Assembly (NCBI RefSeq): GCF_000204055.1
Contig: NW_006768797.1
Span: forward strand, 567,380-631,379
Source of the DNA: Melampsora larici-populina 98AG31
Lineage: Eukaryota; Basidiomycota; Pucciniomycetes; Pucciniales; Melampsoraceae
DNA length: 64,000 bases
Direction: 5' to 3'
Of this stretch, positions 1 through 64,000 are shown one piece after another. The notes under the pieces were generated by a model. That model was not told where the DNA came from and did no database searches. It saw nothing but the letters and a program-made list of their open reading frames with translations. The translations under genes were made by a program, and so were the position numbers. The number at the start of each line of letters is the position of its first letter. Position 1 is the stretch's first letter.

Positions 1-1750
1 GAGATGTCGTTGTATCGTGAGAGTCGGTCTCAGAGCTATTCGGGTAGGCGAAGTGAACGTTCTCGAATTCGAGTTGGCCCTGGAAATTCGTGGGAATTCG
101 CTTACGGAGTGGGCGAAAGGGAGGAAGAACCGGATTGTTCGTGTAAGAAAAGATACGCGAGCCTATAGATTTGACTGATCTGATTATCTGAGATCCGCGT
201 TCTTTTCCGATTCTCGATGAACTTTTGTTGACACTCATTTGGTAGCCATCGAGCGTGTGATGTTTTGTGGTGACCGAGGAAGGCATCGAGGGTCGAGGGC
301 TATTAGGATAGGTCGCAATTGAATGTGCACGCTTGAGGGATGTAGACACCGGCCGATTGAGCTCACGCAGGGGTATAAGGCTAGGACGCCGCTTGCGACC
401 ACCTCCAAACGGGCGAGGAGTCTCCAGAAGACTGAGAAGATCGAGTATAGCAGGTCTTGTACGCTCGAGTTGACCGAGCAAAGGAATGGCCATCTGCATA
501 TGTGAGCTAGCTATTAAGGATGACCAAAAGACTGTGTTGACGTCACCAGGTGTGACTTGTCCGGTGAGAATTAAATGTGAGCCAAACCCAAAGCCTTGTA
601 CAAACATCAGCAGTGCCAAAGAGTGAGTGGTGCCGAGCCGGAGGGCAAAAAGCAAAACAATATGATCGTAATTCTGGGAAAGTCGACGCGCAAGGCGATT
701 CAGGTTCAAAAGCTCAAGTGGTTGTGCATTGAAAGCCTTGACAAGAGTGATAGTTCGAAGTACCCGGGTCAACTCGCCTGACAGAGCGGCTTCGAGGGTA
801 TTTTGCAAAGCAACAAAGGGTGCAACCCGACTAGAAATGACAGCGGTGATGATAGCAATAAGAGGTATAGTTGAAAGGATGACCAGTGAGAGCTTGTAGG
901 ATTTTGTGAAGGCCAAGATTACATTGACCAGGAAAGTGACCGAATACTGCAGTACAAGGCCAACGCGAGAGGATAAGGCGCTACGAACTTCGTCGGTTTC
1001 TCTGTGAGCAGAAACAATTGAAAACGTCAGGAGGAATTAAACTGATGCTATGATTTGAGAGGAAACAAGGTGATCAAAAATATCTGACCTTGCAAATCTG
1101 GACATCACACCGGCAGCGGCCGATGAAGTGGCTGAGTCTGATTCTGCCGACTCATTGGGTGGAGGCGAATGGAGTAGGCGATGTTGCGAGGTGCGCATTC
1201 CATTGTCAAACCAGCTAAGAGGTCGTGATGAGAGGGAATTGTAGAGTGCGGTTTGAAGTTGCTCGCAGACGCGTGCAGCATAGATTGACCACAATGCGTG
1301 ATTGAGCAAGCTTAGTAAACAGCTTCCGACGCCGATGAGTAGTAGTCGAAGGGACACTGAACCAATGGAAGAACGGAGAGTGTGTTTTGCAGATGAAGAA
1401 TCAAGCTCGCCACTAGATAGCGTGTAAAGCGTAAAGGCCTCGAAAGCTTCTCCAAGTAGAATGGTCATATAGGATGGCAAGAGACCAGATATTATGGAGC
1501 TGATAACACCTGGTATCAGCAGGAGAAAATAATCAAACTTGGTGGTGAAAGATAGGATCAATCCGAGTGCCGGAAAACGACTGAGGGGCGGATCAAGGCG
1601 CTCTTCATCCTCGCCAATCGATGTTGAAGGAAAGGGGACGGGTTCTACGCTAGGCAAATTGGACTGAATGGGAGACGTAGGCGCGGAGACGAGTGTAGAG
1701 GAGGTGGAGGAGTCCAATGGAAAGTTGACTTGACCTCTATGTCGAGGCAT
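1..1750 (-). CDS. Ste6-like full-size ABC transporter, N-terminal part (cut by window edge)
   Basis: The start ATG is at 1750. Exon 1 is 1089-1750, an 87-nt GT-AG intron is 1002-1088, and exon 2 runs open from 1001 to the left edge. Exon 1 encodes a Ser/Pro-rich cytosolic N-terminus and the first membrane segments (an LLLIPGVISSIISGLLPSY stretch). Across the splice the reading becomes RFA-RETDEVRSALSSRVG, the typical ABCB (MDR/Ste6) transmembrane-domain helix. The frame then continues through further membrane helices (ILAFTKSYKLSLVILSTIPL) into FENVHFAYP, the first strand of nucleotide-binding domain 1. Walker A should lie just outside the window. Fungal members of this family include the a-factor lipopeptide pheromone exporter. 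Similarity of layout suggests that role, but a general MDR-type exporter is possible. Exon 2 has no ATG, so simple ORF calling misses it. Confidence 0.8.
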
Positions 1751-2677
1751 AACTGATGGATCGATCGACTTGACAAAAAAAGGATTCCAAGTGGATGGAC
1801 GAATATATTTATATCAACACAACGAGAAGGAACAAGAACAAGACCAAGATATATGGGTGATTGTTATTGACCAGAAGATACGATATCCATCTAGTTTGAG
1901 TATTAGTTAGATGATGATCAAGGTAAATAATTAGAAAAAGTCGAGTGATTGGACATCCATCAGACTCAGAGGTTCAAAGTATCGGAAGCCATCCTCCTCA
2001 GTTTCAAAGGGCAAACAAGACTTCTATGTAATTTATCTAAACCCGGTGATCAATGGCAAAACAGTTTCGAAAAGGAAATCGAGCTGAATGTCGACAAAGG
2101 AATAAAGCGGGAGTCGATATGCGATATCATGAACTGACTAATGGGGAAGAACAAAAGATAAATCCGGGTGTGTAACAGTCAAAGGTTGAACTTTCTTCAT
2201 TGAATCCTATGTATCATCCTTCCTTCGATGATGCTTCAAGATTTGGGTACATTTGGATTTTATAGAAGCGAAAGGCCATTCAGATTGAGTTCCCTGCTTG
2301 GATATATCGCAAAAGTATGATGATAAGATGAATTCAATTGTCCATAGATTGAGTTGATGGTAGCTTTAATGAGAACGCGGATGTATCGCTTTATTGAGAA
2401 CGAGGATATCATGGTGATGAACCTCTATGTATCTTTGATCGATGTCTAAGTCATCGAAGACTATGATGTGTCTTATCTCGAGACTTGGAGTGAATGATGT
2501 AGTCGTTTGAGAGTACGGTTCATGAACCAATGGTCAATCGCCCATCGAACCCACTGACAGTACAGTGCCATCATTTGTTTGATAACTTGTGTATACAAAT
2601 ATGCCTTCAAACTCCGATCCCATTAACAATCCTAGTGTCGGTCTAAGATTGAGGAACTCCTTATAAAGGTGACGATA
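1751..2677. other. intergenic, presumed 5' flank of the ABC transporter gene
   Basis: AT-rich DNA upstream of the minus-strand ABC transporter start. Short ORFs here show no recognisable protein signal. No convincing promoter motif was identified. Confidence 0.4.
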
Positions 2678-2766
2678 CAGTCATTTAAGAAGAGCTTGCC
2701 CCAAATTCCCCGCCAATTCGCTTGAGTTTTGCGGGCAATTTGGGGCAAGCTTTTCTTAAATGACTG
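2678..2766. mobile_element. 89-bp palindromic MITE, Tc1/mariner-type ends
   Basis: A near-perfect foldback. The left arm begins CAGTCATTTAAGAAGAG and the right arm ends CTTTTCTTAAATGACTG, with arms of about 36 nt and a short loop near 2715-2730. It is bounded by TA on both sides (2676-2677 and 2767-2768), the target duplication of Tc1/mariner elements, whose ends often begin CAGT. It has no coding capacity. The ORF spanning this palindrome is therefore not a gene. Confidence 0.7.
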
Positions 2767-2768
2767 TA

Positions 2769-4283
2769 CAACATTTGTATGTCCTTCGATCGAAATTTGA
2801 ACCAAGTCACAGCATAACCGATTCACGACTTCCTTGATACAAGTACCCTCTTTCCTATATACTCCCCCTGACGGCCTTCTTCCTCGACGCAGTAAAATGT
2901 TACTAGGCAGCGGTTCAAGACGCTTAACTTCTGCAGATTCACTGACATAACTTTGAAACATTGCATCCGCTACTCGCCCAATCCCTAATGTCCTCAATAT
3001 TCGACCGTGAGTAGATGAGTCTTGAAGACTCTTGAACGCTGGATGTTCCATTTTCCGATCTATGAGGTATTCGAGTTATTTTTCGTGACCTCGTCGCTTG
3101 CTTGATTACATCACAAGATCTGCTGTTACCAATAAATTTGTTGTACGCCTGTCCCAATAGCGTAAGTATAAAACCGGCGATATGTGGAATCTTCGACCCA
3201 CTTTATCCCCTGAGCCAATCCCTACCTCTCTCCTGATCCAACGAGCAAATTGATACCGATCTACTAGTGAAGACCTCGAGTGATCAGAAATCAACCCCAC
3301 GAATTGTCCGCAAAGAGTGAGATCAGATGTAATACATGATTGGATTTCGAAACCCTCAATGATACGAATCCATGAGTAAGTTGGAGAGAAATCGAGCTGG
3401 AACCCTTCTCAACCAATGAACATCACAGTCATTAGTCTTGAACTCGCGGCAAGGAAGACAACATCAATAGGACACGTGCTAAATGGCTGAGCTGAGAAAA
3501 ATAATCAAGGCATTTTCCACTTGAATGCAACAGAATCTACAAAATAGACACTGTTTTCACTTCCTAGGAAAAGATAGGGCTGAATTCCGGACTGATATGG
3601 GACTATTTCATGAAGTCTAATAATATCTGAGCCAGCTAATCATGAGAAAAATCATGTTTCCAGATGTGTCTCAAAAGCCTCTTTGAGTAATTCCTGACAT
3701 ATAGGATTCCAGGATCCTGAATGTCAAGCATTCTTGTTCATACACCTCATTTCTAGTTGATCTGAATTAATCAGATTTGAAGATCCAGCACCTTATGTCT
3801 GAATCCATTAGTCACGTTCATGAAACTACATCTTAAGCTTTGCCTTTCCAGCAATGTACTTGTCGTTCGACCTCTGAGAAACAACGCAACAAGACGAAGA
3901 CAAACTCAAAGAAGTCATAGATGAAGACAAAGAAAATAAGATTTTGGTCTATGTAGAAATTAGTAGCAGGAAATGATACCACATGGCTACGTGAGATTTG
4001 AATGTCGTCTCACCTCAAGCTTCAATCACCTTTCTTTTTAACTTAACAACTTGTTGGGCTTCAAGCTCTGCTCAAAACACTTGGTCGACCCGTCGAGCTT
4101 CCTGCGGCCTAGGTCAGCCCCGCTGCTCCAAGGCGGGACATACGATCTTGTTACACCCTCTGAACAGGCCTCGTGATATGTATCTTGACACCAAGGTTGA
4201 ACCGTATGACGGGTGTAACAGGGCAGCCAAGAACTTGACCATCATCGATTCATCCTCAATCAATCAATCAATCATCGCTAGTC
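2769..4283. other. intergenic
   Basis: No coding region with a recognisable motif was found on either strand. The right end is the 5' flank of the NDUFS4 gene. A short CAAT-rich run (about 4257-4275) lies just before its start codon. Confidence 0.4.
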
Positions 4284-5241
4284 ATGGCACTTCAAGCAGT
4301 TCTGCGCTTCACTCCTCGATTTGCTTCATCAGCGAGCCTGTCTGGTCCTTCAAAGACCATCGGTCGCATGTGTTATTCCGACAGCTCCAAAACACTCACA
4401 CCAGTAGATCGTACCACTGAGGTTGAACCTACTGCAGCGCGGCCTGAGGGTCTCAGCATTCCAGCTGGGATGACCAGTGGGGCGCCTGGTGAGCATTCAA
4501 AATAGAAGATCATACGAGAATGTAGATAAGAAACTTAAAACTCGATACTTCCGTTTCGATACGCAGAGGAGCTCTCTATCCGACCAGTTCGTATCTATCG
4601 GCCTTCTCCGACTACGATGCAATCTGCCAAAGCTACTTCACATACCTGGAGACTTGACTGGGATACAATGCAAGGAGCTGGACGTTGGGAGAATCCATTG
4701 ATGGGTTGGGCATCTTCGTTGAGTTTGAATTCATGATTGATAAGTTGTGATGTGGATATGGGACAGTCAGGCATAAGACTTTACTTGGAGTGGAATGATC
4801 TGACGAATTCATCCTTCTTGAACTTTGAATTTGGAAAACTGCAGAGCTGATTACATGCAAGGTACTCAATTGGATTTCGGATCATCGAATGAAGCGGTTG
4901 CTTTTTGCGAGAAGCAAGGTAATGTCGTCTTCATTAATGAATCTAGTAACCCAAATGAAGACTTGGGACAAGTCTGATATGATATCCTTTTTCTATCTCC
5001 GTTCCTCCTCTTGTTTCTTGAATCCATGCTACCAGGTTGGCCGTATTACGTTCAAGAGCCCAAGACTATCAAGTTCAAGGTCAAATCATGTAAGTGGCAT
5101 TCAATTAATCAGCTAGACAACCAGGGATCGACACTCATCGCAATGATATATATGATTATCCTCATCTCGTCGGAAACCACTGTAGATTCAGACAATTATC
5201 TATACTCCCCCGACACATTACGCCTCCTGAAGACCAAGTGA
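4284..5241 (+). CDS. NDUFS4: NADH:ubiquinone oxidoreductase 18/21-kDa subunit (NDUFS4), mitochondrial complex I
   Basis: Five exons fit in phase: 4284-4488, 4567-4717, 4845-4918, 5036-5089 and 5192-5241, giving 177 aa with stop TGA at 5239-5241. The N-terminus (MALQAVLRFTPRFASSAS) is Arg/Ser-rich without acids, as expected of a mitochondrial presequence. The mature part carries the family signature: SIRPVRIYRPSPTTMQSAK, then WRLDWDTMQGAGRWENPLMGW, then LDFGSSNEAVAFCEKQGWPYYV and a basic C-terminus ending LRLLKTK. NDUFS4 is an accessory subunit near the NADH-binding module, involved in complex I assembly and stability. The donor at 4718 is GTTGAG, weaker than the others, but phase and protein continuity support it. 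The gene stands alone, with TE-rich DNA on its right. Confidence 0.9.
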
Positions 5242-6308
5242 ACCGGCGGGCCATCAGCTTAATTTTCTACCATAGTCTTCCTGTAAAATCTTTGCAAAGT
5301 GCGGTACCAACTCTAGAACATCGCGATTTCCTTGATACAGCGAGGAGTCAACGAAGGTAGCCTTGGCCGTTCACATCTGTGACCAAAGCGGGAGTTAGGT
5401 CTATTCCCTGACTTGGCAATATGGAAGATATGGCAATCTTGTGCAAATTTGTGCGTTCACTCGAGTCACAGCCTGCATCAGGTTGCACTCACTAGACCTT
5501 GAGGATATTTTGGTATAACACAGGCTGGGCATGATTTGTGCCGGGTGTGATTTTTCTCACCCCATAAATGTCCAATCCATCATCTGTAATTGGATAGCTT
5601 CAAAGGCTTGCCCTGTAAGGTTTTAACCTGTTCCACCCAGATTGCTCGGAAACTTGTGGGGAAACTTGTGAGACAGATTCCATATCAGTCAGTGAGGTCT
5701 ATTCAAATGCAGCGTTGTTGGCTCCAACCTTCACACAGCTTCACAACATGATGAAAGCAAGAAGCTCTAGGAGCCTGAAGTGAGAAGTTGAGACCTAGAT
5801 TTGGTCACTCATATCTAGGTCTCCATATACAGCCATTCCAAGAGTGGTTGATTGTAAATTTGCAAAAAGTTCAGCAGCAAGCAGATAGAACAAATGTGAC
5901 TGCTTTTGCCAGTTTTCTCTACCATCAACTTAACTGCACCTGGTGAGCATGTTGGCCGTAGAGTGCCTATGTCAAATCTTACTAACTGTTGAGAAAAGGA
6001 TGTTCTTGCCACTGGCCATGAAGGTGAATGGCAATCATAAAGGATTTAGCAAGTGTATTGCAAAAGATCTCCAGATGAAGGGTCACAAGGGAGGATCATC
6101 ATCCTTCCATGTTGTTTGAGTGTGCAAAAAGAAAAACTCAACAAAACTGACGGTATGAATTTTGCATGGGAGAGAATTCTTGCAAAAATAAATCAACCAT
6201 TGTTGGAACTGCCGTAGATCATTCATGGTAAGGTCTGTGGTGAAACATTTGCAAGCTCTGAATGAAGCACAATCAACCTCAGGGATTCAAATATATTTCA
6301 CCTGACAT
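5242..6308. other. intergenic
   Basis: No recognisable gene. Short ORFs, such as one on the minus strand near 5815-6012, lack motifs. Confidence 0.4.
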
Positions 6309-6310
6309 TA

Positions 6311-6783
6311 GTGGGGTTGAAGTTAAAACAAATTGGACTTATAATGAATTTTAAGCAATGTTTGGGAGTCACAAATTATAGTTTTATTTATGAGCCATCC
6401 GAGCAGCTTTAGAGCTGCTCGGGTGACTTATAAATTATAAGTTGATGCTTATAATTTTAAGCAATACAACCTTTTTTTTCCACAAAGAAAAAAACGTCTT
6501 TTGGATTGTGTGTCAATGGCCTTTTTTTTAGTGCTCAACGGTTGATTTTTTTTCTTTTTCTCTCTTGTTGAATCCATAACAGCAGAGATAATGCACTTTG
6601 TGAGCCTCTTGTACCTTTGTTTCAGAAGGTTTCAGAGCCTGTTCTTTTTTTACTTTAGACCAACTTTACTTATATATAAGCACTTGTACACGCTGTCATT
6701 GTGTTTTTTAAGCACCAAGCAGACTTAAAAAGTGGCTTGAGTTGCCTATAATCTTAGCTCAAATTTTTTGACTTGAACCCCAC
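6311..6783. mobile_element. MITE, 473 bp, TA target duplication
   Basis: Imperfect terminal inverted repeats of about 37 nt. The left end begins GTGGGGTTGAAGTTAAAAC and the right end is TTGACTTGAACCCCAC. TA flanks both ends (6309-6310 and 6784-6785). The interior has a secondary hairpin around GAGCAGCTTTAGAGCTGCTC (6398-6417) and T-rich runs, with no transposase. It is likely a non-autonomous derivative of a TA-targeting DNA transposon. Confidence 0.6.
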
Positions 6784-6908
6784 TAATTGCTTAGTTGAGT
6801 TTGACATGCAGCCATGATGTTTGGCATCTTGTACACATTTGTAGGGTCACCCACTCACAATGCATTGGCTCATGTGGTTCAAGTTGTGAATCTGAGCCCC
6901 AAAACAGC

Positions 6909-7077
6909 TATTAGGACCTTGAGAGATGAGATCAAGAGTCTATGCTAAAAAGGGCGTCCTTGAGTTATAATGAGATTGCAACGTAGAGATGTAAAATCTC
7001 TGACTCTGTGAGACTCGAGTATAGAGTGAACTCAGTAGTAGCATACAAGCATATATGATCATAATAGGATCATAACA
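6909..7077 (-). repeat. 3' LTR of the 6.7-kb chromovirus
   Basis: A 169-bp copy matching 13429-13597 by eye along its whole length. It is followed outward by the target duplication ACAGC (6904-6908). Confidence 0.9.
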
Positions 7078-7091
7078 CCACTCCCCCTTTA
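7078..7091 (-). promoter_or_regulatory. polypurine tract for plus-strand DNA priming
   Basis: On the element's coding strand the purine run AAAGGGGGAGTGG directly abuts the 3' LTR, the standard place for the tract that primes second-strand synthesis. Confidence 0.7.
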
Positions 7092-7170
7092 TGTCCCAAC
7101 CCCCTCTTGCTGGGTCTGACATCTTCCCTGGACTGGCATTAAAAAACCCCTTAGGGAAAAAGCCTCGTCC

Positions 7171-10100
7171 TCACTTTACTCTCCGTGTCCTCTTGTGTTT
7201 CAATTCTCTTGATGGGTATTTGCTGTTAAATTCCTCAATCAGTTCTTGCGCATTCTTCAGTCCTGATTTGGGTTCCCATGTATCATGTTCCGGTGTGTAA
7301 CCTTTCCAATTAATTAAATATTCCACTTTCCTCCCTCTTCTCCTTTTGTCTAACACTTCTTGCACTTCGTATTCTTCCTCATTTTGAATTATTACCGGTG
7401 GTTGTGGTGATTGTAGTTGATTTTCAATTTGACTTTTGTTGGCTTTCCTCAATAGGCAAACATGAAACACTGGATGAATCTTCTTCATTGACTCAGGCAG
7501 TTTCAATCTATAGGCGTTAGTAGACACTTGGCTTTCTATAGGGAAAGGTCCTATCCATCGGTGAGAAAATTTGGCTGTTGGGCGTGTTGTTGATATGTGC
7601 TTACTGTTCAGCCATACTTTTTCGTTTACTTTCCACTTCGGTGTTGAATTCACCTTTTTGTCGAACTGAAGTTTCATTGTTTCTTGTGCTTCCTCCATTG
7701 CGCATTTCAACTCCTCCTGGACTTCTTTGATTTGCTCGAACCTTTCTTCCACAGTGGGTAAGCACTGCTCAACTGACGCTGTACCTGCGAAGTTTGCATC
7801 AAATCCGTAGTTAGCTCAAAACGGTGACATTCCTATAGAGACATGAAAGTTGTTATTATAAGAAAATTCGGCTGTTGGAAGCAACGCCACCCAGTTGTCC
7901 TGCATATAATTCACAAAATGTCGAATGTATTGCTCCACAGCTTTGTTCGTTATTTCAGATTGTCCGTCAGTCTGAGGGTGATACGCGGTTGATGCTTGTG
8001 TCTTAATTCCTAGTTTCTTATTGATCTGTTTCGTGATTGTTGAAATGAACACACTTCCCCTATCTGACGTGACAGTCTGGGGAGTGCCATGGAGTTTCCA
8101 CACGTTCCGGATCATTAATGTTGCCAACTCGTCCGACGTCATAGATTTCTTGCAACTGATGAAATGTGCCATTTTTGTCAGCCTATCTACTACAGTTAAG
8201 ATGGAGTCACTTCCCTCTGATTCTGGCAGGTCCGTTATTAAATCATAACAAATATCTGTCCACGGTCCTCGAGGGATTGGCAGCGGTTGCAAGGTTCCTA
8301 ACGGTTTGGTAGTTCTTGATTTCACTCGTTGGAAAGATTGACATCCATCAACGTACTTATTGACATATGCCTTCATTGACGGCCAGTGGAAGGTCCGTTT
8401 TGTTAAGATATATCATTTATTTCAATCACGACAAACACATACCTCACTAAAACCATACAGTCACCGATACAATATGATCACCTATACAAATCCACCAATA
8501 CAAAAACTCAAACCTAATTACAAATTTAGCTGTATCATCATTGTATCACTCAACTTAGTTCATACTGATCGCCACTCCGCGCGCGCCTCTTTTTCCTCAT
8601 CAGTCCACTGAGGAAAATTAGGCGTGTGAGTTCTTTTCTCTAACATTATATTCAACTCAATCATATCAACCTTATTCATCAATTGCTCTTATTTCTATTA
8701 CCTCCTTTTGTATAGATTGAATCTTGTCCCTTTCACCTTTAATAGGTGTGTAGTATTGTTGTCCTTGGTGTTCAGAACCAGAAGGACTTAGCCCGTTTAC
8801 TGGCTTTTACCAGGTCTGTTGTTTAAGTTATGATTAATGATAATATCAGTCCACTGAGGAAAATTAGGCGTATTGAATCTTGTCCCTTTCACCTTTAATA
8901 GGTGTGTAGTATTGTTGTCCTTGGTGTTCAGAACCAGAAGGACTTAGCCCGTTTACTGGCTTTTACCAGGTGTGTAGTATTGTTGTCCTTGGTGTTCAGA
9001 ACCAGAAGGACTTAGCCCGTTTACTGGCTTTTACCAGGTGTCGAGTTCCTTGGAAGGTCCGTTTGACCAGGGCTAGAGTTCGGGATCTTCCTGGATGACC
9101 TACAATCAGGCTATCGTGTCTTGATTTCAGAATTTGAAATTTTACGTTAGTATTGTTAGGTACCACGATTCTTTCACGAAAGTAGAGTAGGCCATTTGTC
9201 ATCGAATACTCATTCAGGTGTTTCGAGTTGGGCATGTCTTTGTAGAGTTGTATGATTTCATTCACTCTTGGGTCTTCTCCTGATACTCTTTTTACTTCTT
9301 CTATAATTTCGGTGTCGCTCCATACTGATGACTCAACTTCCTCATTCTCCTCTAAATTCATGATTTCAATTAGCTCATTTCCCGTGTGAGTGATAGCAGT
9401 TTCATTCTCTTGTATGAACCACGACTCGAGTGCGTCAAACTCATCAATGAATGCGTCAGTTGGCAAGTTGTGTGGCTTCAGCATTTGCCCGAAATTCAGT
9501 TTCTCGTCTTTGTTTGGCGCTAAGTCGGGTCGTCGTGACAATGCGTCCGGCTTTGTAGATTGCTTTCCTGGGCGGAACCTAATTTTGAAGTCGAAGCTTC
9601 CAAGTACTTCTGCCCATCTTGCCTGGCGTCGTGTTAACTCTTTCGTGGTCATCAGGGATTGTAAATTCTTGTGGTCCGTGTACACGATCACGTTCAACCG
9701 GTTAGGATTTCCTTCTAAATACTGTCGCCACTCCTTGAAGGCACTTACGACCGCTAATAGCTCTTTGTCAAAAATCTCATAATTTCGTTCTGCCTGAATG
9801 AGAGATCTCGATAAATACGCCACTGGATGAAGCTCTTCGTTGTCTTCTGACACCTGCGAGAGGACTGCTCCTAGCGCAAAGTCAGAGCAGTCGCATTCCA
9901 GTATGAATGGTCGATACGGGTTGGCTATTTTCAGTACCGGAGCAGAGGTAAATGCAATTTTGAGTTTGTCAAAAGCTTCCTGTCTAGGTTCAGTCCATTC
10001 AAATTTGATTTCTTTTTGTGAGAGTTCATGTAATGGTTTTGCTATTTTAGAGAAATGTGATATAAACCTGCGATAGAAGTTTGCAAAACCGAGAAAGATT

Positions 10101-11991
10101 TGTACTTCATTGACATTCCGCGGTACCGGCCAGTTCTTTACTGCTTCAACCTTGGTGGCATCCATCTTAATTTGATTCTTTGATATGATTAAACCGAGGT
10201 AAGAGACTTCTTTTTTGGAAAACTTGCATTTTTCAGGTTTAAGCCATACATTTTGCTCCTTTAAGATATTTAAAATTTCCTTGACTTTCGCCTCAGGATC
10301 CTCTCCCGGTTTCGTGTAAATCAAGATATCATCTTGATACGCCGCCACATCCCTGCCTATATGAGCTTTGAGGATATCCTGAATGAAGAACTGGAAAAAT
10401 CCCGGGGCGCCAGTTGGACCAAATGGCATTGTTAAAGGTTCAAATTGTCCAGCTTTGCAGATAAAGGCCAGCTTAGCCTCGTCGCCTTCTCGCACCCGTA
10501 AGTTGTTATATCCATTCCTCATGTCTAAACTGGTGAACTGATCTGCATCTAATAAACTGTCAATCAGCTCCATGGTAAGTGGCAACGGGTACTTATTTTT
10601 GACTGTTAAAGCATTCAATCGTCGGTAATCAAAACAGGGCCTCAAGTTGCCATCTTTCTTTCCTGTGAATAATACCGGGGCCGCCCAAGGTGATGTGGTT
10701 CTGCAGATTGTCCCATTCGCCAGTCCTTTGTTTAACATCTCATGAAGTACTTCATCTTCCTTCGGTGAGAGAGGTATAACTCTTCCAGCCTGAGGAACCA
10801 CGTTTGGAAGGAGATCAACTCTAAAATCATATTGACGGTGTGGTGGTAAGACATTTGTGTTGCTCTTTTCAAACATTCCCAAGTACTCGTGGTAGCATTC
10901 CGGTACTAGCTCCTTTGCCGTCTTCTCCGGTAAGCTCTTCGCGTTCTCAGCTGCTAGTTTAGCAGAGACATTCCACGATGTTTTCGCAGCTGCAATACTC
11001 AGTTGAGGAGCCTTGATTACGTCGAATTCCTTCGCGTATAACCGTTTAGGAGTCGGGAGTGATCTTCGTACATTTAATCCAAGAGACTGTGACTTTAAAT
11101 TCAGAAGAGAGGAGCGCTTGCCAGTTGCTTCTTTAATACATGATGAAAGGGAATTATCAAACTCACATTGCGGGGGCATTGATGAGCTTAAAAACTCTAC
11201 CCCCTCTTCAAGTTTCCTAGCGTACCCCTTAGGTATCCCTTGGTCCATGGAGGTTGTTTTTGGAACTGAAGATGCTGCAATGTGATCAACGTCTTTTGGG
11301 ATTTGGCCTGGGTTCGTTGGTGCCTTGTGATCTATGAATTCTAGAAGGGGAGAAAGCTTGCCAGCTGCTTCAGGTAAAGGAGGACTTGGGGATCTAGCAA
11401 ACTCACATTGCGGGGGTGTTAATGAGTTTGTTAACTCCACCCCCTCGTTACAGTTCCTAGCTTGCCTCTCAGGCTCCATAGGGTAGACATTCGAGGATTT
11501 TTTCGGAACTGACGACACTGTTTCAACAGTTGCAATAGCGTGAGTGATGTCTTCTAATTTGCTGTCTTCCCAGTTGATGATTTGATGATTTTTCTTGATC
11601 CACGGCATACCAAGTATTATATCGTACTTGTCGTGTAATTCGGTGACTATGAATGTTGTCAGGTGCTTTCCGTAATTAATGTAGTACTCTCCTACATCAT
11701 TTACTCTTGATTCTACACCGCTAAATCCCACTACACTTCTTGATTCTTGCAGTGGGGTCGTGAAAAGGTTAAATTCTCTTACAAGGCTTCTACTCACCGC
11801 TTCGTGAGTGGCACCACTATCAACTAGGGCTCGCACTTGTTTGGTTGTGGCAGTTTGTGGGTCGTGAAGGGACAATTTAGCAATGATTCTGGTATCTTTC
11901 ATTTCAAGGTTACTAATGTCTCCTAATTCTAAACCCACTTGTTCTTTGCTCGGGGGAGGCACAACAATCACTCCCGAGCGTCGCCATTTTT
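7171..11991 (-). pseudogene. pol: pol polyprotein (PR-RT-RNaseH-IN-chromodomain), interrupted by an insertion and one stop
   Basis: Read in the -1 frame relative to gag. Domains in order: aspartic protease with DSGATH (about residue 52 of the 9-12 kb ORF); reverse transcriptase with LRPCFDYRRLN, LPLTMELIDSLLDADQFTSL and catalytic YQDD; RNase H with YTDHKNLQSL; integrase zinc domain starting HDSLIVGHPGRSRTL; integrase core with VDRLTK, TSDRG and QTDGQSEITNK (the DDE residues); C-terminal chromodomain (YEVQEVLDKRRRGRKVEYLI and NWKGYTPEHDTWEP). A 650-bp insertion (8401-9050) with 14-bp target repeats splits the zinc domain after KRTF; without it the frame is continuous. A single in-frame TGA (7816-7818) follows GMSPF in the integrase; the downstream frame, 7171-7815, is otherwise open. 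Confidence 0.9.
8401..9050. mobile_element. 650-bp SINE-like insertion with internal 68-bp repeats
   Basis: Inserted into pol and flanked by a perfect 14-bp duplication TGGAAGGTCCGTTT (8387-8400 and 9051-9064), a length typical of target-primed retroposons. It has no ORF of its own. It carries three copies of a 68-bp unit (starting about 8746, 8900 and 8968, the last two in direct tandem) and a duplicated segment CAGTCCACTGAGGAAAATTA (8601 and 8849). On the minus strand each unit contains GGTTCTGAACACC, loosely like a pol III B box, about 35 nt after TGGTAAAAGCC; that reading is tentative. The mechanism is inferred from the duplication. Confidence 0.6.
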
Positions 11992-11992
11992 T
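11948..11992 (-). promoter_or_regulatory. -1 programmed ribosomal frameshift signal, gag to pol
   Basis: On the coding strand the gag frame reads TCA AAA AAT, which contains the X XXY YYZ heptamer A AAA AAT (11986-11992). A 6-nt spacer (GGCGAC) follows, then a stem pairing GCTCGGGAG (11971-11979) with CTCCCCCGAGC (11948-11958) across a 12-nt loop that holds the gag stop codon. A -1 slip gives TGG CGA CGC TCG GGA GTG ATT, which is exactly the pol frame with no stop between. Confidence 0.75.
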
Positions 11993-13071
11993 GAAGATTC
12001 AGCCTTGCTACCACTCTCTACAACACTACTACTCTTCCCTAATTGTCCTTCGAGCTCAGCTATCCTCGCTTTTAGTTTGCTTTCACTTGAATCATTTTTA
12101 AAACTTGAGTTCCACATCCTCCCACGTTTACCAACAAAACAATCAGCTATGTAATGACCTGTCTTTCCACACTTGTAGCAAGCTCTCGTACTTCCCCTAC
12201 GTTTGTACTCTTCATTGGATATGTTCAATTTGTAGGCAGAACAATCCATTGCGTCTGGGTCGATCGCAGAAGTCGGGTTTGGTACTGATGCAGTCGATGA
12301 ATATGTTGTTTCATGAGCTCGTCGGTTTAACTTGTTATCTAACTTGATTGCGTGTCTCGCCATCTCTTCAGCATCATTAAATTCATCTTTGATCATGTAG
12401 ACGGCGATCTCTCGTTTCAAACCTTGCTCGAAATGTGACATTAATATACTTTGAGGCCATTTGATTACAAGCGACAGTTCTGAGAATCGGATCCAGTAAT
12501 CCGCAACAGATCCTTTCTGTTTCAACTCTCGTATCTCCTTTTCCGCTCTTGACACTCTTTCCGAATCAAAAAACGTAGCTTTAAACGACACAACAAATTT
12601 ACTCCATGACACCGATTCCGATAGCTCTGGGTCTAGAAGTTGGTCCGTTAGACTTTGACCCCAGATGCTAGCTTTTCCTGACATGTACGAAAGTGCGAAT
12701 GCAACTTTGGCCTGATCGTTGGCGAACAGATGATCATTCAGTTGCATATACAGCCCAATCTGGTTCATGAAGACTTTGGCTTTCGATCCTTTGCTTCCAT
12801 CGAACTTGTCAGGGGTTGACATTTTCGGTTGGCGTTGAGCTTGCACCGTCTGATTCACATACACTGGTTGCACGGAGGCGGGGTTCGGTTGAGCGGGAGT
12901 CGGTGAGGCTTGCATGTTATTAGTTTCATACTGCTGCAGGCGAATTTCAGCTTCTTGACGTTTCTGTGTTTCGTCGGCGAGGCTAGCCTTGACTTCAGCA
13001 AATTGACTTGACAAATGATTCAATTGTCGCAAGACTTCAGTTAAAGTGGGGTCTGTTTGTGGTTCCATCAC
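11968..13071 (-). CDS. gag: gag polyprotein of the 6.7-kb chromovirus
   Basis: An intact 367-aa reading frame. The N-terminus (about residues 1-50) is a predicted coiled coil rich in Gln, Glu and Ala. A Pro/Gln-rich linker follows, then a Gypsy capsid-type domain that starts around KFDGSKGSKAKVFMNQI and includes the helical segments FALSYMSGKASIWGQ and FFDSERVSRAEKEIRELKQ. Near residue 298 a CCHC zinc knuckle (CYKCGKTGHYIADC) should bind the RNA genome. The C-terminus is again Glu/Lys-rich. Gag forms the cytoplasmic virus-like particle. Its stop TGA (11968-11970) lies inside the loop of a hairpin that follows a slippery heptamer, so a fraction of ribosomes is expected to shift into pol. Confidence 0.93.
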   Translation of the reverse strand: MMEPQTDPTLTEVLRQLNHLSSQFAEVKASLADETQKRQEAEIRLQQYETNNMQASPTPAQPNPASVQPVYVNQTVQAQRQPKMSTPDKFDGSKGSKAKVFMNQIGLYMQLNDHLFANDQAKVAFALSYMSGKASIWGQSLTDQLLDPELSESVSWSKFVVSFKATFFDSERVSRAEKEIRELKQKGSVADYWIRFSELSLVIKWPQSILMSHFEQGLKREIAVYMIKDEFNDAEEMARHAIKLDNKLNRRAHETTYSSTASVPNPTSAIDPDAMDCSAYKLNISNEEYKRRGSTRACYKCGKTGHYIADCFVGKRGRMWNSSFKNDSSESKLKARIAELEGQLGKSSSVVESGSKAESSKNGDARE

Positions 13072-13417
13072 GTTCTCTTCGAGTTCGTGGAAGACCTCGC
13101 TGATTTTCGTTGAATGGTTGCTCGACTCAGACGTCGAAGAACTAGGTACGATGAAATTTGGCGTTGTGACTTTAGTTCAGTGGTGGAATGATTGTAACTT
13201 TACTTGCGGGTGTTTCTAAACTACTTGACGTAATGTGATTATCCTTGAGATTCAGGCTTTCTTATAGAGCGGAGATAAACTATTTTAAACTTTGACTTCA
13301 GTACAGATCTTGAACTTTAATTAACTTTTAAATCTTCTTCTTCTTTGCTTTTCGATTTATTCTTTTTCTTCTTTCTTGGTTACTTAAACTTGTTGTAGAC
13401 AGTTGATCCTAAATGAG

Positions 13418-13428
13418 ACGTTGCAATA
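13418..13428 (-). promoter_or_regulatory. primer-binding site, self-priming type
   Basis: One base inside the 5' LTR the coding strand reads ATTGCAACGT. Its exact complement ACGTTGCAAT lies inside the LTR (13495-13504). There is no TGG-initial tRNA-complementary stretch. Tf1 and related chromoviruses prime reverse transcription by folding the mRNA 5' end onto such a site; inferred here. Confidence 0.65.
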
Positions 13429-13597
13429 TATTAGGACCTTGAGAGATGAGATCAAGAGTCTATGCTAAAAAGGGCGTCCTTGAGTTATAATGAGATTGCA
13501 ACGTAGAGATGTAAAATCTCTGACTCTGTGAGACTCGAGTATAGAGTGAACTCAGTAGTAGCATACAAGCATATATGATCATAATAGGATCATAACA
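13429..13597 (-). repeat. 5' LTR of the 6.7-kb chromovirus
   Basis: A 169-bp copy at the 5' side of the minus-strand element. If the transcript starts at the self-priming segment (13504), U3 is 13505-13597 (93 bp) and R-U5 is 13429-13504 (76 bp). It should contain the element promoter; no classical TATA box was assigned. Confidence 0.9.
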
Positions 13598-13602
13598 ACA
13601 GC

Positions 13603-15585
13603 CACCCTTTGAAGTTAAAGGAGGATCAATTTGCTTTAAAATCAAAAGAAAGCTGAGAAATATCTTGATTTACTACTATTTTGCTATATGTTGGACTTTG
13701 AAACAAAATAACAAAGCTTTTTACTACCTTGAAGCGGATTAAACTTAATAATTCATCCCTGAAAACCAGACAATGCAGTGGTTGTTGTGTTTAAATCCAG
13801 TTAAACACTGAAATTTGAACTTTTTTCATTTTTTCTTGATGTCCAAAATATAATGAAACTAGAGCTGACACGGGCACACTCGCCATAGGCCTTAAAATCT
13901 ACAACTACCCAAAATAGCCTCAATTTTTACTGAGTATGACTGCATCAATAGTTTTTTTCAGCAGTAGTTGGCATGATTGCAAGCCTCATCAATGTGTCCT
14001 TCATCCCATAGTATGAAATACCATTTCCAGAACAAATTATTCAATATTGACAACAGAAAGAACTCTGTGCGTACAATTACCCTTTTGCCTCAATTTATGG
14101 TTCCGCAAATACCTATTTTCAAACGGCTCTGAATGCTACCGTCATTGAGAGAATGGCATCAACCACATGTGAGGGATACAGAATAATTGAACAATAAAGA
14201 AACAAAAGTGCAGTAATGGGAAAAAAAGGAAACAATGTGTCACAATTGATTGTTGCACGGTATATTGATGCATGGCAAAAATGGATGAAAAGCATTGTCT
14301 ACATCAGAGCAACACGGATTAGTCAAACAATTGGAGATGGTAAAGCACTGGGGTTTGCCACAAACAGCGTTACAAAACAAAGAGAGGGGATAAAAGCAGC
14401 TTGATTTTACATTGTGATGTGGGTGATATTGTTACACAAAAAATTCAGTTCAGGTTGCTTTTACATCATGACATAGATGACCATTGTTTGCAAAGAGAAT
14501 GTACAAATATTTTGGTTGACATTGGTTACTTTTGGATAGGTCTGATACCCAAGTCAAGAATTTGATTGATTCAATAGCACAATTGATGGGTTGATTGAGA
14601 AATAGAAAAAAATGAAGCAAGGATCTAGACCCAAAAGGGGACTAAGAGGGATATGTATAAAATACCACAGTGACAGGTTGTAGGGGGAACAAAAAGGTAT
14701 AAATAGAAGACAATCATTCAAACAAAAATGATTCTCCAAGCCATTCTTGTGACTACACCCTAGAAAGTGAGTCAAATTCAAGCTCTAGCCTACATCTGGT
14801 ATTGTCTTGCCAAAAGGCTGAAACTCTTTTACAAGTTTTGGTGCTTTTGGAGGGGATTCCAGATTTAGTCTTAGGGAATGACTGTACTTAACTTCTGACA
14901 TTGTACCTTACCATTAGAACAAAAATTTTAGAGACTCTGAATCACCACAAGCCTTGTGACAGGTTAATGTCAAGCCTATCATCAGACATTCCCAGCAAGA
15001 ATTCTCCCACCTCAAGCCAAGCTCTGGTCACTATCCAGCTAGTTCTGGTCCATTCAAGACCCAGACCAACGGTGTAGAACTCCTACGCAGTGTAGCATAG
15101 GCTGAGCCAGAGAGAATGGAAGTACAGCAGGTGCAGTTAAGCTGCCATCAATCTATAATAATCTCAAAGTGCAGAAACAGAGGGATGCAATTCAAAAGAA
15201 AACCTTCCTGCTACACACACCCAACATGTGTAATAGCTCTGTCCTGCTCTTTCCACGGATTAAATCTGTACCAACCTGGTCCAAAAAAACCAGACAAGTC
15301 TAAAAACTGTTCTGAGTGGTCTCCAAGGGCCCCCAGACACTAAAGTAAATGGGAAAGGGCTATGAAAAATAAAACAACACTATCCAGACAATTGAGAGTG
15401 CTTCACAATCCAATCTCTCAGAAGGCCCAAGCTTAAGAATTTAAATAAGAATAAAAAAAATAGAATACAATATAGGTCTAAGAGAGATGATTGAAGATGG
15501 GCTAGAGTTGATTGATTTTCTTCTAGAGTGATCTGAGATAAAATTAAAAAACTACTACAAGAATCTTTTACAAAAGATTAGTAAC
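13603..15585. other. intergenic, AT-rich
   Basis: No gene recognised. A 62-codon ORF at 14216-14404 and a 75-codon ORF at 14554-14781 have no motif or homologous look. Probably old repeat-derived DNA. Confidence 0.35.
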
Positions 15586-15588
15586 TGA

Positions 15589-16020
15589 CACCACAAGAAT
15601 GAATTAGTTCAAAACCCAATTGAGGAAAGTTGCGGTGTCTGAGTAGGTCTCAGTCCGCAACTTCCTTCAATTGTAGATTTTGTTTACAATACATTTGCAA
15701 TTGGTGCACAGGTTACCCTCACAATGCCCTGTTTATTATCTGTATGTATAAAGCTATACATACCCAATAGTCACTGTCACAGTATCAGCTATCATTCATC
15801 TCATTCAAATCTTTTGCTCCAGGCTCACTGGTAGAGCTGGCAGGATGGTTGCATCAAAGCAATTCAAGGTGAGCTGTTGCTCTTGTATGGCATAGCTTGA
15901 GGGTAACATGTGAACCTCATGTGAAAATATTGTGATTAAGATCTGTGATTGAAGGAAGTTGCAGACTCAGACACCACAACTTCCCTCAATTGAGTTTTGA
16001 ACTATTTCATTCTTGTGGTG
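15589..16020. mobile_element. MITE, 432 bp, long terminal inverted repeats
   Basis: Terminal inverted repeats of about 75-80 nt. The left begins CACCACAAGAATGAATTAG and the right ends CATTCTTGTGGTG, both running into GAGGGAAGTTG-type and CAACTTCCTTCAAT-type blocks. TGA flanks both ends (15586-15588 and 16021-16023), suggesting a 3-bp target duplication. It has no coding capacity. A diverged half-copy occurs at about 26377-26441. Confidence 0.65.
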
Positions 16021-16417
16021 TGATATTTAACTCAAGATGAGACAATAGCACACTCTTTACATGTAACTGGACCTTTCACCAACAACACTTTCACAAAACA
16101 CAGATTTCACACAGATGAGGACTCTTATTTTTAAAACTATTGACAAAAAACTAATACCCTTATAATAAAGGGATAACACCAAAAACACTTCTTAACACTT
16201 TTCAAGAAAACTAACAAATAAAAATCAAATAAAACTCAAAATTGATTAACAGACCAACCAATGTGCAAATAATTCCCCCTGATAGAACCAGCTAAACAAT
16301 CCCTCTTCTTACACTCTACAACTCCAACACAGCCACCCTTTTCATAATGCAAGTCTGACCAATTTCACCAACTGTCCTACCCACACTAAGCAATTGATTT
16401 CCTGTATTTTGTTTAAT
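16021..16417. other. no gene seen
   Basis: AT-rich spacer between a MITE and the truncated end of the second Gypsy element. No 3' LTR of that element was found here. Confidence 0.35.
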
Positions 16418-17976
16418 TCAATCTTGACTTTCCTTGAGTATGTCTTCACATTCTTCAGCTACTCGTAAGTTGCCATACGCATTACGCATATCTAGTTTTG
16501 TAAACTCGTCGGCGTCGAGAAGACTATCGATGAGATCCATTGTTAGAGGTAGTGGGTAGCGGTTTTTTACAGTTACGGCGTTTAATTTGCGATAATCGAA
16601 ACACGGCCGCAGGTTACCATCTTTCTTCCCGGTAAACAAGACCGGAGCGGCCCAAGGTGACGTGGTACGGCGGATAGTCCCATTGGCTAGACCTGCATTT
16701 ACCATCTCATCCAGCGCTGTGTTTTCAGCTGGGGATAAAGGAATGATCCGGCTAGCCTGAGGCTGGGCTCCTTCGATTAAGTCAACTCTAAAATCATACT
16801 TTCGCCTAGGTGGTAAGCATTGAGCCTTGGACTTCATGAACATGTGAAGGTATCGATGATAGGCCGTTGGTACCATTTCTTCGAGTGTCTTTGTTGGTAA
16901 TTTCATCTTTGCATCGGCTGATAACCTTGCCGAAGTCGACCATGAAGCATTGGCAGCGTCGAATTCAATCTTGGTGCTGTTAATCAAAGGATGAAGAGGC
17001 TTGCCAGCTGCTTCGGGTACAGAAGTGGAAGAAATGGGATCGAACTCACATTGCGGGGGCGTTGGTGTACTTAAAAAAGCACACGCCCCCTCGTCGTAGT
17101 TCCTAACGTGCCCTGTGGGCTCCTCCAATGGGCTTCCAGGGTTATGGTGCGGACTCGACAAGGCTTTCTCAGCCGCAATGCTTTTGACTTGATCAGGTTT
17201 GATAGAGTCCTCTGATTCCATACACGTCGAGGTCAAATGTGTAGCGATGTCCTTGTCGGTTTTGGTGATATTTGGAGAATCGGGCTGTTTATGTCCAGGA
17301 GAAACAAGCTTGCCACCTTCTTCTAGATTCAATGATGTGAAAGGAATGGAAAAGGACTCACTCTGCGGGGATGTTAACGCACTTCCAATTGTGCACATCC
17401 CCTCGCCAAAATTCCTAGCTTCCCTCTCAAGTTCCGTCGAAGGGTCCATAGAGGGTGGTGGCGGTTCTGGCGACTCCACTATAGTGGAGGCAGCAAAAAC
17501 ATCAACATGGGCGATTTTACCATTCACCCAGTCGATCCGGTGGCTATTTTCACGTATCCATGGGATTCCAAGAATTCCATCATAAGTGTTCTTGAGGCTT
17601 GTGACGATGAAGTGAGTGTGTTGAGTGTCAGAATCCATAATTAAGTCAATTTCGTGAGATGATGTTGATTTGGAGCCATTAAATCCGGTTATGTCTCTCA
17701 AAGTGCTCACTGCGTACTGAAGCAGATCTGCTTGTTGCGCGAATGCAACTCCTAGTACATTGTGAGTAGCTCCTGAATCAATCAGGAGACGGGCTGGTAG
17801 TTTGGTGTATGGTGTGGCGCGGGTTGTGTGGGTCAAAGAAAAGGAAGCTGATAAAAACAGACGTGGATCACTGTTATTGCAAGTTACAATTTTACTAGCT
17901 CCTAAACTAATTGATTCATTGACAACCCCTTAGCTCAAGCTAGGCACGACCTTCAGGCTTGAGCGCCTCCATTTTT
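16418..17976 (-). pseudogene. pol: pol of the truncated chromovirus (protease and partial RT)
   Basis: The -1 frame from the slippery site is open apart from one TAA at about 17930-17932. It then reads into a protease (LLIDSGATHNVLG), a long variable linker with two repeats of an SPxxPPQCEFxxS-type motif also seen in the 6.7-kb element, and the RT start (LRPCFDYRKLNAVTVKNRYP, LPLTMDLIDSLLDADEF). It stops at 16418. YxDD, RNase H and integrase are absent. Confidence 0.85.
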
Positions 17977-17977
17977 T
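17933..17977 (-). promoter_or_regulatory. -1 programmed ribosomal frameshift signal, gag to pol
   Basis: The same heptamer A AAA AAT (17971-17977) in TCA AAA AAT, the same 6-nt spacing (GGAGGC), then a perfect 8-bp stem GCTCAAGC (17957-17964) with GCTTGAGC (17933-17940) around a 16-nt loop. The stem bases differ from those of the 6.7-kb element but remain paired. Confidence 0.7.
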
Positions 17978-19008
17978 GACGCTTCACTACGACTTGAGCC
18001 TTCGCCTTGATCTTTCACTTCATTATCTTTACCACTCAATGCAGCCAACTTGATTTCTAATTCAGCAACTCTAGCACGGTACCCTCCTTGATAACCACCT
18101 CTACCTCTTCCTCTACAATCAACACTCCTCTTTGGACAATCACTAGCGATATGCCCTTGAACGTTACATTTGAAACAAGAGCCGGTGCGCAAACGGCGGT
18201 TACGTTCTTCGTCGGTCAAGCGAGTATAAGCTGAAGAGATGTCCATAGCATTTGGATCTCGAGATGTGACTGATGATGTAGAAGTGTCGGCAACTCCATG
18301 GATTTTATTATCCAATTTGATCGCTAGGTTGGAGATTTGCTCAACAGTAGTAAATTCGTCTTGTACCAATACCATCGCCACACGGATTTCGCGCTTCAAG
18401 CCCTGTTCATATTGACTGATCAGGGTTGGTACCTCCCAACCGGTATTAGTAGCGTGCAAATTAAATTCATGTGTACAAGCAGCTACCGTAGATTTCTGTG
18501 AGAGGGATCGTAGAGCTTTCTCGGCTTTTTATTTCTTTTCTGTATCGAAATACATAGCCTTGAAGTTACGGACGAACCGATCAAAGGTGACGAGGTGAGT
18601 AGTGGACTCGTCCAGCAATTCAGTCATTAAGGGCTGAGCCCAAGCACTCGCGGTGCCAGTGAGATATGATAATGCAAAAACAACCTTAGTGCAATCGTTA
18701 GGAAATAACTGGGGGTGGGCCATCATATACAGCTGGACCTGACTAGCAAAGACCTCCGCTGTACTACCACGGGTACCATCAAATTTGTCTGGTGCTGACA
18801 CCTTAGGCCCTTTAGGATATGGGACCGAAGGTGGCTGAGCCTCAGGGACAGCGGCCATCGTAGCAGGGGTTGGAGCCTGGCGGTTAGCCTCAATTGCGGC
18901 TAAACGTTCTTCAGCTTGACGGCTGCGGGCTTCAGCTTGCTCACGCAGGTTTCGTTCACCGGCCAATGAGGCCTGTAGTTCGTTGATTTGCCTTTGAATT
19001 TCCTCCAT
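17953..19008 (-). pseudogene. gag: gag of the truncated chromovirus, one in-frame stop
   Basis: Starts at 19008 with a coiled-coil-like N-terminus (MEEIQRQINELQASLAGERN), a Pro-rich linker and the capsid region (KFDGTRGSTAEVF, FALSYLTGTASAWAQ). One TAA at about 18529 interrupts the frame after FDTEKK. The same frame continues with KAEKALRSLSQKST and the second capsid half (YEQGLKREIRVAM), then a CCHC knuckle (CFKCNVQGHIASDC) and an Arg/Gly-rich tract (RGRGRGGYQGGYR) before the stop at 17953. Apart from the stop the protein is complete, about 350 residues. Confidence 0.85.
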
Positions 19009-19428
19009 TTCGGCAGCAGTGAGTTCCGATACAGGTAGACCGGCGTTGACATCGACAAAGGTTGCTTCAGACTCGGACTCGGGATCCTGATCGTCGTCGT
19101 CTGGAGTGCGGTACGAAGGAGACGTGTTGATTAAGTTTGGTGGTGATCGACAAGATTCGATGACCTTCGCTGCGTCAGGTCTGTATGGTGTATTCTAAGT
19201 TATAACTTTAATTTCTTTCAATTCAATTCTGATCTTTAAATATCTGGTTTCAATCTATCTTGTGTTCTAATCTGTTCTTCTCAACTTCTCTTCTTTAATT
19301 TATCAAACCGATACTTTGGTAATCGATATAGTTCTTGTTACTTCTAATCTGATTTGGTCTTGAGTATTACTAATGTAAATCGATTCAATTCCGAGTTTCC
19401 GATTTCCTCGATGCCCGTCAGGATTTAG

Positions 19429-19439
19429 ATCCGACAATA
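19429..19439 (-). promoter_or_regulatory. primer-binding site, self-priming type
   Basis: One base inside the LTR the coding strand reads ATTGTCGGAT. Its exact complement ATCCGACAAT lies within the LTR (19507-19516). The arrangement matches the 6.7-kb element but with different bases. Confidence 0.65.
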
Positions 19440-19624
19440 TGTTAAGGCTCAGGAGGGGGTTCTGTCGACGGGGATTGAGGATCAGGTAATCACGCCTATT
19501 AGATTGATTGTCGGATGAAGAGGAAAAGCAGTTCTACAAGTGTGACGTGTACAATATGAGTTGGTCAACTTGTGACATCTTACAAGTCTTTCACGCTCTG
19601 TGATATGAATGTGAGATCATAACA
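19440..19624 (-). repeat. 5' LTR of the truncated chromovirus
   Basis: 185 bp. On the coding strand it starts TGTTATGATCTCAC and ends CCTTAACA. The start TGTTATGATC is shared with the 6.7-kb element. The right boundary is set by that TG end at 19624, the left by the CA end preceding the primer region. R-U5, counted from the self-priming segment, is 77 bp. Confidence 0.7.
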
Positions 19625-22079
19625 TTCTTTTAATTTCAAATTCTTCTCAAGTAAAAACTTACGATGATACTCAAGGAACAGCGCTAGTCAGAAAAGCGCA
19701 GTGTTTGGGATAAAAAATCCTAGGCTGAAATGCCTAGGGTAAATTTTTGCCATGACCATGATAACAACAACACCCTACGGGGTGGCTAGCGGACACATAA
19801 CAGAGAAAATGATAACATAGAGAAAAATGGTGAAAAAAGCTAAATCTGGCTAATAATAATACTGACGCTTTGACATAAACCAACGTAACCATCTGAACAA
19901 TAAGAAGAAAAAATAAAAGAAATGTTTAACAAAACCACAATATAAAAGGAAATCATAACACCTGAACTACAACAGGAATACGTAAGAAGAAAGCAGACGC
20001 TACATAATTTTTAAATAGAAACCCGCAAAACATAAATAAACAGCTTGAAAAAAGAAAAATAAAGAAAGAAAAAAGAAAGAGGAAAGAGAAGAAAAAAGGG
20101 AAACCGGGTGGGTGGGACGCGAAAGAATACGCGTAGAATAGCTCTTGAGGCGATAAGAATCGACGAGAGTGAACGCAATGGGATAGAATCGACAAACGGT
20201 AAAGAGCCTATGACATCATCATCGATGAGTGGTAAAATAGGCGATAAAGAACCCGACCCGTCAGTGACATGTCGTATGTAAAAAGTTCCGATTCTCTCTC
20301 ATTCCATTCCGTTAATAACGCGTTACCAACATTAAATTCTTCTTTCTTTCTTAGTTTGTCTTAGAGCATATCCACCCATGATATTTAGAGGTGAGAAAAC
20401 ATCAGGAATCTGACATTTTACCTTATGGACCTGAGCCCCTGGTGTAATTTGTCATTTTCACACCAGCATCTTGCACTTTTCAATTTTTGTTGGCTACATG
20501 AAGCAAAGCAAAAAAGGCAAGACCAATTTTAACAGAATCTTGGATACATCCTTGACCAACCCAGATTTGACAAAGTCCACTGATCATAATCAGCAAACCA
20601 CTTTGACACATGATATCCGGCATTTAACCCAAAATGGAATGCAGGAAATCAGGATGCATGCCATGGGTGGTGGGAGTACAGGGTGTACCCTTTTCTCCCA
20701 CACCTAGCAAGTGACAGGCTGAGAAAGCCTCCCAATTGAGGCTCTTTTAACAATTGTTGGTGGTGATGCTCTTAGTTTATTAAACTTACTCACTTTTTTT
20801 CTAGCTTGATCAATTCTTGGTTCATCCAATCAATTTCAGAACCATAATTTTCCTACTGCAAGAAGACATTACAGATTGTTTGGTACCACCCATCTGACTA
20901 AAGGTCTCCTCCAGGAAAACCCTTTTTGATTCATAAAAAGATTAACCAACACTAAAGTGAGGCCTAAAGATCAGTTTGCTATTTGCACTCCCTTCAGAAG
21001 ACAGCCAACACAAACACCACATTGGTGGGTTAACAGGCAGGAGTATAATATGTTGTGATATATAGTATGTCAAGGACTTCAGAATCAAGTCTGTGTTAGA
21101 TTTATGTGTTTACAGAACAATGTTCAAGAGAAAGGATTACAGAATAGGGATGAATAGATATAAGTGCGTTATTAGGAGTTCAGGGTCTGATCACAAATTT
21201 AGACATGTAGTTGAATGGAGGTTATGAAATGATCAAATATGGGTGTTATTAAGTTTCTTTTGGGAATGAGTCGTATGTGACTTGAGGTTCTCACTAATTT
21301 TTATTTGTAATGTGTCCGCTTTTCCGTTTGTCTTATTTTCAATATTTATAGCCGCTGTTAGTCTTCACTCAGATTCTTTTCCTCATCGAAAAGAATCTGT
21401 AAGTGTTTCATTTTATAATTTCACGACTCTACACATTATTCTAACTATGGTTACACCTGCTTCATTTTTAGTATTTGATTATTTCTCTTTGCTTACCTTT
21501 TCACACTTGACTGTCTTATTTCGCGATCTCTGTTGCTCCTGCACAGGTTTGTTTGTTATCTCTTGTTTCAGTTCTTCTACCTTCTCACTAACACTTGTGT
21601 GCGTGCGTTAGGTTTGTTTTTGTACAGCTCTTTGAAGCAGAGGCCTGTTTGCCGTTCCACTTACTTCTAACCTGATTACCCCAGGTATGAAAACTATCAT
21701 TGAAAAGAATCTTATTTGATTATTTCTCTTTGCTTACCTTTTTGCACTCGACTGTCTTATTTCGCAATCCCTGTTGCTCCTGCACAGGTTTGTTTTTGTA
21801 AAGCTCTTTGAAGCAGAGGCCTGTTTGCCATTCCACTTACTTCTAACCTGATTACCCCAGGTTTAATCAATCTTAACGGCAAAGCCACATATTCAAGAGC
21901 TTCTCACAACTTCACATAATATCCTGCACCTGAGACAATTACAACTAACAATTGTAATTCATTATCCTTTTAGTTACTTGCAAAGAATAAAAAAATAAAC
22001 TCTTAGAGCTTGACACGTAGAAGAAGCTCCTTGAAGTATACATTTTGTAAGTATGATTCAACCTAAATTCATATATATC
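19625..22079. other. repeat-derived intergenic DNA
   Basis: No gene recognised. It includes a strong A/G-rich tract on the plus strand (20045-20100), a hairpin AGATTCTTTTCCTC/GAAAAGAATCT (about 21369-21398) and a direct duplication described separately (21476-21685 and 21717-21862). The 109-codon ORF at 21282-21611 overlaps this duplication and is judged non-coding. Confidence 0.4.
21476..21862. repeat. direct duplication of about 146 bp
   Basis: The block at 21717-21862 (from TGATTATTTCTCTTTGC to TTACCCCAGGT) is repeated at 21476-21685, where about 60 extra bases (near 21552-21611) interrupt it. The copies differ at a few bases, so this is not a recent duplication. Confidence 0.65.
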
Positions 22080-24260
22080 TCCACCCCTTTTTAATTTAGG
22101 CTTACAAAACTGGATGAGGCCAGCCTCAAGACTACTTTGTGTTACTTCATAGCTGATTGTGATCTCCCCTTTGTAATTGTTGACAAGCCATTCTTTCAAA
22201 GGATTTTGACACTTTGCAATCCTCATATTGATGGGATACTTGTCAAGCAACATGCAATTGACAAACATATGCGCAAGATTGACTATCACCACAAGGAATA
22301 CATCAAGAAGATTTATTTTGGCCCTTGCAACTTTTCATGTATCTCACGGGAAAGCCCTTGGTATCTCAGAAATCAAAGGTAAGATATTTCCTGTTTAATT
22401 GAATCATTTTGACTTCACTGACACAGGATTTCATCTTTCAGGTGCACATCATTGCTAGCATCACCATCTTATTTCTGGAAAGGTAAAATATAACCAAGAA
22501 GTTCAGGCAATGACCACAGATAAGCTCAGTACAAGTGGTGCAATTGGTCAAGCAATCAGATTGTCAGACGGTGCCAACTTCAATCACAGGTCCAGGGGTG
22601 TGTAGCTCATGTGATTAAGCTTGCCGCCAAAGAAGGCTTAAAGTTATTAAGTGAATTCCTTGATGATGATGATGATGATGATGAAATTAAACAATTATCA
22701 CTAATGCCATGGTCTGGTGTCCTGTACCCAAGCTAGCCCTCAAAATGCTCCCTATCCTTCAAGAGCTGCCCAAATTCAATCCAAATATTCTGCTCTGCAA
22801 TACCTGTTTGAAGATCCAACTGTCAACCATATTCAGACACCCCAACCCAATACATCCACTGGCACCATAAGTAAACTCATTGTGGACACTCCAACACAAT
22901 GAAATGTTTCTTATCACATGTTCCAAAGACTTCTGCATCTACAAAATTAATGTGATGAGTTCTGCAAGGGCCAAGACTTGCAGAAGTTTGCTCTGAGACC
23001 CCTTGAGCGTGTTTATGTCAAACAAATGTGCAACAACTTCTTGGAACCACTCAGCCAATCAACTGACACAGGGGCAAAAATAGATGCTCACATTGAGGTG
23101 AGCAATGAAATTTTCTTGTTCTTTTCAATGTTTATTTTTACTTCCAAATTCTTTCCCTTTGATTCCTCTTTTCTTCCTGCTTGTCAGCTGACTACACAAT
23201 CAACAGGAACTGAGCAGATGACCTAGGACTTCCTCAGGCTTCATTCCTTAGCAAAGAAGCCTGAGGTAGGGCTGGCCCATCTGCTCACTTCATCTCAGCC
23301 CCTCAGCCAATCCTCAGAGGCATTCCTTGTAGCCTGCTGATCCAGGATTTTGGACAAGTTTCTGAGTTGTTCTGAGTATTCAGTGACTCATGAACTGATT
23401 CAGAGTACTCATTTGAGAGACTGGGCTCAAAGAATTCTCATCCAAGATGGAAATGAGCATTCTCCAGCCGGGTACAGCAAAATTGGAGCAAAATAGCCTG
23501 ATCACCTGAGCACTATCAAAATTGTCAATTGAAGGAATCTGAAAGAAAAACAATCCTTTTGGGAGCATTCAGGGAAGTGTACAATGCTCACCTGTATGTG
23601 AGCATCAATTTTGTCACTGTGTGAGATAATTTGCAAGTCAAAGTTCCCAACAATGCATTGGGTAGTTACAATCTACATTGTAGTGTTAAAATGATTAAAA
23701 TTGGCGAGTCTCATTTTTCAAAATCACAGATTGCATTCTGCTAATTTGATTGAATGCATAGATTTTTCAACAATACAATCACAATCAATTAGCCACTGCT
23801 TCCAAAAAGATGGTTGACAAACTCAAAACTTACTTCAAGAAGGTGCTTGCCAAAGCCAGTCCTATTTGTGCCACCATCCTGGATCCATGTCACAAGTTAT
23901 ATCACTGTCAAGTGAGTGGCTTTCAAATCTTTCTGCTCTAAATTTTCACTGATCAACATTTGTATTGACTAAAAGGACCAAGCCATGATCTTCTTTGACT
24001 ATGACCTCTACATCCCGGACATCAGGTTAGTGTTGGAAGAAGAGGCCAGCAAACACAAAATTGATGAACCCATTCCCGCTCAGGAAATCACCAGAAAACA
24101 CACTGTGGTGATGTCAACTTCCCAATATTTTGAAGAAGCAATATTTGGCACCAGAGACACTCCACAGCTGCACTCAATTTCCAAGGAGATTGCTCATTAC
24201 CTTGGCAATAATGCCAAATCCTGTTACACTGATGTGTTAGACTTTGGGAAATGGTGAGTG
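22080..24260 (+). pseudogene. decayed hAT-family transposase
   Basis: Plus-strand fragments in the right order resemble hAT (Ac-like) transposases. FIADCDLPFVIVDKPFFQRIL at about 22143-22206 is the conserved 'DLPF..V....F' segment. LEPLSQSTDTGAKI lies near 23046-23088. KMVDKLKTYFKKVLAKASPI followed by ATILDPCHKLYHC is at 23810-23910. A C-terminal stretch at 23985-24257 ends in SKEIAHYLGN, the usual dimerisation-domain position. Frames change and stops intervene, and a (GAT)n run at about 22661-22684 and inverted repeats break it further. No intact product is possible. Terminal inverted repeats were not located. Confidence 0.7.
23062..23625. repeat. inverted repeat inside the hAT relic
   Basis: The left arm (23062-23107, GACACAGGGGCAAAAATAG then ATGCTCACATTGAGGTGAGC) recurs in inverted, diverged form at 23582-23625. 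A second hairpin CCTCAGGCTTC/GAAGCCTGAGG lies within (about 23233-23267). It could be a MITE or an inverted partial duplication of transposase sequence. Confidence 0.45.
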
Positions 24261-24526
24261 AACATTTATCCTGCATTTGCCAACATGGTGATGGTTTTTC
24301 TGGCAATACTGACAACTAGTTGTCTGTGAGAGGGTCAATTTATCAAAACTAAAAGGATCTTGAGTCCCCAGTGCTCTCATGTCATCATGTTGGGACTCTT
24401 TTATGTGTGAAAGATTGGCACTGGGTTTTGGGGCATTCAAAAGTTTCTAATCTCACTGTGAGTGATGGTGAGGATAGTGCTTACTTCTCTCATCTCTTGT
24501 CCTGTTTTTTTCAATCATTTGTTATA

Positions 24527-24932
24527 GGGCTGTGACCCAGACCCAGCCCAGACCAGCTGACCCTGCCCAACAGGATCTTCAAAGCTGACAGTACGTGACC
24601 TGTCACAGTGGAGCCTAGTCACAAACGCCCTGGAGGCACACCAGAGGCCCTGCTTTCCTGGGTGCCAAATGTTTTTTTGCTTGATAAACAAAAAAATTGA
24701 GCTTTTTCTTCCAACATAGGCCCACGATAGCTCTATTTGATGTTCAAGTAGGCTCATATAGCCTTGAAATAAAGTTTCATATGAATTTTATGGCAATATA
24801 GGTTGGAATCATTGCATTTTGACCACATTTTTGCACCTGCAAAGTGTTCAAGGTGTGCCCAGGTTGGCCCTGAGTGGTTTTTGGATTTTTGGCGGCAGCC
24901 AGCCCTGGAATTTCAGGGCTGGGTCACCGCCC
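24527..24932. mobile_element. MITE, 406 bp, TA target duplication
   Basis: Terminal inverted repeats GGGCTGTGACCCAG (left) and CTGGGTCACCGCCC (right), with a second match of GCCC/GGGC blocks inside. TA flanks both ends (24525-24526 and 24933-24934). The 80-codon minus-strand ORF inside is not a gene. Confidence 0.65.
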
Positions 24933-25384
24933 TAATTGGGTATTTGCTTCATTTTTGAATACACTAAGAACACACCAATACGCACCTGCAATTATATGAA
25001 ATATCTGTCAGATATCCAGTCATGATTAGGTCAAATATGCACTATATGTCTAGGACAAGGGCAATTCAGTTGTTAAGTTTTGTTAGAGTATGTCAGATTG
25101 GCTTGAACATGTTAACGCGGTTTTATTCCAAAGAGCATTTTTACCTCAATATTTGACTGCCAAATTGGCCAGAGTATCTGGCTACCAAAGGCTCCAAGGG
25201 CCCATCCAACATCTGGATCTGGCAGATGCTCTCACAAATACCTTGGAGCTCTGGGTGCAGAGCTTGGCTTGGCTCCCAACTAGCTCTATGTAGCTCTCAC
25301 CCTCCAAATTCAATGTTACACATCACATGATGGCTGGTTCTGAAATCAAGTTGTCTTTATTGGTGACACCATGGGCATCTATTA

Positions 25385-26243
25385 GGGCACGTTTGGTATA
25401 GCTTATTTTAAGCTACTTATGTCAAAATTTGACTTTCATAAGTCGAATTTCAAAATGTCCGTTTGGCATTGACTTTTTGAAACTTTTCAAAGCTACTTAT
25501 GGGACCCATAAGTAGCTTATCTTGCTACTTATAATAAAGAGCCAAAGAGCTCATTATTTTCCAATTAAGCTACTTATTTGACCCAACGTCTCGATCTCTT
25601 TTCTTTTTTTTAAAAATCTACAAGTCCCATCTTCCATACCCCCCTGTCCGCACTTCAACTCACATCAACGTCGTCGTAAAAAGAAACCTCGATTCACTCA
25701 GTTGTTTTTTTAAAATCGTACATCTCGCATCTTCCATACCCCCTTCCTATCTTTGATTCACTTCAACGTTGTGGTCAAATATCACTGTTGATACTCAATT
25801 CATCATCTCTCATCTTCACACACAACATCCAAAAGTCATGATATGGACACAATATACTTCATCCAATGTCATTAAAACATTGGAGTTAAACTTTGAATTT
25901 GCAAGACAAACAACATTGATGATTTATTGTGAAAAGTTTTCCAATTTATATGTCAATCCAGGAATTGATCGAATCTCTAGAGAAGAAAATGGTTTGTAAA
26001 AATTAAAGCAATCGGTGGTTCTGGAACTAGAGATGAAATGAAGAGAAGTGAAAGTTGAAGAAAAAGTGAAAAGATTTGGAACGGTCAACCAGATTTTGGC
26101 TGCCAAACGAAATTCAGCTTTTATGTACTTTTAAGTTGACTTTTTGATGAAAGTCAACTTAAAACAAAAATCGACTTTCCGGGGTCGGAAAGTTTGTACC
26201 TTTTAAAAGGTACAAAATTTTGTAAGCTGTACCAAACTTGCCC
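25385..26243. mobile_element. PIF/Harbinger-like non-autonomous element, 859 bp
   Basis: The ends GGGCACGTTTGGTATAGCTT and AAGCTGTACCAAACTTGCCC are inverted repeats of the GGGC...GTTTGGT type. They are flanked by TTA on both sides (25382-25384 and 26244-26246), the classic PIF/Harbinger target duplication. The interior has tracts of AAGTCGA/TCGACTTT and CTACTTAT repeats and a short plus-strand ORF (25769-25999), possibly a remnant of an element-encoded protein. Confidence 0.75.
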
Positions 26244-26287
26244 TTAGGCTCAATCATATGTGAAACTTAATGTGGTGAAAGATCTCA

Positions 26288-26376
26288 CAATAAGTCTCAA
26301 ATGTGGATTGAAACTTATTAAAATCCAAGGTCCCCCTTGCCTTTGATAGGTTTCAATCCAAAAATTGAGACTTATT
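26288..26376. repeat. 89-bp hairpin
   Basis: Inverted repeat of ACAATAAGTCTCAAATGTGG-type sequence (left) and CCAAAAATTGAGACTTATTG (right). It directly abuts a diverged copy of the 15.6-kb MITE end (26377-26441, GACACTGCAACTTCGCTCAA). Confidence 0.5.
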
Positions 26377-26612
26377 GCAGACCGGGACACTGCAACTTCG
26401 CTCAATCCGGTTTTGAACATAATGATTCCTGCCGTGTGAACATGCATCTAAAATATGCAAGCGTGGCATGGCAAGTTGCATGGACATACAACAAAGACAC
26501 AAATGGTTTTTGAACAGAATGGTGATATGGGCACTGTGTTTACATACATAATCACTTTTCTCTATTGGAAGACCAGACAACACTCAGGCGTAAATTTGAC
26601 AGGCCGACATTT

Positions 26613-28228
26613 TTATCTCTTGATCTTCTTCAACAATTCACGTTCCCACTCAAGTAGGCCATCCTCCTTACTTCTAGCCTCAATTGCACCGTCACGCTCG
26701 GCCTGAAGGGCGCGTTCGAATACCTCCCATTCGATACAACCTAAGCCATTCGTACCCGGATGTAGTTCCTGATCAGCTTCCAGTGCAAATTCTCCTTGAC
26801 GGGTGCGAGTCAGCGAGACCACAGTGGCGGCACTCGACACAGCTTTTCCGATGTCGCTTTAATACATAGTTTGTAGATTTGGTACAAGAGTTGAGAATAA
26901 GAATGAGTTATATGACGATGCTGGCCCACTTGATACAAGATTTCAAAACTTATGATCTGATGAAACTCACTGCACGATGGTCCTGACATAGGTTCCAGAT
27001 GAGACAGTCATCTCCAATGTGAATGCGGGAGAGAGGCCATTATCAACCATCGTCACTGGCTTGTTGTTGGGTCTTTCTGACGGCGCATCTGTAGGAGCAT
27101 TGTCGATGGATGAGTCCACGGCTGGCTGTGCAGATATCTCGTCTGCTTTGAACTTCTTGATACCCAATGAGCCCGACTCCCCATCGAGTAAATCAGGCGA
27201 GTGGACTCTCTTAGCGGGGAGCGACGGAGAACTTGCGACTGGATCCACGCCTTCAGTAAGTTCAGGCTTTGTCACTCCTTTCTCGGCGATCATGGTACGT
27301 AGTTTATCGAACATCATTTGATCCTCGCTCGTGATGAATTCAGTTGGCCACTTATACGAATGGCTTCCGCCCTCTTGCCAATTCACCATTTTGATCTCGG
27401 GTATTTCACATCGTCTAGCTTCGATCGGCCTTGGAAGAGGTAAGTTGTTGCGGGCGTATTCATACAAAGGCTTGCCATCCATCTTCAACGCGGAGTAACT
27501 GAGGTATCAAATTACTCTGGACTCAGCGATTTCCCATGACCCAAGTTTGAGAACTTCTGAATCTCCAGAAGATGAGAACAACCATTTAACAAAAATATAG
27601 ATAAAAAATTGCAACAGGTCACCAACATTGGGGGTATTTGCCATCCAGGTCCTTGCATCGCTTTACACTGAGCTTCGATATCTGTAGGTTTGACGCCTTC
27701 CCATCCGACCAATTTGACAACTTTACCCATTTGATCGTACGAATCAGTCTCGCAGCCTAACAAGCCTATGGTTCGGTAGGACTTTGTACAATCTAAGAAA
27801 GCTGACAGCTTTTTAGTAGCTGAGCTCAATCCCACTACTAATACACCACTGGCCAACGGGTCCAGTGTACCTCCTTGGCCCATCTTGACTAAGGGTTTTC
27901 GTCGGCCTTTACCACGCTTGTTCTTAGACTTGTTGGTATAAGCCTCATAATCGGCGTTGAAGAGAGGCGAGCGACAGAACAGGGACTGAAGGGAGTTGAG
28001 AAGAGACATAGAGACCATCCCACTCGGCTTGTTGATGGCGAAGAGACCTGCCAGCGGTGTTTCGAATTGTTGTACAAGACGATCAGAGGCTGGCTCGGTA
28101 CAAGGGCCTGGTTCAGCCATTCGGATGATGATAGAAGTAGGACGGATGAGATTATGAGTCCTAAGGTTGATGTTGGCAGGAATAGTCGATGACACTGTGG
28201 AGTAAAACTTGAACCGACTGGCGATCAT
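26613..28228 (-). CDS. PUS4: tRNA pseudouridine-55 synthase (TruB family, Pus4)
   Basis: Three exons fit in phase: 27627-28228, 26971-27498 and 26613-26856, giving 457 aa. The enzyme isomerises U55 to pseudouridine in the TpsiC loop of tRNAs. TruB motifs appear in order: GLFAINKPSGMVSM (residues 61-74); GQGGTLDPLASGVLVVG with catalytic Asp123; [41 protein letters not shown] across the first splice; GTYVRTIVHDIG across the second. An insertion of about 100 residues, low-complexity and acidic, sits before the GTYVRT motif, as in other fungal Pus4 proteins. The N-terminus (MIASRFKFYSTVSS) looks like a mitochondrial presequence; yeast Pus4 acts in both nucleus and mitochondria. A second in-frame Met at residue 37 could give a shorter form. 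Confidence 0.92.
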
Positions 28229-29116
28229 GAGATGTAAAGACGTGAAGCGGTTTGCAAACCTTTTCGTTTCTCGCGCCGAACACGGGATCTGGTCTCAACA
28301 CCCCCATAAACACATACCTAAAGCCATACTTGACATCTTCATCCTCTGGATTCTGCACAGTACTCTCGGAGTCGAAGCTTCCCGGTAAAAACTTGAGACC
28401 GCTAATCTAGCCTTTGAATTAGAATATGTTTAAATCTTAAAAACGATTTTTCAGGCTTGGACACAAAGCCATTGGCTGATGAATATCGACCAAATTATAG
28501 GAATCTGTTGAATTCTCCGCATGAGCAGGTGTCTGGTTTCTCGTTGAAGACACGGGCAAGGGTCCGAAAGGGCATCAGCCAATACGATTTTCTAGCCAAC
28601 ATGATCAATTCGTGACTTGAGGAATTGACCCAGGACTCTCCATCAAGTTTGCTATATAAATTTTTTTGCGATGAACTTACAATATCCTAGTTGGGATAGT
28701 TTACTTAACGCTGGTCATTCTACTGCTAGTAAAGCTACTCTTGTTCTTCACTTCTTCAGATATATCATTTACCCAAAGATGCGTGATTCGAAATGGCAAG
28801 TACTCATTTGATTTCAAATTCACTGATCCTCTGGTTGATAAAATCGACGTTTCCCAAAAATATAAGCTTTGACTTGCTATACACTGATATCTTATGTAAA
28901 AGATCAATAGTGACGCAGAATTCATGGACCTACGTGAGGCAGCACAGGTATGGGTGTAAAGCTTCTTGCTAGATAGTTCAGAGCCTCATGAATTTTGGCC
29001 ATACTCTGATGCCTGAAAGTTGTATGTATATAGCACAAGGCTAAGTTTAGCTGACTGGATTTATATAGCGAGAGATGATGATACAACACAGACAACCAAA
29101 CAAAAGATAATAACAA
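28229..29116. other. intergenic between two minus-strand genes
   Basis: No recognisable gene. It must hold the PUS4 5' flank and the 3' flank of the EthD-like gene. Confidence 0.4.
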
Positions 29117-30043
29117 TCATATCATGCCTTTACAATTCCTGTGAATCAGCACGTCCCGATGTGTTCTTCCAGCCTCGGTATAATTTCCACAGACGAACTC
29201 CAAAGGCTGAGTGACTGGCTGTGAAGTCTTGGAATGGTGAAGAGGATCGAACACTTTCGTCTTCAAACTCTGCATGATGGTCAGAGACATTAGCACGAAT
29301 CCATGTACATCATAGTAGAAAGTAGACTTTCCAAAGAGAGCCATACATGTGGATACCCTATCTTTCGCGCTCGACGATTCTTGACTGACGGCACCGACGA
29401 GAGAATGATCGATGATCTTGCAGGTTTGGCTACCCTTGCAACTTGGATGAGTGTTTAGCATGTTTTGAAGTTTCATAAATGCATCATCGAAAGCCGGGCA
29501 CTCCACGGTTATGACCACTGGACTATATCTCGTATCTTTGATATCGCACTCAATCTGTATGACTTGATAGGCCCTTCGGTCTAGAGCGTTAATACGGGCA
29601 AAGATCCCGGCTTCTCTTGGTGATCGATATTTCCTTAAGTCGGTGTACTTGGACTGGTTGAAAAGATCCGAGACAGAAATGTTATAGAAGGCAGAGAACG
29701 AAGGTTGTTTCTCATCAATAGCTACATAGCGCGCGCCTGTTAAAAACTCCGGCATCCTATTGAGCCATTTTTTCACCAAACACAACTTGCGAGGTCGTAA
29801 GCGGGATGTCTTCAGAGTCTTTGTGGAACGAAGAGAATATCTCACGTAGACATCCTTAGTGGAACATGTTCGTTATCGTACCAATCTGATGGGATGAAAG
29901 TTCAGGGAGATTTGAATCTCAGTGATCAACTTCAATTACCGCCTTGCCCACTTACCATGAAACTCGTCCAGTGTGACCACAGCCCCGGGTTCAGTAAGTA
30001 CCCAGAGAAAGGCTTCAGGCTGTAGGGATACTGCGATGCTCAT
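29117..30043 (-). CDS. EthD-like dimeric alpha/beta-barrel protein
   Basis: Proposed exons 29956-30043, 29846-29885 and 29117-29756 give 255 aa with stop at 29117-29119. Exon 1 (MSIAVSLQPEAFLWVLTEPG) and exon 2 join to give DEFHDWYDNEHVPLRMST, and exon 3 continues MPEFLTGARYVAIDEKQPSF and SPREAGIFARINALDRRAYQ. The 'F..WYdnEH.p.R...P.F..g.RY.A' and 'S.RE..I....LDRR.Y' pattern is typical of fungal proteins with a DABB/EthD-like fold, whose substrates are mostly unknown. The splice after MST uses GTGAGA and a CAATAG acceptor. Reading straight through would leave a basic insert of about 30 residues in another frame. The C-terminal half (about residues 110-255) has no motif known to me. Confidence 0.65.
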
Positions 30044-30594
30044 CGGGAGTGATTGTGTCTGTTTTTTGAATGTAGTACGATGATGATGATTGGAGCGGTG
30101 ATGGTCAAGCATGGATAATGTAATGACTCGAGCCGATCAGTGACGTCATGCCACCCAGTGTATAACGCCGATCTATGGATACAAAGTTGGTTATGCTCAC
30201 ATTCTCTGTGCTTTGGACTGTTATGAATCTAGAACACATTTCCCGAGTCGATAGAGACAAACACTTCCAAATCAGCATCACACAGCCTCTTGCCCGTGAG
30301 CATTATAAGCAGCCAAACTTAACATAACTCCCAGTCTGGACCCTTTCCAAATAACAATCACACAACGTGTATTGATTTTTTATGACGGACCACAATTGAT
30401 AAGATACGGACCACAATCAAGCAAGTCACGTATATTATTGAGAATAGACACGGTGTTTTAATAGCAGATGACCAACATGGAAACAAGTGACCCAACAGTT
30501 ACAATTGATCATAAATGATGGCCCCCATGAAAGAGTGACCCAAGAGTGACCATTATTCATAAATTTGCTCCTCATTGTGATTGTTGTATTGCTC
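30044..30594. other. intergenic
   Basis: No gene recognised. It includes the 5' flank of the EthD-like gene and the start of a transposon relic. Confidence 0.4.
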
Positions 30595-31430
30595 TCAATA
30601 GAGGGAAGTGGCATAACCACAGTATGCAATGAGCGGTTGTGAAAGAGGCTGAGTCATCACCTTAGCAGCAAGTAATAGAAGGTTTTCTCCCTTGTTGTCT
30701 TGCTCAGAGTCATACCATGCCTCTTCCCAGCGTAATTGAGCCTTCATGGTGTGAAAGGCATTCTCAATAGGATTCATGTCTGGGGAGTATGCAGGCAAAT
30801 AAACCAGGAGACACCTGCTTCCTTGCATAGACATTGAATCAGACCCCTGTGGTGGATATGAGCGTTGTCCAAGACAATAACTGAGTTGATACCCAGATAA
30901 GGATTCATGATTGGCAGCTAGTACAGATACAGAACTGCCAACATATTGACCTTGGATTGGGAAATCTGAGGCGTTCCCGGATCTGAAACCTTGGACAGGA
31001 GCTTTCCGAGGTTTTGATCCAAGGTAATCTTTGGGGCATAATTATACCTCGGACAGAAACACCGGATAAGCTCTGTCCAAGGATTTGCATTTGACAAATT
31101 GAGAGATCCAAGGCATCTATGTTGGTGGTGCAGATAGACATGCAATGCAAATTAGTCATGCATACAAGATTGGTGATGGATGGATACAAGAATGGAATAA
31201 GAAAAGATGATCATGAGAAACTTACCAGATCACAAGCAAGCTAAAGAGTTCAACATGGACCCTTTCAACGGGTCCTTTGACAACCACCCCAGCTATCATC
31301 CCTTGCTCACATACTTCCAGGACAACAGTCCAATGATCCTTTTCCATGTATTGCTTCTGGCACATGCTTCAAGATCCCTTTGGGGTCCAGCTCTTCTGTC
31401 AAAGAGAGTTGTAGCCCAATACCATTAATT
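30595..31430 (-). pseudogene. decayed Tc1/mariner-type transposase with MITE insertion
   Basis: The minus strand carries DDE-transposase pieces: a VVVKGPVERVHVE segment at about 31225-31290; VIVLDNAHIHHRG (second catalytic Asp) near 30850-30895; and LPAYSPDMNPIENAFHTMK (third catalytic acid) at about 30745-30800. A MITE of about 200 bp (around 30933-31130) lies between the first and second pieces, and frames shift. It cannot encode an active enzyme. Confidence 0.75.
30933..31130. mobile_element. about 190-bp palindromic MITE, copy 1
   Basis: The ends ACTGCCAACATATTGACC and GGCATCTATGTTGGTGGTG form inverted repeats. The interior is made of repeated CTTGGACAG, CGAGG and TCCAAGG blocks that also fold back. 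It matches the copy at 34187-34375 in layout and much of its sequence. Confidence 0.6.
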
Positions 31431-33839
31431 TAGGTGCCCTGTTGTGGTGATCAATTTATGGTATCAATCAAAGAAAATTAATCATTGGTTGTTTACCAAG
31501 TCATTATGAAAATTCAGCATAGAGGGAAATTTGAAATTGAAGGAATCTGATCAATTGAAGCTCTTGTAGGCTTATGTATTGCTCAATATGTCATGATTAG
31601 GTCATCTCATTTCAAACAACTTATTAATATCAGTACACACTATTAACAAATGAATCACAAAAAGAAAATAAAGAAAAACATAAGAAAATTTGGGTATACA
31701 GGCTTGGAAATGGTTTTCAGGGTATTGTTGTTAGGTTTACGGGTATTGTGAGGTTGAAATATGAAAGAACATCATTATATTATTCAGTAACAACTTTAAT
31801 CTTGATGTTTGATGAGGAGGAATAGAAGTTATCAAGGAAATGGTACTTTTTCAAAGTTGGTAAACAAGGGTTGTATATAAAGTTCTCGTCAAAATTGATC
31901 TCTAGATTCGTAAAGAATACTGAGACGACTTCACTGCTAAGATACGAAATAGTATAGAAAGGATACCTGAAGGCACAGGTTCCGCGTTAGACTATAGCGT
32001 ATCTGCTAGTCAACAACGAGAACAAGAAACTAACTTGCGGACTCGTGATAAAATGAAAGAGGACACATAAGGTAAAGGTTAAGAACAGAAAACAAATTTA
32101 TAATGATTCTTTTTGACACCCACCTGAAGGCACAGGTTCCGCGTTAGACTATAGCGTATCTGCTAGTCAACAACGAGAACAAGAAACTAACCCAATCAAC
32201 AAAGAAAAAACAAGGGATCGAAAAGGAAAGATGATGATCAGATAAAAGTAACTACTTGATAAAAGAAAGCTCAAAGTGAATCTACCTGCGGACTCGTAAT
32301 AAAATGAAAGAGGACACGTAAGGTAAAGGTTAAGAACAGAAAACAAATTTATAACTAGGATGAGAGTAATAGCAATATCAGTTTAAGATCACAATCAGTA
32401 TCTAAGACAAAGATGAAAAACTTACTGATTCTTTTCGACACAAAAAGAATCAGAAAAAGAGGAAAAAGAAATTACAAAGAGACAAGAAAACCCCAATCAA
32501 AATCTTCCTTCACCCCTTGATTCAATCTTCCACATTTTAGCCCCTTTGTCAACCATCTGATTTTTCACTAATAATACACCTCACTCCACCCACTGCTCAA
32601 CTCTCTTAACCACCACTTAAACTACCAGAACTACTTAATTAGGAAAAAATGATCTTTGACCACTTTTACCAAGATTGTATCTTAACATTTTACAGGTAGT
32701 TGACTTATGCAATGGTGGTATTAGTAATATTTAAGGTTGGCAAGAGGATTTTCCGGGATTCTTAAGGTTATAGATGATGATGGAATAGTACATGGGCAAG
32801 AAAGAAGGAGTAGCAGCTGTGTCAAGTGGTAAAAATGGGTGGATTTTGTCAAAAATCAAGGTTTTCAGCTGATTACAGATGTCAAACAACGTCAGAATTG
32901 GATGGTAGATGGCTCATTCAACGCAGAAGAGTAGATTACATAATTTAAAACCTTTAAATCACTAGTAACAGAGGTGTGTGAAAGAAGTTATAAGGGAAAC
33001 AAGAAACTGGTGTGGATTTCAAAATTTACACTTACATGCATACATGTAACAACATTTACATACAAAAACCTTAACTTCACAACTCAATAACTCATTCATT
33101 ACTCGTCAAAAATACTTTATATGGCACCAATTATTGATCAGTATCACGATCTCTGCAAGATGCACTTTAGTAATCTAAAATTGGACATCATTTGGAAAAA
33201 CCCATAACTTCAAAAGTAGGTTTTCAGCTAGTTTACAAGGAAAAAATCACATGTATTCATCATAAGAAGTGCTGTACATCATTCAACTACATCATTAATC
33301 ACTTTTGGATGTGTCAATTACATCATATATTAGTAACAAAATCATTACATTGCGTCACCATATGGTTTTTAGGGGTTTTTGGTCCAAAATTGATTGGTTT
33401 TTGAGGCTGTTGACCATTGTAGGAGTTGTTACACATTAATATATCACTGATGATTTTGGGATTGTTGTTCCCTTTTCTGCATCTTATATCTTTGTTGTAG
33501 TGTTATAAATCATCATTTATTTGCTACATTTGTACTAAGTTCACTTAAATCTGTCCCTTCAAAGCAAGGAGAAATTTATTTACATGTGTTTAAGACTATA
33601 AGTCTTTTTGGGAATAATACTTACAACAGTATTGCTAGCAATTGACATTGTTATGTGGTTTTTTTGCGCTTAAAATCTGGAACAATACTTATTAAAAGTA
33701 TCAAGAAACATTTCTCTGGTGCCTTTATCTTTTTCTCTGTTATCACAAAGTGGTTAGCAAGTGCCCTTGTGCTGGTTTCTTTGAAGAAGGCAGTCTTTTT
33801 GCAACTCCTACTATCCTTACAATAGTAGATTATCTCTTC
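31431..33839. other. AT-rich repeat-derived DNA
   Basis: No gene recognised. It includes two pairs of direct repeats (31965-32034 with 32122-32191, and 32036-32103 with 32287-32354). The rest is AT-rich with no coding signal. Confidence 0.4.
31965..32354. repeat. interleaved direct repeats of about 70 bp
   Basis: Block A (ACCTGAAGGCACAGGTTCCG to AAGAAACTAAC, 70 bp) occurs at 31965-32034 and 32122-32191, apparently identical. Block B (TGCGGACTCGT to CAAATTTATAA, 68 bp) follows each at 32036-32103 and 32287-32354 with small differences. The order A-B-A-B indicates a segmental duplication with later insertion between A and B of the second copy. Confidence 0.7.
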
Positions 33840-34186
33840 TTATAAGGTGTTGTAAAGCTCTTGTTGAGCTTCAAATACTACACTGTGGAGTTTTCCTACA
33901 TTTGCTAGCATCAAATTGGCTAATCCACTTGATGTGATATCTGTTGTACATGCAATGCAGTGGCTCATTTTGTCAACTAATATAAAAATGCAATTCTTTT
34001 CCTGCAATAATGTCAAGTCAGTAATCAGATTGTACCTCACATCATTCCATGGCCCTGCTGGTATAGGTAGTGGTTTGTGATAGACAAACGGTGATAAGAT
34101 GGAAGGTTTAACTTGTGTGCACAAGTTGCACCTGTCCATAAAATTGTTCACATAAGTCTTAATCTATTTTCATCTATACTGACTTT

Positions 34187-34375
34187 CACTGCCAGCATAG
34201 ATGCCTTGGGTTGAGAAATCCGAGGCATCATCAGAGGCAAATCCTCGGACAGACCTTGTCCAAGGTTTTTGCCCTGAGAATTACCTCGGATCAAAACCTC
34301 GGGAAGCTTCTGTCCGAGGTTTTGCATCCGAGGATAGCTCGGATTACAAAATACGAGGTAAATATGTTGGTGGTG
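34187..34375. mobile_element. 189-bp palindromic MITE, copy 2
   Basis: The ends CACTGCCAGCATAGATGCC and AATATGTTGGTGGTG are inverted repeats. TTT flanks each side, suggesting a 3-bp target duplication. It sits in the integrase zinc domain of the third Gypsy relic. It shares blocks (TCCAAGG, CCTCGGACAGA, GTCCGAGG) with copy 1. Confidence 0.6.
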
Positions 34376-34984
34376 TTTGTACTAAGCCAGTGTCTTTGCC
34401 TTTCCAGGGTGACCTGATGTTGTACTGGTGTGTCTGCTTTGTAGGATTTAAAACTTACATGTTTTGATGTCTTGTACCTCAAGTTCAACCAATCCATCAC
34501 AGTATAGTAATCCATAGTGTACTTCATAGTCTTTTAGTATGTCCTTGACCTCCTGTACTAATGGTTTTGCTAGTGTACCCATCAAGCTTTGGATTTGGGG
34601 GTCATTTGTTGATGTCTCCCTCATCCTCTCCATAATCTTATCTTCTGTCCAGATAGGTGAGTTTGTTTCTCTATCCAGTGAATCAATTGTGATATCCTCT
34701 GTTGAGTGGTTCTGACAGACATCTGCCTCAAACCATTTGTCCACATTTTTATGTTCAATGGCTTCATCTACAAACTAAGCCTCAGTGCTATTGATATTAA
34801 CATTGAAGGTCACTTCTGATAGGCTCTCTGGTTGTAGCAGACTACCAAAGGATAACTTCTCATGTGTCAGAGGCTCAAGGTTGGGTCAATGTGACAGTCA
34901 ATCAGGTGTACTTGATTGTTGGCCTGGTCACTGGCAAGCCTTGTTGGAATCAGATGTGGAAGTCAAAGCAGTCTAGTGTCTCAG

Positions 34985-37209
34985 CTCATGTGGTGGGCGC
35001 GGCACAATTTTGAAGCCCTGGTACGCCAGTGTGTCTTTTCAGGTCTGAATTGGAGTGGGTGTGCCCATGAACCAAAGCATGTGATCTATGAGGTTTTCAG
35101 CCATCTCCCACCTTCAAATCATCTCAGATGAATCAATATGTGTTGTGGGTACCTCTCCACACTATATTCTTCCAGTCATGGAAGCATTTACATCTGAATT
35201 GACAGGTACCCTAACAACAAAGTTTAGGAATACATCTTATTGCAACACATGTTCATTGATTTTTTTATTGATTTTATTGATTTCTGTTGCACTATTGCTG
35301 ATAAAGTTGTTTATAGGGTGTTTATATGAAAGTATCAATGTCAGCCTAGAGAGTATTACACACTCCTAAGGATTTGAAATTAAGTATAAAAACAATAAAC
35401 TACTATAAAAAATATATATACATAAGATGATTTTTACCTTTTCACCTAGCTTCAAAGGAACCCTGTAAACAGACCCCTTTGAACAGGAACTTACATCTCC
35501 GACTCGAGTTTCAAGAGTTAAACATACAAATACCCTGACTACATGTCTTCAAACATGAGTCAGGAAGAACCAGCTAAAACAACTTGAACGATCAAGTCCT
35601 AGATCGGAAACCCCGTCCGAAAAAAGCCATCATTGACTGGTCCAAAGACTCTGTCCAAGGTGGCGTATCAAGGGCTACAATTGGAAGCCCTGGAATGGTG
35701 CAGTAATGACCACATAGTAATTACAAAACTTGACTGGTTCAGGAATTGAACCCTTAAATAACAGTTAAGACCAAGGAGCCAAGAAACCGGGCTCTAACAA
35801 AACAAAATATGCCTTAAAAGTGATATAAAAGGACAAACTATTTTGTACCAACAAAAGGGATCATCTTATACTTTACCCAACAAAAAAACCTCAACTTTTA
35901 GATACCTTTTAGAATCTATAACAATCCTAAACACCCAGCCAATTACTTTTAAATTAGAACTCTTGTTTTACTCCAGTAAAACAACCTTTCTACTTGAAAG
36001 AATTCAATGGAGAAGAAACTCAACGTTGATTTAGGAGACTGTGTTAAAGGCTTTAACAAGATAATGATATGTTGAATCTCTCGACAGCGAGTTGACTAAG
36101 CTCGAAGAGATCAAAAAGAAAATAGAGCAAACCTATAAAGGTTTGATACAAATAAAAGAAATCCGACATAGTAGAAACAAGCACTGAGTTGAAAAAGTAT
36201 GAGTGTGTTAAAGATAAAGACATATAAGTAAAGAGACGTCAGTTCAAAACTAGTAGGTTAACACAAAAAGAGATGATAAAATATTAGAGAGAAATTGTTA
36301 CCTTTAGAATTCTTTTCCCCAAACGGTGAGGAAAGAGAAAACTAAAGGGTACAAACGAGAGCGCACATATAAGAGAAAACAAAGTAGTGAAAATTGACAC
36401 GTGACTACAACCCTGCATTCATGCAGCAGCAACCCCTTGCTAATCCTCAAAGCAACTAACACCAATTACCCCTTTCACAATTACAAACCCTCTTTTTGAT
36501 CAGTTAACTGGTAAGCTAAGTTAATTAAACGTTTTCAATCATCATACACATGATGCTTGAAGGCCTTGACCAATACTTATTCCGATACTACTTTCTTAGC
36601 TTATAAGTGTTTTTAACATTGTTATTGCTTACAACAAATATCTACTAGCTTGTTGTATTGAACCACTATCAAGATCACAAATTAAAATACTAAAACCTTG
36701 GTACCATTATGTGTCTAAGATAGTTCTCAGATATTTTTAACTGAACAAATAAAGCTAGCCTTTATTCCTCTTTTAAGAAGTAGATCTTAAGACCTGCCCT
36801 GGGATAGGAGTACCTCGTACCCATTCATAGAAGACCTCAGATATCAATTATTCTGTGAGTACTACTAATTTTGTCAGTTCTTTAACTAACCACACAAAAC
36901 TAACTTTGGGCTTGAATTTACCTCAACAGAGAGTTATCAACTTTGCTGAAACAAAGCCCACCCCAACTGTCCAATTCCAGATTCGAGCAAGAAAATTCAG
37001 TCTAGAGTCTATAAAAGGCTTCTTCTTTTAGACCTCAGCTGACAATCAATATTTCTTAGGACATAGAAGATTTGATTGATGAAGCATCATCAAAAAGGTG
37101 ACCCGTTTTTGTCTACTTTTTTGCGCCTCTTGCGCCCTCAGCCAAAATGAGGGCGCACCCGACCCCCTCAGGCGCGTACTTTATCTCAAGCTCATGCCCA
37201 CCACATGAG
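34985..37209. mobile_element. 2225-bp inverted-repeat element of unassigned class
   Basis: The ends CTCATGTGGTGGGC and GCCCACCACATGAG are perfect 14-bp inverted repeats. The hexamer TCTCAG flanks both sides (34979-34984 and 37210-37215). It interrupts RNase H of the third Gypsy relic between HWAE and TLDCFDF, which rejoin when it is removed. No transposase was recognised inside. The interior is AT-rich except near the right end, where a GCGCCCTCA/TGAGGGCGC hairpin occurs (about 37131-37156). Confidence 0.6.
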
Positions 37210-37819
37210 TCTCAGCCCAATGGGCCTGTCTTTGCGTACTTTATTTTTCTGTCATGAAAGCTTTCAGTTTTTTGTGGTCTGTGTAGACTGTGACCTCAAG
37301 ACAGTTGGGGTTGCCCTCTAGTAGATGTCTCCACTCCTTGAATGACAGAACAATGGCTAACAATTCTTTATAAAAGATTTTGTAGTTTTGTTTGGCTTGG
37401 ACTAGTGGATGCAAAAGGAATGCCACGGGGTGTAGGACATATTTATGATCAAGCTGCAACAGAACAGTGACCAATGCAAGATCGGAACAGTCGCACAATG
37501 AAAGGACTATATACAGATTTGCAATTTTCAGGATTGGTGTGGTTGTAAAGGAAGTTTTCATTGTGTCAAATGCCTTTTGTTGGGCCTCTTTCCATTCAAA
37601 TGGTATGTCCTCTTGGGTTAGGTTGTGCAGTGGTATTGTGATCTGTGAGAAGCCAATAATCAGCTGTCTATGAAAGTTTGACGTCCCAGAAATTGTTGGA
37701 TTTGTGTAGCTTTCTTTGGTATAGGCTACTTTATCACCACACAGACCTTGAGTGGGTCCATACACCCTTTGTTCTTTGAGATAAGTAAGCCCAAGTATTT
37801 AATTTCCTTGCATGAGAAC

Positions 37820-39155
37820 TGTCAGGGTGGCTATAAAACTATTAGTGAAATAGTCTAGTTTACTCACTAAAGTATGAAACCTGACAAATTATCCCGCTGG
37901 TTACGTGGGATAAGCACTGGTTGTTACCTAATAAGATCAATTATGTAGGTAAAGGAAGACAATCAGTTTATTACTGACTGCAAAGTGTTTCTATTACGAA
38001 ACCCACAGGCCTACTGTTAGTCTAACAGCAGAGGGGCAGTCAACCCTAGACCTGAGTTTAATCTCTTCTAGCTCAAAAGCTTTTGGAGTAGCCTGGTACA
38101 CAAGGTAAACAGGGATCTCTACAGCTTTGCATTGAGAGAACGGGTATTGACTAAGTAGAAGATTACTTACTAAATGATCCTAGTAAGCAACGATAAATTC
38201 TTATTTGGAATTAATATGCAATAACTGAAATTGACTGTCAGTATAGAAGCCTTAACCGTGTAGTGCAGAGAGCTTCTACAAGACTAAGAAAAGGGTTCAG
38301 AGGGAAAGGTAGAAATCAGATATTAAGAATATTGTTTCGAGAAGAAAGTGAGAAGGTTAAGTACGTTTATTTCACGAGGCTTTAAAATAACTGGTAAGAA
38401 CTGGGTCTATCTTTGATCTAAGGAGATGGAACAGGATAAAACAAGTAAGGGTTAAAGGCGAATCTTGTGGATAAGTTTTAATCTTTATACTGCTGTATCT
38501 AGCTGGATCTCTAGAAGGAAGAACTGACTTGGTTCTTTACTTGTTGATTTTAAAGGGGTGGATTGCAATGCCCTTCTCTCTTGGTGGTTCATTGTTTGAG
38601 TCTTTATACTTTTCCTGGAGGTAAGCTTGACTTGTGGTTCTTTTAGTGCACTTAGGTTTGCTAGATAACCATGGGAGTATTTTTGTATTGTTTACGTATT
38701 TGAGTAAGCCAATTTTCTTGCTTAGTAGGATTAGTGAACTGATCACAATGGTCCGTTTCTCTTGATGCTATAGATATTCTTCTAACATAGTCTTGGTAGT
38801 TTTTTCCTGTGAGTGTTAGAAGTTGTTCTAGTCTTCCTTAGTATACTTATCTAATTGATCACGTTTTACGTAATTGATGTTTTTCTCATGCGGACGAGCT
38901 CCTGCTCAATTTTTTTAGTCTCTAGGCTTTAGATTCCTGAGCTATAATTTTATTATGTTTTCATTGTTATACGTAAAATAGTATATTAGTTTGTCTCCTT
39001 CCTTGCTCGAGGTTGTGAGCAATTTTAGTGTGGTCTTAGTTACTAGACGTGTAATTTGTTATTATGTTCATTATACGTAAGTTGAATTATTGTAAAAAGA
39101 AATCTCTTCTCTGAAGTGCTTTTGGTGCTTGGTTGAAAGCGCTCGGGCACTGACA
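37820..39155. mobile_element. 1336-bp insertion with LTR-type ends (solo LTR or TRIM)
   Basis: It begins TGTCAGGG and ends CACTGACA, with TG...CA termini, and is flanked by the 5-bp duplication AGAAC (37815-37819 and 39156-39160). Removing it restores KPEKCKF-SCKEIKYLGL in the third Gypsy relic. No protein-coding signature was found. A solo LTR of a large-LTR retroelement is the simplest reading. Confidence 0.65.
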
Positions 39156-40340
39156 AGAACTTACACTTCTCTGGTTTCAACCAAATAATGTGTTCTTGTA
39201 TGATCTGTAATACTTCCTCAACAATCTTTTCACGGTCAACTCCTGCTGGCATGTACATCAATGGGTTGTCCAGGTAGACGGCTAAGGCCCTTCCTATCTT
39301 TTCATGTAGTATATGCAAGATGAAAAATTTAAAAAACAAGTTCTCCAGTTGGTCCAAACAGCACAGTAAGGGGTCTGAACTGTACTCTCTTACAAATCAA
39401 AGCCAATTTCTTCTTGTTGCCTTCCTTCACTCTCAGTGGGTTATAGCCATTACATATATCCAGGCTTGTGAAGTCTCCAGCATCCTGTCAGCTATCCACT
39501 AAATCCATTGTGAGAGGAAGTGGACACTTATTCTTAACAGTCAAGGTATTCAGTTTCCAATAATCAAAACACAGGCGTAGGTTTCTGTCATTCTTCCTGG
39601 TGAAGAGGACTAGAGCAGCCCAGGGTGACGTGGTACATTGGATCATGCCCTTGGCAAGGCCTTTTTCAATCATTTAGTTAAGTGTGGTCTCTTCAACAGG
39701 TAAGAGAATATTTATCTTGCTGGGTTGCTCCAGGGACTAGGTCAATACAGAAATTGTAACAGTGGTGTGGAGGTATGGTCATGGCACTTGTCTTTCAAAA
39801 CATATTGATATACCAGTGGTACTGTGTTGGAACTAACTCTTCTGCTGATTTTAATGGTTTGTCTTTAGGGTTCTCAGCATCAATCTTGGCCAACAAGTTC
39901 CAGGATGCATTTGTAGCACAGGAAGAAGTGGTTAATCTGGGTACAGACGGCAAGAGCTTGTCAACTGGTTTGATTTCAGGGGTGACATTTTTGTTGTACT
40001 CACATCACAGGGGCTTAATCTCTGTATCACAGAGTCTGAGAGCCCCCTTGCAACATTTCCCAGTGTTCCGCAAGTGGGCCTCATGGCTAGTTGGGGTGGT
40101 TTTGGAGCAGGCAACACCAACTCAATGGTGGCAATGGGTAGTTCTTGGGCTATCAACAGTGAAAAATACTTCTTAGACTCACATCATGGGGGAATTGTGT
40201 TAGTATTCCCAACTACCCCCTTTTCACTTTCCCTTGCATTCCCCATTTGGGCCTCAAGGCAATCCGGGGATGTTGGCAGGTTGAACAAAGCCATTTCCAT
40301 GGCAGCAATTTTCTTTGGTGAGTCTTTTGGTCTGAGTTTG

Positions 40341-41939
40341 CAATGACACTATGAATTTTTGATGGAGAAACAGTTGTAGTGGATGTCAACATGATTTACT
40401 TCTAGACAGCCAATTAGGAATTAAAATAAACCTTTTTTGATCTTTTGACCAAACTACTTATACAGAAATCCACAACTGAATTATTGAGATGGATAAAAGA
40501 ACACTGTGACACATAAGACAAAAGAGATTGCAAATGTGTCATGATGGTTGGAAGTATGTGATCAACAATGTATACAATGAGTGAATAAGAAAGATAGAAA
40601 GATACAACAATGAATGGTTTCAGCTTATCTCAAGAGACACACAACAGTCTTGGTTGAGATAAAAAAGTCTCACCCTTTTACTTTTTAGTAGTGGCTAGTG
40701 ATTCAATGTACTCTCAATGTACAAAGAAAGTAACAATCATTGCTTTCCAATGGCTCTTACCCATAATTGGAAAATTGTTTTTGGTCAACGTGTCCTGGAT
40801 TGTTTCTTCAAAAGAACAAATGATATCAATCAGATTGATGGATGTCAATCAGAACAATTGGATTGATCTTGATCAGAACAATCGGTTAACAATAAAAATG
40901 AAACAGTTTTGATTTTCAATTTATTTCAGATGACTATGGCCAGTAAGTGTTGGCTATGATCTGGGCAGCTGGTAATTTGTGACAAAAGGTTGTTCTTCTT
41001 TTTTGGGAAGTGCATGTTGTTGATTTTTGCTTGATGATATGTGCTGTTGTAAACATCAGCATTGATCATAGCTTCAAAAAACCTTTCTACCTTTGGATGC
41101 TGAAACATATGTGCTCACTGCAGGGCTTCCAGAGTATACTCTGTATTTTCCGCAGTTTCCGCCTTGCCTCGGGGAGGCTCCGATGCTTCTGCTGGGCAGT
41201 TGGATTGAGGAGATGCAGGGAAATGCACTTGAGCATTGTGAGCACCACAGCGCTACCACATGGCTCGTACTGTGAAACCTATGTGGCTCATGGATTGCGA
41301 TCGCCGCGCACCGGGCCACTCGAGCATGAGTGAACAGAGTCAAATGGCGATGTGGATTTCACGCGGCCAGGAATACGAAAGTCCAATGATCCCCCCTCGC
41401 GGACGACTGACACAACCCGAAATCAATGCACATATCATTCTAGTCCACGCCTTGGAATTTAAAGTCTTCAGATTTGATTGTGGGAGGCGGTGTATGTGTT
41501 GAACTCGCTGGGAACGACACCGGTCACACGTTACTCGGAGTCGCATTGTCAAAATGGGCTCAATGTGTTGATGATGGTTTGTGGGCACCCTCAGGGTTAA
41601 CAGATGGTGGATGGCAGCACATCTTTTCCGACCCCTTTTGATCAATCCCGGACAGTCACAGAACCACCCACATGAGGCTCAGAAGTGCAGAAGAAAGCCA
41701 AAAAATGTTGTTCATGAGCGCCCTGTTAAGCACCCTTCCGAAATTCGGCTTTCTTCTTGTAGCACATGATAGCTCCAATCGGTCAGATTCTCATTTGTTC
41801 GACTAGGAACCCATGAGTGGACAATTGGCGCTTCATATGTATAAGTACTGACGAGGTAGCGACAAAGTGTTTCCAGTCCGAGCAGAGTCTAGATCCACAA
41901 CTTCACATACCTCATCATCTGCACTTTCTCTTAACCGAT
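40341..41939. other. intergenic
   Basis: No gene recognised. The part from about 41050 onward is visibly richer in G+C than the flanking DNA and leads into the first secreted-protein gene. Overlapping ORFs on both strands (41010-41770) have no motifs and do not extend as spliced genes by eye. Confidence 0.35.
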
Positions 41940-42880
41940 ATGTTCAAAGCACTAGCCTCATGTGCAACACTTGGTCTGTTAGCGCTGACTTCGTCGGCTG
42001 CACCTCGTCCAGGAACCGAAGAACGCCAAGGGGTAACAGATCTGAGTCCCAGAATCACCCCAGAGAAGACAATCTTCATCAACACCAACATCGACTTTAC
42101 TCGGCCAGCGGAAGTTTTCGACAACACAGGACGTGTCGTTCACATGATACAACCATTGTCTACTTCCGGAGAGAACTTCCTAGCAATTGTATCAACAACC
42201 GACCCGCTCGACGTTGGACTGATCAAAGATGTGGGTAGCGGCTGTTCTCAATAATCATAAAAGTATGATCTGTAAATTATGTCTTCCTTCGCTGATCATC
42301 AGCTTGGCATCAAATCAACCTAGGAAAAACCCAGTGATTGCTCTGCACTTTCCACATCGTACTTCTTTCACCAAAACGTCACGCAGGCCAACAAAAACAA
42401 CCCGCCGCGCGGTCAATGGTTCCTACAAGATGCGACCCATCAGCCGGGCTCCTTTGATCGGGTCTTCGTCCGTAGCCCCAAAGGCGCACCTGCTGGGGAA
42501 ATCCAAGTTAGTTCCACCATGTCCGGTATGGTGGCCAAAATATCAGGTAATTCTCTTTGTCTCTTGATCGATGTGCTCCATTGGGTGCAGGTCAAGGAAA
42601 AGCAATATGCTGAAGTTTCCATCCTTAACTGCATCGGATAGACTACCCCAATCCTCCGACCGGTTTACCAGCGGGTCACTACTACTCAATCTATTTCCCT
42701 GCTGACGAGGGTCATTCCCCATTTATTGAGGAGGTGCGTTAAAACCAGGGATCGCTTTGCTTTTCATTCTATTTCGTATGTGACGTCCAATAGCTGACGT
42801 TGCTGGTTTCTGATCGCAATCAGACCGATGCCATCGTGCTTGTTGTCAAAATCCTAGAAGATCAGAGACACTGCGCTTGA
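41940..42880 (+). CDS. secreted protein of unknown function, paralog A
   Basis: Four exons fit in phase (41940-42230, 42324-42546, 42642-42733, 42824-42880) giving 220 aa. The N-terminus MFKALASCATLGLLALTSSA is a signal peptide with likely cleavage after SSA, so the product should be exported. The mature protein has DLSPRITPEKTIFINTNIDF, a central GQWFLQDATHQPGSF, then GEIQVSSTMSGMVAKIS and LPAGHYYSIYFPADEGHSPF, suggestive of a small beta-sandwich. No known enzyme motif is visible. It is a tandem duplicate of the gene at 44366-45158: exon 1 is 291 nt and exon 3 is 92 nt in both, with the same intron phases. In a plant-associated fungus it would be a candidate apoplastic or effector-like protein, but that is inference only. 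Confidence 0.8.
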
Positions 42881-44365
42881 ACGGAGGTCCTTGAATCATC
42901 TCAAGTGATTCGTGGCTTGACCTTCATTACAAATATTTCCAAATTGCACTTTTCATTTTGTATATTCCAACGCAAAACTCTTTTCTTTTGTGAGCGAACA
43001 TGACGTCCTTGATCAACTGGCTCAGTGTCTAGTTTTTCATTTTTTTCAACTGGCATGTTGAAACGGACCTTGCGATCAATGCGATAATGACATACACGTT
43101 TGGAGTGGTATGATGATTAGTGCTCCTTCGATACTCGCGAGTCGATCGTGGTGAGCTGTTCTTGCAAAGAGCCAGCCAATAACATGAATCAATTCTTCGT
43201 CGATGAGTGTAGGTAAGAGCATCTGAACAATCCCACCTCTAAACTTGCAAACGCAGGCTTCCTGATTGACGTCTCAGGTTTTGAAAGCCACATATACCTA
43301 TACATAATCTTTCTCTCGTGCTGGTCAACTGGCTTGAGTATTATGCTGCATCTTGTAATTTGACTGAATGAAAATGTTCAACTTGAGAGGGCCGTTGTTT
43401 CTTCATCAGGGAAGGATGGCACAGCAAAGACTCAGAATCTCGTCACTATTCTCGCAACAATTGTCGGTTTACAAATTGAAGCTTCACAAAATAGCTTTCT
43501 GGAGTGATCATGTTCACCGTTCAGATGAGACATGCTTTGATTGAAGATCAAGGACCGCAAGTTTTGCAGATACAAAGCGACATGATATCAGTATTTGAGA
43601 TCTTAATCTGATACGAACATTCAATTATTGAGAATTCAGCCTGTGGCCTGCTCGGAATGGAGAACTGATTTGTGATATCTGCATATCGAAGTTGAGGTGA
43701 TATGGACCAGCTTGTCAGTGTCACGGTGTTTCTCAACCCATCCCAACGACCAGTTGTCTACTAAATTGGTTATTTGTAGGGGGTTCAAAGCTCTACCGAA
43801 AGGACTGTCTGTTTGGTTATATATGGTATGTACATCCTCATGTATCCTCGAACCTCGAGTGCAGGGGTAATTCCAGCAACCAATCATTGAGATTTGACAC
43901 TTTGGCCGGTCAAGCCCTGATGAAGCCTGATGAACTGAGGCGGTGTTTTTTGGGATACCACACGAAGGCTTCACCGTTCATCACTAAAGTTGAAACATCT
44001 CGCCCGCACAGCTTGACCCATCTCCACCCAATGCTTTCTTCATGCAATCTGCATTGACAAAGCGTGGGACTTGGATAAATTTAGGGTGTTCGCAGTCGGT
44101 AGAGCAAGATCGAGCAAGATTATTCGCATTGACAGTGAAGCTCTTCCTCGGCGGCGTGCTGTAAACCTGGGGCAGCTCTCTTGATGCTGCGGCATCGCAT
44201 CACGTATGTAGTCTAGTTTAGTCGTCAGATCTCAGGATCGGGGGATATGTTTCAAGTGTTTCGAATTGGTCGCTCCTGCCATTATATAGATCGTGCTGGT
44301 AATTCGGTTTGATCCCCAGAATTGATCTTTTCCTCAAGTCCCCATCTTCACAACTCATCTTTTCA
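42881..44365. other. intergenic between tandem paralogs
   Basis: No gene recognised. A 112-codon minus-strand ORF (43636-43974) lacks motifs. Its right end is the 5' flank of paralog B; a TATATAGA box-like string lies at about 44284-44290, some 80 bp before the start codon. Confidence 0.4.
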
Positions 44366-45158
44366 ATGTTCTCTCAACAAAGAATCGTTTCATCTCTCAA
44401 GGCCGCACTATTATTCTCCGTCCTTTTCCCAGAAAATTGCTCTGCGGATCTTGGAACAGAGATCGTCGATCTAAGTCCCCGGATTACCCCTGAAGTCACA
44501 TTCTATATCGACTCAAAAATCGATTTCAATCAGCCAACCAAAATCTATAAAGACGATGGTGAATCTTTGTACAACGTGATCCCTATGCCAGGCACTCCGG
44601 GTGTAATCACTCTGCAAGAGGATCGATCTTCTGATACCAGCACCTCCATACAGTTGGTTAGTACTTATCTTTAGGTTTGCTATACATTTTTCACTAATGA
44701 TTATTTCTGCCCATCTAGAATGACATCAAATGTGTAAGCGGTGCCCAATGGCCCCCGTACTTCCTTGAGGCTTCTGCCAAAGGATGGACCTTGCAGGATG
44801 CTACTCATCAACCTAAGGACTTTATGAGCGTCTATAAAGGAAAATCTCAAGCTACTCTCCCTGGTGAGATCCAGACCACCGGACTGTTACAAACCACCCT
44901 GGCCAAAATTTCACGTGAGTCATTTATAACCAAAGACGACATCCTCAAGTGACAATCACGTACTCATTTGGCCAATTGATCGGTCCATGATCGCAGTTCC
45001 TCAATCGGGTCCGACAACCCTTCCCGAAGGCGAATATTATACTGTGAACATCATTGCGGACCGTGGACATGATCCTTTTGTGAAATGGGTACGTGGTTCT
45101 TACATGTCATCCAAGTATTGCTAAGATAGAATCGCAGCGCCAAGATATCATCTACTGA
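44366..45158 (+). CDS. secreted protein of unknown function, paralog B
   Basis: Four exons fit in phase (44366-44656, 44719-44914, 44997-45088, 45138-45158) giving 199 aa. The start at 44366 (MFSQQRIVSSLKAALLFSVL) gives a better signal peptide than the upstream in-frame Met at 44309. Conserved with paralog A: DLSPRITPEVTFYIDSKIDF, WTLQDATHQPKDF, GEIQTTGLLQTTLAKIS, LPEGEYYTVNIIADRGHDPF. One cysteine (DIKCVSG) aligns with DCSAL of paralog A. The last exon is only seven codons and is the least certain part. Sequence identity is moderate, so the duplication is not recent. Confidence 0.78.
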
Positions 45159-45867
45159 AGATAGCGGAGCTAATGTCTCATCTTGTGTTACATCACCACA
45201 CCACAGGAAGACGCACTCGCTCTCACGCTTGAATTGATCCAGTATAGCCGCATGTGTGACCACACTCAGTAGTTCAGTTGACTGTTTGTCTTTGCGGGTT
45301 GTTTTTCTGTCGTGATTCAAATTTGTGAAGCAAACAGCTGTGGACGTGATTTTTTTTCTAGGCTTCTGGCTATTGTTAGGTAACATGAGATCAAAAGAAA
45401 ATATGTACTATATTTGATCACAGCCACATTGCTGGATAAATGATATCAAGTGTAGGCACAGACTTGCTGTATATTACTACAACTGGTTACTGGTTCATAA
45501 AGAATCCTCTTGGACTCGCTTTCACAGAGGATACCGAGTGCTGAATGGGGCTTGCAGTTGGTGTGAAGTGAGTCGTCAGAAGAGAAGTGAGCATCGAGAC
45601 CAGAGTCCTCTACAACTACAAGTGGCACGAAGGCGAGCGGATTCCGCAAGGAGCTTCCATCCAGTGGATAGTGCTGGAGAACATTCAGAAGGACACTTGT
45701 ATTACATGATAATACAGTATGATCTAATCGAGCCACTCTACTACAATGTATTAAGAAAAAAAGAAACGAACCCAGCGTGTTTGTCGTAACGATTTTCAAT
45801 GGATGTGGTTGAAAGGGCGACACTTGAAACCAGCAAACCTCTGTTATCGCTTAAGGCGAGTCTGATA
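45159..45867. other. intergenic, convergent gene ends
   Basis: Lies between the stop of paralog B (plus) and the end of the calpain gene (minus). ORFs on both strands here (e.g. 45446-45823 minus) have no motif and are judged non-coding. Confidence 0.4.
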
Positions 45868-48800
45868 CTAACGGCGGGAAAGGGTGAGCGGCTGATCAGC
45901 GTATGCTATCAAACTATAGCCACTGCCAGTCGTTAGACACGGATCTCCAACTGCTTCGACACATATCGTGTATGTTACTAATCATCATGTTTGGTAGATA
46001 ATTCAAATGAAGCTTGTCAATAAAAGTGAACTCGAACAAATTCATGAAGAGACACCGCGCTGGCGAATGAAACGTGGTTCTTACCCTCATCCACGAAAGT
46101 CAGCTGTAGAGGCCCGAGTGCAGCCCCACTCAATGCAAGTGTCAAGGTTCCGGAAGCAACAACTTGTCTGGAGTCCTGACCCAGGGATGTTCGGTATAAG
46201 CAAAGCTTCACTGGATACAGGCCAGGATTTGTGGTGGCTTGGACTCGAAATCTAATGTCATGATCAGGTTAGCATTCATATTTGGGAGAGACGATGACAA
46301 TGTGCGGACTTGATTTCCACGTCACCCTTTCCCCCGAAGACTTTCCAACCGGGGGTTTGAGATTGACGTTCCTCTTCCCAAGTCGCGGAGCAAGTCCGTT
46401 TGTACATTCCAGAACCCTCGAGTGGAATGGGTGTTGTGGTTATGAGAGGTAATTCACATTCTACGCTTAATTTGAATGATCCCTGAACACCAGCAGAAAA
46501 AGTGGATGGTACGATCGTATATGTTCCAGCTGATAAATATGCAAGAGATCAAGAACCTCATTAGATTTGTCTCGCGAATGACCCGAATCTATCACGGCTG
46601 ATGTAGAGACTTACGTAAAATCCCCTTTGTCCGAAGTTGAGCTCGTCCACGAGTATAACTACCTGAGTCAGCCACGAGATCTCTTCTTTCGACACTACAT
46701 GGATTGCAAAGACTACCAAAATGAGTTCAATTCAGATACAGTTGTGAATTTCTAACTCAACTCATAGACTCTACCATCTCCATCCGCTCTTACAAGTTTG
46801 AGATTTAGAGCTTTCCCGGAGTCGACATCTCCTGCCTCGTCACACGCAAACAATGTTGCCCTCAATGTTTTCTTGGATGTTAACTTCGTTCGATCCTTTG
46901 CTTCACCAATCGTCACTCTCCACATTGGGTTGTTCATGAAAGTCGTTAGACTGTGATTTCCCCCCGATGTGCGGGTAGTCCATTTGCCCTCGACTTCTGC
47001 GGTATAAGGGAGGGTGACAGGACCAGCGTCTTGTAAACAACACGGAGATGACGAGTAGATGCTGAGAGTATATCCGCTGGGTTTCTGAGGGTTGTTAGAT
47101 CGTTGGGCAGGCGTTCTTGGGCAATGAAAAGAAAAATTTATGGTGTATGCCGCTTGATGCGAGGATGGCACGAACCGAGTTAGAACGTGGATCGCATTTG
47201 AAAGTGGGGTCTGATTATTTGTAATTGCGTCAAAACGCGTGTCAGAGTGTAATCTATGGCTGCATATCGGGCAAGAGGCAGGTGGACTTACAGAAATAAC
47301 TGGTTGGGGAACATAATCAGTGCCCTCAATGAGCTCATCATCATTTTCATCGTGGAATACGCTGAACGACATGTAATTCTCGCAGTCCGAAGGTTGGTCA
47401 CTTAAGTGACGAGTAAGCAAAACCCAGACTTCCGCTTCTGCCTGTGATTGGGGCACGGGCCCGAAGCGAAAAGTGAATGCAGGTACAGGTGCATTTGAGC
47501 TGCAATCAAACAACGACATTCAAAAAAGGAGCAAAACCAAGAGGTCAATGACGAGAGATAGAACTCAACAAATGTACGGTTTGTTGATATTCGAAGATCT
47601 TTGGGTCCCAATTCATATATATCGTATCAAAGTAAATTTGTAGAGCCTCCCAGGAAATAGTGAATGTTCCCACGAGCTCCTTCTGTTGACTAGGTTCAAT
47701 TCCTGGAAGAGCATCTTTGAGCTCGCTAGTCCAACTAGTTGACTTTTCGTCCGGTCTTGCATTCCAAGCATTGTATAACTTTACACGTCTTCTACCCGTA
47801 TCATCTTCGTCCATGTCTAGGAGCGTACATGAATTTTATTCCGGAATGTGATCTGTATCAGAAACCCGCATTTGTTACGAAGTCGAGATGAGAGAAATTG
47901 AGTACCCAGAATGGCATAATTATGATGTGGGATCAGTCCCACCGAGTCCAATGCGTCGGAGATGTTGCCGTTGGTACCTACTGTCACCAAGCAATGTCCT
48001 TTGGGCATATCGGCACCAGGTTAGCGTTACAGAACTGGATCAATTACAACTTACACATACCTTTCTTAAAGCCTGCAAGCGCCCGACGCCAAGACTTTTC
48101 ACCGCGATATTCTCCACTGCAGGTAGATGATTAATTATGAGCGTGGCATTCATGGATCATACAAAAGACAAAATTGGTGCATAAGTCACCTAGTTGTGAA
48201 AATTGTCTCTGGAATCCAGCCGGTCAAAGCACTGATATAGCAAGTCGATGCATTGGTCAGACGAGGGTATAATCACAAGTTATCTGGGGTGCATGCCTAT
48301 CGAAATCATTCTGGCTCACTGAAGATCGACGCTAGAGTTCCTGTGTTGCGAACCATAAAAGTGTCAGAAGGGGCTACGGAGAAAGGGGGAAGGACTACGA
48401 ACGATCCCACAAAATCATAGCCAGCCATCACTTTCATGTACTGTAAATGAAAAGGAAAGGAAATGTGTTTACAAAAGAAAGCCAAACTGCTAATATAAAG
48501 TTGTGATGGGAAGGGGATTGCTGACTGCTTTTTCAATGAGAGCTGGCCAGAAAAAATCTCCTCCACGACATTGAGCACACATCATCGGTCGTTCAATCCC
48601 CGTGGGAATTTTATCATCTACAGCTATTGTTGTAAATATAGTGATCAGGCCACAATAGACAGGAGGGCTCAAGATACGAACCGCAACCCGAGCAACAGTG
48701 AAACATCACTCACGAATCTTTGTAATTCAGAATTTGAGGTGGTTATGCATCTTTAGAATGACATCTTGATGCTAAACAGGGAAGAAACCGGACTCCACCT

Positions 48801-49799
48801 CTCTATAAGTTCCATTCAAGAAGAGTTTTACTCGATAGATCCCACTAGTCGTGGCTTCTGGATTGCCAGAGTAGTCTTTGGGGTACAGACAAGCCACATT
48901 GAGCTGAGACAAACTACCATCAGTTTGGGTATGCTTCATACGGCCAGTAGCGTACCTTGGAGGAAAAGCGATTCGCGTGGTTTGTAGACACTGCAAACGA
49001 GGCTATCAGTGAGCAATCTGTCACAACATCCTGTACTATATCCGTTGGATCAGGCTCTCCGGGTTTGTACAAAATACTGTTGGGATATAGATCGGAGATG
49101 GAGACCCAGCGAAGGAAGATGTTTTTTTGAGCCGGGTTCAAAGGTGGCTGTAAGTTCAAAAGTCTGCAGATGAGCGGATCAGGATATGGAACGTGGTTTA
49201 CGGTCAAGATGCAAAGTCACGCTGGCCACAGCAGCAAGGAGTCTTGAGGAAGTTTCATGAAAAGTGCTGACCTCATATTGACTTCGTTTGAAGCTGAGGA
49301 GATCCACGGGCGATATGATTGGCCATTGATTTTTTCCGATCCTTTCAATACCAGGTCTTGTTCCTCTTTGTCACGCGAATTCGCCGATAATTATGAACAA
49401 CACTTGAATCAATACTCTGATGCGATACAATATGTGGACTAGACAAATCCTAACCTAAAGAGACTCGATCCCGTACGGCAGCTTTGATGTGTCGTCGATG
49501 TGACTTTATCTGTTCGGCCCGATTCAATAACTTGGTCGACATCTCCTTCAAGCTTATCCTCAAGCTTCCGTCCGGTACATTACGGATCAGATACAAGTAG
49601 GTTTGAACAGATGATATGTATGACTGGAAAGCTTCGTCATAATCTCCTTTGGTTTCACACTTTGTAGCTCGGGAGGCCATTTTCTGAGATTGATGGATCG
49701 GATATCAGCAGAGTGGCTAGTGGGCGAAGACCTCGAGAGATATACCTGTGCGTCCTGAAGTTTTTGCCTCATCTCTTTGTTCAAGGAGTTCGATTCCAT
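45868..49799 (-). CDS. palB: calpain-like cysteine protease PalB/Rim13 (calpain-7 type)
   Basis: Exons read by phase: 49746-49799, 49455-49683, 49272-49365, 48956-49163, 48789-48903, 48526-48623, 48403-48440, 48190-48231, 48061-48116, 47906-47998, 47570-47816, 46757-47499, 46615-46662, one starting at 46529, one ending at 46085, and 45868-45953. Domains: N-terminal MIT (MASRATKCETKGDYDEAFQS); calpain core with INGQSYRPW, catalytic Cys176 in VTDCSLIAS, His337 in GLIPHHNYAIL and Asn358 in KLYNAWN; WISW-like FTISWEALQIYFDTIYMNWD; two C-terminal C2-like sandwiches (PGTYTIVPSTF marks the first; RFRVQATTNPGLYPVKLCLY the second). PalB cleaves the alkaline-pH transcription factor PacC/Rim101 at ESCRT-III. 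The joins between 46460 and 46270 and between exons 7 and 8 are uncertain. Confidence 0.88.
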
Positions 49800-51228
49800 C
49801 GTACCAGAAGGCTTCCAAACGACCAAAAATGTTTAATTGAAAATCTGATGTTAAGCTGATGTCACCGATTTTTGCGAGACGGTGCACCTTAAGTTATCAG
49901 GATGGATGCGACACTCGAGCACGAAGAACTGAGTGATGTTGTAGAACTGCAAAAGCGAGGTTTTGACGGAGATCCTTATCAGGTGACGAGATCCCGCACC
50001 GGAGTTTTCGATTGATCGATCACAGCGTTCGACAGTTTGGAATGGAATTCCGTTATCTTGAGAATGAAACTAGAGAAACTTCAAAATAAATCGGAAAAGC
50101 TGAGCCGACGCACTCACGAATTACTTTGATAAAGCCGGGATGAGCAACGATCAGCGTTTGAGTTGCGTAAAAATTAAAATATCCGCTGGCCGACACCCTT
50201 CAAGTGTAGCTTCGGATCTTTTCAGTCTCATTGAACTTTGTCATTCTCCATCTTCAAACCGAACAAACACATTCAACTTGTGATCCTTCAGGATGACATT
50301 ACCTTTTCAAATGTGCCCAAAGCTTCATATGTGAAACCACTGCGAATTTTGAATCCATGGGTTCCCTTGTAAACAGAATGTTTGCATAACGTTTTTATCA
50401 AGTATTAAACTTATCAACGTCACTTTCACGAGTAGTCGAGGGAGACCCAAGTACAGAAGCTTTGGATTTATCAATCCAAGTGAACTCCAGTCAACTTAGA
50501 ATTGAAATACCTCAACATGTATGGTAAATCTCCTTGCGCAGACTTACAACCAAGCTACTTGTATGCGCTTCGGCGCGCAAGATGTTTCTCGTGTGCCCAT
50601 CTCCTTGAGCAATTGATTTCATCAGGTTGTAGGTTTCTAAATCTCTTCTCTACATGGACAAAGTAGCTTTATGGACAAATTTATTCCACAACCTGGAGTA
50701 ACAGGGGGAGGGATAATACCGAAGTTGTACATGGAATGTATAACAAAATGGATATAGCAGACACTCCTTTTCTTTTCTCATCTTCTCAAGGCGCACATAC
50801 AATCTTTCCATCTTATCTCTCAACAGTACAGCCCTTAGTTCATGCATTTGTCAACGTCACTTTGTGATTCTTGTCTTTACTACCATTGACGGTGATCACT
50901 TATGCTAACCAGAGGCATCTCCTCAATCTTTGAAACATCTAATCAAGGTGGTTTTATGAGTTGAGATGTGGGAAAGATAAAGATATCCCTATGATTTAGG
51001 GCATAATATTATGATACTCTCTGATCATGTTGGTAGCATCGGGTGAGATGTGAGAAAAATAAAAAACGGGATCAATGTGAATTTGATGGTCCTTTAAAGA
51101 TACCAGAATGGTTTTATTGAAAATATAAATAAAATTAGTTTAGTTGTGAACATCAAAATCAGAAAAGAAAACTAAGAACAAATCAAAGAGTGTAACCCAA
51201 AAAGATTAGAAATCACCAAAACTGAAAA
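49800..51228. other. intergenic
   Basis: 5' flank of palB on the left and 3' flank of the minus-strand kinase on the right. No additional gene recognised. Confidence 0.4.
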
Positions 51229-52707
51229 TCAAAACCCATCAAAACCATCATCAAGATCGTCTTGAGACCCAAATCCACGACATTCGATATCCAAAGTATC
51301 ATCAAGAGTTAGCGAGAATTTCCTTGGTTGAGGTTTCCATGGTGGTACTGAAGTATTGGTATTGACTTTAGAAAACCAAGAATGATTTAATACTTTTTCA
51401 CCTTTGATTCGTTTGATTGGATCAGATTGTAAAAGACCTGCTATTAATTTACGTACTTCGTTAGAATAATTACCTTGGAATGGAAATGCATAAATCCCTT
51501 TAAGGATCCTAAAGAATTTCTCTTGATTTGTCAAGTCTAAGAGAAAAAGAATTGTCAAACAAAAGAAGATTGAAAAAAAGATTAGTATATATATAAAGTC
51601 ATGACAGCTTAAAAAAAGAATTCTTAGAAAAAAAGTTTTCACTCACCTTGATCTGGAATTATGCGTGTACGAGAATTAGCTTTAAGGATCAGCAATGGAT
51701 TAAAATTAAAAGGAGGAGAAAACACAATGAAATCAAAGATTAAGATCCCAAATGACCACCAATCAATTTGGAAATCATATGGATTACCTCTGATCAATTC
51801 AGGTGCCATGAAATCAGGTGAACCACAAAAAGTTGAAGTCCTACCGTCTTGATCTTTCAAAGATTTCGAAAACCCAAAATCACATAAAGCGATTTGACCA
51901 TTTTCTCGAATCACAATGTTTTCAGGTTTTAAATCTCGATAGATTATCTCATGGTCGTGTAAGTGTTGGAGACCCCGAGCGATTTGGATGCCATAGAATT
52001 TGGCTTCTTTTTCGGTGAATGGCTACATTCATATATAATAACAGATCAGCTTATGGAAAATTCATATATATATATAATTGAAAAAAGTTGGATTTACTCT
52101 TCGGAAATGTTCCATTAGTTCGTACAAATTGCCTCCTCCGAAATACTCCTGAAAAAAATTGAGAATCCAAATAATCGATGAATCAATATGACTTGGTCCT
52201 ATGGATATGAATGATATAATGAATTCGAGATTGAAACTTACAAGAGTGAAAAACAAACGAGCTTGATCCGAAAAAGATTCATTCATTCTAAGAATATTTG
52301 GATGCGGTGGAATCGATCGAAGTACATCACGTTCATCTTTAACATGTTGAATGTGATGTGGATGAGTCAATGCATCTTTTGAGATTACCTTTTCGAAAGA
52401 TTCATACAATTCATTACGTTAGCCTTGTTTTGATTTAGTTCAAGAAAAGTTTTTTTTAAGTTTACCTTCAGTGCATAGAGCTCTCCATTTTTAGATTCAG
52501 CTTTTCGAACTAGCTTGACGGTTGCAAAACTACCTTGTCCGAGTGTCTTGAACACATGAAAGCGACGACGATTTCCAGAGTGATTTAAAGATAATGTTGG
52601 TATGGTGGATATGGTTCCGGCTGGGCGTAAGCAAAAGAAATGAGCCTCCAATAATTCATAACGACAAGCATAGATTGAGATGAAAACTTACCTTGGGTGG
52701 ATGCCAT
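51229..52707 (-). CDS. AGC-type protein kinase, PKA-like and divergent
   Basis: Six exons fit in phase: 52692-52707 (16 nt), 52466-52620, 52242-52388, 52098-52148, 51647-52022 and 51229-51536, giving 350 aa. Kinase motifs: Gly loop TLGQGSFATV (31-40), ATP-binding Lys57 in [13 protein letters not shown] with catalytic Asp153, DFG with Asp171, activation loop TSTFCGSPDFMAPE with the phosphorylatable Thr of AGC kinases. It ends in a Phe-x-x-Phe motif (DGFDGF), the short hydrophobic motif typical of PKA catalytic subunits. Departures from PKA include CGSPDF for CGTPEY and a minimal N-terminus. Substrates are unknown. All catalytic residues are present, so it should be active. Confidence 0.85.
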
Positions 52708-53512
52708 CTTGATTGAATTGTAGTGGATAGGTGTAGAAATGTTTTACTAGGAGAATAGATTAATTTTTTCACAATCGATGATTTGATGATTTGATGATTC
52801 TGATAAATCGTGCGTTGGTTGATCAAAAACTTTAAAAAATGATTTGGGGAAAAGATATTCTATTTCTTTACTGAAGAACTTAAACGTGAAGTGTTGACAA
52901 AATGAAAAATGCACCATCACTTTTTAAACTGAAGCTCATTAACATTTCAAAATTTCCAAGGCTTTTTCATTCTCATGACTTTTCTTACTCAGTCGTTTGC
53001 TTTTCTTGAAACCTAAACAACCAAAAACTCAGTTGAAGGTTAGTAAAATCGTGCTTTTGTCATGGATGAAAATCAGAAGGGAACAAGTCTGGTGTCGGCT
53101 GAGGCTCGATGAGCAATTGTATCGCACAGTAAAAGATTCCATCTATGTCCCATTAACATTCGAAAACCAAAAAGTTGAAAACTCATCGCAAAGCTCAGTG
53201 TTCACTGTCAAGGCTGTTCTTGTAGGTCTTGAGAGAAAAGCTGAGAAAAGCCAACCGCTTGTCTCTTACACACCCCTTATTGACATTTTCGGATAAAGCT
53301 TTATGACCTGTGTAAATAAACCCTACTAAACCGTCACAAACAGTCACAAACCGTTGCACCAACGGCCTATCTCATTGATAGCATATATACGTGTCAGATT
53401 CCAACGGGTGATGTAATTTAAGGCCAATCATGTTTGAATGCAGATCCTCTGTTCGATTCTTGAAAATCCTTGGGCACTAGGAGTGATCAACAGAGATCAT
53501 GGAAATGCATTT
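52708..53512. other. intergenic
   Basis: 5' flank of the minus-strand kinase. A 99-codon ORF on the plus strand (52997-53296) has no motif and is doubtful. Confidence 0.4.
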
Positions 53513-53575
53513 AGAGCATCCGCACTCGTTTGCGGTTGTTAATTTGGTCACGTGCGGTAACAAACACAACATTTA

Positions 53576-53826
53576 GGGTGTTCAAACCTGTGCAAGAAAT
53601 GTGCAAGACCGACGTGCAAGATCCGTGCAAGATCCGTGCAAGATTTTTTGCACTAATCTTGCACAGTAATTTTTTTGACAACCCGAGTTATTGTGTTCCA
53701 AACCGTGCAAAAACCGTGCGAGACCGACTCTTGCAAGTTTTGTGCAAGATCCGTGCAAGTTCTATTCATATCTTGCACAGAACTTGCACAAAACTTGCAT
53801 GAATTGATTTTGAGGTTTGAACACCC
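53576..53826. mobile_element. MITE, 251 bp, TA target duplication
   Basis: The ends GGGTGTTCAAACCT and AGGTTTGAACACCC are perfect inverted repeats flanked by TA (53574-53575 and 53827-53828). The inside is built of repeated GTGCAAGA/TCTTGCAC units (for example GATCCGTGCAAGATCCGTGC), giving many alternative hairpins. It is nested in the element at 53513-54749. Confidence 0.7.
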
Positions 53827-54273
53827 TAATTAAGTAAAAAGTTACTTAACTCAACCAAATTTCGCACTCGTTTGCATTAGCAGCGCTGTAACTTTTATAA
53901 CTTTACAGATAGTGCATGTACTCCGCACCGGTTGTGCAGTAAGGTAAAGTTTTAATTTTTTGAGTACACATCACCTGCTTTCATGGCCAGTTTTCATGTG
54001 ATAGAGGCACTGTTCTCTTCTTTGCACTAAGATACTAATACTCCATCTACACATGAAGACCCGATATCATCCTGTTCATCTACTCGATCGATAGATCTTA
54101 ATTTAAAATTACAAATTTAACATGAGTTTGTTCAGATCTTAATACATGAATTCCAATTAAAAAACAAAGGCTTTACTACATCGAGAAAGCTTTTAATGAG
54201 TCTGAATACACATAATGATCTTGTAAAAGATTTAAAGAATTTAAACTAGGAATAAATCCAACTTCATTTTAAT

Positions 54274-54373
54274 NNNNNNNNNNNNNNNNNNNNNNNNNNN
54301 NNNNNNNNNNNNNNNNNNNNNNNNNNNNNNNNNNNNNNNNNNNNNNNNNNNNNNNNNNNNNNNNNNNNNNNNN
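54274..54373. other. assembly gap, 100 N
   Basis: Exactly 100 N, the usual placeholder for a gap of unknown size. It falls inside repeat DNA. The ORF reported across it is an artefact. Confidence 0.98.
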
Positions 54374-54747
54374 AAAGGGACCGCAAAGAAGTTGAGCGGC
54401 GCAGGACGGCAGCTGCAGCCAGAAGGGGAAGGGTTACATTCTTGCCTCTGTCATGCAACTGTAAGGCTTGGAATCATCGTGTGTGAGTGGTGAAAAGGAG
54501 ATATTGGTTGTTGACTTTGGTGTTGGAGGTCTGGTTGAGTTTTGTTTTTGGAGTCGAGTTGCCGGGAACAAGTCGTGATGTGTGATACCGCATGCGTTAG
54601 CCAATTGGTAAATTTACCGATTCGCTAACGCAAAATGACCGAAAATTAACTACCGCGGGGCTAATTTTTCACCGGTGTGGAAAAGACCCCGCGTTTGCGG
54701 TAAATTTAACCTTACCGCACCCGACTTACCGCACGAGTGCGGATGCT

Positions 54748-54944
54748 CTCAAAGTTGTGTATACTTTGCCGTGTATAGTTTTTGTTTTCTTTTTCACAAC
54801 TACACACGACCAGGAAAAACTATGTTTCTGGCTCAGAAGTACATATTTTTGAGCTTTGAACAAAAGACATACTTTTTCCGGGTTGTGTCTAGCTTCAAAA
54901 AAACAAAAAAAAACTATACACGGCAAAGTATACACAACTTTGAG
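54748..54944. mobile_element. 197-bp foldback MITE
   Basis: The left arm CTCAAAGTTGTGTATACTTT then GCCGTGTATAGTTTTTG is matched by a perfect inverted copy ending ATACACAACTTTGAG, giving arms of about 37 nt. It directly abuts the right end of the preceding element. Overlapping ORFs on both strands here are consequences of the palindrome. Confidence 0.65.
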
Positions 54945-57064
54945 TACCGTAATTTTACGTAAGTATTTCAAAATCCATGAACAAATATAAAAAAAATGCT
55001 TTCGAAGGAGCTCTTTCAATTCTTCGGAAATGTCGATTCCGAACCCTGCATCCTACAAACAAAGTGAAACATGTTCACATAAATTGTTGGGTCATGCTCG
55101 GCTTCTCCATCCTGGAACAGGTTCATCAAACCATGGAATGTTTCAATTCTTTACGCCCTCATCTCATCCCAAGGATTTTCAATGAGATAGATAAATCCTC
55201 TTTGAGGAGTCAAGAGCTTGATATGCAAGAAGGCAGTTCAGATCAAAAAAGTAGGAAAGAAGAAATGTCCTTCAGGAATGATATTTCCTGGAAAGTATCG
55301 GTTGTTTCTTCTTGTCTATCTCTGATCTGTTACATGCAACAAATATCAATGGCGAGTGCGACTTTATCCGAGTTGATTAGTGTTGACCAGTTAAGCTTAG
55401 TGTAAGCCCTCGGAGGTTTCACAAAATAAACGAGATCACGAGATCGAGCAATCGATTCAGGAAATCACTCCGAAGACCTCCACGGTGCATCAATGAGGCA
55501 GAATGTCCATGAGAGTAAAGCTCCGAAACAGGTGATGATTGTGATGGGGGATAAGATGATGGGTGATGAGAGTAAGTGTAGAAAGTCAGCTCATAAACTG
55601 GCACGGTTGTTGTAATGAGATCATAGATGATGGTAACGAAAGAAAGCAAAAGGTTTTAAAGTTTGAGACTATCAAACTGTTTGATGAATCCACCTCCTTT
55701 TGCTTCATCTTCATCTTCATCAACGAATCGATCAACGAATGATTAAATTTCTTTAAAGTCTTCATTAAAAACTTAAATGCTTTTGGATCTCATTTACACA
55801 TAATCCAAACTCGTTCATATCCTTCGATCTTAATTTGATATCATCATTTTCATTAATCTTTGAGCTCACCAGATACCCAATTGATTTTTATATCTTCATC
55901 CTTTTTGAACTCAGACTAAAGTACTTTAGATTTGATCGATCAAGGAAATCAGATATATTTTACTCAGATACGGTAATTCTTGGTTGAAGAGTAAACCATC
56001 AATCCAACTCCTCAAGCTCCTCAAGATCGAGAGAAAGACTTGAAGAAACCATCAAGATTAAAAACGTGAGGTCTAAATCAAAGAAAGAAACCAAAGTTCT
56101 TGTTGACTTTTGATTTAAATCTTTGTTTTCCTCTTTACCAGATCACATTGGTTGTTATCAGTGATAATCAACTTCATCCGATCAACTTTGCTAGATTGAC
56201 CAGAATACTTGAATTGGTGAGTTTATAAATCTATGGCAAGAGAATTTGATCAAGCATCGAATAGTTGAACAGAATAGGATATTATCCATTGAACTCGAAC
56301 CTATCAATTCATGCGATTTGCCTGATTCGTATTACATATCAACACCTTCATCACCATCCCAAAATGTGTACTTAATCGAACCATCCATCATGAAAATTGA
56401 ATTAGTTAATTGGCATTCAAATTGATGGATGATGGTTTCTTTTGAGCATTTCCCTTCGATTCGACTCCAATCTGAATAACTTCATCACCATCAGTTACCT
56501 TGTTGTCAACTGATTTGATGTCAAGGGAGTTACTAACTTTTTAATCTGTTTCCATCTTTCCATCTCTCCCTTTCAATTTAAAACTTCTACAGCCCTCTCG
56601 CCTCAACTCTTGTAGCCTGAACCAGCTCTTCACGCCACCCTCGTCAACCAAATAACTAATCCGCTGGTCTCATCTCCATCTTCTGTATCATTCACTGTCT
56701 GTAACCACACGGAAAGAGTAATTTAAAACTAATAAGCCTACCATTTCTTTTTAGGTGGTGTTTTAAGTTCCTGATCCAAAAAGAAATTTCCCTTCCCCCC
56801 TAATAATCTCAATCTTCCCTTAAATTTAATTTCCTTTGCCGTCTATCCAACAGACGTCTATCTCTCTCTCTCTCTCTCTCTCCACAATCATCACTATTTT
56901 CAATCTAATCCACCAATCAATCAACACAGATTAACCACTAAAACACTAAACCAACCAACAAGACTCATCACTCTCAACACTTCACACCAACACCTCTCTC
57001 CTTCTCGCTTGTATCGATCTTCAAGCCTCAAGCTTTACTTTATCAATCAAACTCATCATTCAAT
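54945..57064. other. intergenic and presumed 5' leader of the PKA gene
   Basis: A 142-codon plus-strand ORF (54977-55405) starts at the MITE edge and has no motif; not called. The 500 bases before 57065 are strongly pyrimidine-rich, as in many fungal promoters and leaders, with a (TC)11 microsatellite at 56861-56882. Confidence 0.4.
56861..56882 (+). repeat. (TC)n microsatellite
   Basis: Eleven TC units, about 180 bp before the PKA start codon, in a CT-rich leader. Confidence 0.85.
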
Positions 57065-58950
57065 ATGCCTACACTCTTCCGAAAGAAACCTCCGGGACCA
57101 TCTTCACCTCCTCGACCCAATCTTACCCCACTTTATCATGCCCCTCCAACTACTATCACTGCGCCCTCTGATTCTTCAGCTCCTTCCACTACCACTACCA
57201 CCACCTCGAAACAGCCTACCGGTCTTCCAAGTCCTCCTCGATCACCGGATCGTGACTTTCGTGCTCAAATTCCTACTCCTGCTGATTCCGTACCTATCAA
57301 CTCTCATGCTACTCTTCAAACTCTTCCAGCTTCATCTCAAGGTCAGTCTACAATTCACTATCTAGTCACACTCGTCTTTGAATGTAATATATTACTGCTT
57401 GGTCTTATACAACCGTACATTGAAACTCTTGAGGTCGGGCCGCGCAGCCTAACGGGCTTGGCTCTCGGCTATACCCTGTGACCCTTATGCGTTCATCTTC
57501 ATCAAGCCATATGCCTCGTTGTTTCTCTCTTCGCCCCTCTTACATATATCTACCTGTGTAGCTCTTATTCATACATCTTTTCATCAATGTCGTTTCTACA
57601 AACTAGCCAACAATTACGAGCGACAAACACTGACAAGCTATCCTTCACCTCTATAGCCACAGCCACTGTAGCCGCTACACGTAAGACAAGTTCGCGCTAC
57701 GCGCTTGCCGACTTTGACCTCATCCGAACGCTCGGTACTGGGTCCTTTGGTCGAGTTCATTTATCGAAGAGTCGGCATAATGGACGTGGTTATGCCATCA
57801 AGGTACGACAACTATATCTTGGCAATCTTGTCCAATGTTCAACCCAATCTAACCCGCATTGGTATCCCTCAGGTCCTCAATAAACAAAAAGTCGTTTCAC
57901 TCAAACAAGTTGAGCATACCAACTCTGAGAGGGAAATGCTCGGTCGGGTTCGGCATCCGTTCTTAGTCAACCTTTGGGGTACCTTTTCCGATTCGTTCAA
58001 CCTGTACATGGTCATGGTAGGCAACTCTATTTATGGCTCACCTATACCGGAAGCTTCTTTGGTCGCCGAATTTTTGATATCTTGACTTGTTATATTTTAT
58101 AGGACTTTGTTTCCGGAGGAGAGCTGTTTAATTTACTACGGAAATCACAGGTATATATACATTGATTACCATCGTCAATCGTACCGTTCGACTGATTGCT
58201 ACTTTCTCGTTCATAGCGCTTTCCAGACCCAGTAGCCAAATTTTTCGGTGCTGAAGTCGCATTGGCATTGGATTATCTGCATTGCATGGACATTGTGTAT
58301 CGTGACTTGAAGCCGGAAAATATCCTTTTGGCTGCCGATGGCCACATTAAAATCACCGATTTTGGGTTCGCCAAACTTGTTCCTGATATCACATGGACTC
58401 TTTGTGGTACACCCGATTATCTAGCACCCGAGATTGTTCAGTCTAAAGGGTATAACAAGTCTGTGGATTGGTATGCCCTAGGTGTCTTGATCTTCGAAAT
58501 GTTGGCTGGGTACCCCCCTTTCTATTGTGAAGGTATGTACTTTTGTCTTCTGCTCATATCATTACCATTCATATTTCTAACTTTTGCGTTTGGTCCTGAT
58601 GAGTAGAAGAGAGCCCTATGAGATTATACGAAAAGATTATTGCTGGAAAAGTTCGATATCCATCTTATTTCAGTCCACAAGCCAAGGATCTACTCAAATC
58701 ACTACTTACATCTGATCTATCGAAACGATTTGGAAATTTGGCAAACGGATCACGTGATATCTTTCATCATATCTGGTTTGGAGAAGTAGATTGGGAACGC
58801 CTTTATCGGAAAGAGATTCCAGCACCTTATGTTCCTCGAGTGGCCAATGAGTGGGATAGTTCGAATTTTGATCATTATGATGAAGCTAGTTTAGAAGAAT
58901 ATGGTAAAACTGGACCTGATCCTTTTGGTGCACTTTTCCCGGGTTTTTGA
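57065..58950 (+). CDS. cAMP-dependent protein kinase catalytic subunit (PKA)
   Basis: Six exons fit in phase: 57065-57341, 57657-57802, 57873-58016, 58103-58150, 58217-58532 and 58607-58950, giving 424 aa. A Pro/Ser/Thr-rich N-terminal extension of about 100 residues precedes the kinase core: Gly loop LGTGSFGRV, Lys141 in [13 protein letters not shown] (Asp235), DFGFAK (Asp253), activation loop [15 protein letters not shown] and [20 protein letters not shown]. The C-terminal AGC tail ends in LFPGF, the Phe-x-x-Phe terminal motif of PKA. The 48-nt fourth exon encodes [16 protein letters not shown]. The exon 2 start could also be 57663, dropping two residues. PKA is the cAMP effector controlling growth, morphogenesis and infection structures in fungi. 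Confidence 0.92.
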
Positions 58951-61257
58951 TCTTGATCAGAAGACCTCCTTGAATCTGTTCAGAGCATCATACCTCACCA
59001 TGAATCCTCTTTTCTGTCTTTTCTATCTTGTTTAGATCACTACTTCTCCATTGCTAGCTTTTTCTTTCTTTTTTCCAAAGCTACTCTTCACGATTTCTCA
59101 TCATATATTCTCTCCTTTTAATCAATTTGTGGTCTACTTGATTTTTTTGGTGAGGGGGGTTCGAAACGTTCACAACACTTTTGTAACAGCTTGGATCATA
59201 CAGGATTTGTTTATTATTACTTTCTTACTTACTAATTTTCCTCAATTAGCATTCTGGAAAGGATTTGTTGTGTGTGCGTGTGTGTGTTAAATTTTCTTCT
59301 ACCCTTATTTCCATTTTGTTTTAATCTTGTTTGACTTTTGTGATGTCATTGTTTAATCTTGTTCATTTGATTGCATTATCTTTTTTATCTGTTTATTCCA
59401 ACATGCTATTCATTTTTCTTTTTTTTTGCACGACATTTTGATGGTTCTTTTCAAAGGTCTATTTGCTCTAGTACTTGCCATTTTCTCTTTGCTTGTATAA
59501 GCTTGCAAGAATTTGGAAACAGTGGACATCAAATTAGTGTGCAGATAGATTTCACTTGATAAAGTGCCTTTGGCCAACGTTCTGCAACATTGAACTTCAA
59601 ACAAGAATCAAATGAAACAGAAAGAACAACACTGCTGAAGAAGGCGCAGAGAGAAAAAGTTGATCACCTGGAGGCGTCCTTACAGAGCTTGTTTCTTCAA
59701 TGCGCAAGATGTTATGCAAAACATGTTGAAACTCAAAGGATACTTGAACAACCAAATAAGCAATCTTTTTTCAACACGCTTCATCATTTGATATCTGTGT
59801 ATATAGATGTAAATTCTTAGTAGAGACTTGGAAAATCAGAATTTTAGTTTGATGAATCAGAATTGATTGATGTTTGAGAATTTGAAAATGTGCATTTTTA
59901 ATTTAAAGATGTGAATCTTTATAAGTAATATGTTTATAAATGAGTCAGATTTATGATTAAGAAAGATTTGAGAAAATTTGATTGGTTTGACGCATTAGCA
60001 CATGATTTGTTTTTGATTTTTTTTTTGGTAAGAATTCTTGTTTGATTTTATTATTAACTGATCATGTATTGGGTAGTGTCATGATTTTAATCCATGTTTT
60101 GTTTTGATTTTGAGGTGAATATGAAGGTTTGTTATCATCAAAAACATATTGTGTTTATCATCAATCAAGAATTTGAAAAGGGAAAGAGATGAATTCAATC
60201 ACACATGGTTTTGTGTTTATGCTGTTATTAGATCTTATATCCTTCACAGATCCTTTGATTGAAATTATCTTGAGAAAATCATGAGATTACTTGTCACCAT
60301 TGAATTTGTACCAATGAGGAACGTCACCAAGCAAGTATGGGAATAATATTTCCTCTTGTGTGGTATACATTGGGAAATCTGACACATATATCTACTACTA
60401 GTTTCATGACAATAACTTCTTGAAAGCAGACTCGAGATAATTGTGCTCTGGATAGGTGGTCAAAATCAATCTAGATCCCAGCTTACCTTGAAATCTTCAT
60501 TGCAAGAAATTATTTCACAAGTCATCAAGTGTGAAGAAATCTTGGTTGTACCCAAATAACACTCTATCAACAAGGACCTTTGATCAAATATCTAGAGCAT
60601 GTGATCTAAAGGTTTTGAATCTTTTCAAAACCATATTAGTCACCATGACCTTGGCTCTCTAATGATAACATCCATATTTGTGAAACAAATCCTCTCTACA
60701 TATTAAATTTCAAATTCCAACAAAGAAGATATTTTGGAAAGTCTAGCAGGATATCAGTATGAGATACAAGTAATGTCTATCTCTACTTGAATCCAGGGTT
60801 TGATTGATAGAAACTAAGAATTATGTACAAAGGTCGATTAAGTAAAACACCCAAAGAAAATCAAAATCAAAGATCAAACAAAATCATTGGTCATAAGTTT
60901 CACCAGTAAATTTTCAACCAAATTATAAACCGTAATATGAGCCTGATCTCATCATATATGTTGAACTAAATACAATCAGATTTCTTTAAAGTCTTGCTTA
61001 TGGATTTTTCCAATGAAGTACTGCTAAAGATACCTTGAAGGGAAAGAAGTTTGGGGTTCCATTAAGCTGCTGGTTTAGCATCCTTGAAATTGGTCTTTTT
61101 ACCACTGAGGAGACAGAAAAAGATATATTGTTAGAGTTTGAACCTATCAAATGAGATTTCAGATGACCAAGATAAACTTACAACTAAGAAATGGGCGTCA
61201 AGTCACAGAAGCAAAGCCAAAAGATCGTGTGCAGAAAAAAGGATTCAGTCCTATCAA
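58951..61257. other. intergenic
   Basis: T-rich 3' flank of PKA, then AT-rich DNA. A 76-codon plus-strand ORF at 59590-59820 (Glu/Lys/Gln-rich) has no motif. No gene called. Confidence 0.35.
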
Positions 61258-62810
61258 TCATATGAAAGTTTTCAAACAAGATGATAGAAGAGAATTTGAA
61301 CAAACAGCTTCATTCCATTTATCAGCTGCGCTACCATCCCCTTTCACATGTCCAATCTGTGCCTGAAGTGCTTTACATTGTTTGACGGTTCCTTTCGAAT
61401 CGTCATCTTTTCCTTTTCCAGCTTCCCTAACACACTTGAGGATAATTTCGCATATAGCTAGATACGGATTTGTCAACGTTAGTGACATCATGATGATGGT
61501 TGACTTACGAAGTGAAACGATTCGGTATAAGTGTGAAGGTATATTGAATAGCTCAACGTACCTTGGGTTACGATTCCGATATCTATAGAGTTTACATTAC
61601 ATCAGTAAATGATACTTCTCGAGCAAAGAAATGCTCATTGTTTCAAACTACTCACCCAACGCTATTCCTTGTGGAAAGTTGTCTTTGTTAGCCGGTCCAT
61701 AAGTGAATTCCGTTTTGCTCCTGCCCTCTTGACCAGCAGCATAAACGATTGTAGGATTCGAACACTTTGAGAGTTCTGATACATCTATCTTTGCAGTGAC
61801 ATCCTTGGTAGTTGAAGCAGTATTCTCTGTAGTTGATGTAGGAGGTTTGGAGGAAGTTGAAGAGGTCGAGGAGGTCGAGGAAGTTGAGGAATTTGAGGAG
61901 GTTGAGGAGGTTGAGGAAGATGAGTTGGCATTCAGGGAGATAGCGTTTGAAGGTCTAACAGTTCCAGGAGCTCCTGCAAGAATTGTTATCTTCTTGACTG
62001 GATCAAAGAAAGCTGAGGCATTGTTTCCAGGATCTTGTGTGGTGTACAAACCTATCAATTCTGGGTTTTTAGGGGGATCAAGACAGTAGACCGCACTAAG
62101 AGGTTGATGAGGTGGAATCTTATAATCCGGTGGTGTATTCTTTTCGGCCTACAATCATGATGAATATGTGGAATTTTAAACGTGTTTTGTCAGATAAGTT
62201 TAAAATTTGTTATCGATTTTCTTTTCTTCAACTTTCAAAAAAGGATTCTGAGGTAAAGTTTGACTTACAGCACACAAAATCTTAGCAAATGCTATGATTT
62301 CATCTTTCATTCTTTGTTCTTTGATCTCAGGGTTTTGCTATTTTTTTCAAAAATATTTACCCCATAAGTGACTCAAACTTGTATAAAGAAAGTTGTAAAG
62401 AGATGTTATAACTCACTCTTGCTTCGTCGATCAACTTATCGGCTAAATCTTGTGCAGCGCATGGTTTTGCACCGGCCAAGAGGACTCCGGAAACACTTCC
62501 AGCTGTCAAAAACCCATCCCAAGTCAAATGAAGACTAAGACTTATGTGGAAGACTGCTGAAATGTACCAACCTAGTTTGCCACAGACACCGCCAGGACAC
62601 CCCTTAATGTTCACAAGGATATGCTCAATGGTATGTTCCTGTCCCATCTTCCGGCGGACAAGTCTGCAAGAAACATGACAGATTAGCGAACCGAGGTGAA
62701 TAGCAATTCAAACAATTATGTAATTACCCTTGGTCGTCTTGCAGTGGTGTTGACATCGAATTCGGTGTGGTGCTCATCAATGTGATGAATGTCACCAATA
62801 GTCCTTTCAT
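61258..62810 (-). CDS. probable secreted Ser/Thr-rich protein, unknown function
   Basis: Seven exons fit in phase: 62728-62810, 62572-62663, 62417-62502, 62269-62337, 61656-62148, 61562-61582 (a 21-nt microexon) and 61258-61457, giving 347 aa. The N-terminus MKGLLVTFITLMSTTPNSM is a short hydrophobic leader, consistent with a signal peptide; an in-frame Met ten codons upstream is possible. The middle has conserved-looking, Cys-bearing segments (NIKGCPGGVCGKL, LAGAKPCAAQDLADKL, IAFAKILCA, SAVYCLDPP). A Ser/Thr/Asn tract of tandem SSTS units lies at about 61830-61935. The C-terminal part (AICEIILKCVREAGKGKDDD to SCLKTFI) has four cysteines. No family was recognised. The last exon may be spliced further. 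Confidence 0.75.
61850..61925 (-). repeat. in-frame short tandem repeat (SSTS units)
   Basis: Plus-strand GAGGTCGAG/GAGGTTGAG 9-mers repeat without breaking the frame. On the coding strand they give Ser-Ser-Thr/Ser runs, a likely O-glycosylated and length-variable linker. Confidence 0.7.
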
Positions 62811-64000
62811 CTGGCGCGATGAAAATGTGACTGAAAGCATTATTAGGTTTGTTTGTTCGTTTGAATTGGTCCCGTAAGATTTTATGAAAAGCTATTAGAA
62901 GACTGGATCAGAGTGAGGAGTCTGAGGATGTCAGAGGGCGATAGGAAACCCAGTTCAATTCTTCTATATTGCTAATTTCTCTAGGCCAGAGAGGGATCGA
63001 ACAGGTTGTTCAGTTGAAAGGATCCTCGAGTGGTCAGCTTACGAGCTCGTTCTATATTCAAGGGCTATGGGGTGCCATTGTGACCATCACTTAGGACACA
63101 GACGAGCCCCTTGCTTCGCCGAGTGGATCTGTGAGGCCATTGAATTTTCCACCATGATGGCGAATGAGTCTGACCAACGGTAACGAGTCTAGGATCGTGA
63201 TAACATCCGAGAGTTCAATCAGCACATTTTCTCGATGAGCTGGGTACTGACTTGGGACTCGGTGGCCAATCAACCAAGGAACTTGACGTCGCCGATTGAG
63301 ATTGAGCGATCGGTTGCTCGGATCCATAGATCTACGAATACATAAAAATTGACGATCTGATAGAGTTCCAGTTGCAATCCGAATCAAGCTTCACCGATCG
63401 AGGCTTCAAGAAAGTTGGTGTTTGTGATATGCTACACCGATTGTTAAATCCAGGCCGAGGGCCAACGCAGTCTTTCTCTCGAAGAAAATCCGAGCGAGCT
63501 TGCGAGAGTGCGTTTCGAGGGAGGGAATCTGCCAAATTTGGACAACTGTTCAACAAGAGTTGCACATCTCGCTTGGTCTTCCAAAGTAGTCAAGCTGGGG
63601 GGAAATCTGTGATGGAGTATGTAGGGAAATTTCACTGTAAGGTGCAAAAATGTCGCGCACGAGAAAACAAATCCAACATCAGGCTGTATGCAGGCGCAAA
63701 AATTACAAGACACCAAGGATCCATTGAAACTTGATTGATTGCTCACGATGACATCAGAAGCGATATGGCCAAAACCTCAGGTCAATTCTTGCAATTGAGT
63801 TTGTAACCTCTTCTCTTTCGATAGCTTTTGATACTCTGCTATCTCCGTAAGCTCATAAAATCTACGACACATTTGAGTCACATGTGAGGCTGACTCGAGT
63901 GAAGATTAGAAAAACGTAGTGGCATCAAAAGTAAGACTCTTTTAAGGGACTTTGAATTACTCCCAACGTAATGAATCATCATAAAAGTTTGATATGCACA
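62811..64000. other. intergenic or undetermined
   Basis: 5' flank of the Ser/Thr-rich protein gene. Overlapping ORFs on both strands (63091-63387, 63372-63734, 63444-63746) have no recognisable domain. A gene extending past the right edge cannot be excluded. Confidence 0.3.

Follow-up and report, generated by a model that had tools for sequence, protein, structure and literature searches.

Background

The −1 mode of programmed ribosomal frameshifting is generally understood in terms of a slippage model, and its canonical signal places an RNA structure 5-9 nt downstream of a slippery heptamer. In HIV-1 this structure is a hairpin with a smaller loop and a longer stem than the one described in this report from a rust fungus. 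Retroviral gag-pol −1 frameshifting with a simple stem-loop, i.e. of the HIV-1 type as presented in part of PMC4373837, is a near known system for the present case, from which the rust lineage differs in its heptamer, A AAA AAU. Among fungal retrotransposons, Tf1/sushi elements from outside the fission yeasts, e.g. grasshopper, mostly use −1 frameshifting according to passages of PMC10085805, which also record that the programmed frameshift of Tcn1 had been annotated as an intron. Verticillium chromodomain Gypsy elements with pol in −1 are described in a portion of PMC3441728. Sections of the review PMC5009743 place pol in −1 in 28 of the 51 animal LTR elements of a 2003 survey and give both −1 and +1 arrangements as occurring in fungal elements; they also describe an 11-bp stem with covariant nucleotides in the sireviruses of plants.

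Here we analyze the gag-pol junctions of two retrotransposon copies in a 64,000-nt stretch of DNA from Melampsora larici-populina 98AG31 (the whole stretch that was analyzed, hereafter the window), together with those of their relatives in the same genome. The first copy resembles the fungal Tf1/sushi elements of the Ty3/Gypsy class in combining a chromodomain, an SH3_Tf2-1 domain, a CCHC-containing Gag and a pol gene in −1. Unlike the Tf1/sushi elements as described in the passages of PMC10085805, which present a frameshifting strategy and no conserved stem, the rust lineage has a fixed A_AAA_AAU, a 6-nt spacer and a covarying hairpin of 32 nt. It shares with the sireviruses, as portrayed in sections of PMC5009743, a covarying stem and the placement of retrotransposon gag and pol in separate frames, whereas those elements are plant Ty1/Copia retrotransposons with pol in +1 and a 4-nt loop. 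Both the mechanism and the element group are already known, and the hairpin is an unusually well-supported further case of −1 frameshifting in fungal Ty3/Gypsy elements. Among the matches listed from open-access titles and abstract beginnings none announced this hairpin in rust elements, and in the accessible part of PMC10977897, a paper on M. larici-populina, frameshifts figure only in a reference.

Two elements with a common junction module

The first element (Table 1) is bounded by LTR copies of at least 182 nt with 98% identity. Its coding region gives matches to RVP_2, RVT_1, RT_RNaseH, Integrase_H2C2, rve, SH3_Tf2-1 and Chromo, and displays the PR-RT-RNase H-INT order with a C-terminal chromodomain that characterizes chromoviruses. 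What points to the Tf1/sushi group is the pair of SH3_Tf2-1 and chromodomain matches, which make it a candidate member. The gag and pol frames overlap by 31 nt, with pol in −1, and the junction module (11992-11948, reverse strand; 45 nt) has the 6-nt spacer GGCGAC. The pol gene is interrupted, as the later part of the integrase is out of frame with the long pol stretch and a stop codon separates the integrase from the chromodomain. A 107-nt direct repeat is present three times at 8716-9046 (spacing 156 and 68), where the long pol frame breaks, and a local duplication there may have been the cause of the broken integrase.

Table 1. Features of the two elements, in window coordinates
Feature	Element	Position	Strand	Sequence or remark
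LTR copy, 3' side	First	6909..7090	−	182 nt matched, 98%
Integrase remainder and SH3_Tf2-1/chromodomain	First	7171..8412	−	integrase 7816-8412; SH3_Tf2-1/chromodomain 7171-7815
pol frame	First	8996..11998	−	PR, RT, RNase H, start of INT; −1 relative to gag
3' stem arm	First	11948..11954	−	CCCGAGC
gag frame	First	11968..13176	−	402 codons stop to stop; Retrotrans_gag, Ty3_capsid, CCHC
5' stem arm	First	11973..11979	−	GCTCGGG
Slippery heptamer	First	11986..11992	−	A_AAA_AAT
LTR copy, 5' side	First	13429..13610	−	
Protease and start of RT, truncated	Second	16418..17929	−	
TAA in −1 (pol) frame	Second	17930..17932	−	directly 3' of the stem; lesion
3' stem arm	Second	17933..17940	−	GCTTGAGC
gag stop codon within the hairpin loop	Second	17953..17955	−	TGA
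gag remains	Second	17953..19194	−	split by stop 18529-18531
5' stem arm	Second	17957..17964	−	GCTCAAGC
Spacer, 6 nt	Second	17965..17970	−	GGAGGC
Slippery heptamer, gag frame	Second	17971..17977	−	A_AAA_AAT (AAAAAAT)

The second element retains gag pieces, a protease and a 63-residue RT match; the CCHC knuckle falls in the gag piece 17953-18528 and the capsid match in the piece 18529-19194. The repeat search, at the settings used, found no LTR pair flanking it, and its putative assignment to the chromoviruses is by similarity to relatives. Elsewhere in the genome its DNA has 48 matches at 65-82%, none of them nearly identical. As it stands this element cannot make a full Gag-Pol, because of the TAA at 17932-17930 in the −1 frame and the gag stop at 18529-18531. 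This copy is dead, with the hairpin at 17933-17977 a fossil of the signal. Its module (17977-17933, reverse strand) comprises the heptamer, the spacer, an 8-bp stem and a 16-nt loop, 45 nt overall. Direct repeats of 83 and 77 nt (21472-21862; spacings 241 and 176, 94-97% identical) are located some 2.3 kb past the gag pieces of this element, and an RNase H fragment at 37241-37798 belongs to another Ty3/Gypsy-like element.

The two window hairpins each span 32 nt and can thus be aligned without gaps. An earlier note on this DNA had claimed that the second element keeps the identical heptamer and 6-nt spacing, and that both of its arms changed together such that pairing survived. Both observations hold: AAAAAAT (17977-17971) is followed by GGAGGC in place of GGCGAC, and five of the seven common stem pairs are identical, the other two, pairs 5 and 6, having different bases in both arms, G-C in the first element and A-T in the second. 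An eighth pair is formed only in the second element (C-G, against A.C in the first).

Conservation of the junction in the genome

All DNA copies considered here come from a single genome, the M. larici-populina assembly (98.3 Mb in 243 contigs), in which the first-element gag matched at least 106 places. Eight of the 106 matches were dropped, five because they had no 3' end and three because they were extra pieces of copies already counted, which left 98 copies picked by gag similarity alone, the hairpin not being a criterion. The heptamer could be placed in 95 of these (L084, L085 and L092 had no placeable junction), and after leaving out L087, which diverges inside the hairpin, 94 junctions remained, representing 73 distinct 45-mers.

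The heptamer is AAAAAAT in 89 of the 95 placed copies, GAAAAAT in five and AAAATAT in one. The copies with GAAAAAT (L013, L086, L088, L101 and L106) keep the stem, except for one mismatch in L013. When the stem is read without gaps at a fixed distance from the heptamer, all seven pairs form in 82 of the 94 junctions, six in 10 and five in 2. For the 66 copies without a visible lesion (i.e. matched gag without a stop, −1 frame open to the fetched end, and an AAAAAAT heptamer) the corresponding counts are 59, 6 and 1. The outcome that the earlier note had named as counting against a functional hairpin, arms varying independently in intact copies, thus did not occur. Copies with a lesion have all seven pairs in 23 of 28 cases.

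There are 26 distinct arm pairs among the 94 junctions. With their own arms 84% of the 73 distinct copies form all seven pairs, as against 55% when arms are mixed between copies; for stems made of seven Watson-Crick pairs only, the values are 64% and 22%. The genome contains 247 matches, with two mismatches at most, to a DNA pattern comprising the heptamer and the first stem bases, as opposed to 7 for the reversed control. Thirty loci chosen by this pattern (L031-L060, some of which coincide with counted copies) were as a set excluded from the counts, part of their 5' arm being dictated by the pattern itself; 26 of them have all seven pairs, the exceptions being L032, L050, L058 and L060.

Junction geometry and proposed mechanism

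In both window elements A_AAA_AAT, a heptamer of the X_XXY_YYZ form, lies in the zero (gag) frame near the end of gag. The −1 gene that overlaps gag in the first element apparently lacks a start of its own. The 6-nt spacer leads, within the canonical 5-9 nt, to a stem with same-branch compensatory changes. In all 94 junctions the −1 frame is closed by a stop shortly upstream of the heptamer, leaving a median of 6 nt of open −1 frame ahead of it (10th-90th percentile 3-18), and in 93 of them the first gag-frame stop comes 16-25 nt past the heptamer start. The −1-frame stop upstream and the gag stop downstream confine a productive −1 shift to about 30 nt containing the heptamer. Judging from these reading frames, Gag-Pol is predicted to need a −1 shift at this junction, since the pol frame is closed so shortly upstream of the heptamer in every copy.

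These junctions have in common their overlap geometry, a conserved heptamer with conserved spacing, and a hairpin kept by compensatory changes. The module very probably acts as the −1 programmed ribosomal frameshift signal between gag and pol in a chromodomain Ty3/Gypsy lineage of M. larici-populina. Ribosomes translating gag would meet A_AAA_AAU with the hairpin 6 nt ahead, and the hairpin would delay them. The two tRNAs could then re-pair one base upstream (AAA_AAA), such that a minority of ribosomes would go on in the pol frame to produce Gag-Pol, with the others terminating, usually at the stop in the loop, to produce Gag. In this model, the stimulation of slippage by the hairpin, the re-pairing of the tRNAs and the ratio of Gag to Gag-Pol are what we infer. 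We also considered a product initiated at the ATG inside AAAAAATGG, which is in the third frame, and rejected it, since in L096 and L097, for example, that frame runs straight into a stop (ATG GCG TAG).

Covariation of the stem

A tree was built from the gag region upstream of the junction (1,110 columns, mean identity 56%) for the 86 copies with at least 500 nt, eight of the 94 junction copies being too short. Changes were reconstructed on it by Fitch parsimony, and the null consisted of 400 simulations in which columns were generated independently, with rate and composition set column by column. The seven stem pairs show 19 same-branch double changes from one pair to another, against 1.95 ± 1.51 under the null (maximum of the 400, 8), and the mean fraction of paired cells is 0.978, against 0.925 ± 0.020 (maximum 0.965). 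Summed over the stem, the covariation score is 1.143 and stays inside the null range (0.834 ± 0.172, maximum 1.507) because most stem pairs hardly vary, and the covariation case rests on the same-branch events and the fraction paired. R-scape is a covariation test, and the earlier note had proposed a test of this kind; carried out in our own tree-based form rather than with R-scape, it yielded the excess of double changes just given. That note had further taken two sequences with compensatory differences as strong evidence of a functional hairpin. Two compensated pairs are weak evidence by themselves, and it is the 86-copy comparison that supports the hairpin; its maintenance by compensatory changes stands, and its stimulation of frameshifting is the part of the claim that we infer.

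In a scan of 1,953 column pairs (at least 4 apart, columns −21 to +45) the two with the most same-branch events are 19-40 (11) and 18-41 (5), with all others having at most 3. These are precisely the two stem pairs that differ between the window elements. Across six bootstrap trees they retain 8-11 and 4-5 events respectively. The same-branch signal is not significant for pairs 2, 3, 4 and 7, and pair 4 shows no covariation and six C.A mismatch events. Support for the stem comes from pairs 5 and 6, with a little from pair 1, the remaining pairs being near-constant or, in the case of pair 4, non-covarying. A score without any pairing rule is weaker than the pairing-specific count: it ranks 19-40 third of 13,203 pairs (E about 0.07, 60 simulations), behind columns 109/121 (1% paired) and −81/86 (80% paired).

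Changes starting from a paired state preserved pairing in 17 of 17 cases on internal branches, 10 of them double changes, and in 21 of 34 on terminal branches (Fisher P 0.0022). The contrast is inflated, because the Fitch method by its nature assigns rare mismatches to terminal branches. A contrast of this kind would be expected if active lineages were under selection and dead insertions then decayed. Single changes to a wobble and to a mismatch are about equally frequent (15 vs 13, P 0.85).

Folding energy

Taken alone, the 32-nt window hairpins are more stable than most shuffled sequences (z −2.81 and −2.55), whereas their 100-nt contexts are not beyond shuffles (z −1.39 and 0.22). The minimum-energy fold of 11908-12007 contains a hairpin in which just the outer four pairs keep the register given in Table 1, and that of 17893-17992 prefers other pairing and lacks the hairpin. 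When the hairpin of each of the 73 distinct copies was folded by itself, the minimum-energy structure had at least four of the seven stem pairs in 70 cases; with 30 nt of downstream sequence added the count was 68, and with 60 nt it was 63. Being uninformative at 100 nt, folding energy was set aside as evidence for the hairpin, whose significance lies in how the copies compare with one another. The simplest structural reading would be a plain hairpin whose loop has 16-18 nt. An Rfam scan of the window at gathering scores gave no match.

Alternative explanations

A variant of the frameshift reading proposed above has the −1 shift stimulated by a pseudoknot, with the 7-8-bp stem as its first stem. 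The large loop (16-18 nt) would suit such a structure, as would third codon positions 30 and 33 in the loop, which with five changes each are quieter than most third positions. However, the longest complementary run between the loop and the next 60 nt averages 4.01, as against 4.25 after shuffling, and we observed no second stem joining the loop to downstream sequence; nor did either covariation scan have a second covarying helix among its listed top column pairs. We consider the pseudoknot unlikely, though long-range or non-Watson-Crick contacts are conceivable, and retain the plain hairpin as the stimulator in the preferred reading.

It is also conceivable that the arms match because of the mutational process rather than selection on RNA, either through CpG transitions in symmetric contexts or through template switching, by which inverted repeats can be corrected during reverse transcription. 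The double changes at pairs 1, 4, 5 and 6 are indeed G-C/A-T exchanges via transitions, changes at pairs 4 and 5 lie in a CG context, and the near-equality of single wobble and mismatch events noted above is of the kind that this process would allow. Nevertheless, pair 6, with its 11 double events, is outside a CG context, its neighbours at columns 18 and 41 being G/A and C/T in the 86 copies. Correction should moreover also mend mismatches adjacent to the stem, but pairs 8 and 10 are paired in only 21% and 26%. Finally, the 13 changes to a mismatch all fall on terminal branches, where the dead copies sit, and none on internal ones. A purely mutational origin is accordingly very improbable.

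Retroelements recombine, and transfer of whole hairpin cassettes between families would cause a few events to be counted many times, especially as the tree was built from gag and not from the junction. Some sharing of branches is of the sort that such transfers would produce, with column 40 having 7 branches in common with column 13. Pair 5 is likewise less specific, as column 18 shares 5 branches with column 41 and 4 each with columns 36 and 13. The strongest pair, on the other hand, is specific: column 19 has 11 branches in common with column 40, whereas no other column shares more than 4 with it. We therefore place little credence in recombination as the source of the signal.

That the stem is a mere by-product of amino-acid conservation in the overlapping frames is hardly credible, even though both frames are conserved near the junction (K-N-G-x-A-R in gag, W-R-x-S in pol) and loop columns 28-36 track the pol codon positions for V-V-P (changes per column 0, 2, 5; 1, 1, 5; 1, 2, 14), since such constraint would not make nonsynonymous changes coincide with changes in the opposite arm. 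In 93 of the 94 junctions the 3' arm lies past the gag stop, which leaves pol as the only frame that reads it. The covarying columns 40 and 41 of this arm occupy the first two positions of a codon for P, S or L (35, 23 and 15 of the 73 distinct copies), and the pol codon starting at column 19 most often specifies G, R or S (43, 16 and 11 of 73). Pairing in the stem is kept while the pol protein changes, and the loop behaves like protein.

Wider distribution and implications

The reading of the heptamer region in the gag frame is S-K-N-G. We recovered 15 external gag proteins, the same 15 being found by a profile search, and examined the tails of 10 of them. The motif SKNG-x-A-x occurs within the last nine residues in six of the ten; a further one (P0008) has a similar tail without the lysine, and three are without the tail. 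As these external tails match the S-K-N-G encoded at the heptamer, the slippery site is probably common to elements beyond the M. larici-populina assembly. No DNA relatives were confirmed in viral and prokaryotic contig collections.

When a stimulator is proposed by running a folding program on a single sequence the evidence is weak, and here the folds alone decide nothing; the many diverged copies in one genome instead provide evolutionary evidence for maintenance of the hairpin, along with naturally occurring variants of its stem. This raises the possibility, which we advance tentatively and hold as rather less likely than its opposite, of a lineage-wide rust recoding cassette, in which 45 nt are constrained by the gag tail, the pol frame and the hairpin, with the hairpin prevailing over the pol protein at the inner pairs. 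If this were true, the 26 natural arm pairs would be a ready series in which stem stability could be compared with the Gag:Gag-Pol ratio and with family success. Gene annotation may stumble at such gag-pol sites, as it did with Tcn1 according to passages of PMC10085805.

Other features of the window

The region 56001-58000 has a strong GC skew (−0.345) and contains the overlapping open frames 56775-57365 and 56942-57481, neither of which matched a Pfam family. At 26967-28294 lie exons of a tRNA pseudouridine synthase (TruB/PUS4-like), whose best match is MELLADRAFT_37829, a protein of M. larici-populina 98AG31, with 99% identity over 63% of the query.
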